A DNA stretch of 64,000 bases from positions 62,001 through 126,000 of the forward strand of contig JAHHHQ010000028.1 of assembly GCA_019359285.1 (NCBI GenBank). Direction: 5' to 3'. How positions within the stretch are numbered: the stretch's first letter is position 1; each line of letters begins with the position of its first letter. This stretch comes from Nodosilinea sp. WJT8-NPBG4. GTDB taxonomy: Bacteria > Cyanobacteriota > Cyanobacteriia > Phormidesmidales > Phormidesmidaceae. Under the pieces are notes generated by a model, which had not been told where the DNA came from, made no database searches, and saw nothing but the letters and a program-made list of their open reading frames with translations. The position numbers and the translations under genes were made by a program. Positions 1 to 64,000 of the stretch are shown one piece after another.

Positions 1-210
1 TCTGGAGGGATTGAGGCGGTGGCCACCTGTCTGGCGATCGCCAATGACATCGCCCCGCCCACCATCAACCTTCACGACCCTGACCCCGACTGCGACCTCG
101 ACTATATTCCCAACCAAAGTCGCCCCATGCCGATTGAGGTGGCGATTTCCAACTCCTTTGGCTTTGGAGGCCACAACGTTACCCTAGTGTTTAAGAAATA
201 CCGTAGCTAG
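1..210 (+). CDS. fabF: 3-oxoacyl-ACP synthase II (FabF), C-terminal end only
   Basis: Only the last 69 codons lie in the window, in frame from base 1 to a TAG at 208-210. The visible peptide holds the thiolase-fold C-terminus of beta-ketoacyl-ACP synthases, including NSFGFGGHN close to the end, where the family has the glycine-rich segment next to the active site. FabF condenses malonyl-ACP with the growing acyl chain in type II fatty acid synthesis in the cytoplasm. The catalytic Cys and both His residues lie upstream of the window, so FabF versus FabB is decided only by the C-terminal motif and by the usual cyanobacterial fabF-tkt neighbourhood. An internal GTG at 19 is not a real start. 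Confidence 0.9.
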   Translation, partial: SGGIEAVATCLAIANDIAPPTINLHDPDPDCDLDYIPNQSRPMPIEVAISNSFGFGGHNVTLVFKKYRS

Positions 211-448
211 AGCTACAGGTTGAATCAATTGATAGGTATAATGACCTAAAAATGTGCCGTTTGGCACTTGAGCTTTGTGCCTTGCCTAGCCAGAGGGTAT
301 TGACAATCGTCTGGTTGCGGGGTCTGCTGAAGGGCAAGGCTGTGTGTGGGGTCTTGATCGATTTAGGCCGATAACTTTGTTAGCCCCTGGGCTAGTCCTA
401 GTGCTGTGTGCTGCTGCTCCAAAAAACCGTCGTTAAGCTGTTGAACCT

Positions 449-2455
449 ATGGCTGTTGCAACCCAATCCCTGGAAGAACTCTGTATTAATTCCATTCGCT
501 TTTTAGCGATTGATGCGGTGGAAAAGGCCAAATCTGGCCACCCCGGTCTGCCCATGGGAGCTGCGCCCATGGCCTTCGTGCTGTGGGATAAGTTCATGCG
601 GGTCAACCCCAAGAACCCCCAGTGGTTTAACCGCGATCGCTTCGTGCTGTCGGCAGGCCATGGCTGCATGCTGCAATACGCCCTGCTCTACCTGAGTGGC
701 TTTGACAGCGTGACGCTGGATGACATTAAGCAGTTCCGCCAGTGGGGCGCTCGCACCCCCGGCCACCCCGAGAACTTTGAAACCCCTGGCATCGAAGTCA
801 CCACTGGCCCGCTGGGTCAGGGCATTGCCAACGCCGTAGGTTTGGCCATGGCCGAAGCTCACCTAGCCGCCAAGTTCAACAAGCCCGATGCCACCCTGGT
901 GGATCACTACACCTATGTGATCTTGGGCGACGGCTGCAACATGGAAGGGGTTTCTGGCGAAGCCTGCTCCCTGGCAGGGCACCTAGGTCTGGGCAAGCTG
1001 ATTGCCCTTTACGACGACAACCACATCTCCATCGACGGCTCCACCGACATCTCCTTTACCGAAGATGTGAGCAAGCGCTTTGAGGCCTACGGCTGGCACG
1101 TACTGCACGTGGAGAATGGCAACACGGATTTGGATGCCATGGCCAAGGCGATCGAAGAGGCTAAATCTGTCAGCGATCGGCCCTCGATGATCAAAGTCAC
1201 CACCACCATCGGCTACGGTTCCCCTAACAAGCAAAACACCGCTGGTGTACACGGTGCGGCCCTAGGCGGTGACGAGATCAAGCTCACCCGCGAAAACCTG
1301 GGCTGGAGCTACGGCGAATTTGAAATTCCCGAAGATGCCCTCAGCCACATGCGCAAGGCGATCGATCGCGGTGCCAGCCTTCAGGCCGAGTGGGAAGAAA
1401 CCCTCGCCACCTACCGCACCAAGTACGCCGCCGAGGCCGCCGAGTTTGAGCGCATGCTCTCCGGCCAGCTACCCGACGGCTGGGTCGATGCCCTGCCCAC
1501 CTATACCCCCGAAGATAAGGCACTGGCCACTCGGAAAAATTCTGAGGTTACCCTTAACGCCCTGGCTCCGGCTATCCCTGAGCTGATTGGTGGCTCTGCC
1601 GACCTCACCCACTCCAACTTGACCGAGCTAAAAATCTCCGGTAGCTTCCAGAAAGGGGCTTACGAAAACCGCAACCTCCGCTTCGGTGTGCGCGAGCACG
1701 GCATGGGCGCGATCTGCAACGGCATTGCCCTGCACAACTCGGGCCTGATTCCCTACTGCGCCACCTTCCTGGTGTTTGCCGACTACATGCGGGCGGCCAT
1801 TCGCCTGTCGGCCCTCTCCCAGGCCGGGGTGATCTACGTCATGACCCACGACTCCATTGGTTTGGGCGAAGACGGTCCCACCCACCAGCCGGTAGAAACC
1901 ATCGCCTCCCTGCGGGCCATTCCCAACCTGATCGTGATTCGCCCTGCCGACGGCACCGAAACCTCTGGGGCCTACAAGATCGCCGTGGAGCATCGCAAGA
2001 CCCCCACGCTGATGGCTTTTAGCCGTCAAAACCTGCCTAACCTACCTGGCTCTTCGATCGAAGGCGTTGCTAAAGGAGCCTACACCGTCGATGACTGCGA
2101 TGGCACTCCCGACCTGATCTTGATCGGCACGGGCAGCGAAGTTAGCCTTTGCGTCAATGCCGCTCAGGAACTGCGAGCCGCAGGCACCAAGGTACGTGTA
2201 GTTTCCATGCCTTCCTGGGAACTGTTTGACGCCCAGGATGCCGCCTACCAGGAGTCGGTGCTGCCCAAGGCAGTGACCAAGCGCCTGGCAGTAGAAGCAG
2301 GTATCACCATGGGCTGGTGCCGCTACGTAGGCGGCGAAGGCGACGTGATTGGCGTCGATCGCTTTGGAGCCTCTGCCCCTGGCGACCTGGTAATGGAGAA
2401 GTTTGGCTTCACGGTCGAGAACGTAGTCAGCCGGGCCAAGGCGCTATTGGGCTAA
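449..2455 (+). CDS. tkt: Transketolase
   Basis: Full-length 668-residue transketolase, the thiamine-diphosphate enzyme that moves two-carbon ketol units between sugar phosphates in the Calvin cycle and pentose phosphate pathway. Seen in order: GHPGLPMG near residue 30, the GPLGQG segment near 115, the ThDP/Mg site around GDGCNMEG near 155 followed by DDNHISIDG, then the pyrimidine-binding domain with REHGMG near 415 and [16 protein letters not shown] near 470, and a C-terminal domain. The length is normal for the family. The ATG at 449 fits the family N-terminus. The 238-base gap after fabF holds a TATAAT-like box at 237-242 with no good -35 partner, so the promoter is unproven. A hairpin follows the stop codon. 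Confidence 0.97.
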
Positions 2456-2498
2456 GGATTCTGGATCTGTCTCTGGGATGGAGGCGATCGCCTAAATC

Positions 2499-2534
2499 AA
2501 GGCTCCAGGGTTTTAGAGAAGCCCTGGAGCCTTT
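2499..2534 (+). terminator. Hairpin after transketolase
   Basis: A 12-bp perfect stem (2499-2510 with 2522-2533) and an 11-base loop lie 44 bases after the tkt stop. Only a short T stretch follows, so it is a probable but not textbook intrinsic terminator. Confidence 0.6.
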
Positions 2535-2741
2535 AACTATTGGTGGCCTAGTCGGGTGAGGTAAAGGCAGGCTCGGCAGATTCAGGGACGGTTTCTAAAG
2601 AGCGGATGCCTGGTTAAGGGGTGCGAAGATTACAGTGTGGATGGTGAATTGAACCCTAGGACTGCTTGGGCCTTGGCCCAAAACGCACAGCACCCTCCGG
2701 CAATTCCTTGAAATGATGCATGAGCTTGGTAATGACACGCT

Positions 2742-5700
2742 ATGGCAAATCGGTTCAAAATTGGCACACGCATTGGGGCAGGGTTTGCCCTAGGGCTGAC
2801 GCTCTTGGCTGTGCTAGGTGCCATTGCTTACCGCACCACTACTAGCCTAATTCGCAGTGCCGAGCGGGAAAAGCAGTCATACCAAATCTTGGGCTATCTC
2901 AACGAGCTAGAAACTGAGCTGATCAACGCCGAAACTGGCCAGCGGGGCTATCTCATTACCGGCCAACCTCATTATTTAGAACCTTATAACAGTGCGCTGA
3001 CAAAGATTGATGACCAGTACGAGTCCCTGGTGCTGCTCACCGACGACGACCCGCTGCTTCAAAGTCGCCTAGCTGACCTGCAACCGCTAATTGACGCCAG
3101 GCTGGCCCGGCTAGCGGAGGGCATTGAGCTGCGAAATACGGGGGGGTTTGCGGCGGCGCAGGCCTATATTCTGACCGATCGCGGCAAGCTGCTCATGGAC
3201 CAGATCCGCGCCCTGATTGCGGAGCTGATTGAGCAAGAGGAGAGCATGCTGGGGGAGCGGGCTACCCAGGCCCAGATCTCCTCGCAGCAGACGCTCTATA
3301 CGATCGCCTTTGGCATTCCAATCTCGTTTATTGTGCTATCGCTGGTGGGATGGTGGCTATCGCGCAATATCTCTGAACCCCTGCGCAGACTCTCTAACAC
3401 CGCAGAACGGCTGGCTGACGGCGATTTGTCCGTCTCCCTACCGGACAGCAACTCCCAAGATGAAACCGGCATTCTGACCCGCACCTTCAGTCAGATGGTG
3501 ACTAACCTGCGGAAGACGATTCGCGCGAACGAAGAGCAGCGCTGGCTGAAGTCTAACCTGGCAGATTTGTCTCAGCAGTTGCAGGGGCAGCGCAGTCTCG
3601 AAACCCTGGCAGAGCTGATGTTGACCTATGTGGCGCCCCTGGTAGACGCGCAGCAGGGGGTGCTGTACCTATTGGACCCTGCCAAAAAACCACCTCGGCT
3701 GAAGTTGTTGAGCAGCTATGCCTACCAGGAGCGCAAGCACCTGTCGAACGAGTTTAAACTGGGGGAAGGGCTGGTAGGGCAGTGCGCCTTAGAAAAGCGG
3801 CGCATTGTGCTAACTCAGGTGCCGGAGGACTATATTCAGATTCGCTCTGGGCTGGGCTCGGCGCCGCCCCTGACGATTGTGGTGCTGCCCCTGATGTTTG
3901 AGAATGCGGTGAAGGGGGTGCTAGAACTGGCCTCTTTTCACCGCTTTGACGACCTACAGCTGGCCTTTTTGGATGAGGCCAGCAACTTGACGGGGGTGAT
4001 GATCAACGCGATCGCCGCCTATATGCAAACCCAGAGACTGCTGGAGCGATCGCAGGTGCTGACCGAAGAACTGCGCCAGCAGCAGGAAGAGCTGTTGCAG
4101 AGCAATCAGCTGCTCGAAGAGCGCACCCAGTCGCTGCAGGAGTCAGAGCTGGAGATGCAGCAGCAGCAGGAAGAATTGCAGCAGTCGAATGAAGAGCTAC
4201 AGCAGCTCAACGAGGAGCTAGAAGAGAAGGCAGAGCTGCTAGAAACCCAAAAGCAGCAGGTGGAGCGCAAAAACAGCGAAATTGAGCTAGCCCGCCAGGA
4301 GTTGGAGGAGCAGGCTGCCCAGTTAGCCCAGTCGTCGCGCTATAAGTCAGAATTTTTGGCCAACATGTCCCACGAGCTGCGGACACCTCTAAACAGCCTG
4401 CTGATTTTGGCCAAGATGCTCAGCGACAACAGCGACGGCAACCTAACCGAGAAGCAGGTTGACTATAGCCGCACGATCCACTCTGCCGGCGCAGACCTGC
4501 TCTCGCTGATCAACGACATTCTCGACATGGCCAAAATCGAGTCGGGAACAATGGAGGTGACCATTGAATCGCTGGCCTTTACGGCGATTCAGTTTGAGCT
4601 AGAGCGCACGTTTCAGCCCACCGCGGCCAGCAAGGGGCTGCGGTTTGAGGTGGTCGTGGATGAGGGCTTGCCCACCACCCTGGCCACCGACCCTCGGCGG
4701 CTACAGCAGGTGCTCAAAAACCTGATCTCTAACGCCATCAAGTTTACGGAGCAGGGCCGGGTCACGGTGGATATTTTTCCGGCTGCCGAGGAGCGGGTGG
4801 CCTTTGCGGTTACCGATACCGGCATTGGCATCGCGCCCCAAAAGCAGTACACCATTTTTGGGGCGTTTCAGCAGGCCGATGGCACCACCAGCCGCCGCTA
4901 CGGCGGTACTGGGCTGGGGCTATCGATCAGCCTACAGCTGGCCCAGCTGCTAGGGGGTACCCTAGAGCTGCAAAGTGAGCCTGACCAGGGCAGCACCTTT
5001 ACCCTGTACCTGCCGCTGCGCTACGTCGCCCCCTCGACCGATGGGGAGGTGCTGCAAATCAGGGCCCAGCGTCAGGGGGCAAGACTAGCTTCCCAAGACC
5101 GCCGCCCTGCCGCCCCTGAGTTAACCCCAGTCATGACCTCTTCCCCAAGCCGGGACTCGCTGCCGCCCCTACCAGCCAACCTGGAGGATGATCGCTCACG
5201 GCTGTCGCCAGGGGGGCAAGACTCGGCCGAGCGAGTGCTGCTGGTGATTGAAGATGACCCAAACTTTGCCCGCATTTTGTTAGATATGGCACGGGGGCAG
5301 GGATTTAAGGTGCTGATTGCGCTCCAGGGGCAGACCGGTTTGGCCCTAGCCCAGCGGTTTGTGCCCAACGCCATTACCCTCGATCTGCACCTGCCCGATA
5401 TGGACGGTCTGACGGTGCTTGAACAGCTAAAGCACAACCCCACTACTCGCCACATTCCAGTTCACATTCTGACGGTCAACGACGAGCAGCAGCAGGAATT
5501 TCAGATGGGAGCGATCGCCCACATTCAAAAGCCTGTAGCGCCGGAAATTTTGACCCAGACTCTGATCGACATCAAACAGTTTGTAGAACGTCGGGTGCGC
5601 TATCTGCTGGTGATTGAAGATGACCCGGTGCAGGCCCAGAGCATTATTGAGCTGATTGGCGGTGGCGATGTCACCAGCACCGCCGTGCACACCGGTGCTG

Positions 5701-6398
5701 CCGCCCTAGAGACCCTGCGCACCCAACCCTGCGACTGCATCGTGCTCGACCTGGGCCTGCCCGATATGAACGGGTTTGATCTGCTAGAGCAGATCAAACA
5801 GGATCCGGCCCTGGTGAAGCTGCCGATTATTGTTTACACCGGCAAAGACCTGACCGAGGCAGAGGAGACCCAGCTGCGCCGCCTGGCCGAAACCATCATT
5901 GTTAAAGACGTGCGATCGCCCGAGCGGCTGCTGGATGAAACGGCCCTGTTTCTGCACCGGGTACAGGCCAATCTGCCGCCGCCCCAGCAGCAAATGCTAG
6001 AGCGCTTGCAGCACAGCGACCCAGCCCTGGCCGGCAAAAAAGTGCTGATCATCGACGATGACGTGCGCAATATTTTTGCCCTTACCAGCCTGCTGGAGCA
6101 GTACGAGATGGTAGTGGTGTTTGCCGAGAACGGGCGCGAAGGCATTGAGACGTTGCGCGCCAATGCCGATGTCGGCCTCGTGCTGATGGATGTGATGATG
6201 CCAGAGCTAGACGGTTACGAAACCACCGGACTAATTCGCAAACAGGAGCAGTTTCGATCGCTGCCAATCATTGCGCTGACCGCCAAAGCCATGCAAGGCG
6301 ATCGCGAGAAGTGCATCGAAGCTGGGGCCTCCGACTACATCACCAAACCCGTCGATACCGAGCAGCTGTTGACGCTGCTGCGCCTGTGGCTGTACTAA
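2742..6398 (+). CDS. Hybrid histidine kinase: CHASE3-HAMP-GAF-HisKA-HATPase with three receivers
   Basis: 1218 residues. Membrane segments at about 11-31 and 187-210 flank a CHASE3-type periplasmic sensor (its ETGQRGYLITG motif is near 65). A HAMP domain (about 210-262), a GAF domain (about 285-430) and a long Gln/Glu-rich coiled coil (about 435-540) follow. The dimerisation domain carries H544 in MSHELRTPL. The ATPase domain has its N box (NLISNAIKF), G1 (DTGIGIA) and G2 (GGTGLGLS). Three receivers end the protein, each with its acceptor Asp (LDLHLP, LDLGLP, MDVMMP). It should sense a signal at the membrane and phosphorylate its own receivers or partners. It leads a same-strand block with cheR, cheB and a second hybrid kinase. 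The ligand is unknown. Confidence 0.95.
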   Translation: MANRFKIGTRIGAGFALGLTLLAVLGAIAYRTTTSLIRSAEREKQSYQILGYLNELETELINAETGQRGYLITGQPHYLEPYNSALTKIDDQYESLVLLTDDDPLLQSRLADLQPLIDARLARLAEGIELRNTGGFAAAQAYILTDRGKLLMDQIRALIAELIEQEESMLGERATQAQISSQQTLYTIAFGIPISFIVLSLVGWWLSRNISEPLRRLSNTAERLADGDLSVSLPDSNSQDETGILTRTFSQMVTNLRKTIRANEEQRWLKSNLADLSQQLQGQRSLETLAELMLTYVAPLVDAQQGVLYLLDPAKKPPRLKLLSSYAYQERKHLSNEFKLGEGLVGQCALEKRRIVLTQVPEDYIQIRSGLGSAPPLTIVVLPLMFENAVKGVLELASFHRFDDLQLAFLDEASNLTGVMINAIAAYMQTQRLLERSQVLTEELRQQQEELLQSNQLLEERTQSLQESELEMQQQQEELQQSNEELQQLNEELEEKAELLETQKQQVERKNSEIELARQELEEQAAQLAQSSRYKSEFLANMSHELRTPLNSLLILAKMLSDNSDGNLTEKQVDYSRTIHSAGADLLSLINDILDMAKIESGTMEVTIESLAFTAIQFELERTFQPTAASKGLRFEVVVDEGLPTTLATDPRRLQQVLKNLISNAIKFTEQGRVTVDIFPAAEERVAFAVTDTGIGIAPQKQYTIFGAFQQADGTTSRRYGGTGLGLSISLQLAQLLGGTLELQSEPDQGSTFTLYLPLRYVAPSTDGEVLQIRAQRQGARLASQDRRPAAPELTPVMTSSPSRDSLPPLPANLEDDRSRLSPGGQDSAERVLLVIEDDPNFARILLDMARGQGFKVLIALQGQTGLALAQRFVPNAITLDLHLPDMDGLTVLEQLKHNPTTRHIPVHILTVNDEQQQEFQMGAIAHIQKPVAPEILTQTLIDIKQFVERRVRYLLVIEDDPVQAQSIIELIGGGDVTSTAVHTGAAALETLRTQPCDCIVLDLGLPDMNGFDLLEQIKQDPALVKLPIIVYTGKDLTEAEETQLRRLAETIIVKDVRSPERLLDETALFLHRVQANLPPPQQQMLERLQHSDPALAGKKVLIIDDDVRNIFALTSLLEQYEMVVVFAENGREGIETLRANADVGLVLMDVMMPELDGYETTGLIRKQEQFRSLPIIALTAKAMQGDREKCIEAGASDYITKPVDTEQLLTLLRLWLY

Positions 6399-6560
6399 GT
6401 AGTGGCGATCGCCATTAAGATCCCCCCTTTGACGTACCGTTCGGGAGGGAAATTGGGCGACAATGGGGCAAGCTTTGGCCAGCCCAGGAGAGCGGTTTGA
6501 GCTGGAGATTGGCACAGGTTTGACAACAGCTTTGGACAGGTGGTTTGAACGGGTTATGGG

Positions 6561-7391
6561 GTGCTGGCGACGATTTTGAAACCAGACGATCTAGACGTTC
6601 ACTTACTCATTGAAGGGCTATATCATCGGTATGGCTACGATTTTCGCAATTATGCTTCTGCCTCCCTCAGGCGTCGCATTCAAAGCTTTCTCAAAACCGA
6701 AGAAATCGCCACCGTAGCCGAGTTGCAGGCTCAGGTGCTGACCGATCGCGCCTGTGCGGAGCGGCTGCTGTTGGGGTTAACGGTGAACACCACGGCCATG
6801 TTTCGCGACCCAAGCTTCTACGTGGCTTTTCGACAGCAGGTGGTGCCGCTACTGCGCACCTATCCCTTTCTTCGCATTTGGCATGCGGGCTGCTCCACTG
6901 GGCAGGAAGTTTACTCCATGGCAATTCTGCTGCAGGAGGAAGGGCTTTACCACCGCTGCCGCATCTATGCCACCGATGCCAATGGCCGGGTTTTGCAAAT
7001 TGCGCGACAGGGCATCTATCCCTACAAGCAAATGCAGGACTATACCCAGCTGTACTTAAAAGCCGGCGGCCAGCGCACATTTTCGGAATACTATACGGCC
7101 AAATATAACAACGTTATTTTGCGGCCTGCCCTACGGGAGCGGGTGGTTTTTGGCGAGCACAATTTGGTGACCGATGGCTCATTCAACGAGTTCAATGTGA
7201 TCATCTGTCGCAATGTGCTGATTTACTTCAATCCAACCTTGCAAAATCAGGTTCACGGACTGTTTTATAACAGCCTGTGTAAGTTTGGCATTCTTGGTTT
7301 GGGCAAGCAGGAAACTATTCGGTTCACCAAATATGAAACCGCCTACGACGATTTGGCAAAAGCCGAAAAGCTGTATAGGAGACGCAATTAG
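6561..7391 (+). CDS. cheR: CheR-type protein-glutamate O-methyltransferase
   Basis: 276 residues, SAM-dependent. An N-terminal helical CheR domain (about 5-70) is followed by the Rossmann methyltransferase domain with HAGCSTGQEVYSMAI (SAM-binding motif, near 110) and the family motif NVIICRNVLIYF near 215. CheR normally methylates glutamates of chemoreceptors, but no receptor is encoded here. The start is GTG at 6561: the ATG five bases upstream is in another frame and stops quickly. The stop overlaps the cheB start by one base (TAG/GTG at 7391), which implies translational coupling. The protein is of normal size with no C-terminal TPR. Its partner could be a distant receptor or one of the flanking kinases; that part is inference. 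Confidence 0.93.
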   Translation: MLATILKPDDLDVHLLIEGLYHRYGYDFRNYASASLRRRIQSFLKTEEIATVAELQAQVLTDRACAERLLLGLTVNTTAMFRDPSFYVAFRQQVVPLLRTYPFLRIWHAGCSTGQEVYSMAILLQEEGLYHRCRIYATDANGRVLQIARQGIYPYKQMQDYTQLYLKAGGQRTFSEYYTAKYNNVILRPALRERVVFGEHNLVTDGSFNEFNVIICRNVLIYFNPTLQNQVHGLFYNSLCKFGILGLGKQETIRFTKYETAYDDLAKAEKLYRRRN

Positions 7392-7963
7392 TGGCCTATG
7401 AACTGATTGTAATCGGCACTTCCCTGGGCGGACTGTCGGCCCTAAAAACTCTGCTTGGTGCCCTTCCCCAAGATTTTTCTGCGGCACTAGCCGTTGTGCA
7501 ACATCGCCACCGCGAGTCTGATCAGGGCTTGGGTAATTTTTTGCAACAGTTTACGGTGCTTCCAGTGCACGAGGTTGAAGATAAGGAACGCATCCAGGCG
7601 GGGCATGTTTATCTCGCCCCGGCCGACTATCATTTACTGGTAGAATACGGATATTTTTCTCTATCTATTGATGAGCCGGTTTCCTACGCGCGCCCGTCAA
7701 TTGATGTGCTGCTAGAGTCGGCCGCTGACAGCTATAACGAACGTGTGATTGGTGTAATTTTGACCGGAGCCAACCAGGATGGAGTAAAAGGGTTATCCAC
7801 CCTGAAGGCGCGGGGCGGGGTCGCAATTGTGCAAGACCCAGACACGGCAGAAAGCCCAGTGCTGCCGAGGGCCGCGATCGCGGCGATCGCCGTCGATGCC
7901 ATATTGCCCCTCTCGCAAATTGCGCCCCGCTTAATTCATCTCTGCGCGGCGACGGGAGGTTAG
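7391..7963 (+). CDS. cheB: CheB methylesterase domain protein, no receiver
   Basis: 190 residues covering only the CheB esterase/amidase domain, which removes methyl groups from glutamyl methyl esters. The catalytic set is visible: Ser in GTSLGG near residue 10, His in VVQHRH near 37, and Asp in TGANQDGVKG near 128. The N-terminal receiver found in classical CheB (about 350 residues) is missing, so activity cannot be switched by phosphorylation of its own domain. It overlaps cheR by one base, and its stop overlaps the next gene's GTG, so the three genes are probably translated as a unit. Receiver-less CheB proteins are known next to CheR and hybrid kinases in many bacteria. Confidence 0.92.
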   Translation: MAYELIVIGTSLGGLSALKTLLGALPQDFSAALAVVQHRHRESDQGLGNFLQQFTVLPVHEVEDKERIQAGHVYLAPADYHLLVEYGYFSLSIDEPVSYARPSIDVLLESAADSYNERVIGVILTGANQDGVKGLSTLKARGGVAIVQDPDTAESPVLPRAAIAAIAVDAILPLSQIAPRLIHLCAATGG

Positions 7964-10038
7964 TGATGCAAACCGAGGCAACCGTCAACATTCTCCTCGT
8001 CGATGATCAGCCTGAAAACCTGGTGGCCCTAGAGGCTATTTTGGGCCAACTGGGGGCCAATTTAGTCAAATCAACCTCGGGGGAAGAGGCGCTGCGCTGT
8101 CTACTGCAGGACGACTTTGCGGTAATTTTGCTGGACGTGCAAATGCCTCTGATGGATGGTTTTGAGGTAGCCACGCTCATTCGCCAGCGTCAGCGATCGC
8201 GCGATACACCAATCATTTTTCTGACCGCCTTTAGCAGCAACGAACAGTTTATGTTTAAGGGCTATGCATTGGGGGCTGTAGATTATTTAATCAAGCCACT
8301 TGCGCCCAATGTTTTGCTGTCAAAAGTAACCATTTTTATTGAGCTATTTAAAAAGACCGAAGCCCTGCGGCAAAAAACAGAAATTTTGCAGCGGCAGGCC
8401 GCTCAATTAGAAGCAATTAATACTGAGCTACAGATGAGTGAAGAGCGGTTTCGCTTGCTCAGCACCTGTTCGCCGCTGGGGGTGTTTGTCACCGATACTG
8501 AAGGCCGCTGTCTCTACACCAATCCCCGCTACCAATCCATTTGTGGCTCAGCCGAGACTGTCCCCGAGCAGAGCTGGCTGGGCTCCGTGCATCCCGACGA
8601 CTCGGCGATCGCCCAATCGACTTGGCACGCCTTCATGGCTAACGGGCAGGAATATTCCCAGGAGTTTCGAGTTCAGGCGAAAGATGCTGACTCCCGCTGG
8701 ATTTCGGTTCGCTCGGCCCGTCTGGTGTCGGAGCAAAAGCAGTTTCTCGGTTATGTGGGCACCGTTGAAGACATTACCGAGCGCAAGCGAGCCGAGGCCG
8801 CCAACGCCCAGGTAATTCGCGAGCAGGTGGCCCGCCAAGAGGCAGAGACGGCCAACCGCATGAAGGACGAGTTTATTGCGGTACTGTCCCACGAGCTGCG
8901 GACACCGCTCAATTCAATTTTGGGCTGGTCGCAGCTGCTGCAATCGCGCAACTTAGACCCACAAAAGACGGCCTACGCGATCGCCACCATTGAGCGCAAC
9001 GCCGTTGCCCAAAAACAGCTGATTGAAGACATTCTCGACGTGTCCCAGATTGTGCGGGGCAAGCTACAGCTCCACTGCCAGCCGCTAGATCTGGCGGCGA
9101 TCGCCCAGTCGGCGTTAGAGACGGTGAGGCCAGCGGCAGAAGCCAAGGCGATCGCCCTGGTTGACAACGTTCAAGACACCGCCCGCCTAGAGATTGTGGG
9201 AGATGCCCTGCGGTTGCAGCAGGTCGTCTGGAATTTGCTCACCAACGCGATTAAATTTACCCCTCAGCAGGGGCGAGTAGACGTTCATCTCTCGGTGGTG
9301 ACCGACCTGCCTGACGGTCTAGCAAATCCCCCAGTTGCCTATGCGCCGGGCTACGCCCAGCTGCGCATCAACGATACGGGCATGGGCATTGACATCGACT
9401 TTTTGCCCCACATTTTTGATCGGTTTCGCCAGGCCGACAGCAGCACCACCCGCGCCCAGGGAGGGCTGGGTTTGGGGCTGGCGATCGTTTACTACCTGGT
9501 AGAGCAGCACCAGGGCTACGTCTGGGCAGAAAGCCTTGGGGTCAATCAAGGCACCACCTTTAACGTGGCCCTGCCGCTGGTGCCTTCCCCGTTCACCCCC
9601 ACGCCTCCCACGCCGCCAGAAACCAAGCTTGCCGAGGCCGGTCCCCATGCCCTGACGAATATGTCTATCTTGGTCATTGACGATGACACCGATACCCGCG
9701 ACTATTTGACCTTTCTGCTGGTCTCTCAGGGGGCAGTTGTCACGGCAGCAGCCACCGCGCAGGATGGCTTTCACCTATTGAGTACAACCCAGCCGGCGCT
9801 GCTGCTGTGCGACATCAGCATGCCCGATATGGATGGCTACACTCTGATACAAAAAATTAGAACGCAGCTGCCCACTCCCCAGGCTCAGATTCCGGCGATC
9901 GCCATTACTGCCCATGCCCGCATTTCTGACCAAACACAAGCCCTGGCCACCGGATTTCAACGGCACCTGCCCAAGCCGGTGGAGGCGGAAATGCTCATTC
10001 ACACGATTCTTCAGGTAACCGGGGCAATGGCGCCCTAG
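7963..10038 (+). CDS. Soluble hybrid histidine kinase: REC-PAS-HisKA-HATPase-REC
   Basis: 691 residues with no membrane segment. Order: an N-terminal receiver (about 8-125, acceptor Asp in LLDVQMPLMDG), a short coiled coil, a PAS/PAC sensor (about 155-275), HisKA with H310 in LSHELRTPLNS, HATPase_c (about 395-525, NLLTNAIKF and GGLGLGLA), a proline-rich linker, and a C-terminal receiver (about 565-685, Asp in CDISMPDMDG). With a receiver at each end it can take phosphate from a partner and pass it on, so a relay with the kinase at 2742 is plausible but inferred. GTG at 7963 overlaps the cheB stop; ATG at 7966 is equally possible and changes one residue. Confidence 0.94.
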   Translation: MMQTEATVNILLVDDQPENLVALEAILGQLGANLVKSTSGEEALRCLLQDDFAVILLDVQMPLMDGFEVATLIRQRQRSRDTPIIFLTAFSSNEQFMFKGYALGAVDYLIKPLAPNVLLSKVTIFIELFKKTEALRQKTEILQRQAAQLEAINTELQMSEERFRLLSTCSPLGVFVTDTEGRCLYTNPRYQSICGSAETVPEQSWLGSVHPDDSAIAQSTWHAFMANGQEYSQEFRVQAKDADSRWISVRSARLVSEQKQFLGYVGTVEDITERKRAEAANAQVIREQVARQEAETANRMKDEFIAVLSHELRTPLNSILGWSQLLQSRNLDPQKTAYAIATIERNAVAQKQLIEDILDVSQIVRGKLQLHCQPLDLAAIAQSALETVRPAAEAKAIALVDNVQDTARLEIVGDALRLQQVVWNLLTNAIKFTPQQGRVDVHLSVVTDLPDGLANPPVAYAPGYAQLRINDTGMGIDIDFLPHIFDRFRQADSSTTRAQGGLGLGLAIVYYLVEQHQGYVWAESLGVNQGTTFNVALPLVPSPFTPTPPTPPETKLAEAGPHALTNMSILVIDDDTDTRDYLTFLLVSQGAVVTAAATAQDGFHLLSTTQPALLLCDISMPDMDGYTLIQKIRTQLPTPQAQIPAIAITAHARISDQTQALATGFQRHLPKPVEAEMLIHTILQVTGAMAP

Positions 10039-10096
10039 TTAATCGGCTGAGCCCTTACCCCTTGCCAGAAGGGCTAAATCTTGGTACATCTGTGCC

Positions 10097-10624
10097 ATGT
10101 CCTCAGGCCGCACTCACGATCGCATTACTCTCTGGGCCTTACCCCTGGTGGTGTTGGCTGCCTTTCGCGTCACCCTCAGCGGCCAGCTAACCGCAGTGGT
10201 CTGTCTGGGTTTTTTGCTGGGCGGCTGGATGCTTGGCCCTGACCTCGATATTCACTCGGTGCAATACAAACGCTGGGGCTGGCTGCGGTGGATCTGGCTC
10301 CCCTACCGAAGCCGCATTCGCCACCGATCGCACTGGTCCCACGGACCGATTATTGGCACCGTGGTGCGGGTGCTCTACCTGTCGCTATGGGTGAGCGTTG
10401 TCGGGCTGCTGCTCGTCAATCTGCTCAACAGCGCCCAGCGCACCGCCCTTTCCTGGGGAGACCTGGCCAACGGGCTGAGCTGGGGATTGGTCACCTACTG
10501 GCCCTGGTGGCTGGCCCTGGTGGTGGGGCTAGAACTCGGGGCCCTGAGCCACTATGTAGCCGACTGGATATCCTCCGCGGCTAAGGGCAAGCGGAAGCGA
10601 TCCAAGAAGCGGAAGCGGCGGTAG
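10097..10624 (+). CDS. DUF2227-type membrane metal-binding protein
   Basis: 175 residues. His-rich motifs (THDRIT near residue 6, LGPDLDIHS near 50, then HRSHWSHGP near 80) look like the metal ligands of the DUF2227 family, which resembles membrane-bound metal-dependent hydrolases. Three hydrophobic stretches (about 15-50, 90-115 and 130-155) suggest an integral membrane protein. The C-terminus is a strongly basic Lys/Arg tail. The substrate is unknown. It follows the signalling block by 58 bases but has no evident functional tie to it. It converges with nadB across a hairpin-forming repeat. Confidence 0.8.
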   Translation: MSSGRTHDRITLWALPLVVLAAFRVTLSGQLTAVVCLGFLLGGWMLGPDLDIHSVQYKRWGWLRWIWLPYRSRIRHRSHWSHGPIIGTVVRVLYLSLWVSVVGLLLVNLLNSAQRTALSWGDLANGLSWGLVTYWPWWLALVVGLELGALSHYVADWISSAAKGKRKRSKKRKRR

Positions 10625-10658
10625 TGGAGCGGCGGGTAAGTGACAAAATACCTAGCTA

Positions 10659-10740
10659 GTTTTGAAGTTTGAGTTTTAAGTTTTGAGTGTTTTTCCTACA
10701 CCAAAAATTCAAAACTCAAAACTGAGCACTCAAAACTGAC
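10659..10740. repeat. Imperfect inverted repeat of AAAACTC / GAGTTTT units
   Basis: Copies of GAGTTTT and TTTTGAGTG on the left (10659-10694) face copies of CAAAACTC on the right (10703-10739), so the transcript can fold into a long imperfect hairpin. It lies between two convergent genes. A related element lies at 17541-17622. It may act as a two-way terminator. Confidence 0.7.
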
Positions 10741-10755
10741 TTCACATTTGCCCAT

Positions 10756-12480
10756 CTACCCCTCCACTGGTGGCGACTTCTCCCAGCGATCGCCCTCGAC
10801 CACCGTATGCACCTGCCATTGGGGGCTGGGTTGGGGATAGTCTTGACGAAAGTGGCCGCCCCGGCTCTCGGTGCGAAAGGCGGCGCTGTTGAGGATTAGC
10901 CAGGCAATGTCGTAGAGGTTGCCCAATTCGCCCCAGGCTCGCACCAACGGCCAGTCGAGGGTATCGGGTAGGGGATAGGTCTGACCGGGCGACAGCTGGT
11001 GCAAAGACTGCCACGGGTGCTGTTGCCACTCGGTGCGCCACTGGCTCAGGGTGGCGATCGCCCCCTCTAGCCGTGCCTGCTCACGGCTAATGGCGGCCGC
11101 ATCCCACATCAGCTGGGTCAGCTGCTCGCGCTGTTGATGAAGCGTTGCCAGGGCGTCTTTGGCGGTGTTCTGGGACCACAAGGCGGCCTCGTCCAGGGCT
11201 GAAACTGCTGAGCCCGCTCCTTTCACTTCTTCAGAATCATTACTGTCCGCTTGCAGGGGCAGGTTAGCGAGCTCAGCGCCGTAGACCAAGCATTCCAGCA
11301 GGGAGTTGCTGGCTAGACGGTTGGCCCCATGGACCCCGGTGCTGGCGTTTTCGCCTACAGCATAGAGGCCCGGAATCGTGGTTTGGCTGCTGAGATCCGT
11401 TGTGATGCCGCCCATCCAGTAGTGGGCAGCAGGGGAAACCGGCACGGGGTCGCTGAGAGGGTCGCAGCCCCAGGTGCGGCACACCTGCAAAATGTTGGGA
11501 AAGCGATACTGCAAGCGATCGGGCGGAATGGGCCGCATGTCGAGCCAGACGCGGCTGTCCCCCGTCTTTTGCAGGTGGTGAAAAATCGCTCGACTGACCA
11601 CATCACGCGGGGCCAATTCGCCATCGGGATGGTAGTCGAAGGCAAAGCGGTAGCCCTGCCGATCAACCAAATGCGCGCCTTCTCCCCGCACCGCTTCACT
11701 AATCAAGAAGGGCGGTGCCCCCGGTTCCGCTAGGGACGTGGGGTGAAATTGGACAAATTCTAAATCGCGCAGCTGGGCTCCAGCCCGCCAGGCCATGGCC
11801 ACGCCATCACCCGTGCTGGCGGCGGGGTTTGTGGTCTGGGCATAGACCTGACCACCGCCCCCTGTGGCCAGCACCGTGGCCTGGGCCGACAGCCACTGAA
11901 GCTGCTGACGGTGGGCCACCAGCGCTCCCCGGCAGCGGCCTTCAAGCATCCACAGGTCGAGGGCAAAGGCGCTTTCAAACACCTCAATGTTGGGGCGCTG
12001 GAGCACCGCCTCCGCCAAAATCGATACGATCGCCCGGCCGGTAGTATCGGCGGCGTGGAGCACGCGACGGCGCGAGTGGGCGGCCTCTAGGGTCATGGCC
12101 AGCTGACCCTCGGTGCGATCGAAGGCGACCCCCAGATCCACTAGGCGCTGAATACAGGGAGCAGCCTTACTAGCCAAGTGCCCTACGGCTTGAGGATCGC
12201 ACAACCCGGCTCCGGCCACCAGGGTGTCGGCCACGTGAAGCGAGACGGCATCGTCTACGCCAATGGCGGCGGCAATGCCCCCCTGGGCCCAATCGCTGGC
12301 GGAAATTGACAGCGTATCTTTGGTCACCAGCCCAATGCGCCATTGGGACGGAATCGACAGCGCCGCGTAGAGTCCAGCGGCGCCTCCCCCAATCACCAGC
12401 ACGTCGAAATGGTTGTTGAGGGGCGGTGCAAGCGGCGATAAATCAGGCTGGGTCAAAGACGACTCCCAAGAATGATTCAA
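10756..12480 (-). CDS. nadB: L-aspartate oxidase
   Basis: 574 residues. The N-terminal FAD-binding fold starts with DVLVIGGGAAGLYAAL near residue 27. The substrate loop region contains SDWAQGGIAAA near 62, the segment EFVQFHPTSL is near 245, and GLYAVGENASTGVHGANRLASNS near 370 matches NadB and succinate dehydrogenase flavoproteins. The C-terminal helical domain is present. NadB oxidises L-aspartate to iminoaspartate, the first step of de novo NAD synthesis, which NadA then uses; nadA is not in the window. It lies downstream of psbU on the same strand, separated by 109 bases that include a terminator, so it is probably transcribed on its own. Confidence 0.96.
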   Translation of the reverse strand: MNHSWESSLTQPDLSPLAPPLNNHFDVLVIGGGAAGLYAALSIPSQWRIGLVTKDTLSISASDWAQGGIAAAIGVDDAVSLHVADTLVAGAGLCDPQAVGHLASKAAPCIQRLVDLGVAFDRTEGQLAMTLEAAHSRRRVLHAADTTGRAIVSILAEAVLQRPNIEVFESAFALDLWMLEGRCRGALVAHRQQLQWLSAQATVLATGGGGQVYAQTTNPAASTGDGVAMAWRAGAQLRDLEFVQFHPTSLAEPGAPPFLISEAVRGEGAHLVDRQGYRFAFDYHPDGELAPRDVVSRAIFHHLQKTGDSRVWLDMRPIPPDRLQYRFPNILQVCRTWGCDPLSDPVPVSPAAHYWMGGITTDLSSQTTIPGLYAVGENASTGVHGANRLASNSLLECLVYGAELANLPLQADSNDSEEVKGAGSAVSALDEAALWSQNTAKDALATLHQQREQLTQLMWDAAAISREQARLEGAIATLSQWRTEWQQHPWQSLHQLSPGQTYPLPDTLDWPLVRAWGELGNLYDIAWLILNSAAFRTESRGGHFRQDYPQPSPQWQVHTVVEGDRWEKSPPVEG

Positions 12481-12492
12481 ATAGTAAAGTGC

Positions 12493-12544
12493 TAAAAACC
12501 CTGGCTAACCAGCGTTGACCTTGGGCCAACCTGACCAACCAGGG
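12493..12544 (-). terminator. Probable terminator of psbU
   Basis: Read on the minus strand, CCCTGG near 12544 pairs with CCAGGG near 12500, with further interrupted pairing inside, and is followed at once by TTTTTAG. It lies just past the psbU stop and just before nadB. Confidence 0.55.
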
Positions 12545-12589
12545 CTACTAAGGGCGGCAGCTAAGCCAAACAGAGGGACGACCCGCTGT

Positions 12590-13018
12590 CTACTTATAAA
12601 CGCCGTTGTTGAAGCGATCGCCACCTTCTACAAGAGCGGAGTCAGTCACGGTAACCGTGAAGTTATCCAGGTTCTTGCGCAGAATCTCAAGCTGCGGCTC
12701 GCTCAGACCGGGCAGATCGAGCACGTCGTCAACGCTCTCGTAGGGAGCATTGAGCAGAATCTTGCGCGCCAGGGTGGGGTACAGTCCAGGAAACTTTCTA
12801 AAGCCCTGTACGTTGGCGTTGTTGAGGTCCAACTTAGCCCCATATTCTGTCTTGAGCTTGGCGTCTACCGAATTCTGCGGCGATTCTGCCAGCCAGGCCG
12901 TAGCCACAATGGGGGCGCTCAGGAGGTCTGCCCCAGAGATAGGCTGCGCCACAGCGGGGCTACTCACCCAACCCAACAGCACTGCCAGCGCAACGAGTAG
13001 GCCAACCAGTTGTTTCAT
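12590..13018 (-). CDS. psbU: Photosystem II 12 kDa extrinsic protein PsbU
   Basis: 142 residues with an N-terminal signal peptide (hydrophobic core about 4-20, ending near AVAQ), so the mature protein sits on the lumenal face of photosystem II, where it stabilises the oxygen-evolving Mn cluster. The mature part starts the PsbU core at [16 protein letters not shown] and contains the helix-hairpin-helix-like segments [11 protein letters not shown] and [13 protein letters not shown] typical of the family. The ATG at 13018 gives the expected precursor length. A clear minus-strand terminator follows. PsbU marks the organism as a cyanobacterium; red algae also have it. Confidence 0.95.
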
Positions 13019-13131
13019 TTACCCTAATCCTCTCCTACCAGTGTGAATGACTATACACAGCATTTCTAAGAGACTACCATTTTCCAGGCCCCACAACGGA
13101 GAAGAACGCTATCGGGCCGTTACTGTAGTCT

Positions 13132-13560
13132 TCATCGAGATTCCTGGGGCAGGCGCTCTAACTCTTCAGCGTAATACTCACCAATGTCTTGTCCGCGCAG
13201 CAAAACTTGCTCGTACCGAATCGCTGCCCGCAGGGTGACTGGCTCATCCACTGGCGGCGGCGCAGCGGCGCTGAGCACCCAGATCGAGCCTGAATCATCC
13301 ACCAACTCGTACAGTCCCTGACCCACCAGGGGCAGATGGCGGCCTACGGTGCCAGCCAGATAGACCGTATCGCGAGGGCTCTGGCTCGCTTCACCGATGG
13401 GGGTAACCGGGTCAAGCCAGGCAAGGCCGGGCCAGGTGCTGAGGCGATTGCGCAGGGAATAGCCCACGGTGGCATCGACACTGGCCCCGCAGCTGGTGAC
13501 CGCCACTAGGGCCAACCCAACCACTCCGTAGTAGGTAAACTGACGCTTTAAGTAGTTCAT
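13132..13560 (-). CDS. Small predicted lipoprotein, function unknown
   Basis: 142 residues when started at the ATG at 13560. A longer open frame up to 13653 exists, but the residues before this Met are not signal-like. The start puts a hydrophobic stretch (about 12-22) right before VAVTSC, a plausible lipobox with Cys24. The second half alternates short strands (VYLAGTVG, GLYELVDDSGSIWVLS, VTLRAAIRYEQVLL) in the manner of an OB fold; that is a guess from pattern only. It lies between psbU (same strand, downstream) and folD (divergent), giving no functional clue. Confidence 0.65.
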   Translation of the reverse strand: MNYLKRQFTYYGVVGLALVAVTSCGASVDATVGYSLRNRLSTWPGLAWLDPVTPIGEASQSPRDTVYLAGTVGRHLPLVGQGLYELVDDSGSIWVLSAAAPPPVDEPVTLRAAIRYEQVLLRGQDIGEYYAEELERLPQESR

Positions 13561-13712
13561 AGCAGCTTTTTCAGGCGCTGAGCGGCGATCGCAGGCGTTT
13601 AGAGGATCAAAATCTGAGACACTGAGAAGGCGTCGAATCCTCAATCTGGGCAAAGCTTGCCCTAGGGTTTCAACTGCGATCGTTTCCGAGATACAGGTTA
13701 GCGCACCCGGCC

Positions 13713-15561
<1,849 letters not shown>

Positions 15562-15575
15562 GTTTGCCTGCGCCG

Positions 15576-16031
15576 ATGGACAGTTTTAGCGACATCTTCA
15601 ACAACCATGTGCTCGTGGTGGCGTTAATTGCCTGCTTTACAGCCCAGGGGCTCAAGGCTGTCATTGAGCTGGTGCGCCACCGCAAGCTCAATCTGCGGGT
15701 GATGGTAGAAACCGGTGGTATGCCCAGCGCCCACTCGGCTCTGGTCACGGCCCTGGCGGGCGGCGTTGGCCAAACCCTAGGCTGGGCCAGCCCGATATTT
15801 GCAGCCACCGCCGTGTTTTCGGTGATTGTCATGTATGACGCGGCGGGAGTGCGCCAAGCAGCGGGCAAGCAGGCCAAGGTGCTCAACCAAATTATTGATG
15901 AGCTGTTTCAAGAAAAGCCCGAAATTAGAGAAGATCGGCTGAAGGAACTGCTGGGACACACGCCTTTTCAGGTGATCGCCGGGTCAATTTTAGGAGCGAT
16001 GATCTCCTGCCTGGCTGCGCCTGCCTACTGA
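15576..16031 (+). CDS. Divergent PAP2-family membrane protein (DUF212)
   Basis: 151 residues from ATG 15576; the TTG at 15564 gives a slightly longer form. ETGGMPSAHSALVTALAGG near residue 50 is the shortened phosphatase-like motif of the DUF212/divergent PAP2 family, and three to four hydrophobic helices place it in a membrane. YDAAGVRQAAGKQAKVLNQI near 90 is also typical. Phosphatase activity has not been shown for the family as far as I know. The close link with crtE hints at a prenyl-lipid role, which is inference. Confidence 0.85.
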   Translation: MDSFSDIFNNHVLVVALIACFTAQGLKAVIELVRHRKLNLRVMVETGGMPSAHSALVTALAGGVGQTLGWASPIFAATAVFSVIVMYDAAGVRQAAGKQAKVLNQIIDELFQEKPEIREDRLKELLGHTPFQVIAGSILGAMISCLAAPAY

Positions 16032-16060
16032 TGCCGAATCCCGTTCGGGTGCACCTGGTT

Positions 16061-16091
16061 TGTGGGGGCATTGCAGTGCAATGCCCCCACA
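16061..16091. repeat. Near-perfect short palindrome (15-bp arms)
   Basis: Arms 16061-16075 and 16077-16091 are exact reverse complements around a single central G. The hairpin starts about 30 bases after the PAP2-like stop and has no T run. It could be a transcript-end stabiliser or a small mobile repeat. Confidence 0.6.
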
Positions 16092-16166
16092 AGATTCTTG
16101 TTCTGAATCGGGGTTTCTCAATACGGATTTTGTATGAGCTAATGCTTTACTGGGTTAACTTTTAAG

Positions 16167-16210
16167 AAAATAGCCGGTAGCGCAGCGAAGTCGCAGCTAC
16201 CGGCTATTTT
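16167..16210. terminator. Bidirectional terminator between convergent genes
   Basis: A perfect 15-bp stem (16167-16181 with 16196-16210) closes a 14-base loop. The arms start with AAAA and end in TTTT, so each strand has a short U run after the stem. It separates the crtE operon from the minus-strand gene that ends at 16234. Confidence 0.8.
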
Positions 16211-16233
16211 CTAACTGTTTTGAGAAGGAAATC

Positions 16234-17043
16234 CTAAGGAGCGGTGAGAGCCACCGCTGGAGTCAGCATTACTACTTCCTGGCTATCGACAATAAAGCCG
16301 GCAATGTTGAGACTGGTGAGCACTGCCAGGGTAGAAGCGGCCCCGGCCACATCGGGGCTGTGGGCAATGAGCAGGTAGGAACGCTGGCGATGCACTGCTA
16401 GGCCCACGGCCTGGCCCACCTGACGCTGAATGGCGATCGCCGACTCAGGCTGATACTGGTAGTCCACCAGCACCGCAAAACCCGTTCCCAAAGGCTGAGG
16501 AGCGTAGGCGGTCGGCGCTGACTGATTTGTTGCCGGGGGAGTACCTGTAGCAGGGGTGCCGTTGCCGGACGGGGTGCCATTGGTGGGGGGAGTCTCGCTG
16601 TTCGCAGGCGGAGTTGTGCTCGCCGACGGAGTTGTGCCACCTGTGGGAGGCGCAGGCTGGGCTGCGGTGGTGGCCGGACGCGCTACAAAGGCCTGGAAAC
16701 CCTCTACCTCAGTCATGTACTGAGCCCAGGCATTAGCGTTTTCCAGGTTAGTAAACCCGCCAGCCCGCACAACCGTGTCGTTGAGGTAATCGCAAACTAG
16801 GACGGTGCTGTTAGAGGGCAGCAGGTCTTGTACCCGCGTGCGCTCGGCCTCAGTGTTGCTGCGGACCAGCAGCAAATACTCGTTGGCGGACGGGGGCGGG
16901 CAGGGTGGAAACTGAGCTTGGGCAGCAGTCCACAGCCCAGCTAGTGGTGCCAGCAATAGCCCCAGGGCAATGCTTCCCGCTCGGGGCAGTGTCATCCAAC
17001 TAAGCGATACTTGTGCGCTGCTCCGTTTCAAACCCTTTACCAT
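16234..17043 (-). CDS. Secreted two-module protein with Pro/Thr linker, unknown function
   Basis: 269 residues. A hydrophobic segment (about 20-42) ending in AAQAQ looks like a signal peptide; a second Met at residue 17 is an alternative start that suits the signal better. Two similar alpha/beta modules, about 48-122 and 185-262, both hold a YLL(L/I) strand and a residue pattern like SPOR domains. A low-complexity Pro/Thr/Asn/Gly linker (about 123-180) joins them. Each half pairs a strand with a helix rich in QxQ or NxxA. SPOR-like binding to peptidoglycan is only a guess. The gene stands alone on the minus strand downstream of ycf54. Confidence 0.7.
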   Translation of the reverse strand: MVKGLKRSSAQVSLSWMTLPRAGSIALGLLLAPLAGLWTAAQAQFPPCPPPSANEYLLLVRSNTEAERTRVQDLLPSNSTVLVCDYLNDTVVRAGGFTNLENANAWAQYMTEVEGFQAFVARPATTAAQPAPPTGGTTPSASTTPPANSETPPTNGTPSGNGTPATGTPPATNQSAPTAYAPQPLGTGFAVLVDYQYQPESAIAIQRQVGQAVGLAVHRQRSYLLIAHSPDVAGAASTLAVLTSLNIAGFIVDSQEVVMLTPAVALTAP

Positions 17044-17143
17044 TGCTCTTTGTTACCGCCGTAATCTGCCAGCGATTCTAGCCTAAAGCGGCGATCGCGG
17101 GCAGAGATTCTAGGTTTTGATCGCAATCGCGCCTGCCTTCAGC

Positions 17144-17476
17144 TTAGGACGCTACGGCATCTAAAGATGCGAGGGGGTCGGGGATGGCAGCGGAGGGAGC
17201 CTCAAACTCACCGGTGCCTACGTAATCAAACCGCAGCTTGACCCAGGTAATAAACTGCTTGCTGGTGGAAACTAGAGCTACAGCAGGCTGGGGACAGCGG
17301 GCTTTAATGCTGGCTAGCTCAGGAGCCTCTAGAAAAGCGGGGGACTTGACCAGCCAAAAATTCACCTCCTGCTCTTGCTCCTGATAGTAGCGGCGGCGCT
17401 CCTTGAGGACTTCATCCAGGGGTTCTTCTTCGAGCAGAAACTTTTGGCTGGCAACGGCGTAGTAGTAGGTGGTCAT
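17144..17476 (-). CDS. ycf54: Ycf54, subunit of the Mg-protoporphyrin ester cyclase
   Basis: 110 residues. MTTYYYAVASQKFLLEEEP at the N-terminus and TGEFEAPSAAIPDPLASL at the C-terminus match cyanobacterial Ycf54 as I recall it. The protein assists the oxidative cyclase that forms ring E of chlorophyll (with AcsF/ChlE) at the membrane. The ATG at 17476 is chosen because the family starts here; the longer frame to 17602 reads through the repeat-rich spacer and has a non-protein-like Pro/Thr/Asn composition. A GGAG-like site (GGAGATTCCCCC on the minus strand) lies just upstream. Confidence 0.9.
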   Translation of the reverse strand: MTTYYYAVASQKFLLEEEPLDEVLKERRRYYQEQEQEVNFWLVKSPAFLEAPELASIKARCPQPAVALVSTSKQFITWVKLRFDYVGTGEFEAPSAAIPDPLASLDAVAS

Positions 17477-17490
17477 GGGGGAATCTCCTT

Positions 17491-17625
17491 TGTGGGTAGG
17501 GGTAAGGGGGTGGGCGGGTAGGGGGTGGATGGGTAGGGGAGAGTTTTGAGTGTTTAATGTTGGGTTTTGAGTTGACGGTGAAGGTATGAACTCAGAATTC
17601 AAAACTCAACATTCAAAATTTTCCG
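17491..17625. repeat. Intergenic repeat island: GGGTAGG / GGTGGATGGG units plus AAAACTC hairpin
   Basis: 17491-17540 is a run of degenerate GGGTAGGG and GGTGGATGG units. 17541-17573 (GAGTTTTGAG-type) and 17588-17622 (CAAAACTC-type) form an imperfect inverted repeat. It fills the spacer between pdxJ and ycf54. Both unit types recur in other spacers of the window (10659, 29429, 35410). Confidence 0.7.
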
Positions 17626-17642
17626 CCATTCTCCTTTCCACC

Positions 17643-18353
17643 CTAAATCAGCGCTTTCATCTCGCGGACGGCGCGCTCTAGGCCTACCAGTACAGCGCGG
17701 CTGACAATGCTGTGGCCAATGTTCAGCTCTTCCATGCCGGGGATGCGGGCGACTGGGGTGGTGTTCCAGTAGGTGAGGCCGTGGCCGGCGTTGACCCGCA
17801 AGCCGAGGGCGATCGCCTGGGCCGTTCCCTGAGCCAGAATGTCGAGTTCGCGGTGGAGGTCGGCTTCGGCCTTGGCTTCGGCGTAGGGGCCAGTGTGCAG
17901 CTCGATGAACTGGGCACCGACCTGGGCTGAAGCCTCAATTTGGTCAGTGGCGGCGTCGATAAACAGGCTGACCGGAATGCCGGTGCTCTGAAGGGTGTTG
18001 ACTACGGATTTCATCCGATCGGTTTGACCGGCGATATCTAGGCCGCCTTCGGTGGTGACTTCTTCGCGCCGCTCGGGCACGAGGGTGACGTAGTCGGGTT
18101 TGACATCAAGGGCGATCGCCACCATTTCATCGGTAGCGGCCATCTCCAAATTTAGATGGGTGCGCACGGTCTGCCGCAGCAGGCGCACGTCGCGGTCTTG
18201 CATGTGGCGACGGTCTTCGCGCAGGTGCACGGTAATGCCATCAGCACCGGCTAGCTCGGCCAGCACTGCTGCGGCCACGGGGTCGGGCTCAACGGTGCGG
18301 CGGGCCTGGCGAATCGTGGCAATGTGGTCGATGTTGACTCCCAGGGTAGGCAA
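17643..18353 (-). CDS. pdxJ: Pyridoxine 5'-phosphate synthase PdxJ
   Basis: 236 residues. A TIM-barrel enzyme that condenses 1-deoxyxylulose 5-phosphate with 3-amino-2-oxopropyl phosphate in the DXP-dependent vitamin B6 route. Family motifs visible: [16 protein letters not shown] at the N-terminus, [18 protein letters not shown] near 36, [16 protein letters not shown] near 91, [10 protein letters not shown] near 150, and [10 protein letters not shown] near 192. The length is normal. It lies downstream of the wzc-like gene but is separated by 63 bases and has no functional link to it. The spacer to ycf54 is repeat-rich. Confidence 0.96.
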
Positions 18354-18416
18354 GCGATCGCTCCTTAACGTTCCTAGACGCTACAGCATACGATCCTACC
18401 CTATCGGCTTACTCTG

Positions 18417-20597
18417 CTAAAAGTCGATGGAGCGAACCAGGGGCTGGGGGGCAGGGGTGATAGCGGCACTATCGTCTGCAGGAAGGGTGGCAGACGCGGC
18501 GGCGGTGCGATCGGCGGCATTGACGATCGCACCCAGCAGCGGCAGGTCTTCATTCTCCAACAGCTGTTCTAACAGAGCCTCTAGCACCGCTTTGTCGGTG
18601 TAGCCGGGGCGGGTCACCAGCAGTAGCCCATCACTGGCGGCCCCGAGGAGCAGGGCGTCGTTGCTGTTGCCCAGGGGCGGCGCGTCAATCAGCACCAGGT
18701 CAAAGCGGGCGCGGGCATCGGTTAGAAATTGCCCCATCTCGCTCGACTCCAGAATGGCTGCCGGGTGGGGCTGGGGGCCGGGGCTGGGAGCTAAGTACAG
18801 GTTTTCGACCCAGGGCGCAAGCTGAATTGGCTCCTGCTGTCGCCCGGCGTAGTAGTGCAGCGGTGCAGAAATGGCAGCTGGGTTGAGCTTAACCCCCAGT
18901 CTGTGACCGCAGGAGGGTTGGCGTAGGTCGGCTTCGACAATCAGGGTCCGACGTCCGGCGCGAGCAGCGGCAATGCCCAGGTTAAAGGCGCTGGTGGTTT
19001 TACCTTCCCCCGACCGGCTGCTGACGACTAGCACCACCCACGGGGGTGTCCCAGCCTCAGACAAGCTGCCCGCCCGCCGCAGGCTGCTGCGCAGTCGCTC
19101 GTAAATCTCGAGGTCGGGAGTCTGGGGCTGGTAGAGAATCGGCCAGCCCTGGGAAGACGTGGCGGCCAGTGCCGGAACTAACCCTAGCACCGGCACATCC
19201 TGATCGCTCAGAATGCCCTGGAGATCTTCGGGAGTGCGGGCGGTACTGTCGAGTAGATCGAGCAGAAAGACCACGGCTCCGGCGGCAACAATTCCCAGTA
19301 GGCCGCCCACGGCCATAACCACGACGGGGCTAGTGGGTGGGTCGGCCTGGAGCGTCGTGGTGGGCGGTTGGGCGACGGTGAGGCTGCTGGCGGTCTCGGC
19401 CTCAGCGGCCTGGGCATCAATGCGTTTGGCCTGAATTTGGTCATAGAGGGCCTGGTTGAGGGCTACCTGCTGGGCTAGGCGGTTGCGCTCCAGCTGCTTG
19501 TTGGGCAGGCTGGAGTATTGCTGACGCAGTTGGCCATCGCTCTGGCTGAGCACCTGCTGCTGGCTGGCCAGGGCGGCCCGCTGGGCACTGAGGGTAACTA
19601 GCTGGTTAGCCAGGGCGGCGCGAGCCGGGTCGAGGGTGCTGTTTTGGCGCACTTCGCTAACGCTGGGCAGGGCGGCTAAGTCTTGCCCCCCAATCACCTC
19701 CTGGGCGCGCTCGGCCAGCAGGGCGTTGTAGGCGGTCAAGTTTTGGCGCAGATCTTGAATCGTAGGGTGCGATTCGCGCAGGGTGGCCGACAGTAGCTTG
19801 AGCTGGGTTTCGCTCTCTAAAATCTGCGATCGCAGCTGGGCAATAATCGGGTCAGCGCTCAGGGCCGAGGCGGTAAACGCTTGCCCCGGCGTCAGACCCA
19901 GCTGCTGTTGCAGGCTTTGAATCTGGGAGTCAAGCCCCGCCAGGGTAATTTGGTTCTGGCGCTGCTGCTGCTGCCCACCCGAGATCGCCCCCAGCAGGCT
20001 GCCGTCGAGGGCAGCCTGGATGGCCGGACCTTCGGTGCGATCGTAGGCTTCGAGGGCCTGTTCGGCGGCTCGCAGATCAGTTTCTACGGCGGGCAGACGC
20101 TCATCTAACGCAGTCACAATGGCCCCAATTCTGGCCCGGTTGGTGACTCGGCTCAGCTCCACCATGGCCTCAAACAGCAGGCTGAGGGTGAGCTGAGTCT
20201 GCTCTTCGTCGGCCCCGCGAAAGGTGACTGTAACCCGCTGCACCACATTTTCTTCCCCCTCTAGCTTGACCGTGGTGCGGTAGCGCAGGGTTTCAGGATC
20301 CATTGAGATCCCGCGCCGCTCTAGCTCCTGGGACACCTGCTGAAGCAGCACGTCAGCCAGCAGAAATTCCTCTGAAATAATTCCCTGTCCTCGCTGCTGC
20401 ACCTCGGTACCGGTGGTGGTCAGGGCAACGACAGGCGCATTCTGCACCAGCACCCCCTCGGCCCGGTATTGCGGGGGCGGAGGAGGCTGCATAGCCACCA
20501 CCGCTGAAATTCCCAGAATGCCCAGCAGAGTTGCCAAGCTAGGCCACTTGTAGCGGTCTAGGGCCAGCAGATAGCGCTTAATAAAAGGAGAAACCAT
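18417..20597 (-). CDS. Wzc-like polysaccharide co-polymerase / tyrosine-kinase-like ATPase
   Basis: 726 residues. Two membrane segments (about 17-35 and 425-447) enclose a Wzz-type domain with long coiled coils. The C-terminal cytoplasmic BY-kinase-like domain has Walker A in SSRSGEGKTTSAFN near 530, A' in VEADLRQP near 556, and Walker B in LVLIDAPP near 645. Such proteins control chain length and export of Wzx/Wzy-type exopolysaccharide together with an outer-membrane OPX protein. The OPX gene is immediately upstream (24-base gap), so the two form an operon. The C-terminal tail has no tyrosine, so the usual tyrosine cluster for autophosphorylation is absent. Confidence 0.92.
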   Translation of the reverse strand: MVSPFIKRYLLALDRYKWPSLATLLGILGISAVVAMQPPPPPQYRAEGVLVQNAPVVALTTTGTEVQQRGQGIISEEFLLADVLLQQVSQELERRGISMDPETLRYRTTVKLEGEENVVQRVTVTFRGADEEQTQLTLSLLFEAMVELSRVTNRARIGAIVTALDERLPAVETDLRAAEQALEAYDRTEGPAIQAALDGSLLGAISGGQQQQRQNQITLAGLDSQIQSLQQQLGLTPGQAFTASALSADPIIAQLRSQILESETQLKLLSATLRESHPTIQDLRQNLTAYNALLAERAQEVIGGQDLAALPSVSEVRQNSTLDPARAALANQLVTLSAQRAALASQQQVLSQSDGQLRQQYSSLPNKQLERNRLAQQVALNQALYDQIQAKRIDAQAAEAETASSLTVAQPPTTTLQADPPTSPVVVMAVGGLLGIVAAGAVVFLLDLLDSTARTPEDLQGILSDQDVPVLGLVPALAATSSQGWPILYQPQTPDLEIYERLRSSLRRAGSLSEAGTPPWVVLVVSSRSGEGKTTSAFNLGIAAARAGRRTLIVEADLRQPSCGHRLGVKLNPAAISAPLHYYAGRQQEPIQLAPWVENLYLAPSPGPQPHPAAILESSEMGQFLTDARARFDLVLIDAPPLGNSNDALLLGAASDGLLLVTRPGYTDKAVLEALLEQLLENEDLPLLGAIVNAADRTAAASATLPADDSAAITPAPQPLVRSIDF

Positions 20598-20620
20598 CGC
20601 CGTTCTCAGGGTCCAAAACC

Positions 20621-21769
20621 CTAGGGTCTAAATAACGAGTCTGCTGAATCGGTCAATGAGTCAAAAAAGAGCAAAAAGCCCAACACATCGCGAAAGGGCT
20701 GAGTAAAGGTATTGAGAGCATAGCTGACCCGCGCCAGCAGGTTGCGGTCAACCACCAGGATGTCGTTTTCCTGAAGGGGAATGTTCTGGCTCAAGTCGCC
20801 ATTTACCGCCGCTGCCGCATCGACCGTAATCGTATCGGCCGAGCCAGTTTCGGGGTTGAATCGCAGCACCGCAATACGGTTGTAGGCGGCCACATCAGGG
20901 TTCACCCCCGCCACAGCCAGGGCGTCTAAAAAGCGGCTGCCGTTACGCAGATTAATCGCTCCAAAGCGAGCTTCCCCGCCGCGCGCCCCAGCGGCTCGGT
21001 TAAGTATCCGAATGGTGATCTCAGGCCGAGCCAGGGTTGAGCTGGCCACTAGGGCGCGATCGTAGCTCTCCACATCCTCTGGGGCCAGGCGGGGCACTGT
21101 GACCACATCGCCGTCCTGCAACCTCACCTGGGGAATAGGCTCACCCTGAAGGAGTGGGGTGAACAAATCTATGGTGCGCGAAAGGATATCGCCGCTCTCT
21201 AGGGGCCGATCCACCTGCACCAGACGCAGATCCGCCAGGGTAGTAGAACCTCCTGCGGTCAGCAGCGCCACCGATAGCTGTGGCGCCTGCAAGGGGTAAA
21301 ACCCTGGACGGGGTACCTCACCCACCACCGTCACTTCCACCGGGCGCTGGGTGGTAAGAATCACCGACACATCGGGATTGACCACGTACTGGTTGTAGCG
21401 ATCGAAAATTGTTTCGCGAGCCTCTTCTAGGGTTAGCCCGGTGAGATTGAGGGTGCCGGCCAGGGGCACCACCACGTTGCCCTGAATATCTAGGGTGGCC
21501 GGAAAACTCAGGTCGGGAAACCGCTGCACTCCGACAAAAATACCGTCTCCAGGCCCCAAGCGGTAGTCATCAAAGCCGGTGTCTAGGTTCTCGGAGTCTA
21601 GCCTTAAGCCAGCACCTGGGAGAACATCCAGGAATGCCACTGGTGGTGTCTGGGCTGGGGCTGGGGCGATCGCGATCGCCAGCCAAAGGCCCGTTAGACC
21701 ACCCCACCGTCCTAGCCGACCGGCGGCAGCCCCAGACCTGCAGCATCTAGCTAAACCACAAAAAACCAT
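20621..21769 (-). CDS. Wza-like polysaccharide export (OPX) protein
   Basis: 382 residues. An N-terminal hydrophobic segment (about 23-38) ending in APAPAQ acts as signal peptide. The polysaccharide-export domain follows (YRLGPGDGIFVGV near 65; GNVVVPLAGTLNLTGLT near 95), then SLBB-type segments (VEVTVVGEVPRPGFY near 148, and again near 265-345). OPX proteins form the periplasmic/outer-membrane exit for exopolysaccharide and pair with the Wzc-like protein encoded directly downstream. No lipobox Cys is placed as in E. coli Wza: the two Cys near residue 9 precede the hydrophobic core. The upstream spacer is shared with a divergent sugar-enzyme pair. Confidence 0.9.
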   Translation of the reverse strand: MVFCGLARCCRSGAAAGRLGRWGGLTGLWLAIAIAPAPAQTPPVAFLDVLPGAGLRLDSENLDTGFDDYRLGPGDGIFVGVQRFPDLSFPATLDIQGNVVVPLAGTLNLTGLTLEEARETIFDRYNQYVVNPDVSVILTTQRPVEVTVVGEVPRPGFYPLQAPQLSVALLTAGGSTTLADLRLVQVDRPLESGDILSRTIDLFTPLLQGEPIPQVRLQDGDVVTVPRLAPEDVESYDRALVASSTLARPEITIRILNRAAGARGGEARFGAINLRNGSRFLDALAVAGVNPDVAAYNRIAVLRFNPETGSADTITVDAAAAVNGDLSQNIPLQENDILVVDRNLLARVSYALNTFTQPFRDVLGFLLFFDSLTDSADSLFRP

Positions 21770-22133
21770 AGCCTTAACCGTGGGGACGCGATCGCAGTTT
21801 GTGAATACTCAATCTTGCCCCATTTTTCTGGCGGTGGGACAGGGACAGGGGCGCAGATGATTGGCAGTGGCGGCTGCGATCGTAGTCAATATCCCTCCAG
21901 AGGTACAGCGACAAAGCCCAAGTTTTAGTTTTATTAGTTTGTAGCAGCTTCACGGTGCAGCCAGGGGTTAGAAATTTTCAGCAATATATCTAGATCTTCT
22001 CCCCCCAACTGAGTTCAGCCGTATAGCCTGCACAGTAGTCAAGAATGGATACACTTAGCCCTGCACAGCTGAATTTTTCAGCCTAGATACATCTCTATGA
22101 TTAGTTTTAGCTGGTTTGCTACAGGTATCTTCA
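21770..22133. other. Divergent intergenic region between OPX and oxidoreductase genes
   Basis: 364 bases with no credible gene. It must hold promoters for the minus-strand OPX-wzc operon and the plus-strand oxidoreductase-epimerase pair. The stretch 21920-22090 is clearly richer in A+T than the flanking genes. I see no clean -35/-10 pair, operator or riboswitch. Confidence 0.5.
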
Positions 22134-23192
22134 ATGGGTAAGTCTCTAAAGGCTGCGGTCATTGGTACCGGCGTTATTTCTAAACAACATTTAAGCTTTT
22201 TAGACAGTTCTGACCACAGTGAGTTAGTTGGGGTGTGCGATTTATCTGCCGCCGCTGCCAAGTACGCCGCTGAGACATTTCATGCTGGCCAAGCCTTCAC
22301 CGATTACCAGGCCATGCTGGCAGAAACCAAGCCCGACGTGGTTCACATTCTCACCCCGCCGAATACTCACCAAAAGCTGGTTACTGACTGTCTCAATGCC
22401 CAGGCTCACGTCATTTGCGAAAAGCCGATTACGCCCACCTACGAGGACTTCAAAACCCTCTGGCATCTGGCTCAGGAGAAGAACCTGCACCTGATCGAAA
22501 ACCACAACTACCGGTTTAATGAGGCCATTCTCAAAATCGAAGACATGGTCAAATACGGCACTCTAGGCGAGGTGCAAGAGGTTGAGGTGCGCGTGGCCCT
22601 AGGCTATCGCGAGGCAGGCGGGCGCTTTGCCGATCGCAACCTGCCCAACCCCGTACACAAGCTGCCCGCCGGGGTTGTGCACGATGTCATTACCCACATG
22701 GCCTATCTGCTGCTGCGGTTCATGCCCGAGGTAGACCGGGTCGCTGCGGCTTGGAGCAACCACGGCGGTGGTGATCTGTTCAAGTACGACGACCTCGACG
22801 CCATTTTGCTCAACGGCCAGCAGCACGCCCGGCTGCGGTTTAGCTGCTATACCAAACCCGAATGCTTTACCCTGTTTGTCAGGGGCAGCCAGGGCTACGC
22901 CGAAACCGATCTGTTTCAGCCCTACCTGCGCACCGTGATTCCTCGGGCTGGGGGTGAGCAACTGTCGCCGCTGATCAACCACTTCGTCAACGGGTGGGAT
23001 CTGATGGGCTCCAGCGTCAAAAACTTCCGCAACAAGGTCATGCAGCGCACCGCCTACGAAGGGCTGCACCGCCTGCTCGACCAAACCTACGCCGCCATTC
23101 TTCACGATCAGCCCATGCCGGTGAGCTTTGAAGATATGGATAAGACTAACCGGCTGATTGAGACCCTACTTGCAGAGGAGAACCGAGTATGA
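22134..23192 (+). CDS. Gfo/Idh/MocA-family NAD(P)-dependent sugar oxidoreductase
   Basis: 352 residues from the ATG at 22134; a TTG at 22116 is in frame but unsupported. The N-terminal Rossmann fold has AAVIGTGVISKQHL near residue 6, the conserved ILTPPNTHQ near 74 and the CEKPIT motif near 99, where the Lys takes part in catalysis in this family. HDVITHMAYLL near 187 matches the second catalytic segment. Likely acts on a nucleotide sugar or a free sugar. It overlaps the epimerase gene by four bases (ATGA at 23189-23192), so the two are coupled. Being divergent from the OPX/Wzc operon suggests sugar supply for exopolysaccharide, which is inference. Confidence 0.9.
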   Translation: MGKSLKAAVIGTGVISKQHLSFLDSSDHSELVGVCDLSAAAAKYAAETFHAGQAFTDYQAMLAETKPDVVHILTPPNTHQKLVTDCLNAQAHVICEKPITPTYEDFKTLWHLAQEKNLHLIENHNYRFNEAILKIEDMVKYGTLGEVQEVEVRVALGYREAGGRFADRNLPNPVHKLPAGVVHDVITHMAYLLLRFMPEVDRVAAAWSNHGGGDLFKYDDLDAILLNGQQHARLRFSCYTKPECFTLFVRGSQGYAETDLFQPYLRTVIPRAGGEQLSPLINHFVNGWDLMGSSVKNFRNKVMQRTAYEGLHRLLDQTYAAILHDQPMPVSFEDMDKTNRLIETLLAEENRV

Positions 23193-24247
23193 AGCTGTTT
23201 ATCACTGGAGCGTCAGGGTTTTTAGGCAAGTACGTGGTGGCCGAGGCGGTGCGACAGGGCTATGCCGTCAAGGCCGTCGTGCGTCCCGCCACCGACACCT
23301 CGAAGCTGGCCTGGGCTGACCATCCTGCGGTGGAGCTAGTGCGCGTTGACCTACGCCAGAGTCGCGGAATCGCCGAAGCCCTCAGCGACGTAGACTGCGT
23401 CATTCACATGGCGGCAGTGAAGGGCGGCGATTTCTACGATCGCTTCGCCGGCACCGTGCTCACCACCGAAAACCTACTGGGGGCTATGACCATTGCCGCT
23501 GTGAAAAAGCTAGTGGCCACCAGCACCTTTTCGGTGTACGACTACTTCAAACCCTCGGCCAATCGGGTAATCGACGAAGCGTTTCCCATCGAGTCTGAAC
23601 CCGAGTATCGCGACGCCTACGCCCAAACCAAGCTGATTCAGGAAGACATGATGCGCGAGTGGGGTGACACCAATGGCGCTATCGTCACCCTGATTCGCCC
23701 CGGCATGATCTACGGCCGCGAAGCGCTGTGGAACGCCTGCCACGGGGCAGACTTTGGCTCCAAATGGCTCTTGATTGGGCCCAATGCCCTAATTCCTGTC
23801 ACCTATGTCGAAAACTGTGCCGAAGCCATTGTGCTATCGGTGGGCAGCGCTGCCGCCGCTGGCGAAGTGATCAACGTGGTAGACGACAATCTGCCCACCC
23901 GCCGCCAGTTCACCAAAGCCCTAGTGAAGCGCACCGAGAACCCACCCCAGGTCATTCCGATGCCCTGGGGTATGATGCGTGGCGTCTCCAGTTTGGCCTG
24001 GTTCGTGAACCAGCAATTGCTCAAGGGCAAGGCGCGCCTGCCGGGTCTACTGATTCCCGCCAGCCTGGATGCGCGGCTGAAGCCCTTTCGTTACACCAAT
24101 GCTAAGGCCAAAAAAACGCTGAACTGGACCCCCCGCTACACCCTGGAGGCCGCCCTCGATCGCAGCGTCAGCGACCAGTGCCTACTGAGCGACATGCTGG
24201 CCAAGGCTCCTGTGACCCCCACCCTAGAGCCTGTCGCCCAGGGCTAG
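23189..24247 (+). CDS. NAD(P)-dependent epimerase/dehydratase (extended SDR)
   Basis: 352 residues. The N-terminal cofactor motif ITGASGFLG (GxxGxxG) starts at residue 4, HMAAVKGGD lies near 72, and the catalytic YAQTK (YxxxK) lies near 150. RPGMIYG near 170 is typical of the extended SDR family. Exact sugar specificity cannot be read. Its start overlaps the oxidoreductase stop, so they form a two-gene operon closed by a strong terminator. A joint role in building a modified sugar for the exopolysaccharide exported by the divergent OPX/Wzc pair is plausible. Confidence 0.9.
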   Translation: MKLFITGASGFLGKYVVAEAVRQGYAVKAVVRPATDTSKLAWADHPAVELVRVDLRQSRGIAEALSDVDCVIHMAAVKGGDFYDRFAGTVLTTENLLGAMTIAAVKKLVATSTFSVYDYFKPSANRVIDEAFPIESEPEYRDAYAQTKLIQEDMMREWGDTNGAIVTLIRPGMIYGREALWNACHGADFGSKWLLIGPNALIPVTYVENCAEAIVLSVGSAAAAGEVINVVDDNLPTRRQFTKALVKRTENPPQVIPMPWGMMRGVSSLAWFVNQQLLKGKARLPGLLIPASLDARLKPFRYTNAKAKKTLNWTPRYTLEAALDRSVSDQCLLSDMLAKAPVTPTLEPVAQG

Positions 24248-24271
24248 TCGGTTGTCAGCCTTGGAGCTATC

Positions 24272-24308
24272 AAGACCGTGTTCCCAAGGATGGAAACACG
24301 GTCTTTTT
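24272..24308 (+). terminator. Intrinsic terminator after the epimerase
   Basis: An 11-bp uninterrupted stem (AAGACCGTGTT at 24272 with its complement ending at 24305) with a short internal mismatch near the loop is followed by a T run at 24304-24308. Confidence 0.85.
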
Positions 24309-24380
24309 GATGGCGCAATAAATTTGCCTGCTAGAAACCCAGTCCGTCGCCACAATAAGAAAGTGATGTTGTAACAGTGG

Positions 24381-25601
24381 ATGCTGGCAGCTATGGAAAT
24401 TGAGCAGATTCTCGCAAAGGTACTGGCTGGGGACGATATTACCCCAACTGAGGGCGTAGTGCTTTTGCAGCAGCAGGGCCCAGTGGCCCGAGAGGCCATT
24501 CGCCGCACCGCTGACACCCTGCGCCAGCGGCAGGTGGGAGAGACCGTCACCTACGTAGTCAACCGCAACATCAATTTCACCAATATCTGTGAGCAACACT
24601 GTAGCTTCTGCGCCTTTCGCCGCGATGCCGAAGCGGAGGGGGCCTACTGGCTCGACGTTGCCCCCATGCTCGAAAAAACCACCGAGGCCGTCGCCGTAGG
24701 AGCTACAGAAATCTGCATGCAGGGCGGATTGAACCCTGACGCCAAAATCAACGGCCGCTCTTTGAACTACTACCTAAAGCTAGTGGACACAATCAAGGGC
24801 TCGTTCCCGGCCCTGCACCTGCACGCCTTCTCACCGCAAGAGGTGCAGTTCATCGCCCGGCAGGACGGGATCAGCTATCGCGACGTACTGCTGGCCTTTA
24901 GGGATGCCGGGGTGGGGTCGCTGCCGGGTACGGCGGCGGAGGTGCTCGACGACGAGGTGCGGCGAGTGCTGTGCCCGGAGAAAATTGACAGCGCCACCTG
25001 GCTGGAGATTGTGGGGCTGGCCCATGAGGTGGGGCTACCCACCACCAGCACCATGCTGTCGGGCCACATTGAAACGCCCGCTCAGCAAATCACTCACCTG
25101 GAAAAGCTGCGTCAACTCCAGCGCCAGTCCTTAGCGGCGGGCCACACGGCGGCGATAACTGAATTTATCGTGCTGCCCTTTGTGGGTCAGGAGGCTCCCA
25201 AGCCCCTGCGCCGCCGGGTGGGGCGCGACCAGCCGGTGCTGGCCGATGCGCTGCTGCTGATGGCAGTAGCGCGCATTTACCTGGGCAACTGGATTGTTAA
25301 CCATCAACCCAGCTGGGTGAAACTGGGGCTAAGCGGCGCTACCGAAGCGCTAACCTGGGGCTGCAACGACATCGGCGGCACCCTGATGGAAGAGCACATC
25401 ACCACCATGGCCGGGGCCCAGGGGGGAACTTGTATGACAGTGGCAGAGCTGCGGGGGGCGATCGCCGCCTGCAACCGCCCCGCCCGTCAGCGCGACACCC
25501 TCTACGGATTTGTCGATGGGTCTGGGGAAATTTCGACCTCGGCATCGGCTGGAAACACTGCCTCAGCCCGACAGTCGCGCAGCCAAAGTCTCACCGCCTG
25601 A
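24381..25601 (+). CDS. cofH: FO synthase subunit 2 (CofH), radical SAM
   Basis: 406 residues. The radical SAM cluster motif CEQHCSFC (CxxxCxxC) lies near residue 72, just after [18 protein letters not shown] near 115, HAFSPQEV near 152 and [12 protein letters not shown] near 185 match CofH. With CofG it builds 7,8-didemethyl-8-hydroxy-5-deazariboflavin (FO). In cyanobacteria FO serves as the light-harvesting cofactor of photolyases, rather than as part of methanogenic F420. cofG is not in the window. The last 100 bases overlap an opposite-strand gene, and the final 30 residues (Ser/Ala-rich) look like a nonconserved extension. ATG at 24381 or 24393 are both possible. Confidence 0.94.
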
Positions 25602-26170
25602 CCCACAATTCCGTCGCTGCTTTCCTGGGGTGGAGTGGGGGGGCGACTGCTGGAGCCTAATGTGCCACTGCTTGGATAGGGGCCTAGGCTAGAAAACAGC
25701 AGAGCCATGTGCCAACCGTCCTGGGTTGGGGTAAGAAATAACCAGTGGTGATGTTGCAGGGATGTCGGCCGTCCTTGCCAGTACTGCCGCTCTAGGGTGG
25801 TAAAAAACACCTGCTGCAAATCTGCATCAGGTTCGCGATCGCTCGCAGCCCCGGCAGGAGATAGCTGGGACAGATCTAGGGGGGTAAAATCAGGGGCACT
25901 GGCCACCAAGATAGTGGTTACAGGTTGAATGGGATTGGTGGATAGATCTAGGTTGCGGCTAGACACCCGGTTGGCATAGCTGGGCAGGTCGGCCAAAAGT
26001 TGAGTGGCGAGCACTTGGAGGTCGCTCGGACAGGGTTTAGCGGGTCGGAGATAGTTGGGCTCAGACTCAGGCAGATCTTGAGCCTGAAGATCTCCACCCA
26101 GCGCCAGCAGCAGTACGGTGCCCGCAGCCAGCGCCGATTGGCGGACTAGGGGGCGATCGCAGTGGAACAT
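25502..26170 (-). CDS. Exported protein of unknown function
   Basis: 222 residues. The N-terminus (hydrophobic about 12-25, ending near LQAQ) is signal-like. I recall similar cyanobacterial proteins with a conserved [14 protein letters not shown] near the end, but no function. Other clear segments are [12 protein letters not shown] and the strand-rich [20 protein letters not shown]. Its start lies 25 bases inside the pyrF coding end on the same strand, so it is probably co-transcribed with pyrF. Its 3' end overlaps the cofH 3' end by 100 bases on the opposite strand. Confidence 0.7.
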
Positions 26171-26871
26171 TCTTCACAGATGCGCGCAAAGGCGGTGGCG
26201 GGGTCGGGGTCGGCAGTAATCGGGCGGCCAATCACCAGGTAGGTGGCCCCGGCATTGAAAGCTTGCACTGGGGTCATCGTGCGGCGCTGGTCTTGGCTGC
26301 TGGCCCAGGTGGGACGCACTCCGGGGCACACTAGGGCAAAGTCGGCGGGCAAAAAGCGCCGCAGCTGGCTGGCTTCCTGGGGTGAGCAGACCACGCCTCT
26401 CAGGCCACTGTCTCTGGCGAGTAGAGCCATTTGCAGCACGTAGCTATTCGAGTCAAGAGGAATTTTTAGCTCAACGGCGAGGGTTTGAGGGTCAATGCTA
26501 GTCAGTAGGGTAACAGCCAACACCAGAGGTGGCTCTAGGCCGACGGCCTCGGCTCCAGCGATCGCCGCCTGCTGAGCGGCTTCTATTGCCTCCTGTCCCG
26601 CCGCCGCGTGGATGGTCAGTAGGTCAACCCCATAGCGCCCCGCTGCTGCACAGGCACCGGCCATGGTGTTGGGAATATCGTGAAACTTGAGGTCGAGAAA
26701 AATGCGCTTTTGCCGCGCCTTCAGTTCCTGAATCAGGCTCGGCCCGCTGCTGACAAACAGCTCCAGACCCACTTTCCAAAAGCTCACCTGGGGCAGGGCA
26801 TCCACCAAGGCCAAGGCGGCCGAGGCCGAGGGCCGGTCTAGGGGCACGATGATGCGCTGGTCAACGGTCAT
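26146..26871 (-). CDS. pyrF: Orotidine 5'-phosphate decarboxylase
   Basis: 241 residues. A TIM-barrel enzyme making UMP from OMP, the last step of pyrimidine synthesis. [15 protein letters not shown] at the N-terminus supplies the first Asp/Lys-region strand. [12 protein letters not shown] near residue 57 is the catalytic DxKxxD signature. CPGVRPTWA near 180 and YLVIGRPIT near 215 bind phosphate. The length is normal for group I bacterial OMP decarboxylases. It sits downstream of efp and accB on the same strand (31-base gap from the accB stop to its start), and its stop lies within the start of the exported-protein gene. Confidence 0.96.
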
Positions 26872-26902
26872 AGGCAGGGGACCAGATGTACGGGGGCAAA
26901 AG

Positions 26903-27394
26903 CTAGACGGGGCGTACCAGCATTAGGGTTTGACCAAATTCTACAGGCTGGGCATTTTCCACTAAAATCTCGACGATTTCGCCGCTGATCTCGGCTTCTA
27001 GCTCATTCATCAGCTTCATAGCTTCGATGATACATACGGTTTGCCCGCTGCTGATGCGATCGCCCACTCCCACAAAGGCCGGTTCCTCTGGGGCAGGCGA
27101 TCGGTAGAAGGTACCCACCATCGGGGAAGTGATAGATAGCAGATCGCTACCCTTGCCCGGTGGGGCGGCAGGGGAAGCGGCGGGCGATGCCGATACTGAC
27201 TCGGTCACCGGTGAGGGACTAGGGGGGACGCCTTCTACCCGAGGAGCGGTGGGGGCCGGTGCGACCACCGATACCATGGCACCTGGCTTGCGCAGGGTGA
27301 GCTCAAAGTCTGAACTCTTGAGGGTGAGTTCCACAATGTCGCTCTGGCTCAAGGCGGTAACTAACTCTCTTAGATCGGTGACGCTTAGTTCCAC
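26903..27394 (-). CDS. accB: Biotin carboxyl carrier protein of acetyl-CoA carboxylase
   Basis: 163 residues from GTG at 27394, chosen because the conserved family start ([11 protein letters not shown]) follows at once; an upstream GTG at 27451 would add 19 residues. An N-terminal helix-strand segment ([14 protein letters not shown]) leads into a Pro/Ala/Ser-rich linker (about 45-85), then the biotinyl domain with the modified Lys in [12 protein letters not shown] near 124. AccB carries biotin between the carboxylase and transferase in the first step of fatty acid synthesis. It follows efp on the same strand, the conserved cyanobacterial efp-accB order. Confidence 0.94.
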
Positions 27395-27480
27395 GGCGTA
27401 AGTCTCATACGGTCTTATAGGGGGTAATGGGCCAGGCTTTGTCAGCGGCACGGGCCGCAGGCGTCAAGCCAGTAAAAACC

Positions 27481-28038
27481 TTATTCGCGACCCAGGTAGG
27501 CGTCGGTGCGGGTGTCTACTTTGATGCGCTCGCCGATGGAAATAAACAGTGGCACCATAACCTGGGCGCCGGTTTCGAGAATGGCGGGCTTGGTGCCTCC
27601 GGTGGCGGTGTCGCCCTTAACGCCGGGGTCAGTTTGGGTGACCTCAAGCACGATGGAGTTGGGCAGCTCAACTTCCAAGATCTGATTGTTCCAGCTGACG
27701 ACGCTGACGCTCATCTCTTCTTTGAGGTACTTCACCTGAGGGCCAATTTCACCGGCGGTGAGGCGGACTTCCTCGTAGGTTTCCATATCCATGAACACCA
27801 GGTCTTCGCCCTCCCGGTAGGTGTGCTGCATATCTCTCTTTTCGATCACCGCCTGGGGTACGGTTTCACCAGCCCGAAAGGTTTTTTCAACGGTGTTACC
27901 GCCTTTGACGTTCTTGAGCTTGGTGCGCACGAAGGCAGACCCCTTGCCGGGTTTGACGTGGAGAAACTCGACTACGCGCCAGACGGAGCCGTCTAGCTCA
28001 ATGGAGGTACCGGTGCGAAAATCGTTGCTGGAAATCAT
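27481..28038 (-). CDS. efp: Translation elongation factor P
   Basis: 185 residues from ATG 28038, where the family starts ([10 protein letters not shown]); an upstream in-frame start would add 12 residues. KOW-like domain I has the loop [11 protein letters not shown], whose Lys32 sits at the tip that reaches the peptidyl-transferase centre. Domain II ([13 protein letters not shown]) and the C-terminal S1-like domain ([22 protein letters not shown]) are complete. EF-P relieves ribosome stalling at proline runs. No EpmA- or EarP-like modification gene is seen nearby. It heads the efp-accB(-pyrF) block. Confidence 0.96.
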
Positions 28039-28267
28039 GGCGCTGGCTACGGGGACAGTCGTTAAGTTTGGCAATTCATTTTACCCCCCTGCGGCCATTT
28101 CCCGCAGGATTTAGCCCTAACCAGCAAAGACTCAGCGTTGCTGCCGCTGTCGCCTGAACTGGGGACTGCGGGCTTGAGTTGCAGCCTAGGGGCCGCCAGA
28201 GTATGACAAGATTGTTGAGGGCGCAGTGCGCCTATGGTGAACGGCCGCCTGGGGCGAGCAAGGAGTT

Positions 28268-29410
28268 ATGGCCAAGGATATGCGTGCGATGAATCAACGG
28301 CAGAGTTTGGGCTGGGCCACCTTGGTGCGGCTGGGATGGGGATTAGCCCTGGTAGTGGGGGTGTGGCTGGGTTCCCTGTCCCCGGCCCTGGCGTTGCCCG
28401 CCGGGCCATTGGTAGCCTATCTACCGCCGGGCAATGCCATTACCGACGGTCGTGCCCTGCTACGCTACTCGCTGCCCATCGACAACACTGACATTCGCAC
28501 AGTGCAGGCCAACTTAGAGGGTTTGTCAGAGTGGCTGCGGAGCAAGCGTTGGGGGCCGATGGCCAAAGACCTGACCAAGCTGGAGCGAGTGTTGATGCGC
28601 GGCCGCGAAGCGATGCTGGCGGCAGTGCCCGACGGCAAGCGGGCGGCGGCAATTTCCTACCTCGACGATATTCAGGCGCAGCTGGTGCCCCTCAAAGAGG
28701 CGGTGGAGCAGCGCGATCGCTCCATCGTGCAGGACAAGCGAGCGGCCATGCTCGACGACGTCAGCCGCATTGAAGAGCTGATGGTGAAGGCCTTTCCCTT
28801 TGAGGTGCCAGAAAAATACAGCAATCTGCCCCAGCTCAAGGGGCGCGCCACGGTAGAAATCACTACCAACAAAGGCACCATGCAGGCAGTGATCGACGGC
28901 TACAGCGCTCCGGTCACCGGCGGCAGTTTTGTCGATCTGGTGCAGCGAGGCTTTTATGACGGCATGGAGTTTACCCGCGCCGAAGACAACTATGTGCTGC
29001 AAACCGGCGACCCGGATGGCCCCGAGGATGGCTTTATTGACCCCAAAACCAAGGCCTACCGGGCGATCCCGCTAGAAATTTTGGTAAAGGGTGATGACGC
29101 GCCGGTCTATGGCAACACCCTAGAAGAGCTGGGCCGCTTTTTAGACGCGCCAGTGCTGCCCTTCTCGGCCTTTGGCACCCTGGGCATGGCCCGCCCCAAC
29201 ACCGACCCCAACGGCGCATCATCGCAGTTTTTCTTCTTTTTGTTTGAGCCAGAGATGACCCCAGCGGGCCTTAACCTGCTCGACGGCCGCTACTCAGTGT
29301 TTGGCTATGTGGTGGAGAACAAAGAGGCGCTTGACCAGATGACCCAGGGCGATCGCATTGAGTCGATCCGGGTGGTGTCTGGGGGCGAGAATCTAGTACA
29401 GCCCTCCTAG
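28268..29410 (+). CDS. Thylakoid-lumen-type cyclophilin (TLP40/CYP38-like peptidylprolyl isomerase)
   Basis: 380 residues. The N-terminal hydrophobic segment (about 20-42) ending in ALALP is a signal peptide for export to the lumen or periplasm. Residues about 60-185 are a helix-rich segment like the PsbQ-like bundle of TLP40/CYP38. The C-terminal cyclophilin domain (about 195-375) has VEITTNKGTMQAVIDGYSAP, GGSFVDLVQRGFYDGMEFTR and SSQFFFFLFEPE. The plant homologue assists photosystem II assembly and D1 repair; the same role here is inference. Loops between cyclophilin strands are long. A good AAGGAG site sits before ATG 28268. Confidence 0.9.
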   Translation: MAKDMRAMNQRQSLGWATLVRLGWGLALVVGVWLGSLSPALALPAGPLVAYLPPGNAITDGRALLRYSLPIDNTDIRTVQANLEGLSEWLRSKRWGPMAKDLTKLERVLMRGREAMLAAVPDGKRAAAISYLDDIQAQLVPLKEAVEQRDRSIVQDKRAAMLDDVSRIEELMVKAFPFEVPEKYSNLPQLKGRATVEITTNKGTMQAVIDGYSAPVTGGSFVDLVQRGFYDGMEFTRAEDNYVLQTGDPDGPEDGFIDPKTKAYRAIPLEILVKGDDAPVYGNTLEELGRFLDAPVLPFSAFGTLGMARPNTDPNGASSQFFFFLFEPEMTPAGLNLLDGRYSVFGYVVENKEALDQMTQGDRIESIRVVSGGENLVQPS

Positions 29411-29428
29411 AATTCTGTCGTCGAACGT

Positions 29429-29456
29429 GGGCGGGTGGATGGGTAGAGGGTAGGGA
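29429..29456. repeat. Short GGGTGGATGGGTAG repeat copy
   Basis: A single copy of the GGGTGGATGGGTAGAGGG unit lies in the spacer between the cyclophilin and thiL genes. The same unit recurs at 17491-17540 and in the inverted repeat at 35410-35519. Confidence 0.5.
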
Positions 29457-29515
29457 AATTCCGATACCTACTCGTTCTCCTGGGGAAGGACTGGGTTCAC
29501 CAGGGGAACATCTGC

Positions 29516-30526
29516 ATGGAAAATCCGCAAACCATTGCTGAATTGGGGGAGCTGGGGCTGCTGAAGCGGCTGTTTTGCTACTGCCCTGGAGACGTGATTG
29601 GGGACGATGGGGCGGTGGTGGCCCTGCCTGCGGGACGGCATCTGGTGGTGACCACCGATGTGCTGGTGGAGGGGGTGCATTTTAGCGATCGCACCACCCC
29701 TGCCGCTGCCGTAGGCTGGCGAGCGGTAGCCGCCAACTTGTCAGATTTAGCGGCGATGGGGGCGACCCCTGAGGGCATTACCGTGGGCCTCAGCCTGCCG
29801 GGGCACACGCCCCTGGCGTGGGTAGAGGGGCTTTACCAGGGGATGGCCGGCTGCCTAAACCGCTGGGGTGGGGTCGTGCTTGGCGGTGATCTATGCCGAG
29901 CCAGCGCTGTAAGCGTGGCCATTACGGCCCTCGGCAGTGTCGCCCCCCAGCGAGCGCTGTACCGCAGTAAGGCCCAGCCAGGGCAGGCGATTGTGGTGAC
30001 TGGCTCCCACGGCCTGTCGCGGGCGGGGCTAGAGCTATTGCTGCATCCTGAGCAGGGGGCTGGGGTAGCTCTAGTCGATCGCGATCGCTGGATTGCGGCC
30101 CACCAAAAACCCCAGCCGAGGCTGGATGCGATCGCTGCGCTCTGGCAGGTGTTGGGGGCAGGCGCAGACGCCCGAGCGATTGCCGTTATGGACTCCAGCG
30201 ATGGCCTAGCCAACGCTGTGCTGCACCTATGCCAGGCCAGCGGGGTCGGGGCCACTTTGAAAGAGAGCGATCTTCCCCTCGATGGAGCGCTGGTAGATTG
30301 GGTGGGGCGATCGCAGGCCCTCGACTGGTGCCTCTACGGCGGCGAAGACTTCGAGCTGGTGCTGTGTTTGCCCTGGCCTCAGGCCGAGGCCTTGCGGGCG
30401 GCTCTGGGGAATAGCTGTGCGATCGTGGGTGAGACGACGGTGGCGACAGGGGTTGAGCTGTGGCTTAGTGGTCGGGCTGCCCCTGAAGTGCTCAGCTTTA
30501 ATCAAGGGTTTCAGCACTTTGGCTAA
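29516..30526 (+). CDS. thiL: Thiamine-monophosphate kinase
   Basis: 336 residues. An AIR-synthase-fold kinase that makes thiamine diphosphate from the monophosphate and ATP, supplying the cofactor of transketolase among others. GDDGAVVALPAGRHLVVTTD near residue 26 and VEGVHF near 50 bind metal and ATP. AANLSDLAAMGATP near 77, GGDLCRA near 123, MDSSDGLANA near 222 and YGGEDFELVL near 270 complete the ThiL signature set. The length is slightly above that of E. coli ThiL. It stands between the cyclophilin gene and a histidine kinase without close coupling. Confidence 0.95.
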   Translation: MENPQTIAELGELGLLKRLFCYCPGDVIGDDGAVVALPAGRHLVVTTDVLVEGVHFSDRTTPAAAVGWRAVAANLSDLAAMGATPEGITVGLSLPGHTPLAWVEGLYQGMAGCLNRWGGVVLGGDLCRASAVSVAITALGSVAPQRALYRSKAQPGQAIVVTGSHGLSRAGLELLLHPEQGAGVALVDRDRWIAAHQKPQPRLDAIAALWQVLGAGADARAIAVMDSSDGLANAVLHLCQASGVGATLKESDLPLDGALVDWVGRSQALDWCLYGGEDFELVLCLPWPQAEALRAALGNSCAIVGETTVATGVELWLSGRAAPEVLSFNQGFQHFG

Positions 30527-30684
30527 ATGCTTCTCCAGCTCCATCGTGCCCATGCTGTTGCGCTCTAAGTAATATTTTCAAGCTGTTGTGGCCCCAACCA
30601 TGTGAGGTTTAATTGGGGAATATCTAGCCTGTGGCCAAATATTCCCTAATCCACGCCTTTGTTTGCCTGCTTTACCATGACCCT

Positions 30685-31956
30685 ATGACTGCCAACGACC
30701 TAGAAGACCTGAGGCCCTTTTGCCGAGATGACGTTGCCTTTGAGCAGCTGAAACAGGTCTTGAATCAGCGAGAGGCCAGCAGTGAACAGGGCAGGCTCGA
30801 TGTGGCTCGCCAGACCCACCGCACTCAGGCGCTAGAGGCGCAGCGTCGGGCTGCAGAGGCGGCCAGCCAGGCTAAAAGTCGATTTTTGGCAATGATTAGC
30901 CATGAGCTGCGCACTCCGCTCAATTCTATTTTAGGCCTGTCGGCGCTGCTGTCTCGGCAGGTGGTGGGCTCGCTTAACCCTAAGCAGGCGGAATACCTCG
31001 ACTATATTCACGGCAGCGGCGAACACCTGCTGGCAATCATCAGTGACATTCTCGATCTCTCTAAGGTGGAGGCGGGCCAAGAGCACCTGCGATTGTCGCA
31101 AGTGTCGCTGACAGAACTCTGTCAGGCCTGCCTAGCAATGATGCAGCCTCGCGCCGCCGAAAAGGGTCTGGTGCTGACCTACCAGTTGGCCGAGCTAGGG
31201 CCAACCACCTGCATTGCCGACGAGCGTCGTCTGCGGCAGATGCTGCTCAACCTGCTCACTAACGCAATCAAGTTTACGGCCCAGGGCCGGGTTACTCTGA
31301 CGGTGCATAGCCGCGAGGCCCTGGTGGAATTTAAAGTTGAGGACACGGGCATTGGTATCCCGGCTGACCAACTGGAGCAGATTTTTCAACCGTTTACTCA
31401 GATCGATCGCGGCCTGGATCGGCAGTACGAGGGCGCTGGCCTGGGGCTAGCGCTCACTCGACAGCTGGCCCAGCTCCACGGCGGCCATTTGCGGGTGACG
31501 TCGGCGGTGGGGCAGGGCAGCTGCTTTGTGCTCTCTCTACCAATCCATGGGCCAGAGGGTAGTTCACTTGCCGATGTGCGGGCGGTGAGGCCGGTGCCGG
31601 TGGGCACGGGTGGCCAGCGCCTAGTGGTAGTAGACACTGACCTTGATCACCACCGGGCGTTGATGGCCTACGTCAGGGCCTGCGGCTGGCAGGTCAGCGG
31701 CTGTCGCAGCTGGGCTGAGGTACACCAACACCTCAAAGAGCACCAGCCCCATCTGCTGCTTGTGGGCGATCGCGAAGCCTGCAATCCAGCGTTGGAAAAC
31801 CACTTGCAGCAGTTGAAGCCGCCGCTAGTGCCTCAGCCCATCAAAGTGGTTATTTTGCTCCCGGAAGATGCAACTGCCGGCGGCTTATCCAGCGCCGATG
31901 CCTACATTGATCTGCCCTTAACTATTCCTAAACTCGAGCGCATGCTCTCGCTTTAG
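30685..31956 (+). CDS. Soluble histidine kinase with degenerate C-terminal receiver
   Basis: 423 residues from ATG 30685; a GTG at 30631 gives 18 more residues of unlikely character. A short N-terminal helix leads to HisKA with H73 in MISHELRTPLNS. HATPase_c follows (NLLTNAIKF near 195, DTGIGIP near 222, GAGLGLA near 253). The last 110 residues have receiver-like alternation (QRLVVVDTDLDHHRALM, PHLLLVGD, IKVVILLPED, AYIDLPL), but the usual phospho-acceptor Asp is not at its place and the conserved Lys of the KP motif reads Leu. It therefore probably cannot be phosphorylated as a normal receiver. No sensor domain is seen, so it may depend on a partner. Confidence 0.9.
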   Translation: MTANDLEDLRPFCRDDVAFEQLKQVLNQREASSEQGRLDVARQTHRTQALEAQRRAAEAASQAKSRFLAMISHELRTPLNSILGLSALLSRQVVGSLNPKQAEYLDYIHGSGEHLLAIISDILDLSKVEAGQEHLRLSQVSLTELCQACLAMMQPRAAEKGLVLTYQLAELGPTTCIADERRLRQMLLNLLTNAIKFTAQGRVTLTVHSREALVEFKVEDTGIGIPADQLEQIFQPFTQIDRGLDRQYEGAGLGLALTRQLAQLHGGHLRVTSAVGQGSCFVLSLPIHGPEGSSLADVRAVRPVPVGTGGQRLVVVDTDLDHHRALMAYVRACGWQVSGCRSWAEVHQHLKEHQPHLLLVGDREACNPALENHLQQLKPPLVPQPIKVVILLPEDATAGGLSSADAYIDLPLTIPKLERMLSL

Positions 31957-32241
31957 CAGTGGAAAGATGGGGCCACGGCGGCTCTAGAACCGAGTTGAGG
32001 TGAGCCCGCACCGGGGGCAATGGCTGGGCGCAGGTTGGGGCGACCAGAATTCGATACACTAGGGGAGAAAATTTGCTTAGAAGTTGTTTGAGAACCCTTG
32101 AGGGGCTCATAGCGGTTACCTGCTAGCTGTGAGCTAAATTTGGGGATCGATCGACTGTGCAACGGCCAATCGCATCAGCGATCGCTGTCAGATGAGCTTC
32201 TAGCAACTGTATGCAGGACAATAGGTTTAGGTTCACTTCCT

Positions 32242-32559
32242 ATGACTCCGGTTTTGCCCCAAGCAGTTTCCTCAGCCCCCGCCGCTGCCCCCGCAAAGAC
32301 TCGCCAAACCACACGCGAGACATATCCCAATTACAAAATCATCGTGCTCAACGACGATTTCAATACGTTTCAGCACGTGGCGGAGTGCTTAATGAAATAT
32401 ATTCCGGGCATAGATGGCGATCGCGCCTGGGAGCTGACTAACCAGGTGCACCACGATGGTCAGGCGGTTGTGTGGGTTGGCCCCCTAGAGCAAGCGGAGC
32501 TGTATCACACCCAGCTCACCCGCGCTGGCTTGACGATGGCCCCCCTTGAAAAAGCATAA
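32242..32559 (+). CDS. clpS: ATP-dependent Clp protease adaptor ClpS
   Basis: 105 residues from ATG 32242; an in-frame TTG at 32140 adds 34 residues that do not resemble the family. A flexible Ala/Pro-rich N-terminus of about 25 residues is followed by YKIIVLNDDFNTFQHVAECL, the core that binds N-end-rule (N-degron) substrates. The conserved His in the helix LTNQVHHDGQAVVW helps bind ClpC. ClpS delivers proteins with destabilising N-termini to ClpCP. Upstream, 31957-32241 shows no gene or clear promoter. Many cyanobacteria carry two ClpS copies; which one this is cannot be told. Confidence 0.92.
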   Translation: MTPVLPQAVSSAPAAAPAKTRQTTRETYPNYKIIVLNDDFNTFQHVAECLMKYIPGIDGDRAWELTNQVHHDGQAVVWVGPLEQAELYHTQLTRAGLTMAPLEKA

Positions 32560-32599
32560 TCCAAGTAGTCTTTCTTAAATCTTTCTTAAAACTACCCCA

Positions 32600-32899
32600 A
32601 TGACACAAGCCTCGGACGGTCGCCTAGTTTGGAACCACTCCACCCACTTGCCCGGGCTAATTCCCATTCTCGAACGGCTCCTAGAGCAGCCTGGCATAGG
32701 CACCGTCACCCCGGGGGTAATTGCAAACGTTAGAGCCCACTCCCCAGAGATGCGAGTGAAGGTGTCGGTACCCATTCGCGGCGGATTCAAGCTGATTGCC
32801 CGCAAGGGTAAGACGGTACAAGAGGTGTTTGTGCTCACAGAACTGGAGAAGTTGGCGCTAGAGGGCGCGATCGCCAAGGCTGTTGAGGCGGCTCGGTGA
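32600..32899 (+). CDS. DUF2103 small predicted metal-binding protein
   Basis: 99 residues. DGRLVWNHSTHLPGLIPIL with its His pair at the N-terminus and a C-terminal KLIARKGKTVQEVFVLT strand pair match the DUF2103 family as I recall it. No enzymatic role is known to me. Its TGA overlaps the GTG of the tRNA methyltransferase gene by four bases (GTGA at 32896), so the two are translated together; a role linked to RNA modification or metal supply for Trm1 is only a guess. Confidence 0.8.
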   Translation: MTQASDGRLVWNHSTHLPGLIPILERLLEQPGIGTVTPGVIANVRAHSPEMRVKVSVPIRGGFKLIARKGKTVQEVFVLTELEKLALEGAIAKAVEAAR

Positions 32900-34017
32900 C
32901 CCTAGGGTCGCCCCCGCCGGTATTGCAGGAAGGTAAAGCCACTTTTACTGTAGGGTCGGCTTTTTACCGACCCCAAAGCGCGATCGCCCGCGATCTGGCG
33001 GTGCTGGCAGCAGCTATCTATCGGCAGCGCCACGGCCGCCTGCGGGTGCTTGATGCCATGACCGGCTGTGGCGTGCGACCCCTACGCTATGGGCTAGAGG
33101 CCGGAGCCGATTGGATCTGGGCCAACGAGGGCAACCCAGACCTGGCGGGCGTTTTAGCCCAAAACCTAGCGGCTTTGCCCGCCAATGCCTGCCGCATCAC
33201 CCACCAGGATGCCCACCAGGTATTCTTCACCTGCTATCAGCAGCGCGACTTTTACGACCTAGTAGATATCGACAACTTCGGTAGCCCCGCCCCCTACGTG
33301 AGCACGGGGCTGTGGGCCACGCACCTAGGAGGGCTGCTGTACCTGACCAGCACCGATGGCCGGGCCACCAGTGGCCATGACCCAGAGCGATGTTTGAGAA
33401 CCTACGGAGCCTACGGGCGATCGCACCCTGCCGCCCACGAGCAGGGATTGCGGCTGATTATCGGCCATGCCACCCAGACCGCAGCGGCGCGGGGAGTGGG
33501 CGTAGAGCCAGTTTTTTCACTGTTTACGGGTCAGGTGCATCGGGTCATGGTCCGATTAGTCAGCAAACCAACGCTGACAGGGAATAACTATGGCTTCGTG
33601 GCCTACTGTCACCATTGTGGCCACTTTCAAACTGTAGATTGGCGGCACCTGGGCCGGGTGAATTGCCCTTGTAGAGCGCAAGCCCCACCCGTGGTGAGCG
33701 GGCCAATGTGGCTAGGTCCGCTCCATGATGGGGCTATGCTAGCGGAGATGCAGGGTTTAGCCGACAGCTGGGGATGGAGTTCCCAGGCAAAGCTGTTGGC
33801 CATTATGGCCCGAGAAATCGATCTGCCGCCCTACTACTACCCTCTCGGGGACATCGGACGGCACGGGCAGATGGATATTCCCAACCGCGATCGCTTAATT
33901 GCGGCCTTACAGACGAAGGGCTACCAGGCGGCAATTCCATCGATGGATTGGCAGGGAGTGAAGACCAGTGCGGCCTTTGGGGATTGTGTGGCGATCGCAA
34001 AAGCGATTCAGTCATAG
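32896..34017 (+). CDS. trm1: tRNA (guanine26-N2)-dimethyltransferase, Trm1 family
   Basis: 373 residues. A SAM-dependent class I methyltransferase: VLDAMTGCGVRPLRYGLEAG near residue 51 is motif I, and DLVDIDNFGSPAPYV near 122 is the Trm1 catalytic loop (D-x-F-G-S-P type). The zinc-binding region has CHHCGHF near 238 and NCPC near 255, giving four Cys/His ligands. Trm1 dimethylates G26 of tRNAs; bacterial members are known in Aquifex and cyanobacteria and may also act at G27. The start is the GTG that overlaps the DUF2103 stop. The second half carries the usual Trm1 C-terminal domain. Confidence 0.92.
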   Translation: MTLGSPPPVLQEGKATFTVGSAFYRPQSAIARDLAVLAAAIYRQRHGRLRVLDAMTGCGVRPLRYGLEAGADWIWANEGNPDLAGVLAQNLAALPANACRITHQDAHQVFFTCYQQRDFYDLVDIDNFGSPAPYVSTGLWATHLGGLLYLTSTDGRATSGHDPERCLRTYGAYGRSHPAAHEQGLRLIIGHATQTAAARGVGVEPVFSLFTGQVHRVMVRLVSKPTLTGNNYGFVAYCHHCGHFQTVDWRHLGRVNCPCRAQAPPVVSGPMWLGPLHDGAMLAEMQGLADSWGWSSQAKLLAIMAREIDLPPYYYPLGDIGRHGQMDIPNRDRLIAALQTKGYQAAIPSMDWQGVKTSAAFGDCVAIAKAIQS

Positions 34018-34129
34018 AATTCAGTGGGATAGAGCCTGAAACCCCCAACTATCAGTTTCCATTCTTGCAACCACGCCTCCCTCCCCCTGTCGTCATGGCA
34101 AGGTGGGGGCAGCGTTAACAAATACCCCC

Positions 34130-35407
34130 ATGGAACACCGATGGATTGGCCGGGCTGTGCTTTCGAGCGGGCTGGCCGCCCTGGCCTTAGGCTGTGCTCA
34201 GCTACAGGCTCAGCCCCCTGTTGCCCCCGAACCGGCTCCCTACAACACCTCAGGTGCCCCCCGTTTAGCCCAGGCCCCCACCGTGGACAAAGAATTGACC
34301 CAGGCCCATTTAGATTTTGGCTTTGCTTTATTTGAGCAGCTGCGCCAAGCGACACCCGATGAGAATGTGCTGGTGTCGCCGACCAGCGTGGCTCTGGCCA
34401 TGGCCATGGCCTACAACGGCGCAGGCGGGGAAACTCAGGCGGCGATCGCCAACACGCTCAAGGTTCAGGGTCTAGACATCGATCAGCTCAACGCAGGCAA
34501 CCAGGCTCTAACTGAGTATTTGACGCAGCTCGACCCCGAGGCGGCGCTAGCGATCGCCAATTCCCTTTGGATAAACGAAAGCCTGCCGGTGCGGCCCGAC
34601 TATGTAGAGCGCATGCAGACTGCCTACGCCGCCGAAGTGGCAACCCTCAACTTTGGCCAGCCCGCCGCCATCGATCGCATCAACCGCTGGGTCAAAGAGA
34701 AAACTCGCGATCGCATCCCCACCATTGTCGATCAGCTGCCCCCCGACCAGCTTTTAGTGCTAGTCAACGCCGTCTATTTCAAAGGAGCCTGGAGCGAAGC
34801 CTTTGACCGCGCCCGCACCACGGAGCGACCCTTTACCCTAGCCAGCGGCGAAACCATCCAGCATCCCCTGATGGCCCAGCAGGATGACTATCTGTATTTG
34901 GAAACCGACCAGTTTCAGGCGGTGAGTCTGCCCTACGGCAACGGCGCGCTCAGCTTTGAGGTGATCTTGCCCGACCCCGGCACTGACCTGGACACCCTAT
35001 CGGCGCAGCTCACCCCTGAAACCTGGGAGAGCTGGATGAGCCAAATGCAATCGCGCCCCGGTGGGATTCAGCTGCCCAAATTTCAGTTTGAGTACGAAGC
35101 CGACTTGATCCCCGCCCTGCAAGCCCTGGGTATGGGCATTGCCTTTGAGGAAGACCAGGCCGACTTCTCAGGTCTCACCGAGCTGAATGCCTTCATTAAC
35201 CAAGTGCGCCACAAAACTTTTATTGAGGTCAACGAAGCCGGCACCGAAGCCGCCGCCAGCACTGCGATCGGCATCATGACCACCTCTGCTGCCCTACCGC
35301 CCGATGCGCCCTTCGAGATGGTAGTCGATCGACCCTTCTTAGCCGCCATTCGCGATCGCAACACGGGCACGTTGCTGTTTGTCGGAGCGATCGTTGATCC
35401 GCGTTAG
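34130..35407 (+). CDS. Lipoprotein serpin (serine protease inhibitor)
   Basis: 425 residues from ATG 34130. The N-terminus has a signal with lipobox LALGC (Cys near residue 22), then a Pro-rich spacer, so the inhibitor is probably membrane-anchored outside the cytoplasm. The serpin fold is complete: NVLVSPTSVALAMAMAYNGA near 80, LVLVNAVYFKGAW near 208, and the C-terminal DRPFLAAIRDRNTGTLLFVG. The reactive-loop hinge EAGTEAAAST has the small residues needed for insertion, so it should inhibit. By counting 17 residues from the hinge Glu as in alpha-1-antitrypsin, P1-P1' would be Thr385-Ser386. The target protease is unknown. GTG at 34103 is an alternative start. Confidence 0.93.
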   Translation: MEHRWIGRAVLSSGLAALALGCAQLQAQPPVAPEPAPYNTSGAPRLAQAPTVDKELTQAHLDFGFALFEQLRQATPDENVLVSPTSVALAMAMAYNGAGGETQAAIANTLKVQGLDIDQLNAGNQALTEYLTQLDPEAALAIANSLWINESLPVRPDYVERMQTAYAAEVATLNFGQPAAIDRINRWVKEKTRDRIPTIVDQLPPDQLLVLVNAVYFKGAWSEAFDRARTTERPFTLASGETIQHPLMAQQDDYLYLETDQFQAVSLPYGNGALSFEVILPDPGTDLDTLSAQLTPETWESWMSQMQSRPGGIQLPKFQFEYEADLIPALQALGMGIAFEEDQADFSGLTELNAFINQVRHKTFIEVNEAGTEAAASTAIGIMTTSAALPPDAPFEMVVDRPFLAAIRDRNTGTLLFVGAIVDPR

Positions 35408-35409
35408 AG

Positions 35410-35519
35410 GGTGGGTGGGTAGATGGGTAGGCGGGTAGATGAGTAAGCGGGTGGATGGGTAGGTGAATTTAGCTTTACCCATCCACTCATCCACTCGCCC
35501 ACTCGCCCACCCATCCACT
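35410..35519. repeat. GGGTAGATG / CATCCACCC inverted repeat between convergent genes
   Basis: The left arm (35410-35463) is a run of GGGTGGGTAGATG-type units. The right arm (35476-35519) is a run of the complementary CCCATCCACTC units, separated by an AT-rich spacer. It begins three bases after the serpin stop and ends 15 bases before the stop of the facing gene, so it could fold in either transcript and end transcription. Confidence 0.75.
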
Positions 35520-35533
35520 GCGCACTCTCCTAC

Positions 35534-36832
35534 CTATCCCTTCCCTCCTCTCTGCTCCAATAACCGCTGCCACTCGGAATCGATCTTGTCCTTTTGAGCA
35601 ATTTCCTGCTCGGTCAGATCGCTCTCCGTGGTGTAGGCCAGGTTGTCAGTACCCACCACCGTTTGAAGGGTGAGGGTTTGGGCAAAGGCTAGCTTTTCGC
35701 GCTGGTCGTCGGTGAGCTGGCTCAAGACTTCGGCTCGCTGCTCGCGATCGGCATTGCGGGCGGCAATGCGGTTGTTTTGCTGCTGCACCCAGAAGTAACG
35801 CACCAGGGGCAAGCCTAAAAAGCCTGTCCCGTAGCCCAAAAGTAGCCAGTAGAGCGAGTTGACCAGGGCGACAATACCGCCAAGCTCAGCGACTAGGCTT
35901 TGATCTTGCAGCATGCTCCCCAGCACCAGTGCTCCAATTAGGTTTGCACTGCCCAAAACAATGGCCCCAATAATCTGCCCAGACGTCGCCTGACTAAACT
36001 TACGAGGCGACTCTCGCAGGAATGGGGGTGGGTTGATGGTGCGCTGCGCCTTGGCCGTCACCTGTAACTCAGGGAACTGATACACAATGCCGCCCTGGGG
36101 GCTGACCTGGGGCAGGCCGTTAAAGCGGCTAAGCACGGGCACCATAAAGTCTTCCAAATCCTTGTCCCAGCCCTTGCCCAAGTCGTCTAGAAATGGAGTG
36201 ACTTGCTCAGCCACCACGGCCCCACCGTTGGCCTGAATTACCTGAGCAACGCTTTGCCAGCGACGGTCATCGAGGTCGACATTGGGGTTACCGTCGCCAA
36301 ACAAAAAGGAGAAAACTGCCTCTAAAAAGTTCAGCTCTGATTTGGTGCGGGGTCGACGGCGGCGATCGCTCCGGGGGTCAAACAGCCAAAAAATATCGGG
36401 CCCTAACCAAACCCGAGGCAAAAATATCATGCCGCCACCGCCACCGCTGTCATTGTCCTCACGGCCAGCGCTGCTGGCTGCGATCGCGATAATCGTAATC
36501 GCCACCACAATCAACACCAGCGACAAAATCAGCACGACCCCAAAGGAAAGGCGGATCAGGTAAAACAGCACCCGCCATACCTTCTCCCAGGTCGACTGCC
36601 AGCGCAGACGCCAGGATTTGCTCCACAGCACCGCCTGAATGTTTTTGGGAAAGACGTAGGCGATCTCGCCCGACTCAGCCACTTGGAGATGGGCCTGCAC
36701 CTCAGAGGCCAGAGCCAAGACCCCCTGCTGAGCCTCCATCAGGGGCAGACCAGCTTCAGCGGCCACATCCCCCACCGTAACTCGGTAGCCCAACCGCTCT
36801 ACAGCTTGGGTAATTGTTTTTGTCTGCGCCAT
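35534..36832 (-). CDS. Conserved-looking cyanobacterial membrane protein, unknown function
   Basis: 432 residues. The first 75 residues look like a small winged-helix domain (VERLGYRVTVGDVAAEAGLP ... ALASEVQAHLQV). Two hydrophobic stretches follow (about 88-118, and a pair at about 285-345). Between them lie a Gly-rich acidic loop, a basic patch (RSDRRRRPRTK near 155) and the segment DDRRWQSVAQVIQANGGAVVAEQ. The C-terminal tail is charged and helical. I recognise no enzyme motif. The start at 36832 follows an AT-rich spacer. It converges with the serpin gene and lies downstream of curT on the same strand, separated by a hairpin. Confidence 0.75.
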   Translation of the reverse strand: MAQTKTITQAVERLGYRVTVGDVAAEAGLPLMEAQQGVLALASEVQAHLQVAESGEIAYVFPKNIQAVLWSKSWRLRWQSTWEKVWRVLFYLIRLSFGVVLILSLVLIVVAITIIAIAASSAGREDNDSGGGGGMIFLPRVWLGPDIFWLFDPRSDRRRRPRTKSELNFLEAVFSFLFGDGNPNVDLDDRRWQSVAQVIQANGGAVVAEQVTPFLDDLGKGWDKDLEDFMVPVLSRFNGLPQVSPQGGIVYQFPELQVTAKAQRTINPPPFLRESPRKFSQATSGQIIGAIVLGSANLIGALVLGSMLQDQSLVAELGGIVALVNSLYWLLLGYGTGFLGLPLVRYFWVQQQNNRIAARNADREQRAEVLSQLTDDQREKLAFAQTLTLQTVVGTDNLAYTTESDLTEQEIAQKDKIDSEWQRLLEQRGGKG

Positions 36833-36948
36833 AAATAAACGAACCCCTGGGTTTTAACGATCGCACAACCACCAGTTGCATCTACAACCAGTATAGAAAG
36901 CGCGATCGCAAATCACAGGGGAAGTTAACCGAAAAGGAGTGTGAGGGT

Positions 36949-37024
36949 TAGGGGGTAGGGAGTATGAGAATAGGCATCAGGTTTTGGAGGCTTTCACTGT
37001 ACACCCCCCACTCCCTACCCCCTA
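36949..37024 (-). terminator. Long hairpin downstream of curT
   Basis: A perfect 15-bp stem (36949-36963 with 37010-37024) made of GGGGGTAGGGAGT and its complement encloses 46 bases. The right arm ends five bases before the curT stop codon at 37029. It has no T run. The G-rich arm resembles the GGGTAGG repeats elsewhere in the window. Confidence 0.55.
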
Positions 37025-37028
37025 CTCA

Positions 37029-37463
37029 TTAACGAACCCCGTTACCGAGCACCTGGTCGCGAATGGCGGCAATGTCGCCCAGCAGCTCTTGCCGGTTGGA
37101 AGCCTTGAGCAGATAGCGGTAGAGAAACCAACCGCTGTAGATCAGCCCAATCAGCTCAAAGGTAGGAGCCAGCAGGGGAACATCGTTTACGGCTCCCAGC
37201 AGCGCCAGCACCAGCTTGACTGCGATAAACGCCGCGACAATCAGGCCAACGGTGACAATCGGTCGCCGATAGCGCTGAATGAACTCAGTCACATAGTCAG
37301 GGAGATTGCCCAACAGTGCAGAGACCTTATCCCACACCTGCTGAATTTGACGAGAGGCTTCATCACCCAGCGCAGAGGCGGAGTCTGAATTGTCAATGAT
37401 AACCGTAGGGTCTTCCGGTTCCGTAAACTCTGTGTAAGTGGTGTCTGACTGAAAATCGCTCAT
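37029..37463 (-). CDS. CAAD-domain thylakoid membrane protein, CurT/CURT1-like
   Basis: 144 residues from ATG 37463; a GTG five codons upstream is also open. An acidic, disordered N-terminus (about 1-45) precedes an amphipathic helix, two hydrophobic helices (about 68-92 and 98-120) and a C-terminal helix NRQELLGDIAAIRDQVLG. This is the CAAD layout shared by cyanobacterial CurT and plant CURT1, which oligomerise and bend thylakoid membranes. The domain is also found appended to some cyanobacterial aminoacyl-tRNA synthetases, but no synthetase domain is present here. CurT rather than another CAAD protein is likely but not certain. Confidence 0.85.
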   Translation of the reverse strand: MSDFQSDTTYTEFTEPEDPTVIIDNSDSASALGDEASRQIQQVWDKVSALLGNLPDYVTEFIQRYRRPIVTVGLIVAAFIAVKLVLALLGAVNDVPLLAPTFELIGLIYSGWFLYRYLLKASNRQELLGDIAAIRDQVLGNGVR

Positions 37464-37644
37464 GACTAATGGTCCCAAGGGCTTAGTTAGCAGTAGAAGT
37501 CAAGAATTACGAAACAAGAATACACTAATTCGCTTAACTTGCTTTGCTTCTTGAAAGCGTTATAAACCTAATCCCGGAGATTTCCATGTTCCTTAGGACG
37601 TAAGTGTCCCAACCACTTCATTGGAAGACCCAAAGGTTATAGCA

Positions 37645-37869
37645 TCACTCTCCCGACAAGCCCTCCAGGGAATCTAAATAGTTGTAAAGCCGCCGCCGGT
37701 CAACGACCAGGTCTGGATCAGACGACGACCTGGAGCGGGAATTTGAAGACTTTGACGTTGAAGGCCACCGAATAAAACTCTGTCCATCCTCACGGTCTGC
37801 CCGATATTGTCTGGCCATGTATGCCCTCAAAATCAGCCTTAGTACTATACCGAATCCTGTATCTTCCAA
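37645..37869 (-). CDS. Possible small protein, 74 residues
   Basis: An open frame with an ATG in a spacer of 789 bases between curT and the HLIP gene. The product is strongly Arg/Ser-rich in the middle and ends DRRRLYNYLDSLEGLSGE, which looks protein-like. No homologue is recognised and no clear ribosome site is seen, so it may be chance. If real, a start at the inner Met (37818) would give 57 residues. Confidence 0.3.
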   Translation of the reverse strand: MEDTGFGIVLRLILRAYMARQYRADREDGQSFIRWPSTSKSSNSRSRSSSDPDLVVDRRRLYNYLDSLEGLSGE

Positions 37870-38252
37870 AAGCTAAGGCATTCACGCAATCCAACGGACA
37901 TGCTTGACCCGATGAGACTGGGGAACGGCAAATCAGGTCTACAGAAAGTGCTTAATTGTGAGCTATGACCCTTCTAGCCCCTACCACTGGCTTAATACCT
38001 GACATTGGCCCGTCGGCTCAACCTGGTGAACAGCCAAGTACAACTGTTGGTAGCACAAGAATTTCCTAAGTCTTCTACCCAACTACAGATAGCCGGCTCG
38101 AGCCAGCATCGTTAAGTTAAGTAACAACACGCCGCAAGCTCTTGACCACTTACGACTCTGTGTACTCAAGAGTTTGCCACTGGACTTAAACCCCACGTGG
38201 TTTGGTGTGGCAACTGCTCAGCTGTAACGTAATAACTAGAGGCATTTTCACG
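37870..38252. other. Intergenic region upstream of the HLIP gene
   Basis: 383 bases with no supported gene. It should hold the HLIP promoter and long 5' leader. I looked for a classical -35/-10 pair and for a high-light-type direct repeat and could not place either with confidence. Confidence 0.4.
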
Positions 38253-38453
38253 ATGACTAACCCACAAGACAAAGTTACCTACGACGGTCAATTTACCCGC
38301 AAGTATGGTGAGTACGGGACTAAGTTCGAATTTGGGTCTAACCCCAGTGCCGAACTCTGGAACGGTCGTCTCGCCATGATCGGTTTTCTCGGCGCTCTGC
38401 TCGTTGAACTGACCACTGGCCAAGGGTTTTTCCACTGGCTGGGTCTGTTTTAA
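38253..38453 (+). CDS. High-light-inducible protein (HLIP), one-helix Lhc-like
   Basis: 66 residues from ATG 38253, with AGAGG 10-14 bases upstream; a longer frame from 38202 is not family-like. The chlorophyll-binding motif [17 protein letters not shown] (ExxNGRxAMxGF) occupies the single membrane helix, followed by [16 protein letters not shown]. HLIPs bind chlorophyll and carotenoid and protect or assist photosystem assembly under stress in the thylakoid membrane. The somewhat long polar N-terminus is HliC/HliD-like, but the subtype is not assigned. A strong terminator follows at once, so it is a single-gene unit. Confidence 0.95.
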
Positions 38454-38490
38454 TTGAAGCAGCCTTACTGCCCATTGCTGCCTGAAAGGC

Positions 38491-38535
38491 AAAGCCCAAA
38501 AGAGGACGCTGATATAGCGTCCTCTTTTGGGCTTT
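38491..38535. terminator. Strong 20-bp-stem terminator after the HLIP gene
   Basis: Arms 38491-38510 and 38516-38535 are perfect reverse complements around a five-base loop. They start with AAAG and end in CTTT, so the hairpin can work in both directions. The rest of the gap to hflX (38536-38790) has a TATAAT box at 38684-38689 without a good -35 box. Confidence 0.85.
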
Positions 38536-38790
38536 GGCTCGTTTTGGCTACACAACACAGCTAAAACTTTTGGCAGCAGCTTCTGCTGGAGAACTCTCGG
38601 TTGGGCAACCCATCACGACTTCTCGATAAGAAAGTTTCAATCCTCCCACTCATCTATCGGTCAGCAGCCAAAGTTAAACGTTATATAATTTATATCCTCA
38701 GCCTGTATGAGAGAGATAGATTTCCCAGTATCAAAACTGCACCTCCTCAGCAGGGTTAAAGCGTCTTTGGTTCAGGAGTAGGTTGACCTT

Positions 38791-40476
38791 ATCGAAACCA
38801 TCTATGGCAATTTAAAGGGCCTCAAGCCCAGCCAGCTCAAGCAGCTACAGCGCATTTATCACCAGCGGCTACCGGGGGATTGTGTAGTGACCCCCGAGTT
38901 TGCCCAGCGGCTAGCGGCAGTGAGTACCGACATCGACAGCCCCCTATGTGCTTACGTCAACCGGCGTGGTCAGGTGATTCGGGTGGGGGTGGGCACTTTA
39001 CGGCAGACCCAAATTCCCCCTTCAGAGCTGCCTCGCTATGGGGCCGAGCGCCTCAGCGGCATTCGCTGTATTACCACCCAGTTCGAACCCGACCCACCTA
39101 GCGACGTCATTCTGACCACCATGGCCCTACAGCGGCTAGACGTGCTGGCGGTAGTGGCGTTGACGGGTACTGGCTTCACCCGTCGCGGTGGCGGTGCCAC
39201 GGGCTACATTCAAAGCACTTATCTGGCCCACCTGGTGCCCCACCCCGAGCAGCGTTGGCTGGTGTCGGCCCCCACTGACTTAGACGATCTGGCCCAGCAA
39301 GACTTTCTCGCCCTGGCCGAGGGGCTAGAGGCTGAGTTTAGCCGCGCCTTTACGGCTTTGCAGGTGGAGGATGAGCGCGATCGCGTCTTAGTTGTAGGCC
39401 TGTTTACCAACAATCAAACCCCTGAGCACTTTGAGCACCGTCTCGAAGAGCTAGAGCGCCTGGTTGATAGCGCAGGCGGTGAGGTGATGGAAACCATGTT
39501 TCAAAAACGCCCTCGCCCCCACCCTCAGACCGTGCTGGGGGCCGGTAAGGTGCAGGAGGTGGCCCTAGCGGCCCAGACCGTAGGGGCCAATTTGATCGTG
39601 TTCGATCGCGACCTTTCCCCCATGCAGGTGCGCAACCTGGAAGATATGGTGGGCCTGCGCGTGGTCGATCGCACCGAGCTGATTCTCGATATTTTTGCCC
39701 AGCGGGCCAAAAGCGGTGCCGGCAAGCTCCAGGTGGAACTGGCCCAGCTTGAGTACCAGATGCCTCGGCTAAAGGGGCGCGGTCAGTCCCTGTCGCGGCA
39801 GGGGGGCGGCATTGGCACCCGAGGCCCGGGGGAAACGAAGTTAGAGACTGAGCGCCGCGCCATTCAGCGGCGCATTCAACGACTCCAGCAGGAGGTAAAC
39901 CAACTTCAGGCCCACCGCGCCCGCCTGCGCCACCGCCGTCAGGACGACAATCTGCCCTCCATCGCCGTGGTGGGTTACACCAACGCGGGTAAGTCAACTC
40001 TGGTCAACACGCTGACCAACTCTGAGGTGTATGCCGCCGATCAGCTGTTTGCTACCCTCGACCCCACCACCCGCCGCTTGGCCATCACCGACCCCGCCAC
40101 CAGTAAAACTACCCAGCTGGTGGTCACCGATACGGTGGGCTTTATTGAAGAGCTGCCTGCCTCGCTGATGGATGCCTTTCGCGCCACCCTCGAAGAGGTC
40201 ACCGAGGCTGATGCCCTGCTCCATGTGGTAGATGTGTCGCACCCCGCCTGGCAAGACCAAATTCACTGGGTGATGCGCATCCTCAAGGACATGCCGATTG
40301 TGCCGGGGCCAATGCTGCTCGTGTTTAACAAGGCCGACCGGGTGAGCAGCGACGTGCTGGCGATCGCCCAAGAAGAGTACCCCCAGGCTCTGTTTATCTC
40401 CGCCACCGAGCGGCTGGGGCTAGAGACGCTGCGATCGCGCCTACTGCAATTGGTCGATTATGCCGTCACGGTATAG
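38791..40476 (+). CDS. hflX: Ribosome-associated GTPase HflX, start codon unclear
   Basis: The GTG at 38887 would give 529 residues, but family-like coding (IYGNLKGLKPSQLKQL and on) is open 32 codons further up to an ATC at 38791, so I extend it there. No ATG, GTG or TTG exists in this frame between the TAG at 38779 and 38887 other than that GTG. AGGAG lies at 38774-38778. The HflX N-terminal domain is followed by the glycine-rich GRGQSLSRQGGGIGTRGPGE, then the G domain: G1 VGYTNAGKST, G3 DTVGF, G4 NKAD. HflX splits stalled or stressed 70S ribosomes. The cyanobacterial form has an extra N-terminal segment of about 150 residues compared with E. coli. Confidence 0.92.
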   Translation: METIYGNLKGLKPSQLKQLQRIYHQRLPGDCVVTPEFAQRLAAVSTDIDSPLCAYVNRRGQVIRVGVGTLRQTQIPPSELPRYGAERLSGIRCITTQFEPDPPSDVILTTMALQRLDVLAVVALTGTGFTRRGGGATGYIQSTYLAHLVPHPEQRWLVSAPTDLDDLAQQDFLALAEGLEAEFSRAFTALQVEDERDRVLVVGLFTNNQTPEHFEHRLEELERLVDSAGGEVMETMFQKRPRPHPQTVLGAGKVQEVALAAQTVGANLIVFDRDLSPMQVRNLEDMVGLRVVDRTELILDIFAQRAKSGAGKLQVELAQLEYQMPRLKGRGQSLSRQGGGIGTRGPGETKLETERRAIQRRIQRLQQEVNQLQAHRARLRHRRQDDNLPSIAVVGYTNAGKSTLVNTLTNSEVYAADQLFATLDPTTRRLAITDPATSKTTQLVVTDTVGFIEELPASLMDAFRATLEEVTEADALLHVVDVSHPAWQDQIHWVMRILKDMPIVPGPMLLVFNKADRVSSDVLAIAQEEYPQALFISATERLGLETLRSRLLQLVDYAVTV

Positions 40477-40693
40477 CGTAAAGAAAACCAGAAATCGGTG
40501 AGGTCATCATGGTTCAGACTGACTCTCAACCCCTCACGATTGTCACGGTGGGCCAAACCGCAGACTTGACTTAAAGCCTCTACAGCCAGCAGCAGTAGCG
40601 CTTGCTAGATAGCTCAGCCCATGGGAATCTAACAAGGCCAAAAACTGACGCGCTACCTGGCTCGCCATTGCCACTTCAAAATTGCTATCTTCA

Positions 40694-40739
40694 GCTTGAC
40701 CTAACCACCGTGGCCATGGCCACGGTGGTTAGGTCAAGC
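40694..40739. repeat. Perfect 46-bp palindrome upstream of the bestrophin gene
   Basis: Bases 40694-40716 and 40717-40739 are exact reverse complements with no loop, centred on CCATGG. It lies 24 bases before the proposed bestrophin GTG. It contains TTGACC in both halves and could form a cruciform, a transcript hairpin or a dimeric operator. Upstream, 40477-40693 holds only a 21-codon reading frame (40509-40574) after a GGTGAGG site; its nature is unknown. Confidence 0.85.
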
Positions 40740-40763
40740 GAGATTGTGCAGGGGAACGAGCCA

Positions 40764-41702
40764 GTGCCAGAACAAACCATCAAACGCAGCGTTCGCCGCT
40801 CTGAACAAGACTGGTTTAAGCTGCTGTTTCGCGTTCGGGGGTCGGTGATACCGGCGGTCATGCCCCGAGTGCTGCTGTGCGCGGCCTTTTCCCTGGGCAT
40901 TTTGCTGCTCTACAGCTGGGGCTGGCCGCTGGCGTCGCCCATTTTAGGGTCGCTGGTGCCTAGCCTGGTGCTGGGTCTGCTGCTGGTCTTTCGCACCAAC
41001 ACCTCCTATGAGCGGTTTTGGGAGGGGCGTAAGCTGTGGGGCAGCGTGGTGAACCTGACCCGCAACCTAGCCCGACAGATGTGGGTGGCGATCGAGACGC
41101 CCCAGCCAGGAGATTACGAGGCTAAAATGGCAGCTGTGCGCCAGCTGCCTGCCTTTGCGATCGCCATGAAGCTGCACCTGCGCAGTGAACCCCCCGATGC
41201 CGAACTGGCCAGCCTACTCAGCGCCGACCGGTTCGCCAAACTGCGTCAGATGAATAACCCACCGCTGGAGATCGCCTTTTGGGTAGCCGATTACCTGCAA
41301 ACCCAGCAGGCCCAAGGCTCCCTCAACACCCACCAGCTCACCTACTGCCTGGAGACGCTAGATGACTTGGTGGATGCCTTGGGAGGGTGTGAGCGTATCC
41401 TCAAAACGCCCATGCCGGTGGCCTACAGCATTCACCTGAAGCAGCTACTGATGCTGTACTGTCTAGCCCTGCCCTTTCAAATGGTGGATTCGGTGGGCTG
41501 GGCTACACCTTTTTTAGTAGGGCTGATCAGCTTTGCGGTGTTTGGCATCGAAGAGATCGGCATCGAGATTGAAAACCCCTTTGGCCACGACCCCAACGAC
41601 CTGCCCCTCGACACCATCTGCCGCACCATGCAGCAAAACATCGAGGATTTGATTTCGCTGGTGCCGGGTGCGGGGCGATCGCCTATAAAGGCTGGTCTTT
41701 GA
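40764..41702 (+). CDS. Bestrophin-family anion channel-like membrane protein
   Basis: 312 residues from GTG 40764, with AGGGGAACG upstream; the open frame runs back to 40602 through the palindrome, which looks noncoding. RGSVIPAVMPRVLL near residue 26 and FRTNTSYERFWEGRKLWG near 80 are the bestrophin/UPF0187 signatures. Hydrophobic helices (about 32-70, 215-260) line the membrane. The acidic C-terminal part (GIEIENPFGHDPNDLPLD) is where family members bind Ca. Bacterial and thylakoid bestrophins (VCCN1) conduct anions and tune proton-motive force; that role here is inferred. The gene has no partner next to it. Confidence 0.92.
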   Translation: MPEQTIKRSVRRSEQDWFKLLFRVRGSVIPAVMPRVLLCAAFSLGILLLYSWGWPLASPILGSLVPSLVLGLLLVFRTNTSYERFWEGRKLWGSVVNLTRNLARQMWVAIETPQPGDYEAKMAAVRQLPAFAIAMKLHLRSEPPDAELASLLSADRFAKLRQMNNPPLEIAFWVADYLQTQQAQGSLNTHQLTYCLETLDDLVDALGGCERILKTPMPVAYSIHLKQLLMLYCLALPFQMVDSVGWATPFLVGLISFAVFGIEEIGIEIENPFGHDPNDLPLDTICRTMQQNIEDLISLVPGAGRSPIKAGL

Positions 41703-41800
41703 CCATCGCGAAGCGTCCCTTTTGGGGAATCGCTCCACCCCCTAAGACCCTCTCAGAACCTAGACCAGTTGCCAATGGCATAATGCCTGAAATGACACGG

Positions 41801-41935
41801 CTAGGCGTTAACGCGGCGCTGTTTGCGAGACTTGCTATCGCCCAGAGCTGAGCCACCCGATCCACCAATGCCAACTCGTCCTAGACCTAGCAGGCCAATA
41901 CCCATCACTACTAGGTTGCTAGTGCTGGCAATACG
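41801..41935 (-). pseudogene. Remnant of an HpsJ-like C-terminus
   Basis: Translated on the minus strand from 41935 to a TAG at 41803-41801, the frame gives IASTSNLVVMGIGLLGLGR and on, closely like IASTSNFAVVGIGLLSLGR at the C-terminus of the full HpsJ-like protein at 56603-57226. An in-frame TAG (41938-41936) cuts it off, and the expected N-terminal helices and coiled coil are not upstream. It is a decayed third HpsJ-like copy at the downstream edge of the polysaccharide cluster. Confidence 0.6.
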
Positions 41936-42034
41936 CTAACCATAATATTGTTTTTCCTGCTTAAGTACGATGAAGGGGCGATCGTTGATAAAGCAATGCC
42001 CAACGTAACGCTTGACAGGTTTGAGGGCAGGCAT
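41936..42034 (-). other. Short reading frame of 32 codons, protein-like
   Basis: Between an ATG at 42034 and the TAG at 41936 the frame reads MPALKPVKRYVGHCFI and so on, with a balanced, protein-like composition. It is in the same frame as the HpsJ remnant just downstream. It may be a small gene or debris of a longer one. The remainder of the 509-base spacer (41703-41800, 42035-42211) shows nothing clear except a split hairpin around 42171-42212. Confidence 0.25.
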
Positions 42035-42211
42035 CGACTCAGCAACCTGCTACATTTGCAATTGCTGAGCCACAGGTTCCGTTTGGTTTTGTGAAACTTT
42101 AGCAGAGTTTTACAATTGAACTGGTCGCTCAAAGATGCGATTGAGAGGAGCTAGACATTCTGGGCTTAACAGTGAGAGCTTGGGCTACGCTGAAGTTTCA
42201 GCCCACCTCAC

Positions 42212-44066
42212 TTAAGTAAGAGCAGCTGATGATTTAAATCGACCCCGTTCAGCTAAGCGAGCTCGTAAAGAGTCAAATGCTTCAATGGACTGTCCCAGGA
42301 GCCCTTCCCGTACACAGACTCGACACAGTTCAAAACCACTAGCTTGAGTGACCATAGCCCTCAAAGCTTGCGGCGTCACAATTCCATTAACTACAGGTAC
42401 CTTAACGGGGGCCAGCGCCGTTCCTGCTACGGTAGGAATAACTTCTAGTAAGGTGTCTTTATCTGCAGGTTTCACAACAATAATAGTGGGTAAAGTTTCG
42501 CTCACTTCTACAGTGAGAGGTTGGTGAGCCGCCTGAAAGATTACCATCTCAGGCTCAAGCACGGCGAACTCAGCGCTATTGGAATTATAAAAGCCATTGA
42601 GTGAGGCATCGGGTAAACCCCACAGTTCCTGCAAAAAAATTAGCCAGCCCTTCTGGTCATGGCACTGAGGTTGGTCGATTCCTCGTTGGCTGTAAATCGT
42701 AGCGCCAAAAAAATGACCCAAAATACACCAGGCGCGGCTATCGGTAACTATCTTATCTGCCAGCACAGTTGAGTGCAAAACATTGCCCTCAATAGGCAGT
42801 TCTAAGGCACCAATAGGGTTTTCCTCTAAAGTAATATCTGCATACAGGCGCTCTACCTGTGCCTCAAACATTAAATCAGCTAACGGTACTGAAAGTTCCA
42901 GCTGCGTCACATACAACGACCCAATTTGAGCAGGAAGGGAACCCTGCCAGTGCGATCGCACCAGGTCCTCTAAAACGGTTTGCGATCGTTTAGCAAAACC
43001 CTGGGCCTGAGCTTGAACTTCTAGAGCATTCAGGAAAACCGAAACTTTGGCTACCAACGCCGGCCATAGCTGCGTCCAGGTCGTTAATGAATGCCCTGCA
43101 GGTGACGGAACGCCATAAAATAAGTGATAAGCCACCACACTTGGGCAAATATTAGGAGCATATTCTTCACGGACTAAATCCAACAGAGAACACGGATTCT
43201 CACCCACCCCTAGGGCCAGTCCAGAAATCCACGCCAACCAATGTAGCTTTGCTGCTGCCCGCCCGTGAGGCGGCGCTCCTTGGGAATAGTCAGGATGTGG
43301 ATTGGGCACGCGAGGATCAGCCGTATGCCCTCGCTCAATTACCCGCAAACCATCAACAAAATTGGATCGCGTTCTTGAGGAGAGCGATCTAGGATAATTC
43401 CTGTAGTACCCCAAAACCTCATCAACTGCTTTAAACTGAGCTCCGCTCGGAGCTAGGCGTTGTATCAAGTCCCAGTCGTTACAGTTTTTCCAAAGCAACA
43501 TCAAAACATCCAACAGACTGAACCAACTGTTTCCGAGCAATACAGGCAATGAGATTAAAGGGACAGCGCTGCGCTGACTCTGCAAAGAGACTATCAAGCC
43601 CTTTATAAGTAACTTCGCCTATCAAAACTCCATCAGATGTGACTTTCTCTATACGGCAGACTACTACATCTAAACCGGGCATGAGGTTTAGCGGTGCCGT
43701 CATTTTTTCTAAATAACTAGCCGCAAGCGTATCATCTGCATCTAAAAACAACAGCCAATCGTACCGCGCGATCGCTATTCCAGTATTACGGGCAGCACTA
43801 ACGCCCTGATTCGGTTGGCTTACGGTACGAATGCGTTCATCCTGCGCTGCAAACTGAGCTGCTAGAGCAGGTGTGTTGTCATCAGACCCGTCGTCAACAA
43901 TAATTACCTCCCAATCAGGAACTGTTTGAGCCTGTACAGAAGCTACTGTTTGCCCAAGAGTAGATGCAGCATTGTAAGCTGGAAGAATGATAGAGACAGG
44001 AATATACTGACTATTTTTATTAGCAAAAAAATGAGAAATGAGATGCCCTAGAAAACCTTTAGACAT
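42212..44066 (-). pseudogene. GT2 glycosyltransferase with C-terminal unknown domain, frameshifted
   Basis: Two overlapping frames make one gene. The first (44066-43479) encodes a GT2 domain: SIILPAYNAASTLGQTV near residue 25, VDDGSDDN, and the nucleotide-sugar DxD in LFLDADD near 110. It stops just after GCFDVALEKL. The second frame continues with NDWDLIQRLAPSG, exactly where the intact paralogue at 44248 has CEDWDLWQRLARCG. The break is a run of five A (43485-43489, T on the plus strand); four A would restore one protein of about 615 residues. The 400-residue part after the GT2 domain matches the paralogue and has no known motif. The break may be a real mutation, phase variation or a sequencing error. 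Confidence 0.85.
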
Positions 44067-44247
44067 ATAGCTTTGTTAAAATAACTACTCACAACACTCC
44101 AAACAGTTTTAACAACGAAGCTATAAGGGCTACAGGACAAACATTCCAGCTATTATCAATTTAAATCAAAGCTATCTTTACGCTGACAATGGGTTAAGTA
44201 CTTTCAGCAACGCAGGCTCTGCCTCTAAGCGATATTAAGGGAGCGGA

Positions 44248-47200
44248 TTATTGTCCAGAATTGAGCTTGGTAATAAAGCTCTGCAAGCTGTCAGTACCAA
44301 AAATTTCTACACGGGGCAACGCCAGGGGATCATCGCTTAATTGACTGATTGCTGTATGACAGGTAACCCCAGCAGTATAGCCACAAGCTCCCATTAAAAA
44401 GGTAACAGCAGGATCGGCATCGCCATAGGGATAGGCTATGGTTCTGACAGGGCAGCCCAGTTTTTGCGTCAGGATCGTACGCGATCGCGCCCCTTCTTCA
44501 ACAATTTCGGTCAGAGAAAGACTTGTAAGCGGGCGGTGAGTAGCACTATGAGAGCCAAATTCGACGCCTTGCACTTGGAGTTGGCGGATGTGTTCCCAAT
44601 CCATCAGGGGCACCAGTTCACTATATTGAGCATCCCAGGCGTTGGTTTGTCCAACTCGCTCCGCCACCAAAAAAACCGTTGCAGAAAACCCGTACTCTTG
44701 CAGCAGTGGAAAGGCATAGGTAAAGAAATCTAGATAGCCATCATCAAAGGTGAGCACGATGGCTCTCCCCGGTAAAGGTTGCCTATCGGCAATTGCCTGT
44801 TGCCAAACCTCCAGCGTTACGCTGTAATAACCGGCATCTCGCAAGTAGCGCAGTTGCTCAGCAAAAGCCTCTGGCGTCAGCCGCCATTGACCCATGGTAG
44901 CGTCTCCCTCCGGAGCAACACGGTGATACATCAAGATAGGAAGGCGATCGGTAGTAACTGGAATGTTAGGTTGTCGATTGGGTATTCCTCCATTCCAAAG
45001 CACAGTTTCAGCAACCCGACTTGGTGGCGGGGTGGGTTGGGGCTGCTCAAGAATGATCGGGGCAGGCGGCTGCGACCACGACAAGTTGAAGAAACGAGAC
45101 CCGGTTTGCTTTTGAAATAGTTGGATGCGATACAGGGGAGTGCGGAGTTCTTGTACCAAGTGCAGAGAACTCACCTTAGAAAAAGTGTCGCTAATGCCTT
45201 TAGCCCCAAAAGGATGATCCCAGTCATAGCCAGGACGCTCAGGCTCATCTACAACGAGATGAGCATGGGCTGTCAGAAAGTAACCGCCAGAGGTTAGAGC
45301 TGAAGCCACCTTATGAGCAAAGCGATTAAGCGCTTTCCAGCCACCAATGTAGTACAGCACTTCGCTACAGACAATCAAATCTAGGGCAGACGGCAAGGGA
45401 TCTGCAGCCATATCCAACTGCTGAAAACGCACGTGAGGAAAGAGGGCACACCTTCTAGCCGCTCGCTCCACTGCAATTTCGGAGATATCGGTTGCGAGCA
45501 ATGACTGCACCTTTGGTGCCAGCTGGGCTGTGAAATGCCCTTCTGCACAAGCCAGTTCCAGGGCATTCTTTAGAGGTTTGTCGGGCAGAAGTTGCAGAGT
45601 TTGCTCATACTTGGTCTGTTCATAGTCAGTCGTGTATTTCCATGGATCTGGCTGACTCGCAAACAGGGTTTCAAAGTGGTCACGGTTATTAAAGGTGGTT
45701 TGCTTCTTTATGGCTAAGACTGAACTTGGATTCAAGGCATCTGAGGTCCCAACCCCGGCTGGGGCAATTGCGTTAGGAGCATACACCACTCGAATCACTG
45801 GCTGTTGTGCCTCTGGAATTTGAGCGATGGGTTCCTGGGTGACTTTGGCCATAGTCATCAAGGTCTCCGAAGCTGCCGTAGGCAAGGTGGCCCAGCGAGA
45901 ACCGCTAGAGCCAATAGGCGTAGGCCGTCGCCCTAGGACCAGCACCTGTGAAGGATTAGAAAGCTCTTGGGTGACCCAAGAGAGAAAAGGAGCCTGCCGC
46001 TGAGCTGCCTGCACTAACCGCTGGCGAAGAGGAGTTCCATCCATCCAGGATTGCCCGATCAAAGTTTCCCGAACGACAACGCGACACAACTCCATACCGG
46101 TTTCTAAGAGGATTGTCACCCGAAGAACTGCCGCTGAAATGCGACCTAGCTTGCCTGTAACAATAATTTCCCCTAAAGGAATCCCAGCCACTGTCACCAG
46201 GGCTGTTACCCCCCGGCCCACCCCCTTTAAGTGGGGTAGGGGCTTGCTGATTTCTAGGGTGATACGGTTTTCAGTGACTTTCACCGTTGAGGCGTTAGGC
46301 TCTCGCCGTTTGACATTATAAAAGTCTTCCTCCGACCAGTCGGGGCGATCCCACAGTTGCTGCAGGAAGGTTTCCCAGCCATGGCGATCATGGTATTCCC
46401 CTCGGGCCTGCTCCTCAGTCATATCAGAATGGTGACGATATACCGAAGCAGTAAGAAAATCCCCCAAAATTGGCCAAGCATATTGACTAGCTATGCGATC
46501 GCGCAATACATGCTGGGATACCCAACCCTCACAAATCGGTAAATCAACCATACCCAACGGCTTACCTGTCAGCGTAAGGGGACTACACAAACGATTAATC
46601 CCTGCTGGAGAAATAATGTCTGCAATCGGCTCTGTTATCTCTATGGGAACACTGTAGTGATACCCCATCTGAATCAATTCAGTCGCTTGAATATGCTGCA
46701 AAATCATTCGCTCTAAAATCAGGTTTGAACGATGGGCTAACTGAGATACTTGAGATGCTAGTTCTAAATCTACAAGAAATTGTTTGATCGGCTCTGACAG
46801 TTCCAGCCACACAGGCAAGCTTTCTTGAGGAGGACAGGCTTTTGGTAAGAGTACCGACTCAAATAAATTCTTGGCCACCCACCAAGCATCCAACCCTGGT
46901 GCCGGGCCATCTAATAAGTTCAGTAGATGTGTAACATCTTGGCCAGCCCCTAATACCAACCCGGCTGGCCAGATCGCCCATTGAAAACGACGAGTTTTCA
47001 AATCATGGACGACCAAACCATTGGCGTAAGCAGGATTCGGATTGGACACCCGAGGATCAGGAACATAAGCTCGGTTAAATACCTGTAGCCCATTCACAAA
47101 AAATTGTTTACCATTACCAGAAAGAGACTTAGGCCGCATTCGGTAGAAGGCCATAACCTCCGGAACTCCTCCAAAACGCTTGCCGCACCGTGCAAGCCGC

Positions 47201-47760
47201 TGCCACAAATCCCAATCTTCACAGGTGAGCATAGATGGGTCAAAACCACCAATTTCAGTAAAGATGGATCGCCGTACTATGCAAGAATGCATAGCTAATG
47301 GACAGTGACTAGCAAAATCAGCGAACAAATCAGGTGATTGGGAAGGGTGCTTTTCGCCCACATAATTGCCACAGGGTGTCACTCGCACCCAACCACAATG
47401 AACGAGATCAAGGGTTGGATCATCAACTATCTTCTCCAACATCCGCTCTAGGTACTGGGGGGCAATCCAGTCATCAGCATCCAGGAATAAAAGCCAATCA
47501 GCTCGAGCTATATTAGCCCCGGTGTTGCGAGCAGCACTTACCCCTTTATTTTCTTGTTTAATAACCTGTAAACGGCTGTCTTCTATACCGAGTCTTTTGG
47601 CCACTTCAAAAGTGCCATCCTGAGAACCGTCATCTACGACAATAGCTTCCCAACTCCCGATGGTTTGCCATTGTAATGACTCAACAGTTTTGGCCAAGGT
47701 ATTAGCAGCATTGTAAGCAGGAATAATAACGGAGATCAAGGGAGTAATAGGCTTATTCAT
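44248..47760 (-). CDS. Glycosyltransferase - unknown domain - methyltransferase - polysaccharide deacetylase fusion
   Basis: 1170 residues. Module 1 (about 8-230) is a GT2 glycosyltransferase with SVIIPAYNAANTLAKTV, DDGSQDG, DxD in FLDADDW near 92, and CEDWDLWQRL. Module 2 (about 235-625) is an unrecognised domain shared with the neighbouring broken paralogue. Module 3 (about 690-890) is a NodS-like SAM methyltransferase (NALELACAEGHFTAQLAP near 729). Module 4 (about 935-1165) is a NodB-like deacetylase: LMYHRV, the metal Asp pair in TFDDGY near 1003, and HSATH near 1068. No signal peptide or membrane helix is seen, so it should act in the cytoplasm on a glycan before export by the adjacent Wzm/Wzt. 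Probable roles are sugar addition, then deacetylation and methylation of an amino sugar; the substrate is unknown. Confidence 0.92.
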   Translation of the reverse strand: MNKPITPLISVIIPAYNAANTLAKTVESLQWQTIGSWEAIVVDDGSQDGTFEVAKRLGIEDSRLQVIKQENKGVSAARNTGANIARADWLLFLDADDWIAPQYLERMLEKIVDDPTLDLVHCGWVRVTPCGNYVGEKHPSQSPDLFADFASHCPLAMHSCIVRRSIFTEIGGFDPSMLTCEDWDLWQRLARCGKRFGGVPEVMAFYRMRPKSLSGNGKQFFVNGLQVFNRAYVPDPRVSNPNPAYANGLVVHDLKTRRFQWAIWPAGLVLGAGQDVTHLLNLLDGPAPGLDAWWVAKNLFESVLLPKACPPQESLPVWLELSEPIKQFLVDLELASQVSQLAHRSNLILERMILQHIQATELIQMGYHYSVPIEITEPIADIISPAGINRLCSPLTLTGKPLGMVDLPICEGWVSQHVLRDRIASQYAWPILGDFLTASVYRHHSDMTEEQARGEYHDRHGWETFLQQLWDRPDWSEEDFYNVKRREPNASTVKVTENRITLEISKPLPHLKGVGRGVTALVTVAGIPLGEIIVTGKLGRISAAVLRVTILLETGMELCRVVVRETLIGQSWMDGTPLRQRLVQAAQRQAPFLSWVTQELSNPSQVLVLGRRPTPIGSSGSRWATLPTAASETLMTMAKVTQEPIAQIPEAQQPVIRVVYAPNAIAPAGVGTSDALNPSSVLAIKKQTTFNNRDHFETLFASQPDPWKYTTDYEQTKYEQTLQLLPDKPLKNALELACAEGHFTAQLAPKVQSLLATDISEIAVERAARRCALFPHVRFQQLDMAADPLPSALDLIVCSEVLYYIGGWKALNRFAHKVASALTSGGYFLTAHAHLVVDEPERPGYDWDHPFGAKGISDTFSKVSSLHLVQELRTPLYRIQLFQKQTGSRFFNLSWSQPPAPIILEQPQPTPPPSRVAETVLWNGGIPNRQPNIPVTTDRLPILMYHRVAPEGDATMGQWRLTPEAFAEQLRYLRDAGYYSVTLEVWQQAIADRQPLPGRAIVLTFDDGYLDFFTYAFPLLQEYGFSATVFLVAERVGQTNAWDAQYSELVPLMDWEHIRQLQVQGVEFGSHSATHRPLTSLSLTEIVEEGARSRTILTQKLGCPVRTIAYPYGDADPAVTFLMGACGYTAGVTCHTAISQLSDDPLALPRVEIFGTDSLQSFITKLNSGQ

Positions 47761-47797
47761 AGAGTAATATCTTCAATAGGTTTATAAATTAGACTAA

Positions 47798-49024
47798 TTA
47801 ACGGACCATTCGCCATCGTCCAGGCGGGTTCATAGTTCCTTGAGTATTGACGCTACAAGTGATTAATAGCGGATAAGCTTCCCAGTGATAGTCATAGGCA
47901 TATTCCCAATGTTCTTTAAACAAACCAATATTGACAAAATACTTTCCCTGAACCAAATCTAGTCGGTCTAATTCCAGAACAATAGTGCCAGAGCCATTAA
48001 GTTTTTCGATAGCAAACTCCATAGCACTAGTGTTGGTATCTAGACAATTCTGGCCATCTCCATAGCGAGTAATGCTGACATTGATTACTGGGGCAAGAAT
48101 AGGCTGAGAAGCAAAGTAGTCAATTTCAATATGCAGTGGATCTCCAGAAGAAATCTTATCCCCGGACTGCAAGCGTACAGCTTGAATTTCTGCCTCTAGG
48201 GAGCCAAAGCGGTTTTGATTAGTCTCCAATAAAATACCAGAAGAGGCCTTCACTGGGGGACAATTGGGTGTACGACGTTCAGTTTCAGCATGCATTTCTA
48301 CCTGATATTGACCCAATACCACCTCTGGCTCTCCTTGCGCAACAATTTGACCGTGCCGCAGCCAAATTGCTCGATCACAGAGTTCTTTAATCTGCTCAGG
48401 ACTATGGGAGATCAAGACGATCGCACACCCCTGCTTTTTTAATTCAGTAATACGGCGTAAGCACTTCGCCTGAAAAGCCAGATCCCCTACAGACAGAAAC
48501 TCATCTACTAACATCACATCTGGATGACTATGAACAGCAATGGCAAAGGCCAAACGCATTTGCATGCCAGTACTATACGTTCTAATAGGATTATCAATAT
48601 AGTCAGCCAGTTCGGCAAATTCCACAATCTCATCAAACTGATTCAAAACTGCCTGTCGAGATAGACCGCATACAATAGCGGAAACAAAAGTATTTTCTCG
48701 ACCAGTTAAGTCTCCATGAAAGCTAGAACCTAAATCTAACAAGGCACCTATCCGCCCATTAATACAAATACTACCCTGATCGGGTCTTCCAACTCCTCCA
48801 AGTAACCGCAAGAGGGTAGACTTTCCAGCACCGTTATGCCCAACGATACCGACCATCTCGCCCGAAAAGATGTCAAATGAAATATCTTTCAACGCATAAT
48901 AATACTGTCTCTTACGTAAATCTCTGAATCCTCCTAAAGCTGCCTCCATAAGAGTTGTCGGTTTTTTGAAGGAGCTTTTAGCAAACCTTTTACTTAGATT
49001 CTTAACTCGTATTGCAGGAAGCAT
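47798..49024 (-). CDS. wzt: Wzt-like ABC transporter ATPase with C-terminal glycan-binding-type domain
   Basis: 408 residues. ATPase domain (1-245): Walker A GHNGAGKST near 65, signature YSTGMQMRLAFA near 148, Walker B VMLVDEFLSVGD near 172, H-loop ISHS. This order with GALLDLGSSFHGDLTGREN is typical of polysaccharide and teichoic-acid exporters (KpsT/TagH/Wzt). Residues about 260-408 form a beta-rich Wzt C-terminal domain that in O-antigen systems reads the chain-end modification. This fits with a tailoring enzyme encoded just downstream. The permease is encoded upstream, beyond a glycosyltransferase gene. Confidence 0.93.
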   Translation of the reverse strand: MLPAIRVKNLSKRFAKSSFKKPTTLMEAALGGFRDLRKRQYYYALKDISFDIFSGEMVGIVGHNGAGKSTLLRLLGGVGRPDQGSICINGRIGALLDLGSSFHGDLTGRENTFVSAIVCGLSRQAVLNQFDEIVEFAELADYIDNPIRTYSTGMQMRLAFAIAVHSHPDVMLVDEFLSVGDLAFQAKCLRRITELKKQGCAIVLISHSPEQIKELCDRAIWLRHGQIVAQGEPEVVLGQYQVEMHAETERRTPNCPPVKASSGILLETNQNRFGSLEAEIQAVRLQSGDKISSGDPLHIEIDYFASQPILAPVINVSITRYGDGQNCLDTNTSAMEFAIEKLNGSGTIVLELDRLDLVQGKYFVNIGLFKEHWEYAYDYHWEAYPLLITCSVNTQGTMNPPGRWRMVR

Positions 49025-49101
49025 AAGCGCTGTATAAACATGAAATAATATAAGCTACAAGAGATATCACATTCTTTCACTATCAAAAGCGATGAAAATC
49101 C

Positions 49102-50160
49102 TTATCCCCACTTCAAGCAATGTATTTTAGAGTAGATATCAGCCATCTTATTAGCCACAATGTTATACTCATAATTCAAGGCTTTACTACGGCTGTTTTC
49201 AGCCATCTTCCTACATCTTTCATGATCATCTAGCAAAAGTAATATGCTATCCGCTAGCGCGTCAGAAGTCTTAGGCGGAACCAGAAGCCCATTGGCTTCA
49301 TCAACGTATTCTGGAGTTCCGCCAATATTAGTGGTTATTATTGGTAATCCACAAGCCATTGATTCCAAAATTGCATTATTAGCTGTAGCTTCTTGAAATG
49401 AGAAAACAGCAACTTGAGAGGTTTGATAAGCTTTTAGAAGTTCCTCATCAGTAATTCGATCAAGGAATAAGATTCGCTCATCATCTATATTCCCAAAATA
49501 GAATTTCTTATTGCTTCTCGCTCCGACAGCAACAAAATTTACATCTGGTTTGCTCTCCCATACCTGCTTAATTGCTTCTCCCAACGTATCAAAATCTCTT
49601 AAGTGAGAGCCTACAGTAATGCATACAGGGTTTAGAGGATAGTCACAAGGCGGCGAAAAGAAATCCGTATTTATTCCATGAGGAACTACAAATATTTTCT
49701 CCTTAGGAAAAACAGTTTCAAAGTAATATCTCTGTGATTCTGAGACCAAAATTACGGCATCTAAGTGTTGTGCAAATTTCTCGACAATACGATGCTTTTT
49801 TAAGTCCGGAGAGGGTTGATGGAAGGTGGCAATTAGTAAGTTATTGGTTAGTCGAGTCAAGTAGTTTAGTAGTAACAGATCAGAGTCTCCATAAAGAATA
49901 TGGTAAATCGATTTTTGGTTCGAGCACATATGCTTAAGGGAAGCCAGCTCTGTCAAAAATGCTCCTGGAGAATACCAGGCGTGGCCAGCAAGAAAATTTA
50001 CAGCTAGGGTGATATTCCAGCCTATTGGGCCCTTCATCCAGCGAAACTGAACTGGAGATTCTAAGTTTTTTCCGGTATATTGACAAAACCCTTCATAACC
50101 AGAATAACTGGCATGATGAGCATATCTAAGACCTATATAAAAGACATTTTTTTTTGACAT
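49102..50160 (-). CDS. GT4-like (GT-B fold) glycosyltransferase
   Basis: 352 residues. The C-terminal Rossmann domain has VFSFQEATANNAILESMACGLPIITTN near 255, the EX7E-type sugar-nucleotide site of GT4 enzymes, followed by GGTPEYVDEANGLLVPP. The N-terminal half is poorly conserved, with ILVSESQRYYFETVF and VPHGINTDFFSP near 155 as the domain link. It transfers a sugar to a growing glycan from a nucleotide sugar in the cytoplasm. It lies between the Wzt and Wzm genes, which places it inside the export operon. Base composition is visibly AT-richer than in the left half of the window. Confidence 0.9.
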   Translation of the reverse strand: MSKKNVFYIGLRYAHHASYSGYEGFCQYTGKNLESPVQFRWMKGPIGWNITLAVNFLAGHAWYSPGAFLTELASLKHMCSNQKSIYHILYGDSDLLLLNYLTRLTNNLLIATFHQPSPDLKKHRIVEKFAQHLDAVILVSESQRYYFETVFPKEKIFVVPHGINTDFFSPPCDYPLNPVCITVGSHLRDFDTLGEAIKQVWESKPDVNFVAVGARSNKKFYFGNIDDERILFLDRITDEELLKAYQTSQVAVFSFQEATANNAILESMACGLPIITTNIGGTPEYVDEANGLLVPPKTSDALADSILLLLDDHERCRKMAENSRSKALNYEYNIVANKMADIYSKIHCLKWG

Positions 50161-50267
50161 GAAAATCCATTTCTAAGTTCGGTATCTAAAAAGTTATTCT
50201 CTAAATCCCAATGGGTCGCTGAGAAAAATTCATAGAAATACAGATCAAAAGTTTTCTTTAAGCTCGA

Positions 50268-51080
50268 TCAAAGTTCTTCGACAAAGCTATAGCTTTTTTC
50301 CTTAAATAGCCTATAGCCAATAGGCAGAAATAAACCAATCATCAAAGTAACAATCATGAGGTTTAGTAGGTTAGGAGACTCTCCATACATCAGGATATTT
50401 CTATATGAACTCACAAGATGAACCAGGGGGTTTAGATAGTATAGAGATTTATAACCTAGCGGAATACTTTCAACCTCATAAAAAATAGGAGTTAGGTAAA
50501 ACAAAAGCTGTAGAACGACTCCAAGAGTGTGCTGTGTATCTCGAAACTTAACATTCAGTGATGCCAAAAAATAGGCTAAGGTTATAATCAACAAAAACTG
50601 AATAAGCTGTAAAGCAGGCACCCACAGCAAGTGAATACTGAAAATAGCTCCATCAAATATTAGAAATAATAAGAGAATAGGTAGTGCCAGCGTGAAATGG
50701 ATAAGCCCAGTTGTCACAATGACCACCGGGAGAATGGCAACTGGAAATCCAGGCTGTCTAATTAGAGAAATGTTGGCAATGATTACTCCTGTAGCCTGAA
50801 AAAGGCTGTTCTGGAACCAAGTCCATACCAATAAGCCTGTGAAGACAAATGAAGAATACTGAGGTACATCTACAGGTAAAACAACTTGAAAGATAAAGAT
50901 GAAAACAGCTAATTGTAAAAGAGGATTGATTAAAGTCCAGGCAATACCTAAAAAAGAGCGCTTGTAGAGAAGTTTAATTTCTCTATCAACTAAGCATTTT
51001 AGCAAGTCCTGGTAGTACTTCAAAGGTTTTTGGTATGAACTGAAAGTACTGCGGCGACGAAATCGAATGAATGCCATCAA
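50268..51080 (-). CDS. wzm: Wzm-like ABC-2 polysaccharide exporter permease
   Basis: 270 residues with about six membrane helices. An N-terminal amphipathic stretch (KPLKYYQDLLKCLVDREIKLLYKRSFLGIAWTL, here cited by residues 18-51) is the hallmark of ABC-2 permeases for polysaccharide export. PxFYEVESIP in the last periplasmic loop and NPLVHLVSSYRNILMYG near 220 fit the same family. It pairs with the Wzt-like ATPase encoded at 47798, one gene away, to move a lipid-linked glycan across the inner membrane. Confidence 0.92.
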   Translation of the reverse strand: MMAFIRFRRRSTFSSYQKPLKYYQDLLKCLVDREIKLLYKRSFLGIAWTLINPLLQLAVFIFIFQVVLPVDVPQYSSFVFTGLLVWTWFQNSLFQATGVIIANISLIRQPGFPVAILPVVIVTTGLIHFTLALPILLLFLIFDGAIFSIHLLWVPALQLIQFLLIITLAYFLASLNVKFRDTQHTLGVVLQLLFYLTPIFYEVESIPLGYKSLYYLNPLVHLVSSYRNILMYGESPNLLNLMIVTLMIGLFLPIGYRLFKEKSYSFVEEL

Positions 51081-51128
51081 GGTAAAAGTTGTGTTGATAC
51101 AGAAATATCTCGTCTCAAGTCAAACTTA

Positions 51129-53801
51129 TTAAGGTTTTGTCTTTAATTGAGATTTTTGAGAAGCATTAAACTCACCACACATATCCAGTTTTTTTCTTTC
51201 AATTAACCCAGTAAATAAATATAAAAAAAACTCAATTATGCCAATCAAGTGATTATAAATTTCTAAAAATATAAGTATCACGGGATATTGTGTCCGGCGC
51301 AGAATAGAGTCTTTCATTTTCATTATCTTTGACTTTGGTAGCCCAACAAACAATTCTGCTAAACTCCGCCAGTCTTTCTCAATAACAAATAGAGCGAGGT
51401 GATAGATAGAATACTGTCTAGAGCGTTGGCTCACTAGATGGTTTAAGGATTTTGCGTTGAATAATGTCTGAGCCTGAGCATAGCAGCTGGAGACATGTTG
51501 GATATGAAAGCCTTGTCTAATTAGTTTATAAAAGAAAAATCCATCTTCGGCTAGACCTTGAGCGCGGCTAACTACAGGTAGAGGATTTACTAGCCCAGAG
51601 CTCCTTAGAGCATCCATTCTAAAGGCCGCGTTGTCGGTACCTCCTATCCACCATACTGGTGAAGGCTTAAACCAGTACTTTTCAAGCCAGTCAGCATCAA
51701 GCACGCAGGGGGCAAAACCTAGATGAATTTTGTCATACCGGCTCAATTCCTGATATACCTGATCTCTATCTTCTAAAGTACAAGGTAATATGTTGCCTAC
51801 TACTCCACCGATAGAAGATCTGGCAAATGGAGCTGCTATTTCTTCTAGCCAATGCTGAGGCAGGCTTGCGATATTGCTACCCACCGTAATTAGAACGTCT
51901 CCAACTGCATTTTTCAGCCCTTTTTGCAAGAAGCTCTCATTTCCACATATATTTTCTATAACCAGATTAGGGAAATTACGAGGAAGCTCACTCAATTGAA
52001 TTAATACTGATTCACGCTTGATAATAATAACTTGATCAACAAAATTAACTTTTGAAATCTGATTACTGACTTCGCTTAAGAGCAAAGTTAGATAGTTATC
52101 TTCTGTATCAATTTTAATTAGAATAGAAAATCGGAGGTCGCCAGGGAATGGTTCCTCCAGAATGCCAACCGCTTTGAAGTTGAGAGACAAAGCATGATCA
52201 TTTTTAGCTACTGCTTGGAGTAGAGATTCGCTCTTTGCGTTATGAATGGATGCGGGTTCTTCCTCTAAAAAACCGCAATATAGGCGATCAAAGATAAGCC
52301 GTCTTAGCCGGCTAGCATGAATAGATTGAAAGTTATTTTCTACAACCAGGTCACTGATTAAATGCCGATTTTTCTGAACATATATGTGTGTTTTAGAATA
52401 GTTTGAAGCATGAGATAAAGTATAAAAATCCTGGTCGAGATCAATGATTTCGACTAGGGTATCTGCCGTTACTCCAGAAGAGTTTTCAGGAGCAAGAGCG
52501 ATTTCCAATTCACTATCGTTAGACGGCATTACAGTGGTCTGGTGACCAAAATCTTTTTCAATTTCCTTGACTCTCTCTAAAGCTAGTTTATAATTCCTAA
52601 AGCCCCCAATACATCCTTTGATTTCAGCTAAAATAAGATCCCGAGGGTATTGACCAGGACGTATTAAGGAAGTCAAAAGTCGGCGAAGATGCCAAGAAAC
52701 CATCCAAACTATGCCAAGCTTTAAAAAGGATAATGATTCATCTGGGTACCGCCTAACTCCAGCAAGCATATAGGAGTAGGATCCACCGTTTCCTGCTAAC
52801 TGTGATCGAAGTTTCTCATAGCTTTTTCGATGTCGATGGCGAACCATTGCTTTAGGTTGGTATGCTAAAGCATGGCCTTCTTTAATAACTCTAAAGAACA
52901 TTTCTTGATCGCCACCGCCGTTGGTTGGCGTGCCCACATCTAAAGCTGGATTGAAGAAACCAACATCCTTAAAAACACTGCGTCGATAGGCCATGTTAGC
53001 TCCGGCGCCATAATTGCCTGCGCCTAAATACCACCAAGGTAATTTATCCCCTCGCTTAACATGAAAACGTCGATATTCAAATCCTTTCCCAAATCCTCCC
53101 CCCATTTCAAATAAAACTTGGGCTTTTGCCTCGAGTTCGTAAGGTACAATCAGACCTGTTACAGCCATTACTTCTGCATCTTCAGAAAAGACTCTTACAA
53201 GCTGCTTAACCCAAGCTGGATCAACTAGCACGTCATCATCGGTGTAAGCGATAATTTCACTGCGAGATTCTAAAATTGCCCTATTTCTAGCCCAATCTAA
53301 ACCTGGTCTTGGTTCTGATACATAACGCACCAGAGAACGATAAGTTTCCACAACTTCCTTTATAAGCTCATTCTTTGGAGCATTATCAACAACTAAGATG
53401 TCTAAGTTGGAATAGTCTAATTGACAAAGGGCATCTAAGCACATTTTCAAGTCATCTGGGCGATCACGAGTACACACAGCTACTGTCACAGAGGGCCACT
53501 CGTTTAAATCTTCAACACGAGGAAGGCTAGACAATGTTTTTAAGACTGGATTAGTCAATTCTGAAGCTGATGCTCTACCTTGCTCCAACATGCTCGTAAA
53601 AATTGAGCTTGAATATTGCTCTGCGATTATCTTCCTCAAAGTAGTAGCAGTGCAACGCCGTGAAGAAACGGGCGCTTTTACGTATCCTAAAGGCGTACCA
53701 TACAAACGAATTAACCCCTGTATCGCAGCATAGCCTTCCAAATCATCAAATGTAGGGATAGGCTGACTTAATTCAATTTCTACAACTTTTATGGGATGCA
53801 T
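51129..53801 (-). CDS. Two-domain glycosyltransferase (GT2 plus degenerate GT2)
   Basis: 890 residues. After an N-terminal segment of about 95 residues, the first GT2 domain (about 100-340) has VTVAVCTRDRPDDLKMCLDAL, LVVDNAP, and the acidic YTDDDV near 193, followed by GGGDQEMFFRVIKEG near 290. A second GT2-like domain (about 545-820) keeps the fold-like order and WIGGTDNAAFRMDALR near 705 and LAEDGFFFYKLIRQG, but at the DxD position it reads TVGSN, so donor binding is doubtful. A hydrophobic C-terminus (about 840-870) may contact the membrane. It likely builds part of the glycan exported by Wzm/Wzt. Composition is AT-rich. The Wzm gene follows after 48 bases. Confidence 0.9.
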   Translation of the reverse strand: MHPIKVVEIELSQPIPTFDDLEGYAAIQGLIRLYGTPLGYVKAPVSSRRCTATTLRKIIAEQYSSSIFTSMLEQGRASASELTNPVLKTLSSLPRVEDLNEWPSVTVAVCTRDRPDDLKMCLDALCQLDYSNLDILVVDNAPKNELIKEVVETYRSLVRYVSEPRPGLDWARNRAILESRSEIIAYTDDDVLVDPAWVKQLVRVFSEDAEVMAVTGLIVPYELEAKAQVLFEMGGGFGKGFEYRRFHVKRGDKLPWWYLGAGNYGAGANMAYRRSVFKDVGFFNPALDVGTPTNGGGDQEMFFRVIKEGHALAYQPKAMVRHRHRKSYEKLRSQLAGNGGSYSYMLAGVRRYPDESLSFLKLGIVWMVSWHLRRLLTSLIRPGQYPRDLILAEIKGCIGGFRNYKLALERVKEIEKDFGHQTTVMPSNDSELEIALAPENSSGVTADTLVEIIDLDQDFYTLSHASNYSKTHIYVQKNRHLISDLVVENNFQSIHASRLRRLIFDRLYCGFLEEEPASIHNAKSESLLQAVAKNDHALSLNFKAVGILEEPFPGDLRFSILIKIDTEDNYLTLLLSEVSNQISKVNFVDQVIIIKRESVLIQLSELPRNFPNLVIENICGNESFLQKGLKNAVGDVLITVGSNIASLPQHWLEEIAAPFARSSIGGVVGNILPCTLEDRDQVYQELSRYDKIHLGFAPCVLDADWLEKYWFKPSPVWWIGGTDNAAFRMDALRSSGLVNPLPVVSRAQGLAEDGFFFYKLIRQGFHIQHVSSCYAQAQTLFNAKSLNHLVSQRSRQYSIYHLALFVIEKDWRSLAELFVGLPKSKIMKMKDSILRRTQYPVILIFLEIYNHLIGIIEFFLYLFTGLIERKKLDMCGEFNASQKSQLKTKP

Positions 53802-53818
53802 TTGAAAACCATTCCTTA

Positions 53819-54925
53819 CTAAACTTTAGAAATTACTTGATGTAATGCTTGTCCTAATAAGACTTTCAAAAAAGTTTTTATCTTATTTTTCCTAGGCGTA
53901 TAAACTAAGTTGTTTATTTCTGAGATACCACTCTTCAAATCTCTTCCAAAATCGCTATCTGATTTTAGGGCAGGAATAGACTTTAAAGTGCGTCTAAACA
54001 GAATTGGTTTGATTACTAATAGTATAGTCAGAGGTCTCATTAAAAAAATAGCTGGATAAGCTTTAATTGCCTCTTTAAACCACAAAATCTTAGATGAAAC
54101 ACAATCAGATTGATTGGCTAAGTATAAATAGAAGCTACTGCGCGACAGACTTAGAAGGTAACTAGGGAAATTGGGGTGGCGCCGATTTACTGCATTTAAA
54201 ATATATTGTTGAGATCTAGCCATTTGGTTAAGGTCTTTAGACATAGTGCCAAAAATCTTGCGATACCCAACCAGAAATTCTGGCACTACTTCAAACTCAT
54301 AATGTTCTGCCAACCGCAAGTATAAATCCCAATCTTCACAGCCTTGAGCATTATTTAATTTCAGATTTGAGTCATATCCGCCTATAAAATCAATACATTT
54401 CTTACGAATCATAGTCGCACTAGCATTACCTAAAAAGTAGTGGCATATCAACGTTTTAAGAACGTTGCCAGTAATTTTGGCTGCTTGGAAACCATCCGTT
54501 GGCTTACTATACTCATCAATATCCAATGTCCAAACGTAGATTACACCGGTACTAGGCGAACTAGCCCTAAATTTGAGGATAGCTTTTTCAATGGCATTTG
54601 GGAACCATATATCATCTGCATCAAGGGGAACGATAAACTCTCCACGGGCTTCTTTAATGCCCTGGTTTCGGGCCGCTGCCACTCCTAAATTGGGCTGTTG
54701 AATTAGCTTGATTCGATCGTCTTCCAAAGCCAAATTCCTGACAATGTCGGGGGTGCGATCGAAAGACCCATCATCAATTACCAGTACCTCAATTGAGCTA
54801 TGGGTTTGGTTAAGGACTGAAAGTAGGGTTTGAGCAATGAATTTTTCGGCGTTATAGGCTGGAATGATGACTGAGACTAGAGGCTTATCAGGAATAAACG
54901 CGGTCTGAAGAAATTCATAAGCCAT
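53819..54925 (-). CDS. GT2 glycosyltransferase
   Basis: 368 residues. SVIIPAYNAEKFIAQTLLSVL near residue 18, VIDDGSFDRT near 49, NQGIKEARGEFIVPLDADDIW (DxD near 102) and GCEDWDLYLRLAE near 195 give a full GT2 domain over about 15-230. The remaining 130 residues are helical and basic with weak hydrophobic stretches. It starts 14 bases after the FAD-oxidoreductase stop and ends 17 bases before the two-domain glycosyltransferase, so it is tightly packed in the polysaccharide operon. Confidence 0.93.
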   Translation of the reverse strand: MAYEFLQTAFIPDKPLVSVIIPAYNAEKFIAQTLLSVLNQTHSSIEVLVIDDGSFDRTPDIVRNLALEDDRIKLIQQPNLGVAAARNQGIKEARGEFIVPLDADDIWFPNAIEKAILKFRASSPSTGVIYVWTLDIDEYSKPTDGFQAAKITGNVLKTLICHYFLGNASATMIRKKCIDFIGGYDSNLKLNNAQGCEDWDLYLRLAEHYEFEVVPEFLVGYRKIFGTMSKDLNQMARSQQYILNAVNRRHPNFPSYLLSLSRSSFYLYLANQSDCVSSKILWFKEAIKAYPAIFLMRPLTILLVIKPILFRRTLKSIPALKSDSDFGRDLKSGISEINNLVYTPRKNKIKTFLKVLLGQALHQVISKV

Positions 54926-54939
54926 CTCGATCTGATCCG

Positions 54940-56448
54940 TTAGGAAAACAGAGTGGGTGAAGCAATACCCGGCCTAGATACGTTGATTTCAGTGGACAGG
55001 CTGTTAGGCCGCTGCCGCCGATTCCACTCTTCATCGGTAAAGTTTTCCTGGTAAGATCGCTCCACGTTCACATTCCAAATGTCGTGGTCTTCGCCCAAAA
55101 TATTCTTTGCTGCCAGCAGTGCCGTCAGCATCGAGTGGTCTTGGTTGTTATAGCGGTGCATGCCATTACGGCCCACCGTTTGCAGATTCTCAAAGGTCAT
55201 CACGTAGTCTTGCAGCACCTGCAAGTGTTGGCGATACTCCCCGTCGTAAACTGGGTAAGCCTTGCGTTGGCGAATCACACAGCCATCTTCCACATTGCCG
55301 GGCTTCACTCCCAGGTTAAGACCGATAATTTCCTGAGTGGCTAAGTCAACTAGCTCTGCTTCCGACATGTCCCAGAGGTCATCGCCTTCGTTACAAAAAT
55401 ACTCCATACCTAGGCAGGTTTTGCTGGGGTCAGGTACCATCGCCGGGCTCCAGTTCTTAAAGTTTTGGATGCGCCCCACTCGAAAGTCAGGGCTGTGGAT
55501 GTAAAGCCAGTTATCGGGGAAGAGCTGGTCGCGGTTAACAATCAGCGAGACAATCAAAAAGTCGCGATACTTTAGCCCTCTCGCTGCGGCCAGCACCTCC
55601 TCCGGAGGCAGGGGGCGCAGACGGTGAACGAGAGCTGCGATCGGCATAGAGTTAATGAAATGGTTGCCGGTCAGCTCAAGGGTTTCATTGCCCTGCTGGG
55701 CAATCACCTTAGTAATGCGATGGCCCTCTCGCTCAACTCGCACCACCTTAGTATTGAGATGAACAGGGGAGCCCTGAGCTTCAACGATTTCCTGGCAGCG
55801 TTCCCACATCATGCCGGGGCCTAAGAGTGGGTAGTCAAATTCTTTAATCAAACTCTTGGCGTTCTGGCTACCAAAGAGGGCGTTGATTACGGCCCGCTTG
55901 AGCGACATGTCTTTAATGCGCTGCGCTGCCCAGTCGGCCCGAATTTGATTGCAGGGGATGCCCCAGACTTTTTCGGTATAGGTTTTAAAGAAAGTTTGAT
56001 ACAACCGGTTGCCAAAGCAGTCAACAACCCATTCCTCAAAAGTTTCGGCTTCTATGTTGAGATGTAGATATTTTTTGAATTTGGCTTTGAGATAGCTGAG
56101 CAAAATCAGCAAACTGCGCAGAGGCCCCAAATTATTTAGGGTTTTGAAAAGAGAAAGGGGGTAGTCATAAAACTTACCGTCGTAATAAATTCGTGATAAT
56201 CGGGGCACCCGAATAAATTGATCACCTAAGATTTCTTGCCAGAGCGCGTTAACTTCATCAACCTTAGTAAAAAAGCGATGACCCCCGATGTCAAACCGAT
56301 AATCTTTATAGGTCTCGGTACGGGAAATTCCGCCTACTCGATCTGCCTGTTCAAGTACTACAGACTTGAGACCATGCTTCTGCAGTTCGTAGGCAGCAGT
56401 TAAGCCCGCTGGCCCTGCCCCAATAATGACAACGGGATAATCATTCAT
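54940..56448 (-). CDS. FAD-dependent amine-oxidase-fold oxidoreductase, UDP-galactopyranose-mutase-like
   Basis: 502 residues. The N-terminal dinucleotide motif VVIIGAGPAGLTAAYELQKHG starts at residue 5 (21 residues, shortened here to GAGPAGLTAAYEL), followed by the FAD-phosphate motif LEQADRVGGISRTETY and DIGGHRFF near 55, as in UDP-galactopyranose mutases and related HemY-like enzymes. MHRYNNQDHSMLTALLAA near 445 is the C-terminal FAD segment. In polysaccharide clusters such proteins change or rearrange a sugar nucleotide. The exact reaction cannot be read. It follows hpsJ and leads into the glycosyltransferases with a 14-base gap. Confidence 0.88.
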   Translation of the reverse strand: MNDYPVVIIGAGPAGLTAAYELQKHGLKSVVLEQADRVGGISRTETYKDYRFDIGGHRFFTKVDEVNALWQEILGDQFIRVPRLSRIYYDGKFYDYPLSLFKTLNNLGPLRSLLILLSYLKAKFKKYLHLNIEAETFEEWVVDCFGNRLYQTFFKTYTEKVWGIPCNQIRADWAAQRIKDMSLKRAVINALFGSQNAKSLIKEFDYPLLGPGMMWERCQEIVEAQGSPVHLNTKVVRVEREGHRITKVIAQQGNETLELTGNHFINSMPIAALVHRLRPLPPEEVLAAARGLKYRDFLIVSLIVNRDQLFPDNWLYIHSPDFRVGRIQNFKNWSPAMVPDPSKTCLGMEYFCNEGDDLWDMSEAELVDLATQEIIGLNLGVKPGNVEDGCVIRQRKAYPVYDGEYRQHLQVLQDYVMTFENLQTVGRNGMHRYNNQDHSMLTALLAAKNILGEDHDIWNVNVERSYQENFTDEEWNRRQRPNSLSTEINVSRPGIASPTLFS

Positions 56449-56602
56449 ATAGTTCGCTGCAAAAGGTTGGTTAATTGCTGATTCGTAATCTCAGAAAGGC
56501 TGGCCATGGGTAAGCAAAGAGAGTCATTCTTTAAGGACGCGAAGCCGACAAATTAGTGCCGGTTGATTTGACACCAATTTTTGTGGCAAAGTGAAAGGCA
56601 AC

Positions 56603-57226
56603 TTATTCCCGCGTCTTTTTAGCGCTTCGGCCCCTGTATTTCCCCGTCGAGCCTAGACGGCCTAAGCTCAATAGACCAATGCCTACTACCGCGAAGTTAC
56701 TGGTGCTGGCAATAGCACTTCTGGTAATGGTGGTTTTTGCATTTTGCCTCAGGGTTTCAGCTTGGGTGTCAATAGCCCGTAGGGCATTGGCGAAATCATC
56801 CTCTGTTGTATTAGCCGTAACTTCCGGATTGGAGCGACCTGCTTCAACCTGCGTTTGCAACTGTGAAACTTGGTTGCCGATGTTGTCAATTGCCTGAGAG
56901 TGAAGTAGAAAACTTTCGCGCACTACAAACATGCAAATCAGCAGAAAAAGTGTGCCTAGTCCTATGGCCAAGAGGCCCAGCGTCTTCCGCAAGCTTTGGT
57001 TTTCCCAAGCGCTGTAGAGCAGTAGGGCTATGCCAATGAGTAGCACAATGCTGCGATCGCCCATTTGCTGCAACAATCCCACCCGCCAAGCTGTTCCCCC
57101 CTCTAGGGGAAAGGTAAGGGCGGTCATATCGACAAGAAAGCCAAAAATGCAAGTCAGGCCGACAATGCGGGCGATCGCCTGACCACTGAGAGAGGGGGAA
57201 GAGAGCGGATTTGAAGCACCAACCAT
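56603..57226 (-). CDS. hpsJ: HpsJ-family hormogonium polysaccharide protein
   Basis: 207 residues from ATG 57226; the longer frame to 57280 is unlikely. Three hydrophobic helices in the first half (about 16-38, 56-75, 80-105) are followed by a coiled-coil stretch (about 110-170, NIGNQVSQLQTQVEA ... DTQAETLRQNAK) and a last membrane helix (IASTSNFAVVGIGLLSLG) with a basic tail. HpsJ proteins are needed for hormogonium polysaccharide and motility in filamentous cyanobacteria. It is the first gene of the minus-strand cluster. A second copy lies at 63478 and a decayed one at 41801. Confidence 0.85.
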   Translation of the reverse strand: MVGASNPLSSPSLSGQAIARIVGLTCIFGFLVDMTALTFPLEGGTAWRVGLLQQMGDRSIVLLIGIALLLYSAWENQSLRKTLGLLAIGLGTLFLLICMFVVRESFLLHSQAIDNIGNQVSQLQTQVEAGRSNPEVTANTTEDDFANALRAIDTQAETLRQNAKTTITRSAIASTSNFAVVGIGLLSLGRLGSTGKYRGRSAKKTRE

Positions 57227-57389
57227 AGATAAAATTCCTGATCTATAAATACTTAGTTCTAGGGTGGAGCGCACGCACACTACTGCTAGGGTACAGGCTT
57301 ACTTCAACCCTATTCAGGAAATGACCGTGGTTTCCGCCCAGTTTTATCTAACTTCACTGGATGTTCATAAGTAGGCCGCCCTGATCTGC

Positions 57390-57417
57390 AAAGCCCCGGC
57401 CGTATGGCCAGGGCTTT
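57390..57417. terminator. Hairpin after the DUF4347 gene
   Basis: AAAGCCC at 57390 pairs with GGGCTTT ending at 57417, and GGCC pairs with GGCC inside around a GTAT loop. It lies just downstream of the minus-strand gene ending at 57446. Only a short T stretch follows on that strand. Confidence 0.6.
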
Positions 57418-57445
57418 AGAGGCTTACTGTATAAAGATCGCCGTT

Positions 57446-60028
57446 CTACGCGAAGTAGTTGGTCACCGTCAAAGTCCCAGCGGTAGAGTCACTCCCGGCC
57501 ATCCCTATGCCCGTGACTTCGGCCACTAGGTCCGTGCCTTTAGAAAAAGCAGCGTTACCGTCGTTGACCGATAGAAACGTGCGGGTTCCCCAGCGGAAGA
57601 ATACCGCTTGGGAACCCGCCATAGCTTGTGCTCCACTAGAAGTTTGACTTTTATCTTGGTAGGCAGCCACCGCGGCCTGCTCTAAAGTTGTGCCGGTCTT
57701 CAAGCCAGCATTAAATAGGCCCCCTGGCCGCTCAGAGGTGAGCAAATTGTTGTTGTAGTCGAGCTGAATGCGATCGCCCTGGGTGGCATCAAAGCCCACA
57801 ATGCGATCGAGCGCCGCTAGGGTTGACTGGCCAAAAGCCTCGGCCTGCGATCGGCCGGTGTAAACAATGCGATCGGCTCCAGGACCGCCAGTTAGTATGT
57901 CGGCTCCACCTAGACCCAAAAGGGTATCGTTGCCGCTGCTCCCAGAAAAGCTATTGATTGCTGAATTGCCCAAAAGCAGATCGTTACCGCTACCGCCATA
58001 AGTCAGCAACCCGCCCCGTTCAAAAGCCCCCACGTCGGGTAAAGAGTCACGAGTAAACTGTCGCTGGTCTTGGGTAGGTATACCAGTGCCTTTCACTCCG
58101 GTGTTGATCGCTGGGCTACCGGACAGCAGCGGATGTACCAAATCATCGCCAATCTTCATTAGCGGACCCAGTAGTGGATCGACAATGCGACTACTAGCAG
58201 CCACACGCGGGCCAGAATTTACTGGCGCTGGAAACTCAATATTGCCGCCGCCATCGCGGGGGGTGTAGCCGACTTGGTTCTGCCTCGCATCAACCGCCCT
58301 ATTAAAAGCGACAATCGAATTACGCAGGGTAATCGAGTCTTTATTGCTGCTGTTCATCCACAGTGCTCCGTTAGCGCGTCCAGCAAAGTTGTTGACAAGG
58401 GTGGAGTTGGTAATGTTAACAGGAGCAGCAGCACTGGTATTTAGAAACATTGCCCCCCCAGCATCATTGTTGACCCGGTTGGTAGAAAAGGTGCTGTTAG
58501 AAATAGTGACAGACTGCCCGGTCTGAACCCAGAGACCTCCGCCTTGCTTCTCTGCAACATTGTTGGCCACACCTACATTACGCAGTGTAACGGTGCCGCC
58601 GTTGACCTCTAGCCCGCCACCGCGAGCCAGATTTTGGCTGCTGAGAGACACCGCGTTTTTCAGCAGAGTACTGTTTTCGACCACTAGCTTATCGGTGCCA
58701 TAGCTGTAGATATACAGCGCGCCACCCCCGCCTTTGGCTTGGTTTCCCTCAAAGCTGCTGCCCTCAATTCGAATAGTTCCCCCTGAGGTGGTGCCTGGGC
58801 CACCTGGACCAGCGCCATCGCTAAATAATGCGCCACCGCCTTCACCAATGGCAGTATTGTTTAGAAAAGTCGAGTTTTTAACCGTAACGGGTGACGAAAT
58901 ATTGTAGACAGCACCTCCATTGAACCCTCGATTGTTAGTAAAGCGAGAGTTCTCAATCACCATAAAGCCTAGCCCGCCTGGCCCGCCCGCACTGTTAGTG
59001 GAGATTGCCCCACCGCTTTTGCCGTTGTTGGTTAAGGTGCCGTCGTTGCTGTCAAAGACGCTGTTCAGAATGGTGACCTGAGCTCCAGAACCCACCTGCA
59101 GCGCCCCACCGCGGCCCGCCCTGTTGTTTTTAAGCAAGGTGTCAACCAGCGTGACGCTGACAAAGTTAGCACCGTTGATGGCCCCCCCCATACCCGGAAC
59201 TTGAGCACCCTGGCCGTTGCCGTCGACTAAGGTCAACCCTTTGAAAGTCGCCTGCACAGGGGTTTGCGAGGTACCCACCTGAAAAATGCGGCTGCTGCTG
59301 TTGCCACTAAGGGTTAGATTAGACACCCCGCTGCCGTCGATAGTAATGTTGCGGTCTAAAAAGATCTCACCGCTGGTGAGCTTGATAGTGGTGTTAGCCA
59401 GGGTTGTGGCAAATTTAATCACGCTGCCAACGGGGGCGGCAGCAATGGCGGCCCTTAGCGAACCGGGGCCACTGTCAGCGGTGCTGGTAACCGTGACAAT
59501 ATTCAGGTTCTCACTATAGTTAGCTTGCGCCTCGGTGCTAAAGACCGAAGTCGCTTCTACTGTGCCTGAGAACACTTCAAACTCCCAGTCACCGCCACCA
59601 CCTGTAATGTCGTCAGAGGCCGCTACATCGGCCTGGGTCCACTGGCTGAAACGATTGACAAAATCCAGGCCACTGCGGCCAAACCCTACATTACAGCCGT
59701 AAAGCAGAAAATCAGCCCCATCGTTGAGCGATCGCTGCCACTGGCTTAGCTGCGAACCATAGCTGTCGAGGGTGTTGGCATTAAGCGCCGTTGCGCCCAA
59801 CGTCAGCCCGCCCGCTTCACCGTGGGAGAGTAGGTGGATACTGTCCAGGCCAGAGCGCGATCGCAGCGCCTCTGTAATTTGGCCAATACCATCCTGAGCC
59901 GAGTCGAGAAACACGACATCTAGGCCAGGGTTGAGGCCTTTGATCAAGGTATTGGCATCGGCGATTGAGTCATCTACAAAGACAATGCCTTTAATCAAAC
60001 TAGGAACACTTTGAGTTTGAGTCGTCAT
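57446..60028 (-). CDS. Large secreted protein: DUF4347, beta-helix and calcium-binding repeats
   Basis: 860 residues without a signal peptide. The N-terminal DUF4347 domain (about 10-175) has VFVDDSIADANTLIKGL, IHLLSHGEAGGLTLG and LLYGCNVGFG. Residues about 180-640 form a right-handed beta-helix of the pectate-lyase/Pmp type, with repeated NSTFxxN and GGGA motifs. The C-terminal region (about 690-860) has RTX-like Ca-binding nonapeptides (GSSGNDTLLGLGGADILTGGPGADRI). The layout suggests type I secretion and attachment at the cell surface. The function, for instance adhesion or a role in the sheath, is unknown. The gene sits between two HpsJ-containing blocks. Confidence 0.88.
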   Translation of the reverse strand: MTTQTQSVPSLIKGIVFVDDSIADANTLIKGLNPGLDVVFLDSAQDGIGQITEALRSRSGLDSIHLLSHGEAGGLTLGATALNANTLDSYGSQLSQWQRSLNDGADFLLYGCNVGFGRSGLDFVNRFSQWTQADVAASDDITGGGGDWEFEVFSGTVEATSVFSTEAQANYSENLNIVTVTSTADSGPGSLRAAIAAAPVGSVIKFATTLANTTIKLTSGEIFLDRNITIDGSGVSNLTLSGNSSSRIFQVGTSQTPVQATFKGLTLVDGNGQGAQVPGMGGAINGANFVSVTLVDTLLKNNRAGRGGALQVGSGAQVTILNSVFDSNDGTLTNNGKSGGAISTNSAGGPGGLGFMVIENSRFTNNRGFNGGAVYNISSPVTVKNSTFLNNTAIGEGGGALFSDGAGPGGPGTTSGGTIRIEGSSFEGNQAKGGGGALYIYSYGTDKLVVENSTLLKNAVSLSSQNLARGGGLEVNGGTVTLRNVGVANNVAEKQGGGLWVQTGQSVTISNSTFSTNRVNNDAGGAMFLNTSAAAPVNITNSTLVNNFAGRANGALWMNSSNKDSITLRNSIVAFNRAVDARQNQVGYTPRDGGGNIEFPAPVNSGPRVAASSRIVDPLLGPLMKIGDDLVHPLLSGSPAINTGVKGTGIPTQDQRQFTRDSLPDVGAFERGGLLTYGGSGNDLLLGNSAINSFSGSSGNDTLLGLGGADILTGGPGADRIVYTGRSQAEAFGQSTLAALDRIVGFDATQGDRIQLDYNNNLLTSERPGGLFNAGLKTGTTLEQAAVAAYQDKSQTSSGAQAMAGSQAVFFRWGTRTFLSVNDGNAAFSKGTDLVAEVTGIGMAGSDSTAGTLTVTNYFA

Positions 60029-60468
60029 TTTTTCTCCAACCTACAGGGGATAAATGCCGTCTCAATGCCTTTTCTAGAGTCTCAGATGGTAGTCTAAGGC
60101 TCTTACATTTACGTGTCTCCGTTGGTAGGAATGTGATGACTCGCGTGGCTACAATTCAAAGCTTTAGATGGGGATCAGTTAGTAGTGACTAGCTGGATCC
60201 GTAGAGACAAATTGATATTAGCAAAAGGCAAAGGCGACAAACAAAATTGGTAGGTAAATGCCCTGAGATAACGCACGATTTAGGGTGTGATTTAACGGTC
60301 TAAATTTGTAATCACTTACTTCCCTCAACTACCTTAGACTAACTTTGTGAATCCTTATTGCCTTCCGTATACTTACCCAGCATTTTCCGCAAATGGCTAC
60401 TTGCAAGTGTGCAAAATGCTACTTGTATTTTGCCAAAGGCTAATGTTAGTCAAACCCAGAGGTCAAAA
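60029..60468. other. Intergenic region upstream of the DUF4347 gene
   Basis: 440 bases without a supported gene. The right half is AT-rich. It should hold the promoter of the minus-strand secreted-protein gene. I see no clear operator, repeat or RNA gene. Confidence 0.45.
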
Positions 60469-60501
60469 AGAGCGCTATCTCGATAACTGAGATAGCGCTC
60501 T
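60464..60501 (-). terminator. Intrinsic terminator of the PTPA-CTERM gene
   Basis: On the minus strand a 13-bp perfect stem (60501-60489 with 60481-60469) and seven-base loop is followed by TTTTTGACC, just after the stop of the gene at 60537. Confidence 0.88.
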
Positions 60502-60536
60502 CAACAATCAATCAGAAGCTAAAGCAAAAGACACTA

Positions 60537-61196
60537 CTATGCGCTCTCGCCTTCCTCCTGCTGACGCTTACGTAGGGCTGCCACACCCATGCCGACTAGA
60601 CCGGGCAGCAGTGCGGGCGTTGGTACACGATATGCCACGTTGTCAACGCTGACATTGGTGCCAGAAATCACAACTCGATTAAAGCGATCCGAAACGGCAT
60701 TTTCGCTGAAGTTAAAGTAGTTTCCTGAGCCGGTAAAGGTCAACAGGTCCGCACTGGTAAACGACTTTACAGAGGCGTTGTCTCGAAAGAGTTGGATAAC
60801 TGGGTTGGTAGAAGGCCCAAAGCTCAGAAATTGAACGCTAAGGTATGCCAGGTAGTCAGAAAACTGAAACGTGACCGCGGGACTGGCGTTGCCTCGAAGT
60901 TCCAGTACACCATTATTAATTCTGGGGCCTTGTGGGACACTACCACCCGCGGAACCGCGTAGAGTCACCGTATTTCCAGCAGGGCCAAGGGTTGTCGAAG
61001 AGTTGTTGAAGATATTAGCATTTACGTTGCCTGAAAAGTCAAGAGAGGCGGTGCTAAATCCAGTGTTTACAACTTGAGGAGCCTGTGTAGTGCGGGTCAT
61101 GGTGAGAGCTTGGGCAGGCTGGGCGACCGAAACGCCCATAGCGGAAACTGCCGCAATGGCACTTAACGAAAAAGCTTTAGAAAATGAAAATGACAT
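60537..61196 (-). CDS. PTPA-CTERM sorting-signal protein
   Basis: 219 residues. The signal peptide (about 8-30, ending in PAQAL) is followed by a Gly/Asn/Ser-rich, beta-like exported domain. The C-terminus is a protein-sorting signal: PTPALLPGLVGMGVAALRKR, that is a PTPA motif, a membrane helix and a basic cluster. Such proteins are recognised at the PTPA motif by the cyanoexosortase encoded at 62420. The start ATG 61196 has GGAG eight bases upstream. The body contains a FNRVVISGTNVSVDNVAY segment as in lectin-like PEP-CTERM domains. The function of the surface domain is unknown. Confidence 0.88.
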   Translation of the reverse strand: MSFSFSKAFSLSAIAAVSAMGVSVAQPAQALTMTRTTQAPQVVNTGFSTASLDFSGNVNANIFNNSSTTLGPAGNTVTLRGSAGGSVPQGPRINNGVLELRGNASPAVTFQFSDYLAYLSVQFLSFGPSTNPVIQLFRDNASVKSFTSADLLTFTGSGNYFNFSENAVSDRFNRVVISGTNVSVDNVAYRVPTPALLPGLVGMGVAALRKRQQEEGESA

Positions 61197-61471
61197 GGAT
61201 CACTCCAGCAGTAAAGGTTTAACAATGATAGGAATGCCCCTATAAACCCAATAGAAGTAAACTTTGGTAGTGCAGGAATACCAACCTCTTAAAGTGTGCA
61301 TTCGCCTGTAACTAAAGCATAAGCGTTCAATTGATTACGCACCATAGAAAAAAGATTAACTCATCAAAAAATTATAATCAGAGAATTTTCGATTAGTTCT
61401 ATTTATAAACAGCAATAATCTCAGTAGGCATTGGGTCATAAAGTATAAGAAAAGTGTTTTTAAAAACACAG

Positions 61472-61505
61472 AAAAGCGCTGTCATTAAATTTTGACAGCG
61501 CTTTT
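61472..61505 (-). terminator. Terminator between the PTPA-CTERM genes
   Basis: A 13-bp stem (AAAAGCGCTGTCA at 61472-61484, complement at 61493-61505) with an eight-base loop lies just after the stop of the minus-strand gene at 61533. TTTTC follows on that strand. A separate 16-bp palindrome (61454-61469) adjoins it. The rest of 61197-61532 is AT-rich without a gene. Confidence 0.8.
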
Positions 61506-61532
61506 GAAAGCTATTATAGATAAAGAAAAAGC

Positions 61533-62215
61533 TTAGGCTTCTTGCTCACTATCTTGTTGTTGGCGCTTACGTAAGGCCGCTACACCCATACCAATGAAAC
61601 CTGGAAATAAAGCTGGAGTAGGGATTGGCTTACCACCACTCCGATAGTAAAGGGAGATGTGAGACACAGCCTGAGTCCTACCGCTATTATTGACGAAAGG
61701 TGAGCTCCAAGACCCAGTCCAATCATCGGCAGTGCCAGAGAGACCATCTGATCCAACGCCTGAGAGTAGATAGGCCACAAAACTATTTGTTCCACTAACA
61801 CCAGGAACTCTGCCCGATCCCTTTAACACCAATGCAATATCAGTCCAATCATCAGGAATAACATTACCATCAAATAGGCCAGAGATATCCCAAGTTCCGG
61901 AAAGAGATGTTCCAGGATTAAAGTTGACACCAATACGATTTTCTAGAAGCGTATTATTGTCATCTTTCCCTGCAAATTTCCAGTCACTTCTACCAAAAAA
62001 CTCCTGATCATTGAACGCATCTAAGCTGTCATTTCCGCCATTGCCTATTCCAACTTGACAGCCATTTTGGTAGACACCTTAGCATCTAACGGTGATGCCA
62101 AGCTTTGAATAGTAGCAGGACAGGCAATACCAAGTGCTTGAGCAGGATTTTCACTGATCAAAAAGCTTGCAGTTGTGCCTACCGCAAAAGCACTAAACAC
62201 TATCAAGTTTCGCAT
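61533..62215 (-). pseudogene. PTPA-CTERM sorting-signal protein, frameshifted
   Basis: From ATG 62215 the frame reads a signal peptide (MRNLIVFSAFAVGTTAS ... ENPAQAL) and runs to a stop near residue 57. A one-base shift at a run of four A (62065-62068 on the plus strand as T) restores NGCQVGIGNGGNDSLDAF and a continuous product to the PTPA-CTERM signal (PTPALFPGFIGMGVAALRKR). The intact protein would have about 227 residues. The stretch after the break is normally written as a 99-residue frame starting at 61832. It is the second PTPA-CTERM substrate beside the exosortase gene. The break may be real or a sequencing indel. Confidence 0.8.
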
Positions 62216-62419
62216 TAACCGTTATAGACGAAATAACGTCAAAATTTGGTAGTACCCTATTTAAGGAAATCAACGCTTAAGTAAACCTTGATGACCTGCT
62301 GCACATATAAATGCGTGATCTCACACCCTCCAAAAGCATAGAATGTTCTACGTATAAATACTAGGCTCTTTTTTATTTTTTACAAAAACTCTAAATCTGT
62401 GTTTTCCTAAAGGATTTTT

Positions 62420-63364
62420 CTAAGAAATGTCGTGTACCTTATGCCTAGAATTATTGTTTGCTCGCTCAACCATCGCCATCATGGCGTAGTAATACGCTGT
62501 AAGTAATAAGCTCACAAAGATCTGGCCGCCCCAAAAGCCGTGCCAAAAATTAAACCACCATTCGCCCCAGTAAACGTGAGCGATAGTGACCAGCATTAGC
62601 CGGGGAATGTTAAAAAGAAGCGAAATAATTACTGCAACAGAAATTAATAACGCCATCTGCCGAGGTTTTTGTTTATAAAGAATGCCCATAATAAAACCGG
62701 TGGCGGCGATCGATAGAGCCATGTCTAAACCATTGCAGCCCCAGCCCACCTCAACCGCTCCTTTGGGAAAGGTAATATAAACCCCCTCCTGTACTGCTGG
62801 AAAGCCGATCGCCCGCATAGCCGCACTACTGATCTCGGCCATCTTGATTTCTAGAAATTGGTAAGGAGCAAAAAAGTCCCACAAAAAGCGAGAGACAAAG
62901 CCAATGCGCGGGTAGGTAGTCAGGCCAATTAAAAACGTTGGCACTATAAAGCGGGTAAAAAAGATAGCGCCCCAGGTGCTACAGGCAATGCCTGCCAAAA
63001 TTATCAGCCACAAAAAGGCTTGGGGCCAGAGGGCAAAGCGGCAAAACGGAAACAGGACCGCCGCACAGACAATCAGCAGATGCCCCAATAGGCGATCTTC
63101 TTCTGAAGCCGAGAGCTTTTGCAGCACCACACGGCGATTCCACAACTCGGCGACGGCTATCCCCAGCATACATAGCACCAAAAACCAGCCCACTTTGCCC
63201 CGCAGTGCCCTAGGCATCAAGTAGCCTAGCCAAGCTGGCAGGTAGACTAGCCCAACCGTTAGCCCCAGCAGCACAAAGCGCCCGTGGGTGTCTTTAGCTA
63301 GGCTGACTATCCAGCCCTGAATAGTTTGCAGGTGAAACTTGAGATTTAGGGTTGGGACTGCCAT
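62420..63364 (-). CDS. Cyanoexosortase (exosortase-family protein-sorting enzyme)
   Basis: 314 residues with about eight membrane helices. The exosortase catalytic triad is visible: Cys in VGWGCNGLD near 209, Arg in FNIPRLMLV near 253, and His in FWHGFWGG near 273. Exosortases cleave PEP/PTPA-CTERM signals in the membrane, in parallel with Gram-positive sortases, and most are tied to extracellular polysaccharide. Two PTPA-CTERM proteins are encoded directly downstream and HpsJ upstream. The subtype (A, B or C in cyanobacteria) is not decided here. It is followed on the minus strand by the frameshifted PTPA-CTERM gene. Confidence 0.92.
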   Translation of the reverse strand: MAVPTLNLKFHLQTIQGWIVSLAKDTHGRFVLLGLTVGLVYLPAWLGYLMPRALRGKVGWFLVLCMLGIAVAELWNRRVVLQKLSASEEDRLLGHLLIVCAAVLFPFCRFALWPQAFLWLIILAGIACSTWGAIFFTRFIVPTFLIGLTTYPRIGFVSRFLWDFFAPYQFLEIKMAEISSAAMRAIGFPAVQEGVYITFPKGAVEVGWGCNGLDMALSIAATGFIMGILYKQKPRQMALLISVAVIISLLFNIPRLMLVTIAHVYWGEWWFNFWHGFWGGQIFVSLLLTAYYYAMMAMVERANNNSRHKVHDIS

Positions 63365-63477
63365 GGTTTTTAATGGATTGGCATATCAGTTCAATTCGCA
63401 AGGCGTAAAGCCCACGGCGTTCTAAAAACGGGAACCGGCTCGGAACGAGTATTTGTCGCAAAATTACCAGGGCGACT

Positions 63478-64000
63478 CTAGCGACTATGTTTGAGGCCAA
63501 ACCGTCCCAATGCCAGGAGCCCCACACCAATTACCACTTGGGTACTCAACATCGACATCATTGATTTGGTCGTCTGACCGCGGGCATTTTCGAGCAGGGC
63601 TTGGGCTTGAGTTTCGACCTGCACCAACGCTGTTTTGATACGCTCGGGTGTAACCTCGGCGGGCAGGTTGGGGTTATCTTGCGCAGTTAGAAGCTGAGAG
63701 CGAATTTCCGTGGCTTCGCCTTCGATATTGCGCACGGCCTGATTTTGTAGCACCAGTCCATCACGGATTACAAGCACCCCAGACAACGCAAATAGGATAC
63801 CTATGACTAGGCAAATCAAAGCCAGAGAACGGGACAGGCCAGGCCGATTTAGACTGCCGTAGACCGACATCGCCAAGCCTAAAAAAAATAAAATGCCGCG
63901 CCCACTAACCTGCTGCATGAACCCAACTCGCCACTCTAAGGCCATTGGATCAGGGGGAATGGCGATCGCCATTAGATTCATGACAAACCCCACTATGCAA
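63478..64000 (-). CDS. hpsJ: HpsJ-family protein, 5' end outside the window
   Basis: The open frame continues past the window edge: codons before the GTG at 63993 still match the HpsJ paralogue at 56603 (IVGFVMNLMAIA against IVGLTCIFGFL in the same context), so the true start lies beyond 64000. About 174 codons are visible. They show two or three membrane helices, a coiled coil (NIEGEATEIRSQLLTAQ ... VETQAQALLENAR) and a final helix VVIGVGLLALGRFG. Next to the exosortase gene, it should belong to the hormogonium polysaccharide/surface system. Confidence 0.83.
   Translation of the reverse strand, partial: CIVGFVMNLMAIAIPPDPMALEWRVGFMQQVSGRGILFFLGLAMSVYGSLNRPGLSRSLALICLVIGILFALSGVLVIRDGLVLQNQAVRNIEGEATEIRSQLLTAQDNPNLPAEVTPERIKTALVQVETQAQALLENARGQTTKSMMSMLSTQVVIGVGLLALGRFGLKHSR

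What the first reader, a model, noticed from the sequence alone, without database searches (positions are those of the whole stretch)
44248..47760. One polypeptide joining a GT2 glycosyltransferase, an unknown domain, a NodS-like methyltransferase and a NodB-like deacetylase
Rhizobial Nod-factor enzymes NodC, NodS and NodB are separate proteins that act on one chito-oligosaccharide. Here a GT2 domain, a NodS-like methyltransferase and a NodB-type deacetylase (TFDDGY and HSATH) lie on a single 1170-residue chain, beside Wzm/Wzt with a glycan-reading C-terminal domain. This suggests a coupled build, deacetylate and N-methylate line for an amino-sugar glycan in a cyanobacterium. The motifs are visible; the shared substrate is inference.
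Basis: partly seen in the sequence, partly recalled or inferred. Interest (0 to 1): 0.78.

Follow-up and report, generated by a model that had tools for sequence, protein, structure and literature searches.

The report
Fused glycan-capping enzyme with N-methyltransferase
A single cyanobacterial protein really does join a sugar-adding, an acetyl-removing and a methyl-adding enzyme next to a glycan exporter; the same fusion occurs across many bacterial phyla, and comparative evidence suggests it makes a methylated amino-sugar cap on an exported glycan, although no studied member was found.

Summary
One intact 1170-codon ORF (44248-47760, minus strand) encodes GT2, a helical part, an unclassified two-fold-repeat domain X, a NodS-family methyltransferase (MT) and a CE4 deacetylase, with catalytic residues present. 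It lies in a one-way gene run with Wzm and Wzt, whose C-terminal glycan-binding domain is present.

It is not a misassembly. Nearly all of the best 80 database loci carry the same fusion, across cyanobacteria, Planctomycetes, Bacteroidota, Acidobacteriota and rhizobia. NCBI already names it [quoted passage not shown], so the architecture is known; I found no functional study.

Corrections: the deacetylase is PgaB/IcaB/PplD-like (NodB2 topology), not NodB; the GT2 is not NodC-like; the MT is a clade separate from NodS.

New support for coupling: 25 of 25 clear NodS-family MTs in sampled cyanobacteria lie with a deacetylase. The CE4 triad is intact in 38 of 41 MT-bearing homologues and lost in every MT-less one read, including over 20 that carry a sulfotransferase instead of the GT2. 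Best reading: cytosolic addition of a HexNAc-type sugar, deacetylation, then N-methylation, making a cap that Wzt reads here. Deacetylation then N-methylation is well supported; the cap role is inference.

The parts
44248..47760 (-). trifunctional ORF (GT2-helical-X-MT-CE4), 1170 aa
   Evidence: AF2 model pLDDT 88.4, pTM 0.76
47119..47742 (-). GT2 domain, residues 7-214; DxD/ED motifs conserved
   Evidence: Foldseek nearest heparosan/chondroitin polymerase GT2 domains
46681..47112 (-). helical part, residues 217-360, follows GT2 in most homologues
45799..46674 (-). domain X, residues 363-654: two-fold internal repeat (E 7.5e-9), in no Pfam/NCBIfam/PHROGs family, no Foldseek PDB match at E<=0.001
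45106..45684 (-). NodS-family SAM methyltransferase domain, residues 693-885
44263..44958 (-). CE4 deacetylase domain (PgaB/IcaB/PplD-like, NodB2 topology), residues 935-1166; MYH, TFDDG, HSATH, YPYG motifs
47798..49024 (-). Wzt: ABC ATPase plus C-terminal glycan-binding domain (Wzt_C), nearest solved relative A. aeolicus Wzt
49102..50160 (-). GT4-type glycosyltransferase
50268..51080 (-). Wzm ABC-2 permease
51129..53801 (-). 890-aa GT2 protein with a weak half X repeat at its N-terminus
   Evidence: weak, 18 bits; 23-24 bits in relatives
53819..54925 (-). GT2 glycosyltransferase
54940..56448 (-). FAD amine-oxidase-type protein in the same run of genes
42212..44066 (-). tandem paralogue GT2-helical-X without MT/CE4, split by one single-base frameshift near 43475-43500

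Best explanation
The protein is a soluble cytosolic capping enzyme for an exported glycan. The GT2 domain adds a sugar, most likely an N-acetylated hexosamine, to a lipid-linked glycan. The CE4 domain removes its acetyl group and the NodS-family domain N-methylates the freed amine. Beside Wzm/Wzt, as here, the N-methyl amino sugar is most likely the non-reducing-end cap that stops growth and is read by the Wzt C-terminal domain before export. Shown: domains, residues, fusion, gene context, and co-retention of MT with a live CE4. Inferred: the substrate, N- rather than O-methylation, and the terminal/cap role.
For: Conserved fusion and residues. In a class-wide sample, all 25 clear PF05401 matches sit with a deacetylase: 4 fused to CE4, 21 beside or fused to PIG-L; the same pairing occurs in nodB-nodC-nodS and PIG-L+MT on plasmids. 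CE4 triad intact in 38/41 MT-bearing homologues; lost in all MT-less ones read: over 20 sulfotransferase-X-CE4 proteins of one lineage, and GT2-X-CE4 in L143. NodS methylates only after deacetylation at the non-reducing end (PMC5080398). Known cap enzymes join MT and GT modules beside Wzm/Wzt: WsaE (PMC2943079), K. pneumoniae O7 (PMC11231755). Nearest solved Wzt binds a methylated cap, and its lid Trp362 aligns with a Trp here (PMC9445017). No signal or membrane segment found.
Against: Two MT-bearing homologues (L070, L094) have a dead CE4 and no other CE4 in the fetched locus; a third (L106) has a separate live CE4 gene. The MT-less homologues amount to two lineages, so the co-retention is few events (collapsed Fisher p about 0.01). 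36 loci pair the fusion with an MsbA-type exporter that has no cap-reading domain, and Mesorhizobium loci have neither, so a Wzt-read cap cannot be the universal role. Close relatives of this Wzt domain also occur in three sampled genomes without the CE4. Of the cap-pocket residues checked only the Trp is kept (T346 to N, A348 to G; Leu300 was not checked). Sugar specificity of the GT2 is unknown.
Confidence: 0.45

Rival explanations
1. Same chemistry, but the product is a short oligosaccharide or glycolipid with an internal or decorative N-methyl hexosamine, not an export cap; Wzm/Wzt or MsbA-type exporters merely move it.
For: Most loci outside this clade carry an MsbA-type full exporter and several GTs (36 loci), without any cap-reading domain.
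Against: In this genus and several other loci the exporter is Wzm/Wzt, with the Wzt cap domain detected by BLAST in 8 of 11 distinct loci; in the 292-genome sample all 7 genomes with this CE4 clade also have this Wzt domain.
Confidence: 0.27
2. The MT is an O-methyltransferase that caps the glycan, and the CE4 acts on a different residue; the domains are only co-inherited.
For: Known Wzm/Wzt caps are O-methyl or (methyl)phosphate groups or Kdo (PMC9445017; PMC3482155); two homologues keep MT with a dead CE4.
Against: NodS-family MTs are with a deacetylase in 25 of 25 sampled cases; CE4 is dead where the MT is absent.
Confidence: 0.15
3. The domains have unrelated jobs in one gene cluster and are fused only for co-expression; no shared substrate.
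For: Fusions can be selected for stoichiometry; the X and CE4 domains occur with other N-terminal partners.
Against: Order and composition are kept over very distant phyla, with correlated fate of MT and CE4 activity.
Confidence: 0.1

Closest known systems
NCBI PGAP name 'trifunctional glycosyltransferase/class I SAM-dependent methyltransferase/polysaccharide deacetylase' (e.g. WP_013334356.1, Gloeothece verrucosa)
   Same: Same order of domains over 99% of the query, 45% identity
   Different: Only an automatic name; no substrate, structure or mutant was found in the paper library
NodB-NodC-NodS (Nod factor enzymes)
   Same: Deacetylation then N-methylation logic; NodS is the closest named MT family
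   Different: Separate proteins; NodB is distant in sequence and of the other CE4 topology; MT clades are separate; the GT2 is not a membrane-embedded synthase
WsaE of Geobacillus stearothermophilus; WbdD of E. coli O9a; K. pneumoniae O7 ORF6
   Same: Multi-module cap enzymes of Wzm/Wzt systems with an MT in the chain
   Different: O-methyl or methyl-phosphate caps; no deacetylase module is described for them
PgaB/IcaB/PplD GlcNAc deacetylases
   Same: Closest CE4 sequences and folds
   Different: Those are stand-alone or otherwise fused enzymes that act outside the cytosol (own knowledge); here the domain has no export signal and is fused to GT2 and MT
PIG-L deacetylase + NodS-like MT + acyl-CoA dehydrogenase (+ GT) clusters
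   Same: Same MT family beside a deacetylase, often with a GT
   Different: Different deacetylase family; separate genes as a rule

Membership tests
NodS (NCBIfam NF041650 equivalog) | Score at or above curated cut-off 300 | tested here: not met
   77.9 bits
NodS superfamily (PF05401) | Score over gathering 24 | tested here: met
   68.1 bits
NodS | Groups inside the NodS clade | tested here: not met
   Fusion MTs, PIG-L-linked MTs and NodS form three groups (99/97, 98/90, 100/100; NodS branch long, only 3 NodS rows)
NodB (TIGR04243) | Score at or above 240 | tested here: not met
   21.1 bits
CE4 NodB2 topology | MT5 motif (MYH) at the N-terminus before TFDDG | tested here: met
   ILMYH at 942-946, TFDDG at 1004-1008 (criterion from PMC10967932)
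CE4 active deacetylase | Asp base and Asp-His-His metal triad | tested here: met
   D1006, D1007, H1071, H1075; activity itself not testable
PgaB (TIGR03938) | Score at or above 321.9 | tested here: not met
   96.5 bits, N-terminal part only
NodC / processive GT2 | Membrane-embedded synthase | tested here: not met
   Highest 19-residue hydropathy 1.74, in strands of X; no membrane segment
ABC-transporter-dependent chain terminator | Encoded beside Wzm and a Wzt with C-terminal glycan-binding domain | tested here: met
   Wzt domain detected in 8 of 11 distinct Wzt loci
ABC-transporter-dependent chain terminator | Modifies the non-reducing end and is required for export | not testable with these tools
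   needs glycan structure and a mutant
PGAP trifunctional GT/MT/deacetylase architecture | GT2, class I MT and CE4 in this order on one chain | tested here: met

The most novel reading that the evidence does not exclude
An N-methylated amino sugar serves as an export-licensing cap for ABC-transported glycans, made by one polypeptide that deacetylates and then methylates. NodB/NodS chemistry would then be one rhizobial case of a widespread 'unmask the amine, then methylate' cassette, in which NodS-family MTs have been paired with three unlike deacetylases (NodB, PIG-L, PgaB-like CE4).
Probability: 0.3. Interest if true: 0.75.

Novelty: new variant of a known kind. Interest (0 to 1): 0.55.

Why it matters
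If right, it adds N-methyl amino sugars to the known caps that license export of ABC-dependent glycans, gives a first functional hypothesis for a multi-phylum enzyme family known only by an automatic name, and places Nod-factor N-methylation within a broader bacterial pattern. The sulfotransferase homologues with a dead deacetylase are a ready natural control.

Tried and rejected
Misassembly or gene-fusion artefact: rejected. NodB membership: rejected. Viral origin: no relative in viral contigs. An N-deacetylase/N-sulfotransferase-like role of the sulfotransferase-X-CE4 proteins: considered when the shared X and CE4 were found, then rejected because their CE4 metal residues are lost (TFDGG, GSM/L). 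Known fold for X: no Foldseek PDB match at E<=0.001 and VIA-align best Z 5.2 on the helical part only; X was not folded alone, so a new fold is not claimed. Strict link between this Wzt domain and the CE4: not strict, 3 of 10 genomes with close matches lack it. Four weak PF05401 matches (44-49 bits) were set aside; one (L181) is an AMP-binding/reductase enzyme by Pfam. Keyword searches for the fusion or for N-methylglucosamine in O-antigens found nothing directly relevant.

Full report
Observation. ORF 44248-47760 on the minus strand is intact, 1170 aa. Pfam finds GT2 (120 bits), NodS-type methyltransferase (68 bits) and CE4 deacetylase (90 bits) in that order. My own profiles divide it into GT2 7-214, helical 217-360, X 363-654, MT 693-885, CE4 935-1166. 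AlphaFold2 on 41 homologues gives pLDDT 88.4 and pTM 0.76, with low confidence only in linkers and at the N-terminus. No membrane segment is seen. The gene is 37 bases downstream of Wzt in a one-way run: FAD protein, GT2, GT2, Wzm, GT4, Wzt, this gene.

Spread. Two other genomes of the genus (56-57%) and one of another family (49%) have the full protein. A scan of species genomes gave 80 loci, nearly all with GT2, MT and CE4 fused, in cyanobacteria, Brocadia, Verrucomicrobia, Bacteroidota, Acidobacteriota, Myxococcota and many rhizobia; some come from metagenome bins and their taxon may be wrong. Within cyanobacteria it is rare and patchy: 2 of 292 sampled genomes have MT and CE4 fused, and in the genus only the window's genome and two others were found. 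PGAP already names it 'trifunctional ...' in Gloeothece, Sulfitobacter and Rhizobium. The phrase search for 'trifunctional glycosyltransferase' listed no paper with it, and a combined keyword search found none.

Domain identity. MT: NodS model 77.9 bits, next 23.7, but under the equivalog cut-off of 300. On a tree the fusion MTs, PIG-L-linked MTs and NodS are three separate groups, with NodS on a long branch. CE4: PgaB 96.5, IcaB 54.5, NodB 21.1; nearest structures PplD and PgaB. The MYH motif comes first, which is the NodB2 topology described in PMC10967932. So 'NodB-type' holds only in the loose sense of 'CE4'.

Is deacetylation tied to methylation? First, in a class-wide sample of cyanobacteria 29 PF05401 matches were found. 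All 25 with at least 55 bits have a deacetylase: 4 in this fusion, 21 beside or fused to PIG-L with an acyl-CoA dehydrogenase gene. Plasmid records show PIG-L + MT in Bradyrhizobium, Deinococcus, Acinetobacter, Komagataeibacter, Novosphingobium and Legionella, and nodB-nodC-nodS in R. etli. NodS is known to act only after deacetylation at the non-reducing end (PMC5080398). Second, a natural control: in one other cyanobacterial family, proteins beside Wzm/Wzt carry a sulfotransferase, then the same X (hhalign E 2.7e-84) and a CE4 related to this one, but no MT. All those read have TFDGG, and where the second motif is covered they have lost the first metal His. A GT2-X-CE4 protein without MT in L143 is also dead (TFDDE, GSR). 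With the MT, 38 of 41 keep the triad. The three exceptions are L106, which has a separate live CE4 gene in the cluster, and L070 and L094, which do not in the fetched stretch. The MT-less set is two lineages, so this counts as few events.

Exporter and cap. Eleven distinct loci have Wzt, 36 an MsbA-type exporter, none both; Mesorhizobium loci have neither. In the 292-genome sample the seven genomes with this CE4 clade all have this Wzt domain, against four without the CE4 (Fisher p about 1e-11 without correction for kinship); three of those four are close matches. Much of this is linkage within one cluster. The nearest solved Wzt is that of Aquifex, whose domain reads 3-O-methyl mannose through Trp362 (PMC9445017); by alignment, with a one-residue numbering offset that I inferred, a Trp is kept here while T346 and A348 are changed. 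Enzymes that cap such glycans can be multi-module with MTs: WsaE, K. pneumoniae O7 ORF6. This makes a cap role here plausible, not shown, and not universal for the family.

X. It is an internal two-fold repeat, in no Pfam, NCBIfam or PHROGs family, and in the 292-genome sample X was found only in genomes with these proteins. It is reduced or undetected in rhizobial forms, so it is not essential to the chemistry. A role as glycan- or partner-binding adaptor is a guess.

Verdict. A real, conserved and automatically named fusion of unknown function. The contribution here is evidence that the methyltransferase and the live deacetylase belong together, a corrected family placement, and a testable cap hypothesis.

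Noticed in passing
window 42212-44066 (-): Tandem paralogue GT2-helical-X, without MT and CE4, broken by one frameshift inside the GT2 with homology continuing across it: recent pseudogene or assembly error.
   Followed up: partly
L175-L178, L189, L192-L225: Sulfotransferase-X-pseudo-CE4 proteins beside Wzm/Wzt; in several loci Wzt is 690 aa and in L176 Pfam finds a sulfotransferase domain after its glycan-binding domain: an ATPase fused to a modifying enzyme.
   Followed up: partly
L231 (G504): X-GT2-helical-X protein of 852 aa with X on both sides of the GT2.
   Followed up: no
window 51129-53801 (-) and L185, L187: Weak half X repeat at the N-terminus of a neighbouring 860-910 aa GT2 protein.
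   Followed up: partly
window 57446-60028 (-) and L185:4608-7424: DUF4347 surface-type protein near this kind of Wzt in two genomes.
   Followed up: no
window 62420-63364 (-): Exosortase gene near the glycan cluster.
   Followed up: no
L048: Fusion gene 67% identical to the window's (MT-CE4 part) in a contig binned as Sterolibacterium, probably a mis-binned cyanobacterial contig.
   Followed up: no
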